Shown here: in pieces, positions 1 to 33,634 of the stretch
How the letters are laid out: the number at the start of each line of letters is the position of its first letter
How positions within the stretch are numbered: position 1 is the stretch's first letter
Assembly: GCA_947627845.1 (NCBI GenBank)
Contig: CANQXQ010000006.1
Span: forward strand, 1-33,634
DNA: 33,634 bases
Origin: an uncultured Bacilli bacterium
Lineage (GTDB): Bacteria > Bacillota_I > Bacilli_A > RF39 > UBA660
Direction of reading: 5' to 3'
Program-made: the position numbers and the translations under genes
The notes under the pieces: generated by a model
The model's database searches: none
Seen by the model: only the letters and a program-made list of their open reading frames with translations
Told to the model about the DNA's origin: nothing

Positions 1-5
1 TATGT

Positions 6-42
6 AAAAAAGATGAAAAAGTTTTCCACTTTTTCATCTTTT
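6..42. terminator. Bidirectional intrinsic terminator hairpin
   Basis: A 15-bp perfect inverted repeat (8-22 with 28-42, loop TTTCC) is flanked by an A-run on the left and a T-run on the right. It could stop transcription on either strand. It probably separates the minus-strand gene at 127 from whatever lies to the left of the window. Confidence 0.7.
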
Positions 43-95
43 CTATTGTCAAGGAATATTTTTACCTAAACTCAAATTATATAAGTCTATAAAAC

Positions 96-119
96 AAAAA
101 AGTTAGAGGTTAATCTAAC
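96..119 (-). terminator. Intrinsic terminator of the membrane-protein gene
   Basis: On the minus strand GTTAGA-TTAACC-TCTAAC is followed by six T. It starts 8 nt after the stop codon of the gene at 127-1716. Confidence 0.75.
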
Positions 120-126
120 AATTATT

Positions 127-1716
127 TTATTTTAATTTATAATTATAAGCAACATTTCTAAAAGTAATTATTGCTTCAATACTTTCAGCATTTACTATAT
201 TTTTATTAACTTTAAATACTAACTTATCTTTATAATTAATCGGATTTAAGACATTTACTTTAGTAAAATATTCTTCTCCATTATAAGTGTACTTAATTTT
301 CATAAAATCATTAAAGAAAGACTTAAATGTCTTTTCGACAATCATATAATCTGATGCTTTATCTAAATTCAAATTATAATCTAAAATCATTAAAGTTTGA
401 TTTGAATCTTTAGCTAAATTAATATATATTTCTTTAGTAACCCCATTTAATTTATAACTAAATCTATCAGCTAAACTATAATCATTAATTTGTATATCAC
501 TACTACCTAATTGGGCACTATTTATACTTACTTTAGCACCTTTACTAATCGTATTAGTAATAATGTTATCATTTAATACTTGCGGATCTAAATTAATTTT
601 TCTACTTATCGCGCCAATTCCTCCTAAAGATGTATCAAACCCCGAATAAACCTCTAATTTAAGATTTTTAACTATTAAACTATCATCCATTTCATATGCA
701 AAAACATATTTTATATCAGAATTACCTTTAATTAAAGTTCCATCATAAGGTCTACCAAAATCGGCAAAACTATTACTAACATTTAAATTAGGAGATATTT
801 TTAATTTATTAATAGCTAATTGAATATTTCCATAACTTAATATTTGATCATCTCTACTTCGATTACTTATTTCGGTTTGTAAAATTAAATATTTTTTTCC
901 CTCTTTTATTTTATTTCCATTTAAATCTAAACTAGAAATAGATGATTTTAAAACTTTAAAATTAAAATAACTATAACCAATTGTATCATTTTCTCTAAAT
1001 TCTCTTTCATATACAGTTTTTTTAGTATATAAACTAGAGCCTAAAATAATCATTAAAATAATAATTATTATAAGGAAAATAAATTTATTTTCTTTATAAT
1101 AATAAGTTAATTCTCGAAAAAATCTTCTAATTGTTCTTTTAGTTTTATAACTATCTTTTCCTACTAAAAATTCAAATTCTTCATTATCTTCACTACTAAT
1201 CTTTAAATCTTCAATATCACCTTTAAAATCAAATTTTTTAATATTAAAGCCTATTCCTCTAATCCCTGTAAAAATAATAAATAAATACTCACTATAATAA
1301 ACTATATATAATAAATCTCTAATAATTCTTGCTAAAGTATTAGCTAAAGTATCTAACTCTATACTTTGAAAAACAGCTATTCCAAAACTTAATAAAACTA
1401 ATAAAGCTATATAATATAATATACTAATAGTATAAAACTTAGTTGGTTTATTTTTACGCTGTAAAATGAAAGCTAATATTAAGAAAATAATTAAAATCAT
1501 AATTATCGCTATATACATAAATATATTTATATAATTAGCTGATAAATTAGAAATCATTACATTTCCTGATAAAATATACCCATTTCTTACATAATCTGCA
1601 AAAAAAGTAACAATTCCTCTTGTTTTAGTTACTAAATAAAGCATGGGTATTAATGCAATTAAATGAATTAATCTAAAATGTCTAATAATAAATGCATAAG
1701 GTTTCTTTAATATCAT
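127..1716 (-). CDS. Multi-pass membrane protein with C-terminal DUF4352-like extracellular domain
   Basis: Function is not recognised. About 529 aa. Hydrophobic segments lie near residues 15-30, 62-85, 95-117, 132-152 and 211-230. A basic and acidic cytoplasmic linker (about 160-208) precedes the last one. The remaining 300 residues look extracytoplasmic; their start (phrases such as IGYSYFNFKVL and YLILQTEISNRS) resembles the DUF4352/telokin-like immunoglobulin fold found on Firmicute surface lipoproteins. I chose ATG at 1716 over the upstream GTG at 1725 because GGTGA sits 5 nt before the ATG. The gene has its own promoter and terminator, so it is monocistronic. Membrane topology is well supported; the domain label is tentative. 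Confidence 0.8.
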   Translation of the reverse strand: MILKKPYAFIIRHFRLIHLIALIPMLYLVTKTRGIVTFFADYVRNGYILSGNVMISNLSANYINIFMYIAIIMILIIFLILAFILQRKNKPTKFYTISILYYIALLVLLSFGIAVFQSIELDTLANTLARIIRDLLYIVYYSEYLFIIFTGIRGIGFNIKKFDFKGDIEDLKISSEDNEEFEFLVGKDSYKTKRTIRRFFRELTYYYKENKFIFLIIIIILMIILGSSLYTKKTVYEREFRENDTIGYSYFNFKVLKSSISSLDLNGNKIKEGKKYLILQTEISNRSRDDQILSYGNIQLAINKLKISPNLNVSNSFADFGRPYDGTLIKGNSDIKYVFAYEMDDSLIVKNLKLEVYSGFDTSLGGIGAISRKINLDPQVLNDNIITNTISKGAKVSINSAQLGSSDIQINDYSLADRFSYKLNGVTKEIYINLAKDSNQTLMILDYNLNLDKASDYMIVEKTFKSFFNDFMKIKYTYNGEEYFTKVNVLNPINYKDKLVFKVNKNIVNAESIEAIITFRNVAYNYKLK

Positions 1717-1736
1717 TTCTATCACCCATTAGCATA

Positions 1737-1765
1737 ATTTTAGCAAACTAAAAGCACTTTGTAAA
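1737..1765 (-). promoter_or_regulatory. SigA-type promoter for the membrane-protein gene
   Basis: Minus-strand TTTACA, 17-nt spacer, TAAAAT, about 20 nt upstream of the ATG at 1716. Confidence 0.6.
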
Positions 1766-1793
1766 TTATTTTAAATTTTTTTTGCAAAAAGTG

Positions 1794-1822
1794 TTGACAA
1801 ATCTTCAATTATCATTTAATAT
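1794..1822 (+). promoter_or_regulatory. Consensus SigA promoter for an orphan small RNA
   Basis: TTGACA at 1794-1799, exactly 17 nt, TAATAT at 1817-1822. It is the best match to consensus seen in the window. No coding frame follows it on the plus strand, only structured RNA and a terminator. Confidence 0.8.
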
Positions 1823-1828
1823 AACAAT

Positions 1829-1930
1829 CACCAATTCACTTAACAAGGCGAATTGGTGCTAGTATCACACTAGTCAACCCCTTTTTATTCTTTTTTGAAG
1901 CTGTCTTCAGGGGGCAGCTTCTTTTTTTTT
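1829..1930 (+). ncRNA. Candidate small regulatory RNA (about 100 nt)
   Basis: A near-consensus promoter ends at 1822 and a strong intrinsic terminator ends at 1930. Between them are a 9-bp hairpin (CACCAATTC 1829-1837 with GAATTGGTG 1850-1858) and a 5-bp hairpin (CTAGT/ACTAG, 1859-1873). A single-stranded C- and U-rich linker with CAACCCCTTTTT begins near 1875. The terminator stem is GAAGCTG/CAGCTTC (1897-1903 and 1915-1921) followed by nine T. No start codon with a Shine-Dalgarno is present. An unpaired CCCC-U tract is typical of Firmicute sRNAs that mask ribosome-binding sites (RsaE/RoxS is an analogy only, not a family claim). The RNA converges on the 3' end of nifJ, which has its own terminator. 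Confidence 0.65.
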
Positions 1931-1935
1931 GCTTT

Positions 1936-1962
1936 AAAAAAAAAATCTATTTCTAGATTTTT
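1936..1962 (-). terminator. Intrinsic terminator overlapping the nifJ stop codon
   Basis: Minus strand AAAAATCTA-GAAA-TAGATTTTT followed by more T. The nifJ stop codon TAG (1953-1955) lies inside the hairpin. Confidence 0.75.
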
Positions 1963-4900
1963 TCACTTAATTTTTTATAATAATCATATCTTTTTTTCGC
2001 ATATTCTATTTGATTATTTAATAATTCTTGAGCTAAAGCTTCATCTTTTATTTTTAAAGCATTATATCTTACTTCATTATTTAAAAATTCTTCATATCGT
2101 TTAAAATCTGGTTCTTTATTATCTAAATAAAGTTTTTCTTCTAAAGGATTATACCGCATTAGTAAAGTATAACCCACTAAACTAGCTAATTGTTCTTCTT
2201 TAATCGAATGCGACATTCCGGTTTTAATACCATGTTCAATACAAGGACTATAAGCAATTATTAAAGCCGGGCCTTTGTGTTCCATCGCTTCTTTTATAGC
2301 TTTTATAGCTTGGGCCATATTAGCTCCTAAAGAAATACTAGCCACATAACAATTAGGGTAAGACATCGCTATTCTAAATAAATCTTTTTTAACCGTTCTT
2401 TTACCATTATTACTAAACTCAGCAACCTGACCTAAGCGACTTGATTTACTAGTTTGCCCTCCGGTATTAGAATAAACTTCTGTATCAAGAACTAAAACTT
2501 TAATATTTTCGTTTGTCGCAAGCACATGATCTAAACCGCCAAAACCAATATCATAAGCCCAGCCATCTCCTCCAATTGCTAAAACTGTTCGTTCGGGAAT
2601 ATAATTTAAAAGGTCATGTAATTTATCAGGAATATTTTTTAAACTTAATTCTTGTTTAACTTCCAAAGTTTTTTGATAATCATCTTTATTAGCTAAATAT
2701 TTTTCAAATATTTCTTTTACATCTTCTTTAACGTTAGGCATTTCTTCTTCCATAACTTTAGCCACTAAATTTCTTTTAGCTTGATATGATAAATGCATCC
2801 CTAAAGCAAATTCAGCATTATCTTCAAATAATGAATTAGCCCAAGGAATAGAATATGGAGTTGATGGGGCCGAACCCCCATAAATACTTGAACAACCCGT
2901 CGCATTGGCAATAACTAAATTATCACCATAAAGTCTCGTTATTAAATTAATATAAGGAGTTTCTCCACATCCGGCGCATGCTCCACTAAATTCTAATTTT
3001 GAGGAACATAACGAAGCTCCCGGAATAGTAAATTTATCAACTATTTGAGGATTTTGATAATTATTAAAATAGTTATTAACTTCTTTAATATTATCTTTAC
3101 TTATTTCTTTAAATTCTAAAGCTTTCTTACCATTTTTACCCGGACATTCTTCAATACATAAACCACATTCGGTACAATCATACTCACTAACTAATATTTG
3201 ATAGTTATATTCTTTATTTAAAAGATAAGGAATACCAGTATTTTCTTTGGTAATAAAACTTCTAATCACGGCATGAGGACAAACAAGACTACATCTTCCA
3301 CACATAGTACAATTTTCTTTTAACCAAGTCGGAGCTACACGATTAACGCCTCTTTTTTCATATTTACTTAAAGCATTAGGAAATGTTCCATCTTTAAAAC
3401 TTTCTAATTCTCTAACCGTTAAAGTATCTCCAAGTCGGCGATTAATTTTACTAATAACATCTAAATTTTCATAAGTATCTTCTTTATTATCACTTACAAT
3501 ACTTATTTTAATTAAATTTTCTTTAGCTTTATTAATTGCTAAAATATTACTATTTATAACTTCTTCTCCTTTAGTTTTAAAAATAGTTTTAATATTATCT
3601 TCTAGTATTTCTTTAGCATCTTTAATTTCTAATTTATCTAAAATAATCATTTCCATTATTTTACTTATTTTACCTCTAATACCAGTTTCTAAAGCTATTT
3701 TCGAAGCATCAATTAAATAAACATCTACTTCTCTATTTTTAAGAATATTTTTATCTTTATTACTTAAAAAATTATTTATTTCTTCTTTTCCCATACTGGT
3801 ATTAATAATTAAAGTAGCTTTATTTTTAATATTATCAAGTATATTAAATTTTTTAAGATATTCTTCTTTGGTAACAATAATTAAACTAGGATTAGTTATA
3901 TAATAAGGTGCATTTATGGGTTTTGCTCCAAATCTTAAATTACTAACTGTAACTCCTCCTGATTTTTTAGAATCATAAGAAAAATAACCATTAACATAAT
4001 AATTTTTCTTACCCATAATTTTTAAAATATCTTTAGAGGCACTTACCATTCCATCTGAACCAAATCCATAAATTAAACATTCTTTAGCCTCTAACTTAAT
4101 TTCATATTCTTCTTTTGGTAAACTTGTATTAGTTAAATCATCAATAATGCCAATAGTAAAATTATTTTTTAAGTTACCTTGAAGCATTGTATAAACACTT
4201 TTAATATCGGCCGGCGTAGTATTTTTACTAGCTAAACCATATCTTCCTCCGACAATATTAATATTAGTATCTTTAAGGGCATTTACAATATCTAAATAAA
4301 GTGGTTCCCCATTAGAACCGGCTTCTTTAGTCCGATCTAAAACCGCGATATTTTTTACAGTCTTAGGTAAAACTTCTTTTAAAAACTTTTCACTAAAAGG
4401 CCGATATAGATGGACATTTATTAAGCCATATTTTTGACCCTTTTTATTTTCATTATCAATTACTAATTTAATTGTATCAGTAATACTACCCATCGCTACA
4501 ATAATATTTTCGGCATCACTCGCCCCATAATAATTAAAAGGTTTATAATCAGTATGCATTATTTTATTGATTTCTTCCATATAATTATTAACTATAGCCG
4601 GTAATTCTTCATAATTTTTATTTCTTGCTTCCGCGGTTTGAAAGAAAATATCTTCATTAAAAGCTAACCCTTTTTGAATATTATTTCCAATATTCAAAGC
4701 TTGTTTTTTAAACTCTGCTATATCTTCCCAAGGAATAATATCTTTTAATTTTTTAGGATCTAATTCTTCAATTGTACTTATTTCATGACTCGTTCTAAAA
4801 CCATCAAAAAAATGTAAAAAAGGTATTCTTCCTTTAATCGCCGCTAAATGAGCAACCGCGGCTAAATTTTGAGCATCACTAACATTACTGGAAGCAAGCA

Positions 4901-5306
4901 TTGCAAATCCTGTTTGTCTAGTCGCATAAATATCACTATGGTCTCCAAAAATAGATAAAGCATTAGTTGCCACTGTTCTGGCCGCGACATGAATAACTCC
5001 CGGAAGCATTTCTCCAGCAATTTTATACATATTAGGAATCATTAAAAGTAAACCTTGAGAGGCCGTAAACGTTGAAGCTAAACTTCCCGTAATTAAAGCT
5101 CCATGTAAAGCCCCGGCTGCCCCGGCTTCACTTTGCATTTCAATTAATTTAACTTCAGTATCAAACAAATTTTTCTGTTTAGATTTTAAATCATCAATAT
5201 TAGAAGCCATAGGACTAGAGGGGGTTATTGGGTATATAGCACATAATTCACTAAAATAATAAGCAATATCACTACAAGCTTTATTTCCATCACATATTTT
5301 TGTCAT
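1953..5306 (-). CDS. nifJ: Pyruvate:ferredoxin (flavodoxin) oxidoreductase
   Basis: PFOR converts pyruvate and CoA to acetyl-CoA, CO2 and reduced ferredoxin, so it points to anaerobic fermentative metabolism. At 1117 aa it is slightly shorter than the usual 1170-1200 aa single-chain enzyme. The order is N-terminal pyruvate-binding domain (ITPSSPMAS), gamma-like domain, a two-cluster ferredoxin insert and the thiamine-pyrophosphate domain. Two [4Fe-4S] motifs are at Cys666/669/672/676 and Cys711/714/717/721. Expected ligands for the proximal third cluster are Cys777, Cys780, Cys805 and Cys1022. The TPP signature is GGDGWAYDIGFGG. ATG at 5306 follows AGAGGTGA; just upstream lies an extended -10 (TGGTATAAT). 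Monocistronic, with its own terminator. Certain. Confidence 0.97.
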   Translation of the reverse strand: MTKICDGNKACSDIAYYFSELCAIYPITPSSPMASNIDDLKSKQKNLFDTEVKLIEMQSEAGAAGALHGALITGSLASTFTASQGLLLMIPNMYKIAGEMLPGVIHVAARTVATNALSIFGDHSDIYATRQTGFAMLASSNVSDAQNLAAVAHLAAIKGRIPFLHFFDGFRTSHEISTIEELDPKKLKDIIPWEDIAEFKKQALNIGNNIQKGLAFNEDIFFQTAEARNKNYEELPAIVNNYMEEINKIMHTDYKPFNYYGASDAENIIVAMGSITDTIKLVIDNENKKGQKYGLINVHLYRPFSEKFLKEVLPKTVKNIAVLDRTKEAGSNGEPLYLDIVNALKDTNINIVGGRYGLASKNTTPADIKSVYTMLQGNLKNNFTIGIIDDLTNTSLPKEEYEIKLEAKECLIYGFGSDGMVSASKDILKIMGKKNYYVNGYFSYDSKKSGGVTVSNLRFGAKPINAPYYITNPSLIIVTKEEYLKKFNILDNIKNKATLIINTSMGKEEINNFLSNKDKNILKNREVDVYLIDASKIALETGIRGKISKIMEMIILDKLEIKDAKEILEDNIKTIFKTKGEEVINSNILAINKAKENLIKISIVSDNKEDTYENLDVISKINRRLGDTLTVRELESFKDGTFPNALSKYEKRGVNRVAPTWLKENCTMCGRCSLVCPHAVIRSFITKENTGIPYLLNKEYNYQILVSEYDCTECGLCIEECPGKNGKKALEFKEISKDNIKEVNNYFNNYQNPQIVDKFTIPGASLCSSKLEFSGACAGCGETPYINLITRLYGDNLVIANATGCSSIYGGSAPSTPYSIPWANSLFEDNAEFALGMHLSYQAKRNLVAKVMEEEMPNVKEDVKEIFEKYLANKDDYQKTLEVKQELSLKNIPDKLHDLLNYIPERTVLAIGGDGWAYDIGFGGLDHVLATNENIKVLVLDTEVYSNTGGQTSKSSRLGQVAEFSNNGKRTVKKDLFRIAMSYPNCYVASISLGANMAQAIKAIKEAMEHKGPALIIAYSPCIEHGIKTGMSHSIKEEQLASLVGYTLLMRYNPLEEKLYLDNKEPDFKRYEEFLNNEVRYNALKIKDEALAQELLNNQIEYAKKRYDYYKKLSEKI

Positions 5307-5481
5307 TTTTCATTCACCTCTTTAATTATACCATGTATCTATTATTTTTGTTATTTTTTCTCAAGACTTTTTTCGACAAAACTTGTCAAAATATACCCAT
5401 TTACATATTTTTATTTATCTTTTAAAATATTAACTTGAACATTTAAGGCGGAGTGCCTACTAACTATTTCCTTTCCATTTT

Positions 5482-5511
5482 CTTCCTTTATAGGGGGGTA
5501 TTTAAAGGAGG
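5482..5511 (+). promoter_or_regulatory. Hairpin sequestering the toxin-like gene's Shine-Dalgarno
   Basis: CTTCCTTTA (5482-5490) can pair over nine positions, one a G-U wobble, with TAAAGGAGG (5503-5511). That buries the whole ribosome-binding site of the small ORF starting at 5520. Masked ribosome-binding sites are typical of type I toxin mRNAs. A possible promoter upstream is TTGTCA-17-TATTTT near 5384-5412. Confidence 0.5.
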
Positions 5512-5519
5512 TACTAGTC

Positions 5520-5636
5520 ATGATAAAAGTAATTTTATCTGTGATATTATTGTTTAAAACAATTAAAAAGACACTCATTCTTATCAATATTAGGATTAAT
5601 ATTTTTAAGATAAGTGTCCACAAACACAATTTGTAG
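5520..5636 (+). CDS. Putative type I toxin-like small peptide (38 aa)
   Basis: ATG at 5520 has a perfect AAGGAGG 8 nt upstream. The 38-aa product has a hydrophobic N-terminal half (MIKVILSVILLF), then alternating Ile/Leu and Lys/Arg, ending in a basic tail. Size, hydrophobicity and basic tail fit membrane-active type I toxins, but I recognise no named family (Fst, TxpA, BsrG, Hol_Tox). Two features support function: the Shine-Dalgarno is buried in a 9-bp hairpin, and a minus-strand promoter and terminator bracket an antisense RNA over the 3' half of the ORF, as in txpA/ratA-type loci. The opposite-strand frame starts with TTG and has no ribosome-binding site. Function is inferred from layout only. 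Confidence 0.45.
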   Translation: MIKVILSVILLFKTIKKTLILINIRINIFKISVHKHNL

Positions 5637-5660
5637 GCATTTAGTCCTTAAATGTTCTAC
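5565..5660 (-). ncRNA. Putative antisense RNA (type I antitoxin candidate)
   Basis: A minus-strand promoter at 5667-5694 would start an RNA near 5660. The RNA would begin with hairpin TTGTAGAACATTTA/TAAATGCCTACAA and end near 5565 in a bulged stem (5570-5585 with 5609-5618, GACA..CTTATC/GATAAGTGTC) followed by five T. It would be about 95 nt and fully complementary to codons 16-38 and the 3' end of the plus-strand peptide gene. It has no ribosome-binding site. It lies between cysE and nifJ, and its terminator would keep it separate from nifJ. Confidence 0.45.
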
Positions 5661-5666
5661 AATTTA

Positions 5667-5694
5667 AGTATAACATAATTTTTTAAAATTACAA
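5667..5694 (-). promoter_or_regulatory. Promoter for the antisense RNA
   Basis: Minus-strand TTGTAA, 16-nt spacer, TATACT, immediately downstream of the cysE stop codon. Confidence 0.45.
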
Positions 5695-6189
5695 CTACTT
5701 ATATACCCCAACCACTGTACTATTTGGGGGCACATCCTTTAAGACAATAGCTCCCGCTCCGATTAACGAATTAGCGCCAATTGTAATATTACCTAAAATT
5801 AACGCTCCCGCCCCGATTGTCACATTATCTTCAATCGTCGGATGTCTTTTATTCTTTTCTTTTCCCGTTCCTCCTAAAGTTACACCATGATATAGCATAA
5901 CATTATCTTTAATAATCGTCGTTTCCCCAATTACTACCCCTGTTCCATGATCAATAAAAAAGTTTTTCCCTATCTCTGCTCCCGGATGTATTTCTATTCC
6001 CGTTCTATTTTTGGCTTTTTCACTTAAATATCTCGCCCAGAAATACCATTTATGTAAATAAAGAAAATGGGCTATTTTATAATAAATATACACCTTAAAA
6101 AAAGGGTATAAAATTACTTCCCTATTCTTATGGATGGCTGGATCTTTTTCTTTTATTAAATTAATTAAGTTTTTAAAAAATTTTATCAT
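5695..6189 (-). CDS. cysE: Serine O-acetyltransferase, short form
   Basis: Acetylates L-serine with acetyl-CoA to O-acetylserine for cysteine synthesis. A short helical N-terminus ([16 protein letters not shown]) leads into a left-handed beta-helix of hexapeptide repeats with the CysE landmarks [23 protein letters not shown] and [10 protein letters not shown]. About 164 aa, among the shortest of a family usually 170-270 aa long. It ends at VVGVYK, where most homologues continue GVPA plus a tail, so the C-terminus (CoA binding and cysteine feedback in the family) is clipped; feedback may be altered. Either ATG 6189 or GTG 6198 could be the start; neither has a clear Shine-Dalgarno. TATAAT lies about 15 nt upstream, giving a very short leader. 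No cysK is visible. Confidence 0.9.
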
Positions 6190-6210
6190 GCAAATCACAA
6201 TATATTATAT

Positions 6211-6240
6211 GAAAAAAACTTAACCATTGTTAGTTAAGTT
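6211..6240 (-). terminator. Intrinsic terminator after yebC
   Basis: Minus-strand AACTTAAC-TAACAATG-GTTAAGTT plus T-run, overlapping the yebC stop. The TATAAT that probably serves cysE lies directly beyond it. Confidence 0.75.
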
Positions 6241-6958
6241 ATCTATTATTAACATTATGATATATTTCGGTTACATCATCTATTTCATCTAATAAACTAT
6301 AAAGTCGATCAAATAATTCTAAATCTTCGCCCTCTAAATCTACTTTATTTTTAGGGTACATTCCTACTTCATCTATTTCATATTCTACATTAGGAATAAT
6401 AGCTTCGATAACATCTTTAGTTTTATTTATATCATTAGGAATAACACTTATGGTAAGCTCTCCCTCTTCACTTTCAAACTCCATAGGTTCGATTCCATTT
6501 TCCAATAATTTTTCAAAAATTTCTTCTTCTTTATCTGTTTTAAAAGCGACAATTGCTAAATAATCATAATTATAAGTTACACTATTAGTAACACCTAAAC
6601 TTTTATTAACTTTATTAAAAGCTGCTCTAACCATACCTACTGTGCGATTAACATTATCAGTTAAAGTTTTAACAATTAAAGTAGAAGCCCCCGGACCAAA
6701 ACCCTCATAAATAACTTCATGATAGTCTTCTCCTCCAACTCCTTTAGCTTTTTCAATAGCTCTATTTATAATATCACTTGGAACTTGTTCTTTTTTAGCT
6801 TTTTCTACAACTCTTTTTAAAAAAATATTACTTTCTAATTCTGGAACTCCTTTTTTTGCAGCTAAATAAATCTCTTTGGCATAAGTAGAATATAATTTAG
6901 CTTTCATAGCTCCTGTTTTTTGAATACTAGCTTTTCTTACTTCATAAGCTCTTCCCAT
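6239..6958 (-). CDS. yebC: YebC/PmpR family protein, YeeN/YeeI type
   Basis: About 239 aa. Members were annotated as transcriptional regulators; YebC-type proteins have more recently been linked to relief of ribosome stalling on difficult peptide runs. The three-domain YebC fold is supported by the start MGRAYEVRK, KAKKEQVPSDIINRAIEKAKG, YEGFGPG, DNVNRTVGMVRAAFNK and the closing EIYHNV, all close to E. coli YeeN. ATG at 6958 is preferred because GAGGAGG lies 6 nt upstream; an ATG at 6973 would put that site inside the gene. A promoter (TGGACT-17-TATAAT) overlaps the end of the patatin gene. Cytoplasmic. Family certain, exact role inferred. Confidence 0.93.
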   Translation of the reverse strand: MGRAYEVRKASIQKTGAMKAKLYSTYAKEIYLAAKKGVPELESNIFLKRVVEKAKKEQVPSDIINRAIEKAKGVGGEDYHEVIYEGFGPGASTLIVKTLTDNVNRTVGMVRAAFNKVNKSLGVTNSVTYNYDYLAIVAFKTDKEEEIFEKLLENGIEPMEFESEEGELTISVIPNDINKTKDVIEAIIPNVEYEIDEVGMYPKNKVDLEGEDLELFDRLYSLLDEIDDVTEIYHNVNNR

Positions 6959-7001
6959 AAAAATCCTCCTCAAAAATCTTTAAAGATTATAACACTTATC
7001 T

Positions 7002-8057
7002 TTATAATAGTCCAGTAAGAAGTTTTAATTCTCTTACATATTCATAAATAAAATATTGTTTGAAAAAATGTTTTTTAATATATTTTATTACTTTCCTACT
7101 ACTATATATTTTATAATAATCTATTTTTTCGTGTTCCATAATATATTCTAAAGCTTTAATTGTCGTATCTTTATACTTATCAGTATTAAAAAAGAGACTA
7201 ACACGATGATATAACTTTGGTTCAACTTTACGATTTAAAAATTGATAATATTTTTCACTTTTAGTTTTAAAAACATATTTTTCCCCATCATAATTTTTAA
7301 ATAATCTAATCCCATCATAATAACCCATTTTTATATTTTCATCTACTCTTTTAGGATCTAAATCAATTAAGCCTCCTAAAGTTCTTTTAGACTCAATAAC
7401 AACTACTTTTTGATGATCATAAGGCTGATGTAACCCTATTCCGCGAACTTTAACTAAATACACTTTTTCATAACCTCTATTAAGAAGCATATTAACTGGA
7501 CCTACATCATAAAATCCCCCATCTAAATAAAAGTTATTATCAATTAATTTTTCTTCTTTAAATATGGGTAAAAAAGCACTAGCTAAAATATAATCTTTGA
7601 CCTTTTTAGGATCCATCTCTTCTTTAAAAATATATAAAGGTTTTAACCCTTTAAACCGAACCGTACATAATCCAAAATCCATTTTACTTTTAAGTAAAGC
7701 ATCAACATCTAAATTTTTATCTAATACTTCTTTAATTCCCTTAACTTCAATTCCTCTAGATTTTAAGATATTAAAAAAACTAGCTAAACTTAATTTAACC
7801 AAATCAAAATTAAAAGTCTTACTATTTAAAAGTTTTACATATTCATCTTGAAAGCCAAATACTTTACCCATCGATAAACTTCGCCATAATTTAGGTAATT
7901 CTCTTCCTTTACCACTTGCAATCATCGCGCCATTTAAAGCCCCAATACTGGTCCCACATACACCATCTATTTTAATATGGGCATCTAACATGGCTAAATA
8001 TACTCCAGCTTGATATGAACCTCTAACTCCTCCCCCTTCTAGTGCTAAACCAATCAT
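7002..8057 (-). CDS. Patatin-like phospholipase
   Basis: A serine/aspartate-dyad lipid acyl hydrolase of the patatin/RssA type, 351 aa. The oxyanion loop EGGGVRG is at residues 7-13, the nucleophile elbow G-T-S-I-G has Ser37, and the catalytic aspartate is Asp179 in LDGG. The C-terminal third is basic and lineage-specific. The start ATG at 8057 overlaps the TGA of the upstream epimerase (ATGA) and has AAGAGG upstream, so translation is probably coupled; the GTG at 8081 is disfavoured. No signal peptide or membrane segment, so it probably acts on membrane lipids from the cytoplasm. Third gene of a ZIP-epimerase-patatin operon. Substrate unknown. Confidence 0.93.
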   Translation of the reverse strand: MIGLALEGGGVRGSYQAGVYLAMLDAHIKIDGVCGTSIGALNGAMIASGKGRELPKLWRSLSMGKVFGFQDEYVKLLNSKTFNFDLVKLSLASFFNILKSRGIEVKGIKEVLDKNLDVDALLKSKMDFGLCTVRFKGLKPLYIFKEEMDPKKVKDYILASAFLPIFKEEKLIDNNFYLDGGFYDVGPVNMLLNRGYEKVYLVKVRGIGLHQPYDHQKVVVIESKRTLGGLIDLDPKRVDENIKMGYYDGIRLFKNYDGEKYVFKTKSEKYYQFLNRKVEPKLYHRVSLFFNTDKYKDTTIKALEYIMEHEKIDYYKIYSSRKVIKYIKKHFFKQYFIYEYVRELKLLTGLL

Positions 8058-8992
8058 TTTTGGCCTCTTTTTAAAATCCACACTAAAGGTTTAGCTAAAA
8101 TTCTAGGAATTATTCTTTTTTTACCCACACTTCTTTTAAGTCGCATATAATAAGAAGCTAAAGAATCACTTCGATAATCTAATAAATCATTTAAATCATC
8201 ACTATCAGTATAAGTATGAGTATAAAAATTTCTATCAATAAAAAGCGAAGTTAATATATATCTAAAACTTAAACCATAAATATCAAGAACATGGGCTAAA
8301 ATATCTCTATAAGTACTTTTTTGGGCATCTCCACCCCCAGCATTAAAGACTTTTTTATTTAATTTATCACTATTAATTAACGCACTAACAAACATATAAC
8401 CCGCATCATTATCGGTAATTGCCTCACAAACTCTTCTTCTTTTTACATTATACATAAAAGCCCCAAATTTCGGATTACTTAAAACTAAAGGAACCCGAAT
8501 AATTGTATAATTTTTTAATTTTTTCTTAATTAATTCTTCACACTTAACTTTGGTATTACTATAATAATCTAATTCGGTTGTTTTAATCGGACTTTTAACA
8601 CTTACTTCTTTTTCATCTCCATATATTGTGGTCGCGGAAGCATAAATCAAGTGACATTTAGGATTATAAAAATTAATTGCTTTTACAATTTCTTCTACCC
8701 CTTTATATTCCACTAATTCACTTAAATCTTTTTTGATGTCCGCAAGGGGAGGCATAACCCCCGCTAAATTAATAATATAATCTTGATCTTTAACTAAAGC
8801 TTCCATTAAAACACTATCATTAATATCACCATAAATAACATTTACTCTTCTTCGATATCTTTTTAACATTTTTTGACTATTTTTATTTCTTAAATCTACC
8901 GCGGTAATTTCATATTTTCCCTCACTTAATAAATATTTAATTGTTTTAACTCCAATAACACCCGCTGCGCCAGTAACTAAAACTTTTTCCAT
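8054..8992 (-). CDS. NAD(P)-dependent epimerase/dehydratase (extended SDR)
   Basis: 312 aa with an N-terminal Rossmann motif GAAGVIG (8-14), acidic residue after beta-2 (AVDLR), NLAG, and the catalytic YxxxK at Tyr144-Lys148. These mark extended short-chain dehydrogenases acting on nucleotide sugars or sterol-like substrates. The C-terminal half is divergent and ends in a basic, hydrophobic tail (RIIPRILAKPLVWILKR) that could touch the membrane. ATG at 8992 has GGAGG 6 nt upstream. It overlaps the patatin gene by 4 nt and follows the ZIP gene by 10 nt. Substrate cannot be named. Confidence 0.9.
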   Translation of the reverse strand: MEKVLVTGAAGVIGVKTIKYLLSEGKYEITAVDLRNKNSQKMLKRYRRRVNVIYGDINDSVLMEALVKDQDYIINLAGVMPPLADIKKDLSELVEYKGVEEIVKAINFYNPKCHLIYASATTIYGDEKEVSVKSPIKTTELDYYSNTKVKCEELIKKKLKNYTIIRVPLVLSNPKFGAFMYNVKRRRVCEAITDNDAGYMFVSALINSDKLNKKVFNAGGGDAQKSTYRDILAHVLDIYGLSFRYILTSLFIDRNFYTHTYTDSDDLNDLLDYRSDSLASYYMRLKRSVGKKRIIPRILAKPLVWILKRGQK

Positions 8993-9002
8993 AAAACGCC
9001 TC

Positions 9003-9755
9003 CTATAAACCTAAAGAAATAATGAGTAATATTAAACCTAACCCTATACCCATATATGTTTCTTTTTTCTTTTTATTTACTATTATTTCTGGTAATAATT
9101 CCATTAATAAAATATATATAATCATTCCTAGGGTAAAAGACATAATTAAAGCAAATACTAAATCATTAATTGAACCACCTAGTAAAAAAATTAATCCTCC
9201 CCCTAAACTTGATAAAGTTAAACTACTTATAAGTAATTTATTATTCTTAAAATCTAAGGAACTAAATATATGTGTTCCTAAAGGAATATTATGAAGAGCA
9301 ATAGATAAAGATATCAATAACCCTACTTTTAAATCATTTATAGCTAATCCACAAATCATAAACCCCTCTAAAATATTATGTAAAACTAAACTTAATATTG
9401 TAAGTATGCCAATATGATGAATATGAGACTCATGTTCTTCATGATTTTTTTCATTATCTTGATGTTTATGACTATGATCCGGAATAAATAAATCTAAAAC
9501 TTTTAAAATAATAAATCCAAGTATTATAAAAACTATCATAAATATTAAAGCTTCAATTTTTTTATAATTTTGGAGTAATTCTTGAATTTCTGGTAAAATA
9601 TCTCCAAAGATAAGACTAGTCATTACAATAAATGCCATTCCGACACTAAAATGATTTAATTTATCTTTATTAGTAAACTTATGACTTATTACTCCTCCAA
9701 TTAAGAAAAATAAACCCGTCAATAAAGTTAAAAGTATTCCATAAATGCTATTCAT
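9003..9755 (-). CDS. ZIP-family metal (zinc/iron) transporter
   Basis: About 250 aa with roughly eight hydrophobic segments. The metal-transport helices carry the ZIP signatures HNILEG and HNIPLG. Between TM3 and TM4 is a His/Glu-rich cytoplasmic loop (HSHKHQDNEKNHEEHESH), typical of metal sensing or binding. It probably imports Zn2+ or another divalent cation across the plasma membrane. ATG at 9755 (GGAGG 8 nt upstream) is preferred to the ATG cluster at 9770-9776. First gene of the operon with the epimerase and patatin; the promoter is just upstream. The link between metal import and the two enzymes is unclear. Confidence 0.92.
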   Translation of the reverse strand: MNSIYGILLTLLTGLFFLIGGVISHKFTNKDKLNHFSVGMAFIVMTSLIFGDILPEIQELLQNYKKIEALIFMIVFIILGFIILKVLDLFIPDHSHKHQDNEKNHEEHESHIHHIGILTILSLVLHNILEGFMICGLAINDLKVGLLISLSIALHNIPLGTHIFSSLDFKNNKLLISSLTLSSLGGGLIFLLGGSINDLVFALIMSFTLGMIIYILLMELLPEIIVNKKKKETYMGIGLGLILLIISLGL

Positions 9756-9774
9756 TATAAAATCCTCCATCATC

Positions 9775-9803
9775 ATTATACCCTTATTTACCTATTTAAG
9801 CAA
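9775..9803 (-). promoter_or_regulatory. Promoter of the ZIP-epimerase-patatin operon
   Basis: Minus-strand TTGCTT, 17-nt spacer, TATAAT, just beyond the terminator of the preceding zinc-ribbon operon. No Zur-like palindrome was recognised. Confidence 0.6.
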
Positions 9804-9805
9804 AC

Positions 9806-9842
9806 AAAAAAAGCTATATTTATATAAATAAACATAGCTTTT
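9806..9842 (-). terminator. Intrinsic terminator after the zinc-ribbon operon
   Basis: Minus-strand AAGCTAT/ATAGCTT stem (9811-9817 with 9834-9840) followed by seven T. Upstream on the same strand (about 9853-9876) is another 8-bp hairpin, GTAGGTAT-ATCA-ATATCTAC, so the 3' UTR after the stop at 9937 is structured. Otherwise nothing is seen in 9843-9936. Confidence 0.7.
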
Positions 9843-9936
9843 GGTATGGAATGTAGATATTGATATACCTACAAGTTAATAATATCATACATTTTTAAAA
9901 TATACAATATTATAAACACACTTTTTTTAATTTTTT

Positions 9937-10752
9937 TTACCAATCTAATCTGTCAAAATAAGAATCATTATTATTAATATCTAAATCTTTAGCCATTCCT
10001 TTAACAAAATTTGTTAAACAAGAACCCATAACAGCCATATACAAAACTGTGTAAACTACTATAACTGCGGTTAAAGCATAAGCTTTTAAATTAACTTTAA
10101 ATTCTGATATTTTAAGATAGCCTAAAATAAAATGGAAGAAACAGCAAATAGATACGACTACTCCAATAATAGTTCCAATAACTCCTAAAATATTAAAATA
10201 ATTAGTAATAAACATTAATAAATTACTTAAAATCGTTGGAGCAAAACTAACCGCATATAAACTAATAGCTTGTTTAAAAGTAATTGTTTTACCTTTAAAT
10301 ACATTATTACCTAAAAAGGCTACTCCTATTGGTATAAAGGTTAAAACAAATTCTAAAATAAAGACAAATAAGAATATTTTAAAATAAGGTATTGAAATAA
10401 AATTTGCAATATTTACTTGAACTAAACTGCCAAGCATATCAATAATACTTGAAAATGTTCCAGCCACATATAATCCTAAACTTAAAGCTAAAACTACTAA
10501 TAAAACCATATCATGGGCAAGTCTATTATCTTTTAACTTTTTATCTAAAGTATCTTCCGGCGTTTTAAACATATCAATAATAGTATTGCCAAACTCTTTA
10601 GCATAATCTAATATCGCATCGGCATTAATATTTACTTCTGTTTTCTTTTCCGTACAGTTACAAACTTCCCCCTCATTTAATTCTCTTCCACACTTAGTAC
10701 AAAACTTTTTTTCCACTTTTACTTCTTCTTCAACTTTTTTTCTTCCAGCCAT
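9937..10752 (-). CDS. Zinc-ribbon plus Yip1-like multi-pass membrane protein
   Basis: About 271 aa. A short basic start is followed by a zinc ribbon (CTKCGRELNEGEVCNC), a soluble linker and about six hydrophobic helices arranged like Yip1/DUF1282-type proteins. The zinc ribbon and linker would be cytoplasmic. Function unknown. ATG at 10752 is chosen because AAGGAG lies 10 nt upstream; the GTG at 10761 would sit one base after that site. It starts 19 nt after the zinc-ribbon/coiled-coil gene, so the two are cotranscribed and may act together at the membrane. Confidence 0.8.
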   Translation of the reverse strand: MAGRKKVEEEVKVEKKFCTKCGRELNEGEVCNCTEKKTEVNINADAILDYAKEFGNTIIDMFKTPEDTLDKKLKDNRLAHDMVLLVVLALSLGLYVAGTFSSIIDMLGSLVQVNIANFISIPYFKIFLFVFILEFVLTFIPIGVAFLGNNVFKGKTITFKQAISLYAVSFAPTILSNLLMFITNYFNILGVIGTIIGVVVSICCFFHFILGYLKISEFKVNLKAYALTAVIVVYTVLYMAVMGSCLTNFVKGMAKDLDINNNDSYFDRLDW

Positions 10753-10771
10753 TTTACTCACACTCCTTCAT

Positions 10772-12184
10772 TTATTTATATAAATATGGCTCTACAATAT
10801 AAAGATAATAACTATTATAATCTCCATCATCCGTTGTTCTAAATTCTAATGTTATATCATCAATATCAGTTATATCAATATCAATTTTAGCGGTAAAATT
10901 ACTTTCTTTAGTAATTTCTCCACTTTTAAATAATTCTTTATCACCACTTGTAATTATTAATTCTCCCTTAAAATTACCTGGCCAATTTTCTCCTACGACA
11001 ATTGTCGCCCGTAGCCTTTTATAATCTTTATTAAGTCGGTAAACTCTTGTTGCCGCCTCACCATTAAAACTAAACTGAATATAACTTTGATAATTCTTAT
11101 CTTTAATTGTTACTCCATATTTAGCCGCATAACTATTATCATAACTAACTACATGTTTATCTACTAAATTATCTGGTAATTTATCTTCTAATTCCTCTTT
11201 TTGCTTTTCTAATTCTTTTTGCTTATCTTCATCTTTAATATATTCTAAAACTTCATCAATTAAATCATAAGCTTCATTATAATCCAAATCTTTCTCTTTA
11301 TTTTTAACTACTTCTTTTAAAGTTTCAATAAGCTTATCAACAGTTTTTTGATAAGTTTCTTTATAAGTATCAGTATTACTTAAATCTAGATTATTAACTA
11401 TCTTATTATCTTCTAAATATTTTAATTGTTCGATATAATCATTTAGTAAATCTTCATTTAATACTTTTTCATCCGCTTCTAATATTTTTTTAAACTCATC
11501 TAAATAATCATCTAGTTCTTCTTTAACATAATCTTGAATATATTTTTGAGCTTCCCCATAAAACGAATCTTCTTTTATAACTCTTTCAAAATAAGCATAC
11601 TTGGAATATTCATCTTCGGCTTTAACGCCATATAAATAATTTACTTTGGAACTGTATAAATCACTTAAATCATTTAAATATTCTTGATATTTACTATCAT
11701 TTAAAATATAATCTAACCCCTTATAATAATCATAAATTGTTTTTAATAAATTTCGAATTTTTTGATAAGCTTTATCTAAATCATCTCGATTTTTATAGTT
11801 AGTATTAAAATTCTTAACCCAACTTCCAATTTTGGCATCACTAGTCTTTTTTATTTTCAGTAATGTTTCTTCATCATTGCGATTATTACTTAAAATATCT
11901 TTAATATTAACTAACTCTCGCCCATTAGTCTTCTCATATCTTCCATAATAATCATCTAAATAATCACTTACTTTTTTAACAGGATTATTAAGTAAAATAG
12001 ATAAAACAACTATCGCGACTATTATAAAGACTAAAACCGCGCCCATCGCTAATTTCGTATTTTTAGGTAAGTTTTTAATTTTTTCTAAAAATTCATTGCT
12101 TTTATTTACTTCCAATTTATTGCCACATTTTTCACAAAATTTAGCACCTTTGGCATTTTTAGCACCACACTTTTCGCAGAACAT
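10772..12184 (-). CDS. Zinc-ribbon, single-TM, coiled-coil protein with NPCBM-like C-terminal domain
   Basis: 470 aa. Order: N-terminal zinc ribbon CxxC...CxxC (MFCEKCGAKNAKGAKFCEKC), one membrane helix at about 47-66, a long charged helical and coiled-coil region (about 75-345), then a beta-rich domain (KNYQSYIQFSFNG... to ITLEFRTTDDGDYNSYYL) resembling NPCBM/NEW2 carbohydrate-binding-type domains. Topology suggests a cytoplasmic ribbon and an extracellular stalk and head. ATG at 12184 has GGAGTG upstream. First gene of a two-gene operon with the Yip1-like protein. A surface or wall-sensing role is plausible but not shown. Confidence 0.8.
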   Translation of the reverse strand: MFCEKCGAKNAKGAKFCEKCGNKLEVNKSNEFLEKIKNLPKNTKLAMGAVLVFIIVAIVVLSILLNNPVKKVSDYLDDYYGRYEKTNGRELVNIKDILSNNRNDEETLLKIKKTSDAKIGSWVKNFNTNYKNRDDLDKAYQKIRNLLKTIYDYYKGLDYILNDSKYQEYLNDLSDLYSSKVNYLYGVKAEDEYSKYAYFERVIKEDSFYGEAQKYIQDYVKEELDDYLDEFKKILEADEKVLNEDLLNDYIEQLKYLEDNKIVNNLDLSNTDTYKETYQKTVDKLIETLKEVVKNKEKDLDYNEAYDLIDEVLEYIKDEDKQKELEKQKEELEDKLPDNLVDKHVVSYDNSYAAKYGVTIKDKNYQSYIQFSFNGEAATRVYRLNKDYKRLRATIVVGENWPGNFKGELIITSGDKELFKSGEITKESNFTAKIDIDITDIDDITLEFRTTDDGDYNSYYLYIVEPYLYK

Positions 12185-12256
12185 ATTTCCACTCCTTCAA
12201 TATAAATATCATACACTAATTTCTTAATAAAATAAATAGTTTTTTACTTTTTTCTT

Positions 12257-13339
12257 CTAACTATTAACACTCATTTCAATTATTTTTAAATTATTTTTTA
12301 ATCTTTCACTTTCGGGATTTATTTCTAAAGCTTTTTTAATATTTATTAAACTTTCTGGAAAATACCCTAAATTATAACAAATATTAGCCATTAAATCATA
12401 TATATAATCATTCCAACAAAATGCTTCATTAATATAAATAGCATCTTTATTTTTAATTTCTAACGCTTCTTTAATTAAATCATAAGCTTCTCCATATCTT
12501 TTTTCTTCCCCATATAAACTGGCAAGTTCGACATAAGCTTCTCGCATATTAGGAGCTTCCCTAATTGCTAATTTAAACCACATTTCGGCTTCTTTCGGTC
12601 TTTTTAAACTTATATAACACCGAGCTATAAAGCGCATTGAGGCACATCTTTCCGGTTTCCATAAAGCTTTGGGTAAATCTAAATGCTTAATTAAAGTATC
12701 AATGGCCTCATTATATTTTCCATAATACATGTATTCTCGTCCTAAATAATGCATATTTCGATCATCCGTCGGATCTTCTTTGACACTTAATTCCAATAAA
12801 GGTAAATAACTTCCTCGCGATTTAGTTAAATCCGGGTAATGCTTTAAGGTAATTCCTGGGGCAATTAATTCTTTTTCATCTGGTAAAACATTTAAAACTT
12901 CATGAACTGGATGGACCCATTTATACCCTTTTCTTTTATGAATTTTTCCTATATAAAAAGTTGTCGCCGGCTTACCATATTGATCAAAACTCCAAATATA
13001 ATTGTATTTAACTTTATCGGCCCCTAGTTTCCATGTTTCTTCTAATTTTTCTCGCCAGCCCTCATCAAATACTTCATCTAAATCTGTACATACACAAATA
13101 TCTGTATCTAATGGCACCATCTCTAAAGATTTATTTCTGGCCACATCAAAACGCCAAGGCTCAATTTTTTCAACCTTTACCTTTACACCTACTTTTTTTA
13201 ATAAATCTACTGTATCATCACTAGAGCCGGTATCTAATACATAAATATTGTCAGCTTCTTTCATAGAATTATACCACCGCTTTACAAATTTACTTTCATT
13301 TTTACATATTGCATAAACACAAACTTTATATTTGCTCAA
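12257..13339 (-). CDS. Family 2 glycosyltransferase with C-terminal TPR repeats
   Basis: 360 aa. A GT-A domain (about 1-200) has the nucleotide-sugar motif LDTGSSDDT (35-43), R/N residues of the WRFDVARNKSLE type and a metal-binding D86-L-D88 (CTDLDE). TPR helices follow (about 205-355; LGREYMYYGKYNEA, MWFKLAIREAPN, ALEINPES). It starts with TTG (AGGTGATAGG upstream) and ends 72 nt before the zinc-ribbon operon. TPR-linked GT2 enzymes often modify proteins. The two collagen-like genes directly upstream on the same strand are natural substrate candidates, as for glycosylated BclA-type spore proteins. Soluble, no TM seen. Sugar and acceptor unknown. Confidence 0.9.
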   Translation of the reverse strand: MSKYKVCVYAICKNESKFVKRWYNSMKEADNIYVLDTGSSDDTVDLLKKVGVKVKVEKIEPWRFDVARNKSLEMVPLDTDICVCTDLDEVFDEGWREKLEETWKLGADKVKYNYIWSFDQYGKPATTFYIGKIHKRKGYKWVHPVHEVLNVLPDEKELIAPGITLKHYPDLTKSRGSYLPLLELSVKEDPTDDRNMHYLGREYMYYGKYNEAIDTLIKHLDLPKALWKPERCASMRFIARCYISLKRPKEAEMWFKLAIREAPNMREAYVELASLYGEEKRYGEAYDLIKEALEIKNKDAIYINEAFCWNDYIYDLMANICYNLGYFPESLINIKKALEINPESERLKNNLKIIEMSVNS

Positions 13340-13385
13340 AACCTATCACCTATTAAATTATATCTTTGTTCTTTTTTACTAGAAC

Positions 13386-13412
13386 GAAAAAAGATAAAAG
13401 CTTAAAACTTTT
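13386..13412 (-). terminator. Weak terminator-like hairpin after collagen-like gene 2
   Basis: Minus-strand AAAAG-TTTTAAG-CTTTT followed by ATC and six T, just after the stop codon. The stem is short and A/T-rich, so read-through into the glycosyltransferase is likely. Confidence 0.35.
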
Positions 13413-14697
13413 ACCCTAAATATTGAATAAGAATTGTCACTACGGAATTAGCAAAATATGATTCTGAAGCCGTTGTCGTAATAGAGGGCGCATCTAAAAT
13501 AATTTGATTTCTTGAAAGATTAACTAATTCCATAAAAGTTTTTGATTTATCGGACACGACAAACATACCTTGACCATAAATTTTTGTCGTTGGTGCTCCT
13601 CCATACCAAGCCGCCCCTCCTGCATAAATTATTTCATCAAACATATTTTTAAAACCTACAGATACCACCGTACTATTAGGATTAAATACTGTATTCGGAT
13701 CAGTATAAGTTGTCACAACAAAATCTATTCGATATACTCCCTCTTTATTAAATGTAATTAAACTTTCCGGGGTTAAATTACAAATATTAGCATTATCCGA
13801 TGCTTTTCTAGTTATCGGAATCCGATTATATCTTCCTAATGTTATTGGCCCTTGATCATTAAAAGTCACAAAGTAAGCAACTCCTATTTCCTGTGGTCCT
13901 GTTGGTCCTGTCGGTCCTATTTCGCCCTGTGGTCCTTGTATTCCTGGTTCTCCTGCAATTCCTTGAGGGCCTTGTAATCCTCGTGGCCCTTGAGGTCCCA
14001 TCGGTCCGATTGGGCCTTGATCTCCTTTAGGGCCTTTAATAACACCCACATCTTGCCAATCCCCTAAAGTATCAGACCAAACATATAGATTTTCATCAAC
14101 TAAATAACTTTGTCCTGGTTCTCCTTTAGGTTGGGCTTTTTTTAAATCTTCCAAGGTATCATAAGAGCCTAAAATTGTTACACTTGTTCCTGCCGGTCCG
14201 GTTGGTCCTTGAGGCCCCACTTCTCCTGTATAGCCCCGCGGAATAGTAATATCTAAAACATGCTCTAGCCCGGAGCCGACATCGACAATACTCGCCGATT
14301 CTTCTGGTGAACCCGTAATAACTTTACCGATAGAGACTGCAACTGGAGGGCCTACTTCTCCTTGAGGTCCGGTGGGACCCATTTCTCCTTTTTCGCCTGG
14401 AACTCCCGGAATTCCTTGGGGTCCTGGTAAGCCCTCTTCCCCTTGAGGCCCAGTTGGTCCTTGAGGAATAATAAATTCTAAGCGAACTTTTTGCTCATCT
14501 CCAAAATTTACTACTTCCGCGGAACTTCCTGGATCGGCAGTTACAACACTAGCAATTTCTAACGATACAGGTCCGGCTGGTCCGGTTGGTCCTTGGGGTC
14601 CCGTCGGACCTTGAGGACCATAACAAATATAATTTTGACAACTATGATTTTTTTGATAATTATTTATATAAGCTTGAGCTTTCTTTTGATTATTCAT
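13411..14697 (-). CDS. Collagen-like Gly-X-Y surface/spore-coat protein
   Basis: 428 aa. The leader MNNQKKAQAYINNYQKNH has no signal peptide. Collagen segments lie at about 27-45, 80-118, 155-170 and 220-272 (GPTGPQGPTGP type). Between them are beta-rich modules ending in [10 protein letters not shown] or ITIPRGYTG, and one SYDTLEDLKKAQPKGEPGQ module with a Trp-rich strand. The final 150 residues look like a C1q/TNF-like trimeric head. This layout matches BclA-type exosporium filaments and related Firmicute collagen-like proteins. GGAGG precedes ATG 14697. The Gly/Pro/Thr-rich segments raise G+C locally. It has a glycosyltransferase just downstream. Spore-surface location is inferred. Confidence 0.88.
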   Translation of the reverse strand: MNNQKKAQAYINNYQKNHSCQNYICYGPQGPTGPQGPTGPAGPVSLEIASVVTADPGSSAEVVNFGDEQKVRLEFIIPQGPTGPQGEEGLPGPQGIPGVPGEKGEMGPTGPQGEVGPPVAVSIGKVITGSPEESASIVDVGSGLEHVLDITIPRGYTGEVGPQGPTGPAGTSVTILGSYDTLEDLKKAQPKGEPGQSYLVDENLYVWSDTLGDWQDVGVIKGPKGDQGPIGPMGPQGPRGLQGPQGIAGEPGIQGPQGEIGPTGPTGPQEIGVAYFVTFNDQGPITLGRYNRIPITRKASDNANICNLTPESLITFNKEGVYRIDFVVTTYTDPNTVFNPNSTVVSVGFKNMFDEIIYAGGAAWYGGAPTTKIYGQGMFVVSDKSKTFMELVNLSRNQIILDAPSITTTASESYFANSVVTILIQYLG

Positions 14698-14713
14698 TCA
14701 AGCCTCCTTTCAT

Positions 14714-14741
14714 AAAAAGCTATTGAACAATCAATAGCTTT
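14714..14741 (-). terminator. Intrinsic terminator between the two collagen-like genes
   Basis: Perfect 11-bp stem AAAGCTATTGA/TCAATAGCTTT (14716-14726 with 14731-14741) with five T on the minus strand. It ends less than 20 nt before the start of the downstream collagen-like gene, so it should lower that gene's expression relative to the first. Confidence 0.8.
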
Positions 14742-14745
14742 AATC

Positions 14746-15684
14746 TTAATTTAATTTTTTAACAGTTAAAGATGCTGATGTAATACTTCCCGTTACCGCA
14801 TTAGTTGACTCTGCTTCCAAAGTTACTGAATCTCCAGCATTTAAATCAGCTAGAGTTACAGCTTTAAATACTTGCGGTTGATTAGCCTCTAATGATAAAG
14901 TTTGACTTGATCCCACAATATCATTAGAACCATCATTAGCCGTAATAGTTAAAGATTCGGCTGATTGAAGACTTGCGACTACATCATAAGAAATTTCATA
15001 AACGCCATCTTCGGTAATTGAAATGGTATTTGATTCAGTTTCTCCGACACTTGAACTAGGTAGAGGATTTCCTAATTCGACTGTTACTGGAGTATTAGCT
15101 TGTAAATTAAGAGTCTGGGAAGCTGTATTATATAATCCTCCATAAGCATTCAACCCATTAGCTGGTCCAGTTGGTCCTTCAGGAATTGTAAACTCTAATT
15201 GATAAGTTCCATCTCCTCCGGTAATTTGTACTGCCGCAGCCGTTCCTGATGGTACAGTTTGAACTGGTGCTACTGTTAAAGTTGGGGCTGGTCCTACTGG
15301 TCCAACTGCTCCTTGAGGTCCTGTCTCTCCTGTTGGTCCAGCAACCCCCGGAATTCCTTGTGGTCCAGTCGGTCCAATCTCGCCTTGAGGTCCTGTTGCT
15401 CCAGTAGCTCCCACTATTCCTTGTAAACCTTGAGGTCCTGTAGGTCCAGTTGGTCCTTGAGGTATAGTGAAATTAAAAATAGCATTTGAACTTGTTCCCA
15501 CATTTACAACTGTTGCTTCACTTCCTGGTGCCGTTGTCGTTGTAGTTCCCGCTGTTACTGTTGCCGCAGCTGGTCCCGTTGGACCTGTTGGCCCTGTTGG
15601 TCCGTAGCAGCAACATCCTCCACTATAAGGATGATTTTGTTGATAACAATTAATTAATTGTTGTGCTTTTTGTAAATTATTCAA
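14746..15684 (-). CDS. Collagen-like protein with BclA-like C-terminal domain
   Basis: 312 aa. The start is TTG with AGGAGA 5 nt upstream; it is supported by alignment of [20 protein letters not shown] with the neighbouring paralogue's MNNQKKAQ. A CCCYG cysteine cluster precedes the [11 protein letters not shown] tract. A second, longer Gly-X-Y tract covers about 77-132. Each tract is preceded by a beta module ending [10 protein letters not shown] or [10 protein letters not shown]. The C-terminal 130 residues ([15 protein letters not shown]...) match the trimerising heads of exosporium-type collagen-like proteins. A CATATATTA box on the minus strand near 15705-15713 resembles a SigE/SigK -10, without a convincing -35. 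Location and adhesion role inferred. Confidence 0.88.
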
Positions 15685-15720
15685 TTTTATCTCCTTTCTA
15701 ATTTAATATATGAACTAAAA

Positions 15721-15738
15721 AAAAGCCCGATTAAGGCA
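15721..15738 (-). terminator. Second, weak terminator hairpin after the VirB4-like gene
   Basis: Minus-strand GCCT-TAATC-GGGC followed by eight T. With the stronger hairpin at 15765-15786 it forms a tandem stop between the VirB4-like module and the collagen-like genes. Confidence 0.5.
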
Positions 15739-15764
15739 AAAAACTAAATAAAAAGCAAACAAAT

Positions 15765-15786
15765 AAAAAAGAGGCTTATAAGCCTC
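15765..15786 (-). terminator. Intrinsic terminator overlapping the VirB4-like stop codon
   Basis: Minus-strand palindrome GAGGCTTATAAGCCTC followed by six T. The TAA stop codon (15776-15778) lies in the hairpin. Confidence 0.8.
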
Positions 15787-17560
15787 CACCTGAACCAAAA
15801 GAATCTAATTCTTGTTGGGTAACTACTACATTTATCCGCATTCTTCTATTACCACATATAAATAAAGCTTCTCCTTGATTATAATATTTAATACTATCTT
15901 TTTCAGATTCATTCAAATCAATTAACTGAGCTAAATCATCAACTGCTTGTTTTCTAAGTCCCATAATTAAATAATATGAGGCATTATCAAATATCGCTTT
16001 ACCATGAACAATCATATTAGGTGCGGCAAAATCAGTTGGTTGTTGGGTAATAATAATTGTTCCGGTATTGTATTTTCTTGAACGTCTTTGAATTTGTGCT
16101 AAAAATTCTGCGCCTAATTCATTTCTACTTGAAAGTAATACATGGGCTTCATCAACCATCATAACCGTATTAACATCTTTATCTAAACATAAGCCCCAAG
16201 CAAATTTTAAAATATTAAAGAATAAAGCATTCTTAATATTCTCATCACTATTCATAAGTTCACGAATGTTAAAGACAATGTAATCACTATTAAACTCTAA
16301 AGTAGTATGTCCTGTAAAGTAGTAGCGTAACTCTTTAGTAAGAGGTCTAATCTTAAGCTCTAATCTTTCCATTACATCACGTTCTCTAGTCGCATCAGGC
16401 ATTGATAACATCCGACCTTTAATAGTCGCATAAACATCATCAAAAGTTGGAAAATCATTTTTAGTTAAACCGGAAAAATCTGTATCAAAATCAATTTTAT
16501 AACGCTTATAAGTATCTTGAACAATCTCGCTAAACATCGTTAAAACATCTTCTTCAATATCAGGGTATAAATATTTCATAAACGCTTTTAATTGTTGTAA
16601 AGTTCTAGTTAAAATTGTATAGCCAAGACCTTGAGCTAATTCTTCTTCATCGGCATCCATGACTACTTCAAGCGGATTAATCATTCCGTATTCTCCGCCT
16701 TTACCTAAATCTAGGAAATCTCCTCCTAAAGTTCTAGTCATTTCTTCTAGTTCGCCTTCGGGGTCAATACAAACTACCCGACAGCCATTTCTTAAATGTG
16801 TTCTTAAAAGTAATTTTGCCGCGGTTGATTTACCTGAACCAGAAGTACCAAGTAAAATCATATTAGCATTATTTCTGTTAGACTCTTTTTTTATTTGATA
16901 TAAGAATTGGTTAAATAAGACTACACCTCCCGAAAAATCTACGCCAAATAAGGTGGCGTTTCCCGGATCTTTAATACTATCAAAGACAAAAGGGTACATC
17001 GCTGCGACTGTAATAGATGGAATAGGTGTTCCCACTCTTTTTTCAATATCTTGTTTAGGAAATATTGGAATAATTGATTGTAGAACTTTTTCTTGTTCAA
17101 ACATCAAACTTATACCTCTCATTCCTAAAGCATCTAAATAAGTTCGTACTTGAGTCTTCTTTAAATCAAGTTCTTCTTTAGAATCAGCACTAATCATTAA
17201 ATGCATTTGAAAATCAAAAATTCGTGCCTGTGTTGCCGCAAGCATTGAAATAAATTGCTCTAAAGATTCATAATCTTGACGAATTCTTTCTTGAATAGTT
17301 CGATCTTTTTCATTTTGATAACGCATTTTTAAATCAGCAATTTCTTTATTAAGCATTCTTTGTAAAGTACTAAATTCAATAGGAATATGTTTAATTGATA
17401 CTTTAACTCCACTAATACTAGTTATATCAGATAAAAAACCGACATAAACATTTTTAGGGTAACTAATAATAGTTAAAATAGTACAATATTTTCCACCTAA
17501 AGTAAATTCTGTTGGTTTAAACTCCATTCCTTTTGGAGCTATTTCACTTTTTACTTTCAT
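15776..17560 (-). CDS. VirB4/TraE-family T4SS ATPase, C-terminal ATPase part (split gene)
   Basis: 594 aa. A residual N-terminal part (IAPKGMEFKPTEFTLGGKY) leads into the VirB4/CagE ATPase: Walker A GTSGSGKST at 238-246, Walker B VMMVDEAH with D470-E471, sensor-like TQQPTDF and a closing arginine-rich region (GNRRMRINVVV). The ATPase residues look intact. VirB4 ATPases power type IV secretion at the inner membrane face. ATG 17560 overlaps the preceding TAA (TAATG) and GGTGA lies 7 nt upstream, so the two VirB4 pieces are translationally coupled. The upstream PrgI-like gene is the usual Gram-positive partner, but relaxase, VirD4 and wall hydrolase genes are absent. Function outside conjugation is open. 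Confidence 0.9.
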   Translation of the reverse strand: MKVKSEIAPKGMEFKPTEFTLGGKYCTILTIISYPKNVYVGFLSDITSISGVKVSIKHIPIEFSTLQRMLNKEIADLKMRYQNEKDRTIQERIRQDYESLEQFISMLAATQARIFDFQMHLMISADSKEELDLKKTQVRTYLDALGMRGISLMFEQEKVLQSIIPIFPKQDIEKRVGTPIPSITVAAMYPFVFDSIKDPGNATLFGVDFSGGVVLFNQFLYQIKKESNRNNANMILLGTSGSGKSTAAKLLLRTHLRNGCRVVCIDPEGELEEMTRTLGGDFLDLGKGGEYGMINPLEVVMDADEEELAQGLGYTILTRTLQQLKAFMKYLYPDIEEDVLTMFSEIVQDTYKRYKIDFDTDFSGLTKNDFPTFDDVYATIKGRMLSMPDATRERDVMERLELKIRPLTKELRYYFTGHTTLEFNSDYIVFNIRELMNSDENIKNALFFNILKFAWGLCLDKDVNTVMMVDEAHVLLSSRNELGAEFLAQIQRRSRKYNTGTIIITQQPTDFAAPNMIVHGKAIFDNASYYLIMGLRKQAVDDLAQLIDLNESEKDSIKYYNQGEALFICGNRRMRINVVVTQQELDSFGSGGGL

Positions 17561-18108
17561 TAGTTCATCACCGTCCCAAAAGTTGTATGGGTTCCCCCAT
17601 TTAAGAAATTATCTAAAATCATTCTTAAATCATCATTACTAGTTTGCGTTGAATTAAGTCCTGAATTAGCAAGCCCACTTATTAAAGTATGGAGATTTTT
17701 TTGAATTAATTCCATTCTTTTTTCTTTAAATAAAATAAAATATTCCGTATCAACTACATTATATTCTGCACTCATAAATAAATTAGCTTTACTTATATCA
17801 TCCATAATTAGTTTTTTTTCGACTTGACTAGTTGAATTATTATATAAAATTTGTAATTGTGATAAATAAAGACTTATATCAACTGGACGATCAGCAATAA
17901 TTAACCAAAATTCAAAATTAATAGAATTATAAAAATTTCGTAAATTACCAATAATAGCATTTTGTAATCCTTGATCAGCAATAAATATATTTCGAGGCAT
18001 TACTTTAACCCCCGTCACATATTCTCCAGTATCAAGTTCAATCATTCCATTAAGTATTTGTTTAATTGGCAACCAATCTTCCGTATAACCACTACTCATC
18101 TTCGCCAT
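17560..18108 (-). CDS. VirB4-family N-terminal domain protein (split gene)
   Basis: 182 aa. Matches the N-terminal region of Gram-positive VirB4/TraE proteins: start with a DWLPIKQILNGMIELDTGEYV strand set, a long helical region (YLSQLQILYNNSTSQVEKKL) and TEYFILFKEK, ending with NGGTHTTFGTVMN. In full-length homologues the chain continues into IAP-x-SLEF-like sequence, which begins the next gene here. The break therefore falls in the interdomain linker. Together 182+594 aa equals a normal VirB4 length. ATG 18108 (GGTG upstream) overlaps the PrgI-like gene by 17 nt; ATG 18099 is an alternative start. A designed split and an old frameshift are both possible; the coupling signal favours a functional split. 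Confidence 0.8.
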   Translation of the reverse strand: MAKMSSGYTEDWLPIKQILNGMIELDTGEYVTGVKVMPRNIFIADQGLQNAIIGNLRNFYNSINFEFWLIIADRPVDISLYLSQLQILYNNSTSQVEKKLIMDDISKANLFMSAEYNVVDTEYFILFKEKRMELIQKNLHTLISGLANSGLNSTQTSNDDLRMILDNFLNGGTHTTFGTVMN

Positions 18109-18400
18109 CTAAACACCAACCCTTCCAAATATATTGTCTTCTTCCTTTATAAAAAGCATAAACATTAATAATAAATTGTAATACATTATGATAATTAGGA
18201 ATTGGAAGAACTAAAAAACTTGCTATTAAAGCCGGGCATAAAATAAGTAACATTAAAGTAATTTTAGCACTTTCCACAATTAATAATAAAATTAATGTTA
18301 ACCCCACTCCAGCAGAAAATATAATTAAATCAGTTAAGGTAAAAAAGCCTAAAATTAATTGTGATTTTTTCGAGTTCGCGGGAATTAAATAATTGTTCAC
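18092..18400 (-). CDS. PrgI-like T4SS membrane protein
   Basis: 102 aa. Basic start, two adjacent membrane helices (about 17-40 and 46-66), then a short cytoplasmic tail with YAFYKGRRQYIW. This is the size, topology and position of PrgI/TcpE-type proteins encoded directly upstream of VirB4 in Gram-positive conjugation operons, where they are thought to anchor VirB4. The start is GTG at 18400 with GGAGG 8 nt upstream. TATAAT at about 18430 may be its -10. First gene of a three-gene overlapping unit. Confidence 0.78.
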   Translation of the reverse strand: MNNYLIPANSKKSQLILGFFTLTDLIIFSAGVGLTLILLLIVESAKITLMLLILCPALIASFLVLPIPNYHNVLQFIINVYAFYKGRRQYIWKGWCLDGEDE

Positions 18401-18474
18401 ACTTCTTCCCTCCTATTTTCATTAATTAATTATAACACAAATATCATAGTTTAGATAGTATTAATTTCTAAAAA

Positions 18475-18502
18475 GAAAAAAATTCTACTTTTTAAGTAAA
18501 AT
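18475..18502 (-). terminator. Intrinsic terminator overlapping the stop of the 252-aa gene
   Basis: Minus-strand ATTTTACTT-AAA-AAGTAGAAT (one G-U pair) plus seven T. It covers the stop codon at 18485-18487. Confidence 0.65.
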
Positions 18503-19243
18503 TCTTCTTAAATCTTCTCCTTCATCTACTTGTTTAAATATAAGATATTCCGAAATATCTATTTGTTCTCCATCCCTTAAAGCTATTTCTCTTAAATTAT
18601 TAAATAACTCCATAAATACTAAATTAAATGGATCATAATTAGAACCAGACATTCTAATTCTCACATTAATACTATTCCCTCTTGTATAAAAATCTTTTAT
18701 ATTTCCCCTATCAAAAGTAATTATAAAAGCATTTTCTCTTTTTTCTATCTTAAAACTAGGACCAACTTCAATACAATCTTTAACTACATATTTTGTCATA
18801 TTACTAAATTCAGTTTGTTCTATAGGACTGGCATAATCATCACTCATCCATGTAATTACACCATCTTTAATTAAATTAGTGTATCTCGCTTTATCTTTTA
18901 AACTTTCAATCCTTTGCTTTTCTAAAGCTAAAGCATCCCTTAAAGCTTGATGATAATCTTCTAAAAAAATTTCGGAATTTCTAATTATTTCTTCTTCATC
19001 TATAGGAAGAATATTACAATTAATAATATCATGATATAATTTTAAAAAAGCTTGATAAATTAAAGCATTATCTTTTCCAATAATAAAAGTTGGCGCATCC
19101 TCAAAATTATCTAAATTAAAGTAAACATCTAAATTAGGCGCAAAAAATATTTTAAGTTTTTTCTTTTCTCTATTTAAATTAATTACTCCAAATTCTTCTG
19201 GATAACCATCTAATTTTTGATATTCTATCTTAAGTCTTTTCAT
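18485..19243 (-). CDS. Protein of unknown function (252 aa)
   Basis: Not recognised. Starting at ATG 19243 (GGGTGG 5 nt upstream) the product is soluble, charged, without signal peptide or membrane helix. The N-terminal 60 residues look beta-rich, followed by helices rich in Glu/Leu (ALRDALALEKQRIESLKDKA) and a mixed C-terminal domain (INVRIRMSGSNYDPFNLVFMEL). Own promoter and terminator, divergent from the GspE-like ATPase and upstream of the VirB4-like module. The longer frame from 19291 would overlap the promoter and is rejected. Confidence 0.75.
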   Translation of the reverse strand: MKRLKIEYQKLDGYPEEFGVINLNREKKKLKIFFAPNLDVYFNLDNFEDAPTFIIGKDNALIYQAFLKLYHDIINCNILPIDEEEIIRNSEIFLEDYHQALRDALALEKQRIESLKDKARYTNLIKDGVITWMSDDYASPIEQTEFSNMTKYVVKDCIEVGPSFKIEKRENAFIITFDRGNIKDFYTRGNSINVRIRMSGSNYDPFNLVFMELFNNLREIALRDGEQIDISEYLIFKQVDEGEDLRRILLKK

Positions 19244-19262
19244 AAAAACCACCCTTAAATAA

Positions 19263-19291
19263 ATTATAATTAATAATTCCGATAAAAACAA
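19263..19291 (-). promoter_or_regulatory. Promoter of the 252-aa gene
   Basis: Minus-strand TTGTTT, 17 nt, TATAAT. It lies back to back with the promoter of the GspE-like gene, so the two could share regulation. Confidence 0.65.
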
Positions 19292-19299
19292 GTAAAATA

Positions 19300-19328
19300 T
19301 TGTTTTTCAAAAATCTTTATTGTATAAT
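19300..19328 (+). promoter_or_regulatory. Promoter of the GspE-like ATPase gene
   Basis: TTGTTT at 19300-19305, 17-nt spacer, TATAAT at 19323-19328, about 24 nt before the ATG. Confidence 0.7.
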
Positions 19329-19351
19329 TTATTTAATAAAGGTAGTTGATT

Positions 19352-20560
19352 ATGATGCGAAAGTTTGACTTTGAAAAAAATTCCATTGTCGAAATAGTTA
19401 ATGAAATAATTATTGATGCAATCAAGAAAAAAGCTTCTGATATTCATTTTGATCCTACTCCTACTGGTTTAACAGTTCGTATTAGAATTGATGGTGAATT
19501 ACAAGATTATACAGAAATTCCCAATTTACTTAAAAAAAATGTAACGACTAGAATAAAAATTATAAGTGGTATGAATATTACTGAAACGCGTCTTCCTCAA
19601 GATGGTGCAATTAAAAATAGTCTTGATAAAACGGCTTTAGATTTACGAGTTTCGGCTTTACCAACGATTGATGGTGAAAAAATAGTTATTCGAATTCTTG
19701 ATTATTCGATGAGTTTAACTGGTCTCGAAAATTTAGGCTTTTCGGAAAGTAATTTAACTAAACTGGAAAAAATGTTAGCTAACCCCAATGGTTTAATTTT
19801 AGTAACGGGCGCCACCGGAACTGGTAAATCAACCACCGTTTATTCTCTTTTACAAAAATTAAATAAAAAAGAAAAAAACATTATTACCGTCGAAGATCCT
19901 GTCGAAATGCGCCTCGAAAATATTAATCAAGTTCAAGTCTTAAGTGATATTGGCCTTACTTTCTCTCATACTCTTCGCAGTATTCTTCGTCAAGATCCTG
20001 ATATTATCATGGTTGGTGAAATAAGAGACGATGAAACTGCTCGTATTGCAGTTAGAGCATCTATTACTGGTCATATTGTTTTATCAACCATTCATACTAA
20101 TAATTCTCTAACTACAATTGAAAGATTACTTGATATGAATGTTGAACGTTATTTATTAGGTTCGGCTCTAACTGGTATAATTTCTCAAAAACTAGTTAAA
20201 AAGCTTTGTCCTAAATGTCGCGGCACTAGACCTACAACTAGTTATGAAAAAAAATTAATAAAAAAACACCTCGGTATCGAAGTTAATGAAATATACACCC
20301 CTGTAGGCTGTAAAGATTGTCATCATGGTTATTTAGGCCGTATTGCTATTCATGAAGTTTTAACTATTAACGAAGACATTCGTGATGCCATTACAACTAA
20401 TCAAAATCGTAAAGATTTAAAAAAATTAGTCTATAATTCTAAAGAAGATATTACGACTATGTTTGAAGATGGTCTAGAAAAAGTAATCATGGGCTTAACA
20501 ACCATGGAAGAAATCTTAAAAACTGTTGATATTGAAAGTGACAACGAATTAAATGTTTAA
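19352..20560 (+). CDS. GspE/PilB/ComGA-family secretion or pilus ATPase
   Basis: 402 aa from ATG 19352 (AAAGG upstream; TTG 19346 rejected). A hexameric AAA-type ATPase that assembles type IV pili, competence pseudopili or type II secretion fibres. Motifs: KKASDIHFDP, Walker A GATGTGKST at 153-161, Asp box (VEDPVE), Walker B region QDPDIIMVGEIRDDETA, His box THTNNS-like (STIHTNNS), and a tetracysteine zinc finger Cys286/289 and Cys320/323. It lacks the long N-terminal domain of PilB, as ComGA does, but keeps the zinc finger that many ComGA proteins lack. No pilin, GspF or peptidase gene is visible nearby, so it is either solitary or its partners are elsewhere. Confidence 0.93.
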   Translation: MMRKFDFEKNSIVEIVNEIIIDAIKKKASDIHFDPTPTGLTVRIRIDGELQDYTEIPNLLKKNVTTRIKIISGMNITETRLPQDGAIKNSLDKTALDLRVSALPTIDGEKIVIRILDYSMSLTGLENLGFSESNLTKLEKMLANPNGLILVTGATGTGKSTTVYSLLQKLNKKEKNIITVEDPVEMRLENINQVQVLSDIGLTFSHTLRSILRQDPDIIMVGEIRDDETARIAVRASITGHIVLSTIHTNNSLTTIERLLDMNVERYLLGSALTGIISQKLVKKLCPKCRGTRPTTSYEKKLIKKHLGIEVNEIYTPVGCKDCHHGYLGRIAIHEVLTINEDIRDAITTNQNRKDLKKLVYNSKEDITTMFEDGLEKVIMGLTTMEEILKTVDIESDNELNV

Positions 20561-20580
20561 AAGGCTATTTGCCTTTTTTT
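20559..20580. terminator. Bidirectional terminator between convergent genes
   Basis: AAAAGGC-TATTT-GCCTTTT plus T-run. It serves the GspE-like gene on the plus strand and, with its A-run, the murG operon on the minus strand. Confidence 0.8.
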
Positions 20581-21035
20581 ATTTTCCCTAAATAACTAAC
20601 TAATAAAATTATTATATATTCTAAAAATAAATACACAAGCATAATTTTATAAGTTAATACTAAATTATTTTTAAATATATAAAAACTAAAAGGAATTAGC
20701 ATAATTATCAATAATAATATTAATTCTAACCCATTATCTTTAAAAAACTGTTTAGTTATCTTATATTTCTTTTCATAAATACTATTTACACATAAATATA
20801 AATTCATCACCATAAATAGATATTTATCGACAAAATCTTTTTCAAAAGAAGCAAAATAAAAGAATACTAATATTAAAAATAATAAATCTAATCGAAAAAT
20901 CTTAAAAAAATTCTTCTTTAAATACTTCCCATTAAACTTACGATATTCTTTGATATTTAAATTTCTAAAAACACTAATTATAAAAAATAAAATCCAAGGA
21001 ATAAATGTTAATAAAATTATATACTTATTTATCAT
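20565..21035 (-). CDS. Small multi-pass membrane protein
   Basis: 156 aa, four to five hydrophobic helices separated by short Lys-rich loops. Not recognised. ATG at 21035 has GAGGTGG upstream and overlaps the end of queH by 11 nt, so it is the last gene of the murG-murB-divIB-queH unit. No catalytic motif visible. Confidence 0.75.
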   Translation of the reverse strand: MINKYIILLTFIPWILFFIISVFRNLNIKEYRKFNGKYLKKNFFKIFRLDLLFLILVFFYFASFEKDFVDKYLFMVMNLYLCVNSIYEKKYKITKQFFKDNGLELILLLIIMLIPFSFYIFKNNLVLTYKIMLVYLFLEYIIILLVSYLGKIKKGK

Positions 21036-21648
21036 AATTACCACCTCTTGCATAATGACAACCACAGTAATCTTGTCGATATAAATTATATTTCTTACTG
21101 TATTCTATACTCTTTTTATAGCCATCATTCTTTTTAAAATCCCCATATATATATTTAATTCCTACCTCTTTTTCAATACTTTCTCCTATTTTATTTATTA
21201 TTTGACTATTTTTATGAGGACTAACTGTTAAAGTAGTTCCAAAATAATCAAAATTATTTTCTAAAGCTTTGACCGCGGTATTTTTCATCCGCAAATAAAA
21301 ACATTTGCTACATCTAGCTCCCCCCTCCGGCTCTAATTCTAAACCTTTAGTCTCTTTAAGATATAATTCATTATCATATAAAGCTTCATAAAATTCAATC
21401 TTATTTTCCGGATTTTCTTTGTTAAAAGCTGATATAAACTTTATTTGTTCTTGTTTTCTTTTATTATACTCCAAAAAAGGTTCAATATTAGGATTATAAT
21501 AATATACCGTTATTTTAAAATAATCTTTTAAAAAGTTAATAACTTGGGTTGAACATGGCCCACAACAACTATGTAATAATAATGTGGGTTTACCCTCTAA
21601 TTTTTTAATAATATCATCTAATACTTTTTGATAATTCTTATTCTCCAT
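21025..21648 (-). CDS. queH: Epoxyqueuosine reductase QueH
   Basis: QueH reduces epoxyqueuosine to queuosine at tRNA position 34, a metal-dependent alternative to QueG. 207 aa. Metal/cluster ligands are clear: HSCCGPC with Cys28, Cys29, Cys32; RCSKC with Cys113 and Cys116; and near the end YCGCHYA. The NPNIEP motif after the first strand is also typical. ATG 21648 follows a GGGGG site and lies 14 nt after divIB. The position at the end of a cell-wall operon is not functional evidence. Confidence 0.94.
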   Translation of the reverse strand: MENKNYQKVLDDIIKKLEGKPTLLLHSCCGPCSTQVINFLKDYFKITVYYYNPNIEPFLEYNKRKQEQIKFISAFNKENPENKIEFYEALYDNELYLKETKGLELEPEGGARCSKCFYLRMKNTAVKALENNFDYFGTTLTVSPHKNSQIINKIGESIEKEVGIKYIYGDFKKNDGYKKSIEYSKKYNLYRQDYCGCHYARGGNYDK

Positions 21649-21662
21649 CTTATTTCCCCCAT

Positions 21663-22403
21663 TTAAATACCTACACTTTTATTATCAAAAGTTATAAATA
21701 AGTTATTTTCTGTTAAATAACTATCTAAATATAATGTCCCTTTTTTATTTTGGGCATCACTTGCTATTTTAGCATATATTTTAATATAATTATCTAATCT
21801 TTTCATATTAAGAGTATTTATATATACCATATTACCATCATTCATTCTTAATTTAAAGCGTTTATTATCAATAACAATATCTTCAATAATATCAGGATCA
21901 TACTCTATTTCATTAATCATGCCGATAATATCAGGATTTATTTTTTTAAAAGTATCTCTAAACTCTTCTAATAAATCATTAGGCACATAATTTATTAAAG
22001 TTGGTATTCCCATATATTTATTATTATTTAAAACTTCTTTCCCATTACTTAACATAATCTTATTAGTATTGCGATTATAAAAAAGAGGGATTGCTTCTTC
22101 TACATCAATCGTAATTTTTCCCCTAAAAATATCTTTATTAACTTCGACATTCGCGACTAACTCTAAACTACCAATCTTTTCTTCTAATTTTCTAGAACTA
22201 GTTTTAATAAGCATAGGGTAATCTTTAATCCCTGCGGCTTCAATAATTTCATTATCAGTTAATAATCTTGTATTATTTATATAAATATTTTTTATTCTAA
22301 CTGTAAAAAAAGTATATAAAAGAGTTCCTATTAAATAAACAATTAATAGTAAAACAATTAAAGCTTTAAAATTTACTCTTACTTTTTTTACTGTTTTTTG
22401 CAT
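21663..22403 (-). CDS. divIB: Cell-division protein DivIB/FtsQ
   Basis: 246 aa. Short basic cytoplasmic N-terminus, one membrane helix (about 15-36), then a POTRA-type domain (IKNIYINNTRLLTDNEIIEAAGI...) and the FtsQ beta domain (RGKITIDVEEAIPLFY, RLDNYIKIYAKI, YLDSYLTENNLF). It stabilises the FtsL/DivIC complex at the septum. ATG 22403 lies 1 nt after the murB stop and is preferred over TTG 22421. Position right after murG-murB is the classic division-and-wall order. Confidence 0.92.
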   Translation of the reverse strand: MQKTVKKVRVNFKALIVLLLIVYLIGTLLYTFFTVRIKNIYINNTRLLTDNEIIEAAGIKDYPMLIKTSSRKLEEKIGSLELVANVEVNKDIFRGKITIDVEEAIPLFYNRNTNKIMLSNGKEVLNNNKYMGIPTLINYVPNDLLEEFRDTFKKINPDIIGMINEIEYDPDIIEDIVIDNKRFKLRMNDGNMVYINTLNMKRLDNYIKIYAKIASDAQNKKGTLYLDSYLTENNLFITFDNKSVGI

Positions 22404-22404
22404 C

Positions 22405-23277
22405 TTAATTCTTCCAATCAACTATTTCTTGTTCTAAAATTAAATCAACATTATATTTTTCTTTAATCTCTTCTTGTATTAATTTTATCAAACTTTTTAT
22501 ATCATTACTAGTCGCATTCCCTGCATTTACAATAAAGTTGGCATGTTTTTCCGAAACTTTAGCCCCACCAATTTGTTTTCCTTTAAGACCTGCTTCTTCA
22601 ATTAATCGTCCCGCAAAATCCCCCTCCGGATTACGAAAAACTGAACCGGCAGATGGAAATTCTAAAGGTTGAGTTTCTTTTCTTTTACTACACCGTTTAT
22701 TCATTATTTCTTGCGATTCTTCTTTGTTTCCTAAAGCCAGTTTAAATTTAGCTTCTAAAACAATAATATTTCTTCCTTTTAAATTAGTATAACGATAAGC
22801 ATGTTCAATTTTATCTTTTAAAATTTCTTCAATTTCCCCAAGTTCATTTAAAATCTTAATACTTATTAAATTATCAAATAATTCAGCATTATAGGCCCCA
22901 GCATTCCCGACAATACTTCCTCCGACAGTCCCAGGAATATTTAAGGCCCATTCTAATCCAGTTAAGGATGCATTAACCGTTTCTTGGGCTAGTTTTCCCA
23001 TCATGCATCCCGCCTCCGCTACAACAATGTTATCATTTATTGTAATATTATTAAACTCTAACTTAATAATTGCTCCTTTAAAATAACTATCTAAAATTAC
23101 ATTAGAACCTGCCCCAATAATAAAATATTTAATATTATTCTTTTTTAAATAATCAAGAATATTTATAAGACCATCTACACTTTTAACTTTAATTAAATAT
23201 TTAGCCTTAACATCTAATTTATAAGTATTTGTAATATTAGCATTTTCTAAAATTATCACATCTTGTATATTATTCAT
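22405..23277 (-). CDS. murB: UDP-N-acetylenolpyruvoylglucosamine reductase
   Basis: FAD/NADPH enzyme forming UDP-MurNAc from enolpyruvyl-UDP-GlcNAc, second committed step of peptidoglycan synthesis. 290 aa. Motifs: FAD-binding IIGAGSNVIL, NIPGTVGGSIVGNAGAY, YRYTNLK, the catalytic serine in FPSAGSVFRNP, and a final LILEQEIVDW. Type II MurB form. It overlaps murG by 8 nt; GAGGAATT precedes the ATG. Cytoplasmic. Confidence 0.96.
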   Translation of the reverse strand: MNNIQDVIILENANITNTYKLDVKAKYLIKVKSVDGLINILDYLKKNNIKYFIIGAGSNVILDSYFKGAIIKLEFNNITINDNIVVAEAGCMMGKLAQETVNASLTGLEWALNIPGTVGGSIVGNAGAYNAELFDNLISIKILNELGEIEEILKDKIEHAYRYTNLKGRNIIVLEAKFKLALGNKEESQEIMNKRCSKRKETQPLEFPSAGSVFRNPEGDFAGRLIEEAGLKGKQIGGAKVSEKHANFIVNAGNATSNDIKSLIKLIQEEIKEKYNVDLILEQEIVDWKN

Positions 23278-24352
23278 TCATTAATTCCTCAATTTCTGTT
23301 ACTATTGCTTCACTACTATCGGCTTTACCTAAATTTTTTAAATTCATTTTAATAATATCATATTGTTGTTTATCATTAAGTAATTCTTCTACCATTTTAT
23401 ATAATTTAGATCCATCTAAATCTTGTTCTAATACCATTTTTCCAGCATTATTATCGACAATCTCTTTCGCATTATAATATTGATGATTGTTAGCTACATA
23501 AGGACTAGGAATAAAAATAGCCGGTAAATTTAAAGCTAAAATTTCACTCATCGTACTAGCCCCTGCTCTCGTAATAATTAAATCTGCACTGCGCATTAAA
23601 CCGGCCAAATTATCTAAATAAGGCACTATTTTTATATTAGAATTAAAATTAGTATCTTTAATAAAATCTTCATAATGCGCTCTTCCGGTAATATATAAAA
23701 CTTGATAAGAACCTTTTTTACTATACTCTAAAAAACTTTTAAGTTTCGCATTAAGCGTACTACTGCCTAAAGAACCTGCGACCACAATAACTAACTTTTT
23801 ATCTTCTAAAAAACCTAAATCACTTTTCTTTATTTTAGTTGTTGTTAAAGCTGCTTCTCCACAAGGATTACCGGTATAAACAACTTTTTTAGCACCCTTA
23901 AATTTATCTAAAGTTGATAAAAAAGAAACTGCGACTAAATTCGTATTCTTAGCTAAAGCTTTATTAGTTTTACCGACCACACTATTTTGTTCATGTAAAA
24001 ATGTTTTTATTTTTAATTTTTTAGCGGCCTTTAAAACTGGGTAAGTTACATACCCCCCAAAACCTAAAACTAAATCTGGTTTAAATTCTTCCATTAATTT
24101 TAAACATTTATTATAAGCTTTATTTATTAAAAATACATTTCTAAAATCTTTTAAAATATTTTTCGAAAAACCATATATCTCTATACCCTCATACTTTATA
24201 TTTCGTTTAGGAATTATTTCACTTTCCATGCGATTATGAGTTCCTATATATAATACATCTAAGTTTTTATCTTTACTCTTGAGTTTATCAATCACTGCTA
24301 AAGCTGGGTAAATATGTCCCCCTGTTCCCCCTGCACTTACAATTATGCGCAT
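23270..24352 (-). CDS. murG: UDP-GlcNAc:lipid I transferase MurG
   Basis: Transfers GlcNAc to lipid I to make lipid II at the cytoplasmic membrane face. 360 aa from ATG 24352 (GAGGTGAT upstream; TTG 24367 rejected). GT-B fold: the N-terminal loop SAGGTGGHIYPALA, the second glycine loop LGFGGYVTYPVL, HEQNSVVGKTNK, and the donor-site RAGASTMSEI and PSPYVANNHQ motifs. TATAAT at about 24371 may be its -10. First gene of the division operon; yqxA/spoIIP lie just upstream on the same strand. Confidence 0.96.
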   Translation of the reverse strand: MRIIVSAGGTGGHIYPALAVIDKLKSKDKNLDVLYIGTHNRMESEIIPKRNIKYEGIEIYGFSKNILKDFRNVFLINKAYNKCLKLMEEFKPDLVLGFGGYVTYPVLKAAKKLKIKTFLHEQNSVVGKTNKALAKNTNLVAVSFLSTLDKFKGAKKVVYTGNPCGEAALTTTKIKKSDLGFLEDKKLVIVVAGSLGSSTLNAKLKSFLEYSKKGSYQVLYITGRAHYEDFIKDTNFNSNIKIVPYLDNLAGLMRSADLIITRAGASTMSEILALNLPAIFIPSPYVANNHQYYNAKEIVDNNAGKMVLEQDLDGSKLYKMVEELLNDKQQYDIIKMNLKNLGKADSSEAIVTEIEELMNE

Positions 24353-24425
24353 AAGATCACCTCTCAATCTATTATACTAATAAATTCCTAAAAAAACTAT
24401 CATTTTTTTTCTTTTCAAGCTTTAC

Positions 24426-24752
24426 CTACCAAAATAACCCTTTTAAAATCTTCATTAACCCTCCAACTCCATTAGTCATTAATTCACTTAAACCCTCACT
24501 AAACTTATTCCCAATCTTTGTAACTTTATTGGAATAATCTACCTTTTCTTCTTTTAAATAATCTTTTAATTCTACTATTTCTCCATTTCTTAAATCATCT
24601 TCAAACTTTGCCATAGCTTCTTTAGTCATTAAAGCTTTACTATTAGCTCTTGTCTCATAATACCCACTTTTATAGGCAATAATAAGCGCCACATAAACTA
24701 AAAATAATACCCCTAATAACTTAAAAAAGATACTTGTTTTTTTCTTTTTCAT
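24426..24752 (-). CDS. yqxA: YqxA-like small membrane protein
   Basis: 108 aa: KKKK start, one membrane helix (about 10-28), charged middle and amphipathic end (NGVGGLMKILKGLFW). This size, topology and C-terminus resemble B. subtilis YqxA (DUF3679), which also follows spoIIP. ATG overlaps the spoIIP stop (ATGA) with AAAGGGGG upstream, so translation is coupled. Function unknown. The family call rests mainly on position and pattern. Confidence 0.6.
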   Translation of the reverse strand: MKKKKTSIFFKLLGVLFLVYVALIIAYKSGYYETRANSKALMTKEAMAKFEDDLRNGEIVELKDYLKEEKVDYSNKVTKIGNKFSEGLSELMTNGVGGLMKILKGLFW

Positions 24753-25663
24753 ATTTCCCCCTTTATATATTTAGCTAGTGTTCCAGCAACTATCTTTAAA
24801 GTTCGATTAACTTCGGCAATAGTATTTTTTCTTCCCCCAACCTGTAAAAGCATTACATTCTCATCAAAATCTTGATTATAAACTCCATGATAGCCCGCTC
24901 CACCCCATTTACTAACTCCTTTAGATATACAACTATTAAACTTTTTAAGATCATTATCTAGCTTATTTACTATTTTTTCATTTTTAAGATAATTAGTATT
25001 ATCTGTTCCCACCACCCACATAACTTTCGCATAAGCTATATCATCAATCATACAAGTAGTATTATCATAATCATTATCAGATAATTGAATATCAATAAAA
25101 TATTTTAAGGAATTATTTTCATTTTTAGCATTATTAAGTAATATTCTTGATCCCCTATAACTTAAAGAATAATCAATATTATTCTCTTTTAAAACTTTAG
25201 CAACACTACTAAGTTCTACTAAAGAACTTATTCCCTCTTTTTTTAAATATTCTTGTAATATTAAACTAGCTTGGGTAATAACAGGATTAATATTATAAGA
25301 ACTATAATAATTATTTGTATATTTATCAGTTTGAAAAGTATTATATATATATACTAAAGGTTTAGTATCTATAACTAAATCAGTTATATTAGAATTATCG
25401 CTACTTACTTTTTTATCTAAATATATATTAAATCCATAACTATTTTTATATAATAAATTACTATTAAAACTATACTTATCAATTATATTCCCAAAAGAAT
25501 TTACTTTTATAATTTTTATCATATTATTACTTAAAAATAAATCTATATATATATTAACTATTATATTTAAACTAAATAAAATTAACATAAATATAATTAT
25601 TTTACTTAATATAACTTTATATCTCGGTATTTTTATTTTTTTTCTAGCAATAAACCTTTTCAT
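24749..25663 (-). CDS. spoIIP: SpoIIP-family protein with substituted active site (predicted pseudoenzyme)
   Basis: SpoIIP is the zinc-dependent amidase/endopeptidase that, with SpoIID and SpoIIM, degrades septal peptidoglycan during engulfment. 304 aa: a membrane helix (about 19-43) and an extracytoplasmic SpoIIP domain recognised from SYRGSRILLNNA, AKVMWVVGTDN, GVYNQDFDENVMLL and QVGGRKNT. The expected catalytic residues are changed. The usual YHTHxxE is Y-N108-T-F110-Q-T-D113. The usual DIHRD is DI-Q193-L-S. The usual EVGG is Q274-VGG. No frameshift or stop is present and the scaffold motifs remain, so the protein is probably expressed but inactive as a hydrolase. The family consensus is from memory. 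Confidence 0.85.
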   Translation of the reverse strand: MKRFIARKKIKIPRYKVILSKIIIFMLILFSLNIIVNIYIDLFLSNNMIKIIKVNSFGNIIDKYSFNSNLLYKNSYGFNIYLDKKVSSDNSNITDLVIDTKPLVYIYNTFQTDKYTNNYYSSYNINPVITQASLILQEYLKKEGISSLVELSSVAKVLKENNIDYSLSYRGSRILLNNAKNENNSLKYFIDIQLSDNDYDNTTCMIDDIAYAKVMWVVGTDNTNYLKNEKIVNKLDNDLKKFNSCISKGVSKWGGAGYHGVYNQDFDENVMLLQVGGRKNTIAEVNRTLKIVAGTLAKYIKGEI

Positions 25664-25731
25664 ATTATCACCATCTATAACTATATTATATAAAATATAT
25701 ATTAAAGTTTATGTCGAAATAAAGCTAAAAC

Positions 25732-25758
25732 AAAAAATATAGAGAATAACTCTCTATA
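25732..25758 (-). terminator. Intrinsic terminator after the variable-region gene
   Basis: Minus-strand TATAGAGA-GTTAT-TCTCTATA followed by six T. The 3' UTR upstream of it (25759-25866) has a short GAGT/ACTC hairpin at about 25839-25849; no convincing gene is seen in it. Confidence 0.75.
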
Positions 25759-25866
25759 TAATAATAAATATACATGCCTACATTTGAATAAGAAGTAGTA
25801 ATACGGACATGTTCTATTTTATAATACACACTCCTTGAATGAGTTTCACTCTTCCATTTATTGCTC

Positions 25867-27234
25867 CTATGTCGCAACAAATGGTTCTGTACTCGTTCCT
25901 TTTCCTGTGATACTTATATTAGCTTTCAGATTTATTACTGGACGCACCCCAGGCTCAGTCCAGCTCACGCGGTCGTAGCCGAGGGAGCCACCCGAATACA
26001 CATCGAACACGAAAGCGCTGCCGTCAGAGCTATTATAGACATACGGAGACAAGGTCCAATAATACTGGTTAGTATATAGCCAATTACTTGAATTACTTGA
26101 TCCATATATCATTCCCGCTAATGCTACTTCATCGGCTGTTATTAATGCTGCTGGCACTTCCAAAGCTCCATTTCCACTTCCTGCATCTGTATTTAAGGTA
26201 TATAAATCATTTTTGTCACAGCTTAGATCTGGTGTTACACTTGTTTTACTATAAAATCTCTCTCTTGGTTTATATGCTGTCTTTGTTGTACTTGTTCCAT
26301 TTCCTGTATAACTACTATCTGCTGTTGATACTCTTCTATCATTACAAAATCCGGTACTTCCACTTATTTTACTGGTATAACTGTTTAAATTTGTTCCATA
26401 CCACTTTGTTACTTCATCTGCTATTGTACTTTTTCCGCCTTTATTACTATGTGTTTGACTATAATCACTTGATCCTTTTGTTCCATAATAATAACCTACA
26501 TATGTATTATCTCCATAATCTGTATTATATGCGATACTCGATACTGCATTTGTTGCAGTTCCTGTTGTATCTGTACAACTATTTGAATTACACTGGAATA
26601 TTACTCGGAGTGTTCCGTCACTATTTATTCTTATTATTCTCCATGTCTTTCCTGCGAATCTTAACCAATTATCTGTGACATTTCCTCTAAATACATATGT
26701 TTTATCTCCATTTTCTGGGTATGAATACAATGTATTACTTATTGAATCACTTCCAGCTTTTCCGAATGAGCCTTTTTCTAATGAAGTATCTATTGTATAT
26801 TTACTTCCACCTTTGGCTGCCTCTAATTTTGCTAATGTTTTTTTAGATAAACTTTCTTTTACAAAATACAAATAACATTTACTTCCTTTTTTTAATTTTC
26901 CTATGACTAGATTTCCTTCACTATCTGTTGCTAATGTTACATCATCATGTTGTTTTGAATCTGTTGTATAACAATAACTATTTTCTTGATCTATCTCATA
27001 ACCTGCTCCCGGCATTTCAGTTGTTTCTACTCCATCTTTATACATTGCTATAGTATTTAAATCTGGTAATTTATAATTTATTGTTCCTGTCATTAATGGT
27101 ATACTCTCTGTATTCCTATAACTTGCTTTACTTGGTAATATATTTATTAATGTAAGTATACTTGCTGCTATTATTACTCCTATTACTATATACTTATACT
27201 TATTATTACTGGTTTTTAATTTTTCTAGTTTCAT
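25867..27234 (-). CDS. Anchored surface protein with DGR-type variable C-terminus (C-type-lectin-like)
   Basis: 455 aa. The start is ATG 27234 (AAAGGG 9 nt upstream; TTG 27255 rejected). Lys-rich start, one membrane helix (about 15-34), then a Ser/Thr/Gly/Tyr-rich exported part with cysteines and repeated RFAGKTWRIIRINSDGTL-like strands. The end, YYWTLSPYVYNSSDG...GVRPVINLKA, matches the FGE-sulfatase/C-type-lectin-like termini of variable proteins in Firmicutes. The last 35 codons before GVRP are anomalous: about 57% G+C in 120 nt (25941-26060) and mostly NNC/NNG codons, whereas the rest is A/T-ending. Own promoter (TTGACT-17-TATAAT) and terminator. It splits spoIIP from gpr. Ligand-binding role inferred. 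Confidence 0.8.
   Translation of the reverse strand: MKLEKLKTSNNKYKYIVIGVIIAASILTLINILPSKASYRNTESIPLMTGTINYKLPDLNTIAMYKDGVETTEMPGAGYEIDQENSYCYTTDSKQHDDVTLATDSEGNLVIGKLKKGSKCYLYFVKESLSKKTLAKLEAAKGGSKYTIDTSLEKGSFGKAGSDSISNTLYSYPENGDKTYVFRGNVTDNWLRFAGKTWRIIRINSDGTLRVIFQCNSNSCTDTTGTATNAVSSIAYNTDYGDNTYVGYYYGTKGSSDYSQTHSNKGGKSTIADEVTKWYGTNLNSYTSKISGSTGFCNDRRVSTADSSYTGNGTSTTKTAYKPRERFYSKTSVTPDLSCDKNDLYTLNTDAGSGNGALEVPAALITADEVALAGMIYGSSNSSNWLYTNQYYWTLSPYVYNSSDGSAFVFDVYSGGSLGYDRVSWTEPGVRPVINLKANISITGKGTSTEPFVAT
25941..26060 (-). other. Candidate diversity-generating retroelement variable region (VR)
   Basis: On the minus strand 23 of 35 codons end in G or C, many as NNC (AGC, GAC, GGC, TTC, CTC, TAC, CGC). 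That is the pattern left when AAC codons of a template repeat are randomised at the two adenines. The 3' edge runs into an invariant GVRPVINL block, as in known VRs. No reverse transcriptase or template repeat lies in this window, so any donor must be elsewhere. Confidence 0.6.
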
Positions 27235-27285
27235 GTTCTTTTCCCTTTCTATCAATCATATTATAATTTTCTAACTTATATTTAA

Positions 27286-27314
27286 ATTATATATTCTCCT
27301 ATACTCAAAGTCAA
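27286..27314 (-). promoter_or_regulatory. Promoter of the variable-region gene with possible operator repeats
   Basis: Minus-strand TTGACT, 17-nt spacer, TATAAT. Repeats CTCAA/GTCAA/GTCAA at 27304, 27310 and 27322 (plus strand) overlap the -35 and could bind the divergent tandem-HTH regulator. Confidence 0.6.
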
Positions 27315-27386
27315 GAAAAATGTCAACATTTCGGCACTAAAATTTTTTTTAAATAATTTAATGAGACAATTATTTTGGTGATTAAA

Positions 27387-27842
27387 ATGAATTATAAAGA
27401 ACGTATGAATGAAATAAGAACAATAAATGATATAAGCCAAAAAGAAATAGCTAAAGTTTTAGGAATTTCAGCCTATACCTATAGCCACTACGAAACAGCT
27501 GATACAATAATTCCTTTAAAACATTTAATTGCTTGTTGTGATTACTTTAAAGTATCTGTAGATTATATTTTAAATTTAACTAATCAAAAAAAATATGCTA
27601 ATTCTAATAAAGAATATAACTTAATTGTAAGTGGTAATAGACTAAAAGCTTTTCGTAAAGAAAATAAAATTACTCAAAACACTTTAGCTAAAAAAATAAA
27701 TATTGCTAGATCTATGCTTTCAGAATATGAAAAAGGTCATTATTTAATTTCAATTCATTGCTTATATTCCATTTGTAAAAAATATAATATTTCTGCCGAT
27801 TACTTACTGGGAAGAATTGACAGTCCTATATACTTAAAATAA
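27387..27842 (+). CDS. Tandem XRE/Cro-CI helix-turn-helix regulator
   Basis: 151 aa from ATG 27387 (GGTGATTAAA upstream; GTG 27375 rejected). Two complete XRE HTH domains: first about 4-61 (ISQKEIAKVLGISAYTYSHYE ... FKVSVDYILNLTN, cut here), second about 80-140 (ITQNTLAKKINIARSMLSEYEKG). No other domain. Divergently transcribed from the variable-region gene with a shared 150-bp intergenic region, so local control of that gene is the simplest guess. Ends in a strong terminator. Confidence 0.9.
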   Translation: MNYKERMNEIRTINDISQKEIAKVLGISAYTYSHYETADTIIPLKHLIACCDYFKVSVDYILNLTNQKKYANSNKEYNLIVSGNRLKAFRKENKITQNTLAKKINIARSMLSEYEKGHYLISIHCLYSICKKYNISADYLLGRIDSPIYLK

Positions 27843-27860
27843 CTATTTACAAATCTATAA

Positions 27861-27902
27861 AAAACATCATTTACTTAATTAAGTTTAAATGATGTTTTTT
27901 TA
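27861..27902. terminator. Strong terminator after the HTH regulator
   Basis: A 12-bp stem AAACATCATTTA/TAAATGATGTTT plus CTT/AAG near the loop, followed by T-run on the plus strand and A-run on the other side. Confidence 0.85.
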
Positions 27903-27921
27903 TTTCTTTAACATTATGTCA

Positions 27922-27990
27922 AATCTGGAATCAATTCCATTTTGGCCAATTTCCGGCTAATCTGGAATTAACTCCATTTTCGCCATATTT
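27922..27990. repeat. Two 32-bp direct repeats, possible insertion-sequence end remnant
   Basis: Copies at 27922-27953 and 27959-27990 share AATCTGGAAT-AA-TCCATTTT-GCCA with a few mismatches; period 37 nt. A TGTC lies just left of the first copy. Repeated binding sites next to a TG end are typical of IS21-family termini. No istA/istB is present, so this would be a solo remnant. It abuts the gpr stop codon. Family assignment is from pattern memory. Confidence 0.45.
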
Positions 27991-28718
27991 TAAAAAAATA
28001 AATCGTTTAAAGCTTCACTTATTATTTTACTAGTTAATTCTACAACTTCTTTAACATTAGGCGTAGTATATAATCTTTTATCTTTTTCATAAACCAAAGG
28101 TACTCCTATCGCTATAACCGGAATATTAAATGTTTTACTATCTATTTTTTTATTATCTTTAATTGCACTTCCGGGAATAATCCCCGTATTATTTATTTCG
28201 ATAAAATTATTTAAGTTTTCTTCTTTATTAGTCGCTAAAGCATCAATCATAATAATCACCGATGGCTTTAATTTTTTTACGACCATTTCAATTAAACTAA
28301 AAGAACTAATTCCTGTTTTTTCGGTAACTTCCGGATTAAATAACGCAACTTTAGGTAAATTTAAAAAGTCGGTAAAATGATTAGTTGCCATTATTTTATT
28401 GGTGGTATAAACCCCTAAACTATCACAAATAATACTGGAATTGCCTAACCCAATAATTAAAGGTTTAGTTGGAGTTTCATTTTTAAATAAACTTTTCAAA
28501 ATTTTCATTAATTCTTTTTTAATATTTTTTTCTTTTTCATAGAGTTTTTCAAAAGTAAAATTAATAGAAAAATAATCGCCTCTAATTCTTTTAACTTTAG
28601 CTTCATTATTATAGTCTACTTTAAAATGACTAACCCTATAACCCCGATAATTATACTCATCTATTTTATATAAATTATCTTTAATAATTTTTGAAGAATC
28701 CATAAATAATTTTTTCAT
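27990..28718 (-). CDS. gpr: Germination protease GPR
   Basis: Aspartic-type spore protease that degrades small acid-soluble DNA-binding proteins during germination. 242 aa, shorter than the usual 320-370. Core motifs are intact: IIGLGNSSIICDSLG with Asp99, NPEVTEKTGISSF, MIDALA with Asp159, NNTGIIPGSA and PVIAIGVPLVY. Asp99 and Asp159 correspond to the two essential aspartates of the family. The N-terminal propeptide and central segments are reduced. Its presence implies SASP genes elsewhere. Downstream neighbours were spoIIP/yqxA before insertion of the variable-region cassette. Confidence 0.92.
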   Translation of the reverse strand: MKKLFMDSSKIIKDNLYKIDEYNYRGYRVSHFKVDYNNEAKVKRIRGDYFSINFTFEKLYEKEKNIKKELMKILKSLFKNETPTKPLIIGLGNSSIICDSLGVYTTNKIMATNHFTDFLNLPKVALFNPEVTEKTGISSFSLIEMVVKKLKPSVIIMIDALATNKEENLNNFIEINNTGIIPGSAIKDNKKIDSKTFNIPVIAIGVPLVYEKDKRLYTTPNVKEVVELTSKIISEALNDLFF

Positions 28719-28743
28719 AATAACACCAATATTATTATTACCT

Positions 28744-28768
28744 AAAAAAAAGAAGATATACTTTATCT
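28744..28768 (-). terminator. Terminator-like hairpin between the repeat-protein gene and gpr
   Basis: Minus-strand AGATA-AAGTA-TATCT then TCT7-like T-run, overlapping the stop codon of the repeat protein. Short A/T stem, so partial. Confidence 0.45.
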
Positions 28769-31700
28769 GGTATAATTTTCTTCTAGCATTTCCCTTTTAA
28801 TTCTTGTAATTATTTCTAAAACATTTAGTCCTTCTTCTTTATATTTTTTTACTATTTCTATTAAACTATTAAGAGGATTATCTAATTTTAATCGATAATC
28901 TATAAGCTTTAATTCTTCATTTAATAATTTAACTTTTGCAGCACTTAAATTATTATATTCTTCTTTAAACCATTCTAAATCAATACTCATAAATATATTT
29001 TCTAAATAATAATAATTTGGAAGTATTCCATAATCAAAATAATAATCATAAGATTTTCTCAATAATTTTATAAGGTTATTAACTAAATTATTAACTTTTT
29101 TAGTTTTCATATATTTTTTTAAACATTCTCTTTCTTCCAAACTTAAATGTTTAATTAATATATTAACTATGAAAGAATCTATAAAATCTTGATTAAATAA
29201 AATGTTCCAATTATAAGAAGGATAAATATTATATTTTTGTTTTATATTACCTAATATTGAACGAACTTCTTTAGCACTTAATTTACCATCAAAATATAAC
29301 TCTATTTTTTCCAAATTATCTTTAGATAAATTATTTAGTATTTCATCTAATATTTTTCGCTTTTCTAAATTATTTACATCTTCTTTTAAAATATATTCAT
29401 AAATATCTAAAGCTCGTTTTTTTGTTTTTGGCGTTATTCTTCTTTCATATTTTTTATTGATATTTATTAAAATTGAATGCGTTTCTTTAGCACTTAATTT
29501 ATCATCAAAGTATAACTTTATTTTTTCTAATCTATCTTTAGGTTCATTATTTAATATTTCATCTAGTATTTTTCTTTTTTCTAAATTATTTACTTCCTCT
29601 TTTAAAACAAATTCATAAATATCTTGAAATTTCTTTCTTCTTACTAGCTTTTTGGAAACTCTATTTTTATATTTATCTCTTAAATTGTTTAATATAGATT
29701 TGACGTCACAATAATTTAATTTATCATCAAAGTATAACTCTATTTTTTCTAATCTATCTTGAGGCTCATTAGTTAATATTTCATCTAGTATTTTTCTCTT
29801 TTCTAAATTATTTACTTCCTCTTTTAAAACATATTCATAAATATCTTGAGATTTCTTTCTTCTTGCTAACTTTTGGACAACTCTATTTTCATACTTCTGT
29901 TTTATATTATTTAATATAGGACCAACTTCTCTAGCTTTTAGTTTTCCCTCAAAATATAACTCTATTCTTTTTAATCTCTCTTCAGGTTCATTACATAATA
30001 TTTCATCTAATATTTTTCTGTTTTCTAAATTATTTGCTTCATCTTTTAAAATATATTCATAAATATCTGAAGCTCGTTTTCTACTTTTTGACTTAAAAGT
30101 TTGTTTGTTTGAACTATTTAAAGTCTCTTTATATTTATAGCGAAGATAACTTAATCTTCTTTGAGTAATATATCTTTTTTCATGATCATCTAGTTTATCT
30201 TCATAATATAATCTTATGTTTTTTTGATCTTCTTCACTTAATTTTAATAATAAATTATCAACAATCTTTCTCTTCTCAAGATTATCAGCATCTTCTCTTA
30301 AAATATATTCATAAATATTAGCAAAATTATGCTTTTTATTAAGCTCTGAAATTGGAATATTATTTTCTTTAAATAATTCATATTTTGCACGAATTTTTGA
30401 TAATTTATTTACCACTTTAGTTTTATTTGCTTTTGTTAAAGATCCATCAAAATAAGCCTTAATTAAATTAAGTATATCTTCCTTTTCTTGTCCGAGCATT
30501 TCATCTAAATAAAGTCTTTCTAGTTCATCATAAGCTTTATCTTTTAAAATATATTCATAAACGTTTTTATATTTAGTTAATCTTTGTTTTTTTATTTTTT
30601 CGTTCTTATCATTTAAAAATTTATTTTTTAAAAAGTAAATATAATTTCTAGCTTTCATTTTTAAATCTTTACTTTCCAGTTTATTAATAATATATAATTT
30701 TATTAAAGCAATACCTTCTGGTTTTTGTTTAGCTAAAAATTCCTCTAGCTCTTTTCTTTTATCTAGATCATTTTCTAAATTTCCTAAAAATAAAGCATAA
30801 ATATCATGATAACTTTTTTTATTTCCCGACTTTGTTGGCTGATAATTATCAATACGCTCATAGTCAATTGCTAATTCTTGCAAATCTTCTTCAATTTGCA
30901 TTATTTTTTCAATATCTGTTAATTTATTTTTAAAATATAAATCAAAATCAGTTTTATTAAAATTATTTACTGCCAAAACTAAATCCAATAATTCTCTTTT
31001 ACTAGGGTCATCTTTACTATTTTTTAAAATATAATCATACATATCATATGTAGCTATTCTTTTTTCAACATAACTTTGTAAATGTTTTAAAGACCAAAAT
31101 ACATCTGGTGTTTTTGGACTTTTTCCTTGTAAATATAAACTTAATTCTTCTTTTTTATCAACCATACTATAAGCTCTAATAACTAAATCTTTTTTAGCTA
31201 ATGAATTAACAGCCCCCACTTCAATTACTTCCATTAAAGCATTAATTAAATCAGCAAAACTTTGAATTAAAAAGTACTTTTGGTGACTTTCTTTTTTTAT
31301 TTCTTCTTTTTCTTCATAAACAACATTTTTAATTTTACTATATAAACTATTAAATAAAGATTTATCTTGAACATAAGAGTTTTTTAAACCATTGTATCTC
31401 ATAAAATCTTCTAATAATTTTTGTAAATTTTTTAATGAATAATTAAATACCACCATGTCAAATACTTTTCTATTAGTGTCCCTAAATAATTTAATATACT
31501 CATTATAAATATCTGTAAAAGTATCATATTTACTTAAAATAAATTTTAATTTTTTAAAATTATCTGTCTTTTGTATATAACTTACTTGGCTCTTTGAAAA
31601 ATTTCCAAAATTCCAATCTAATCCCATTATTTTTGTAACATAACTGCCTATTTTTATAACCCAACTAATAGATTTATTTTGAGGTCTTAAAGAAAGTTCT

Positions 31701-32176
31701 AAATCATATTTACCATAAGCTAAATCTCTTAATTCCTTATTCGTAAAATCTAAAGCTCCTAACGCTTGAATGATCATATTAAAAGTTTTAGATTTATTTT
31801 TTAATTTAAAAAAATATTCCTCATCAAAATTTATTTTATAATTATCTAACATTTCATAAAAAGCTTCTAAAGTTTTTAAATAAGAATTACTTTTAATACT
31901 TAAAAATAAATAATTTTCTAAAATGGCGACATTCCTATCATTACAATTTATCTTAATAACTTTTTCAAATCTTTTTTTAACTTCCTTTACAAATTTATCT
32001 ATATTAAAACTTGGCATTTCGGAAGCAATTTGTTTAAAAATATGGATCCACATTTCCCTACTTACTTTTAAAAAAGCAAATTCCTTTAGTAAGGCCTCAA
32101 TATTTTCTTCTAAAATTAATTTATCTATTCTACTTATTTTACCTTGTATAAATAAATCATTAATAAACTGTTCCAT
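28763..32176 (-). CDS. Large octarepeat helical protein of unknown function (1137 aa)
   Basis: No family recognised. No signal peptide or membrane helix; Lys/Glu/Leu/Tyr/Asn-rich, predicted helical and cytoplasmic. The first 370 residues are unique. Eight repeats begin with a D-I-Y-E-Y-I-L-like motif near residues 378, 458, 538, 620, 704, 778, 852 and 924, each 72-84 long, of form IYEYILKE..NNLEKRKILDEIL then ..LEKIELYFD.KLSAKE. Copies 5-8 are nearly alike; copies 1-3 are divergent, so the array grew recently at its 3' end. A unique 140-residue tail follows. ATG 32176 has GGAGGG upstream; promoter TTGACT-16-TAAAAT. It sits between rpsT and gpr. Confidence 0.85.
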   Translation of the reverse strand: MEQFINDLFIQGKISRIDKLILEENIEALLKEFAFLKVSREMWIHIFKQIASEMPSFNIDKFVKEVKKRFEKVIKINCNDRNVAILENYLFLSIKSNSYLKTLEAFYEMLDNYKINFDEEYFFKLKNKSKTFNMIIQALGALDFTNKELRDLAYGKYDLELSLRPQNKSISWVIKIGSYVTKIMGLDWNFGNFSKSQVSYIQKTDNFKKLKFILSKYDTFTDIYNEYIKLFRDTNRKVFDMVVFNYSLKNLQKLLEDFMRYNGLKNSYVQDKSLFNSLYSKIKNVVYEEKEEIKKESHQKYFLIQSFADLINALMEVIEVGAVNSLAKKDLVIRAYSMVDKKEELSLYLQGKSPKTPDVFWSLKHLQSYVEKRIATYDMYDYILKNSKDDPSKRELLDLVLAVNNFNKTDFDLYFKNKLTDIEKIMQIEEDLQELAIDYERIDNYQPTKSGNKKSYHDIYALFLGNLENDLDKRKELEEFLAKQKPEGIALIKLYIINKLESKDLKMKARNYIYFLKNKFLNDKNEKIKKQRLTKYKNVYEYILKDKAYDELERLYLDEMLGQEKEDILNLIKAYFDGSLTKANKTKVVNKLSKIRAKYELFKENNIPISELNKKHNFANIYEYILREDADNLEKRKIVDNLLLKLSEEDQKNIRLYYEDKLDDHEKRYITQRRLSYLRYKYKETLNSSNKQTFKSKSRKRASDIYEYILKDEANNLENRKILDEILCNEPEERLKRIELYFEGKLKAREVGPILNNIKQKYENRVVQKLARRKKSQDIYEYVLKEEVNNLEKRKILDEILTNEPQDRLEKIELYFDDKLNYCDVKSILNNLRDKYKNRVSKKLVRRKKFQDIYEFVLKEEVNNLEKRKILDEILNNEPKDRLEKIKLYFDDKLSAKETHSILININKKYERRITPKTKKRALDIYEYILKEDVNNLEKRKILDEILNNLSKDNLEKIELYFDGKLSAKEVRSILGNIKQKYNIYPSYNWNILFNQDFIDSFIVNILIKHLSLEERECLKKYMKTKKVNNLVNNLIKLLRKSYDYYFDYGILPNYYYLENIFMSIDLEWFKEEYNNLSAAKVKLLNEELKLIDYRLKLDNPLNSLIEIVKKYKEEGLNVLEIITRIKREMLEENYTR
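29187..30076 (-). repeat. Near-identical tandem repeats inside the octarepeat gene
   Basis: Repeats 5-8 (starting near 30067, 29845, 29623 and 29407) have 216-222-nt periods and share long nearly identical stretches (for example the segment encoding NNLEKRKILDEIL). This points to recent unequal duplication and possible copy-number variation. Confidence 0.75.
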
Positions 32177-32200
32177 AAACCCTCCATATTTCCATAAAAT

Positions 32201-32228
32201 ATTTTAACATAATCCTCTACAAAGTCAA
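32201..32228 (-). promoter_or_regulatory. Promoter of the octarepeat gene
   Basis: Minus-strand TTGACT, 16-nt spacer, TAAAAT, about 25 nt before ATG 32176. Confidence 0.55.
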
Positions 32229-32274
32229 TAATATTCTATTTTTTTATAAAAAGCATATAAATATAATAAAAAAC

Positions 32275-32303
32275 TTGAAAAAAGCCTAGTTTTTTGATAG
32301 AAT
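32275..32303 (+). promoter_or_regulatory. Promoter of rpsT
   Basis: TTGAAA at 32275-32280, 17-nt spacer, TAGAAT at 32298-32303, 30 nt before the ATG. Confidence 0.65.
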
Positions 32304-32333
32304 TGATACTGAATCAAAGGAAGGAGTGTTCCC

Positions 32334-32597
32334 ATGGCAAATATTAAAAGCTCTAAAAAAGCCATTAAAGTAATCGCAAAAAAAACTGAAAACAACCATG
32401 AACTTAAAGCTAGAGTTAAAAATTTAATTAAAGAAACTGAGAAAGCTATTTCAAATGGTGAAAAAGAAACTGCTACTACTTTATATAAAGATGTTCAAAA
32501 ATATTTAGACCAAGCAACCAGCAAAGGTTTTATTAAATCTAATACATCTGATCGACAAAAGAAAAGATTATCAAATAAAATTAAGAATATGAAGTAA
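32334..32597 (+). CDS. rpsT: 30S ribosomal protein S20
   Basis: 87 aa, full length. S20 binds 16S rRNA early in 30S assembly. Recognised by the start MANIKSSKKAIK, the RVKNLIKETEKAI helix, KGFIKSNTSDRQKKRLS and the very basic composition. AAGGAG precedes the ATG. It is transcribed away from gpr, the arrangement seen in Bacillus. Certain. Confidence 0.97.
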   Translation: MANIKSSKKAIKVIAKKTENNHELKARVKNLIKETEKAISNGEKETATTLYKDVQKYLDQATSKGFIKSNTSDRQKKRLSNKIKNMK

Positions 32598-32624
32598 CAT
32601 TTATTGTGAACTTCTTTTTTTTTT
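32591..32624 (+). terminator. rpsT terminator overlapping the next promoter
   Basis: GAAGT/ACTTC stem (32591-32595 with 32610-32614) and a ten-T run. The promoter of the next gene, TTGTGA-17-TATACT at 32604-32632, overlaps the hairpin. Confidence 0.6.
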
Positions 32625-32632
32625 GCTATACT
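32604..32632 (+). promoter_or_regulatory. Promoter of the transglutaminase-like gene
   Basis: TTGTGA at 32604-32609, 17-nt spacer made mostly of T, TATACT at 32627-32632. Confidence 0.55.
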
Positions 32633-32648
32633 AAAAACAGGTGGTAAT

Positions 32649-33563
32649 ATGAAAAAATTAGTTATTCCTTTTATATGTATTTTAAGTATTCTTATTGTTT
32701 TATTAAATATTGATAAAATAACTACTTCCCTAACTAACTTTTTATATCATCCCCAATTTAATAAATTAGATCAAGCTAATAATTATTATAAAAATACTAC
32801 TTATGCTTTTGCATCTACCACTAATAATTTTACCCCTTATGGTAAACAAGACTTATTAAATATTATTTATACTATCATCAATAATGGTACCAATACTTTT
32901 AGTTTTTATTGTCCTCGTTCTTATAAAAACTGTTTAGATGATCTTGATAATCTCGGTAATAGAATTACTCATCTTAATAATTTTGTTCATCCTTTTAATT
33001 CTTCCGCAAGTATTGAACCCACTATTTATGCCGATGGCGAAATTAATATCAAAGTTAATTATTTATATACGAAAGAAGAAATAGCTAAAATAAATACCGA
33101 AGTAACTAACCTAATTAATACTTTAATTACTCCTGATATTACTGAAGATTATGATAAAATTAAAACTATTCATGACTATATAATTAATAATACTAAATAT
33201 GATTTAACTAGTAATAAAGATTTAAAAAGTAATACTGCTTATGGAGCTTTATTTAATCATCAAGCAACTTGTAATGGTTATACTGATTTAATGGCTATAT
33301 TCCTATCAAATATGGGGTACGAAAATATTAAAGTCGCGACCACTAGTAATGAAAATAATTCCGAGGGTCATGTCTGGAACGCTGTAAAAATAAATGATGA
33401 GTGGTTGCATTTAGATCTTACTTGGGATGACCCGGTAAGTTCTGATAATAAAGATTATTTATATCATAAATATTTTTTAATTAATACTGCCGAGTTAGTT
33501 ATAGCTGATAGTAATATTACTAGTTTAGAACATCAATTTGATCCCACTATTTACCCCGAATAA
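32649..33563 (+). CDS. Membrane-anchored transglutaminase-like cysteine peptidase/transferase
   Basis: 304 aa. Signal-anchor helix at about 4-20, a 120-residue N-terminal region and a transglutaminase core. The triad is visible: Cys208 in HQATCNGYTDLM, His241 in EGHVWNAV and Asp256 in LHLDLTWDDP. Such secreted proteins in Firmicutes act as peptidases or cross-linkers at the cell surface; many accompany wall or spore genes. ATG follows GTGGTAAT. Own promoter and terminator, so not obligatorily linked to rpsT. Substrate unknown. Confidence 0.9.
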   Translation: MKKLVIPFICILSILIVLLNIDKITTSLTNFLYHPQFNKLDQANNYYKNTTYAFASTTNNFTPYGKQDLLNIIYTIINNGTNTFSFYCPRSYKNCLDDLDNLGNRITHLNNFVHPFNSSASIEPTIYADGEINIKVNYLYTKEEIAKINTEVTNLINTLITPDITEDYDKIKTIHDYIINNTKYDLTSNKDLKSNTAYGALFNHQATCNGYTDLMAIFLSNMGYENIKVATTSNENNSEGHVWNAVKINDEWLHLDLTWDDPVSSDNKDYLYHKYFLINTAELVIADSNITSLEHQFDPTIYPE

Positions 33564-33565
33564 CT

Positions 33566-33592
33566 AACCACGTCTAAAAGGCGTGGTTTTCT
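33566..33592 (+). terminator. Terminator after the transglutaminase-like gene
   Basis: Stem AACCACG/CGTGGTT (33566-33572 with 33582-33588) followed by TTCT. A second hairpin, AAGCC-TATAA-GGCTT (33595-33609), follows at once; together they could also be part of an insertion-sequence end continuing beyond the window. Confidence 0.6.
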
Positions 33593-33634
33593 CTAAGCCT
33601 ATAAGGCTTTAATATTTACCAGCACACATACGAA

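Follow-up and report, generated by a model that had tools for sequence, protein, structure and literature searches.

A SpoIIP orthologue without its catalytic residues suggests a non-cutting version of this engulfment protein in a genus of gut Bacilli

The main finding of this work was the identification of a spoIIP gene, at positions 24749-25663 on the minus strand of the analysed window (the whole stretch of 33,634 nucleotides from an uncultured Bacilli bacterium), which encodes a 304-residue SpoIIP orthologue (PF07454) whose catalytic residues have been lost, a state found throughout the genus of this bacterium. We consider it probable that this orthologue has no amidase activity and that selection has retained it for a non-catalytic role within the SpoIID-SpoIIM-SpoIIP (DMP) machinery, in gut Bacilli of a genus that bears the gene set of a spore-former. 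The selected pseudoenzyme proposed by the first-pass annotation of this DNA is supported by a motif replaced across the genus, the absence of stop codons, omega values of 0.10-0.11, a predicted fold that is retained and a set of spore genes that includes a catalytic SpoIID. The protein matched PF07454 over residues 97-296 (6.5e-33, 114.8 bits), exceeding the Pfam cut-off of 24.4, and matched NCBIfam TIGR02867, a narrower family than PF07454, with 1.9e-32 and 112.8 bits, under the cut-off of 123.15. A hydrophobic N-terminal helix precedes the SpoIIP domain, and the reading frame is open, as had been reported.

The intact proteins of the family carry the motifs Y-N/S-T/S-H-x-x-E, D-x-H-R-D and E-x-G-G, and in their place the window protein reads YNTFQTD, DIQLS and QVGG. 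As located by alignment, H110F and E113D fall in motif 1 (residues 107-113; 25325-25345, minus strand), H193Q, R194L and D195S in motif 2 (residues 191-195; 25079-25093, minus strand), and Q274 (24842-24844, minus strand) replaces the Glu that stands before V-G-G in 59/59 intact proteins and in 8/33 of the genus. These replacements lie exactly where they had first been described, and the column counts place them far beyond chance. By motif, H110 and H193 correspond to H142 and H222 of Clostridioides difficile, in which the substitution of either histidine abolishes SpoIIP activity and sporulation (PMC6221140); a published survey calls both histidines strictly conserved (PMC6934232). From these losses we infer that the window SpoIIP has no amidase activity. 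The first-pass annotation went further and described all expected zinc ligands as missing. Six positions are indeed replaced, but this wording is too strong, because E284 (24812-24814, minus strand) persists, in 32/33 proteins of the genus and 56/59 intact ones, and matches by its motif, GgxxNxxxE, the published candidate catalytic Glu of C. difficile, E309 (PMC6934232). Judged as an active SpoIIP, the protein lacks the two histidines (F110, Q193) and keeps the Glu of motif 3. The residue losses stand, but the name zinc ligand does not fare as well, since a role in zinc binding is given by analogy with CwlV and C. difficile SpoIIP, purified and active, yielded no detectable metal (PMC6221140).

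The replacement is a property of the genus and not of one genome. The alignment compared 33 SpoIIP proteins of the window's genus with 59 counterparts in other genera of the family, which were selected as intact and in which H110, E113, H193, R194, D195 and E274 were each found in 59/59; these 59 came from 64 other-genus proteins, the remaining five being low-scoring and lacking one or more of the six residues. In the genus, both histidines are absent from 33/33 proteins, and H110, H193 and D195 were kept in none of the 33, R194 in one, E113 in two and E274 in eight. The substitutes are Phe (26) or Tyr (7) at 110; Asp (24), Ser (5), Glu (2), Thr and Ala at 113; Gln (26), Gly (5), Thr and Glu at 193; Ile (15), Leu (12), Val (4), Met and Arg at 194; Ser (29), Ala (2), Phe and Val at 195; and Gln (18), Glu (8) and others at 274. 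The surrounding scaffold (Y105, Y107, N108, Y115, E150, Y169, D191, A212, N228, N263, D265, G276, N280 and E284) is common to the genus and the intact proteins. A shift of the ligands to other positions, which would have overturned the original claim, was looked for in the alignment and rejected, because none of the columns with His or Cys shows conservation across the genus, the highest reaching 27% (residue 259). A sequencing or assembly error was likewise rejected, the same state being present in 33 genomes. The relatives of this type are metagenome-assembled, under the labels 'uncultured Bacilli' and 'uncultured Mycoplasma'; the sample names of many include 'Lapin', which probably indicates rabbit gut. 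Their spore genes and small genome size, read with the literature (PMC10868615), point to the uncultured order RF39.

The loss of both histidines occurred at least three times on the SpoIIP tree, in which several branches are long. With the ligand columns left out, the window's genus forms one clade (support 95/91) with an intact sister (L182). In genus g40, both histidines are lost in two genomes whose proteins score low and may be decaying, and the nearest row of the tree (L176) is intact. In genus g93, one genome (L152) has Y110, Q193 and L274 and its congener (L153) is intact; the replacement letters Y and Q also occur in the window's genus. The first 30 comparison loci were skewed to high scorers, and the extra losses came to light when low-scoring family members were added. 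In genus g91 (L150, L151), both histidines are kept, with Asn at 274 before x-G-G and a motif 2 that reads DIHID or DLHSD.

Selection on the altered gene was evaluated with codon models. The omega in the genus was 0.097-0.108 for SpoIIP and 0.110-0.119 for SpoIID, values which are rough and affected by saturation because of the long branches, so that the closest pairs were taken as a check; these gave 0.15-0.33 for SpoIIP, and in one matched pair (G000/G314) 0.25 for SpoIIP and 0.22 for SpoIID. Across the 33 genus genomes with a SpoIIP match, none of the matches contains a stop codon, and the mean pairwise identity of the domain was 51% in the genus vs. 53% among 30 intact relatives. The dN/dS comparison suggested at the outset thus indicates purifying selection similar to that on SpoIID, and decay in the relatives was not borne out; a decaying gene was ruled out by the absence of stops and an omega of about 0.1. 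The AlphaFold model of the window SpoIIP has a mean pLDDT of 79, with blocks of 86-97 over most of the domain beyond residue 130, and its best Foldseek matches in the PDB were AmiC2, AmiP and CwlD (E 3e-5 to 5e-4, target TM 0.54-0.68), which points to an Amidase_3-like fold that is predicted to be retained. Searches by sequence found no relative of the window SpoIIP with a solved structure.

The gene had been placed beside gpr and yqxA, a description that holds for one side. A gene of 108 residues in the yqxA position (24426-24752, minus strand), membrane-anchored, overlaps the spoIIP stop and occupies the same place in 60/60 SpoIIP loci compared, within and beyond the window's genus; it matched no Pfam family, and the name yqxA is given by position alone. 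This yqxA-side position indicates that the window spoIIP is an orthologue rather than a paralogue. The gpr gene for the germination protease GPR (27990-28718, minus strand; TIGR01441 1.5e-46, over the cut-off; PF03418 2.1e-30), which lies 5' of spoIIP in many of the loci compared, is not directly adjacent in the window, where two inserted ORFs intervene. Between the two genes (25867-27842), we observed a surface-like ORF of 462 residues and a divergent XRE-type HTH gene, a cassette that in relatives (L062, L063, L077) forms tandem repeats or is missing, as if duplicating or moving. Elsewhere in the window (13411-18400), two collagen-like triple-helix (GPT-rich) proteins adjoin VirB4- and PrgI-like type IV secretion genes, all named from the appearance of their sequences.

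The engulfment partners are present in the genus. SpoIID was found in 36/36 genomes, with the catalytic Glu motif GEMP in 28/28 proteins read, and shows five fixed differences only, one of them D to V at residue 122, in front of the SpoIID motif 2; a co-change of SpoIID with the dead SpoIIP was set aside, as five differences are too few to argue from. SpoIIQ adjoins SpoIID in the genus and has a degenerate LytM motif; that SpoIIQ gained activity was excluded, since none of the genus members read has its HxH. SpoIIM falls short of the Pfam cut-off in the genus, with one weak match in 21 genomes, but a query with the genus's own sequence recovered a diverged homologue in 35/36 genomes (L188:1278-1856; L194-L223), which ruled out its loss; in the window's genome, this homologue adjoins mnmA. 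Both DMP partners, SpoIID and a diverged SpoIIM, that the first-pass annotation proposed to look for were hence found. SpoIVA was detected in 21/21 genus genomes tested vs. 0/9 family genomes without SpoIIP. With SpoIID, SpoIIQ, SpoIIM, SpoIVA and gpr, to which the window's genome adds a CwlD-like amidase, the genus has the gene set of a spore-former, and we infer from it that the genus forms spores.

A different explanation for a selected but altered SpoIIP is that it left engulfment for another process of the envelope, e.g. vegetative cell-wall maintenance. In many loci of the genus, spoIIP adjoins murG, murB and ftsQ-like genes, and no sporulation sigma promoter of the B. subtilis type was found upstream of spoIIP in 25 loci, but such a scan has little power in DNA as AT-rich as this. 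Since the spoIIP-yqxA order is common to intact relatives, gpr is upstream in many loci and SpoIIP co-occurs with SpoIID and SpoIVA, we regard this explanation as unlikely. It is rather improbable, too, that the window SpoIIP still hydrolyses peptidoglycan through an active site that has been altered, works without metal or differs in some other way. Three acidic residues (D191, E150 and E284) persist, Asp prevails at position 113, and the failure to detect metal in active C. difficile SpoIIP (PMC6221140) leaves room for more than one mechanism; against this, 33/33 proteins have lost the two histidines shown to be essential in C. difficile, as well as the R-D pair of motif 2, and no new conserved His or Cys has appeared.

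We give equally little credence to sporulation disappearing in the genus, with SpoIIP as an early casualty still undeleted. Sporulation loss is common in related orders (PMC10868615), the genomes are small, SpoIIM has diverged, and the low-scoring g40 proteins may represent such a decay. Nevertheless, 33 diverged genomes without stops, with an omega of about 0.1 and a conserved pseudo-motif, and the presence of SpoIVA in 21/21 and SpoIID in 36/36 genomes, are difficult to reconcile with it. That the active amidase is encoded by an undetected second SpoIIP-like gene, the window copy being a spare paralogue, is highly improbable: no second SpoIIP, intact or otherwise, was found in the window's genome (a draft of 0.98 Mb, 92% complete, which leaves some room for one), nearly all family genomes are single-copy among the matches listed, each genus genome has one full copy, with a weak additional match of 82 residues in G311 only, and the yqxA-side position marks the window copy as the orthologue.

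Taken together, the selected pseudoenzyme is the explanation that we favour, and our findings suggest that this genus engulfs its spores with a non-cutting version of SpoIIP. In the assembly model for B. subtilis, SpoIIM recruits SpoIIP and SpoIIP recruits SpoIID (cited in PMC6221140), and SpoIID works on glycans denuded by SpoIIP. In the genus, the old substrate cleft of SpoIIP would most likely still bind peptidoglycan, and SpoIIP would most likely bridge SpoIIM and SpoIID, putting a catalytically intact SpoIID at the septum. The stem peptides would be removed by another enzyme, possibly the CwlD-like Amidase_3, or their removal would be unnecessary. That a second loss, in g93, arrived at the same letters Y and Q also counts in favour of the pseudoenzyme. 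Several points count against it: SpoIID of C. difficile and B. subtilis needs prior amidase activity of SpoIIP; part of the old active site persists, as E284 is retained; and, with regard to bridging, the SpoIIP-SpoIIM contact was only weak in the C. difficile two-hybrid data (PMC6221140).

A further point against the pseudoenzyme is that the family genomes revealed no genus-specific replacement amidase, among the matches listed. When Amidase_3, NlpC/P60, Amidase_2 and CHAP were counted there, none was gained throughout the genus. The most regular candidate for the removal of stem peptides is the CwlD-like Amidase_3, which in the window's genome has intact His and Glu motifs; no Amidase_3 match was listed for G097 (99% complete) or G314. 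Frames of about 100 residues that match the first half of Amidase_3 only were seen in G015:C4, G008:C35 and G020:C25, with separate second-half-only frames on the same contigs, about 12-17 kb away. In addition, one frame of 743 residues (L224:4635-6866, G000:C1) combines SpoIID and CHAP domains, and several other genera have similar large frames in which a SpoIID domain occurs with CHAP, NlpC/P60 or Amidase_3.

More tentatively, it is possible that engulfment in this genus proceeds without any amidase or endopeptidase activity of SpoIIP, with SpoIID as the sole enzyme of the DMP machinery and a pseudoenzyme SpoIIP to guide it, and that the family arrived at such an arrangement on more than one occasion. 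If so, this genus would be an exception to the accepted rule that SpoIID can act only once SpoIIP has denuded the glycans. A genus with a long-fixed loss, a SpoIIP under selection, a catalytic SpoIID and a set of spore genes offers a natural separation of the catalytic and structural roles of SpoIIP, and makes it testable whether the engulfment complex depends on the activity of SpoIIP or on its presence as a component, and whether SpoIID invariably requires denuded glycan.

In the open-access literature searched, we found no report of SpoIIP degeneration or of a SpoIIP pseudoenzyme. With SpoIIP of Bacillus subtilis and C. difficile (PF07454/TIGR02867), the window protein shares the sequence family, the N-terminal membrane anchor, the scaffold residues, the Glu of motif 3, the gpr-spoIIP-yqxA neighbourhood and the SpoIID and SpoIIM partners, but it differs from them in having neither of the essential histidines nor the R-D of motif 2, and no amidase activity would be expected from such a sequence. 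The best fold matches of its model, the Amidase_3 N-acetylmuramoyl-L-alanine amidases AmiC2, AmiP and CwlD (PF01520), are active and have their catalytic set, whereas the window SpoIIP is without its own. A precedent is SpoIIQ with the degenerate LytM domain of Bacilli, a hydrolase fold without its metal motif that serves in engulfment as a structural part (PMC6934232), although its fold and partner are unrelated and its degeneration is widespread in Bacilli. The catalytic loss in SpoIIP is a variation inside a known family, for which the degenerate SpoIIQ provides the precedent of a structural role.
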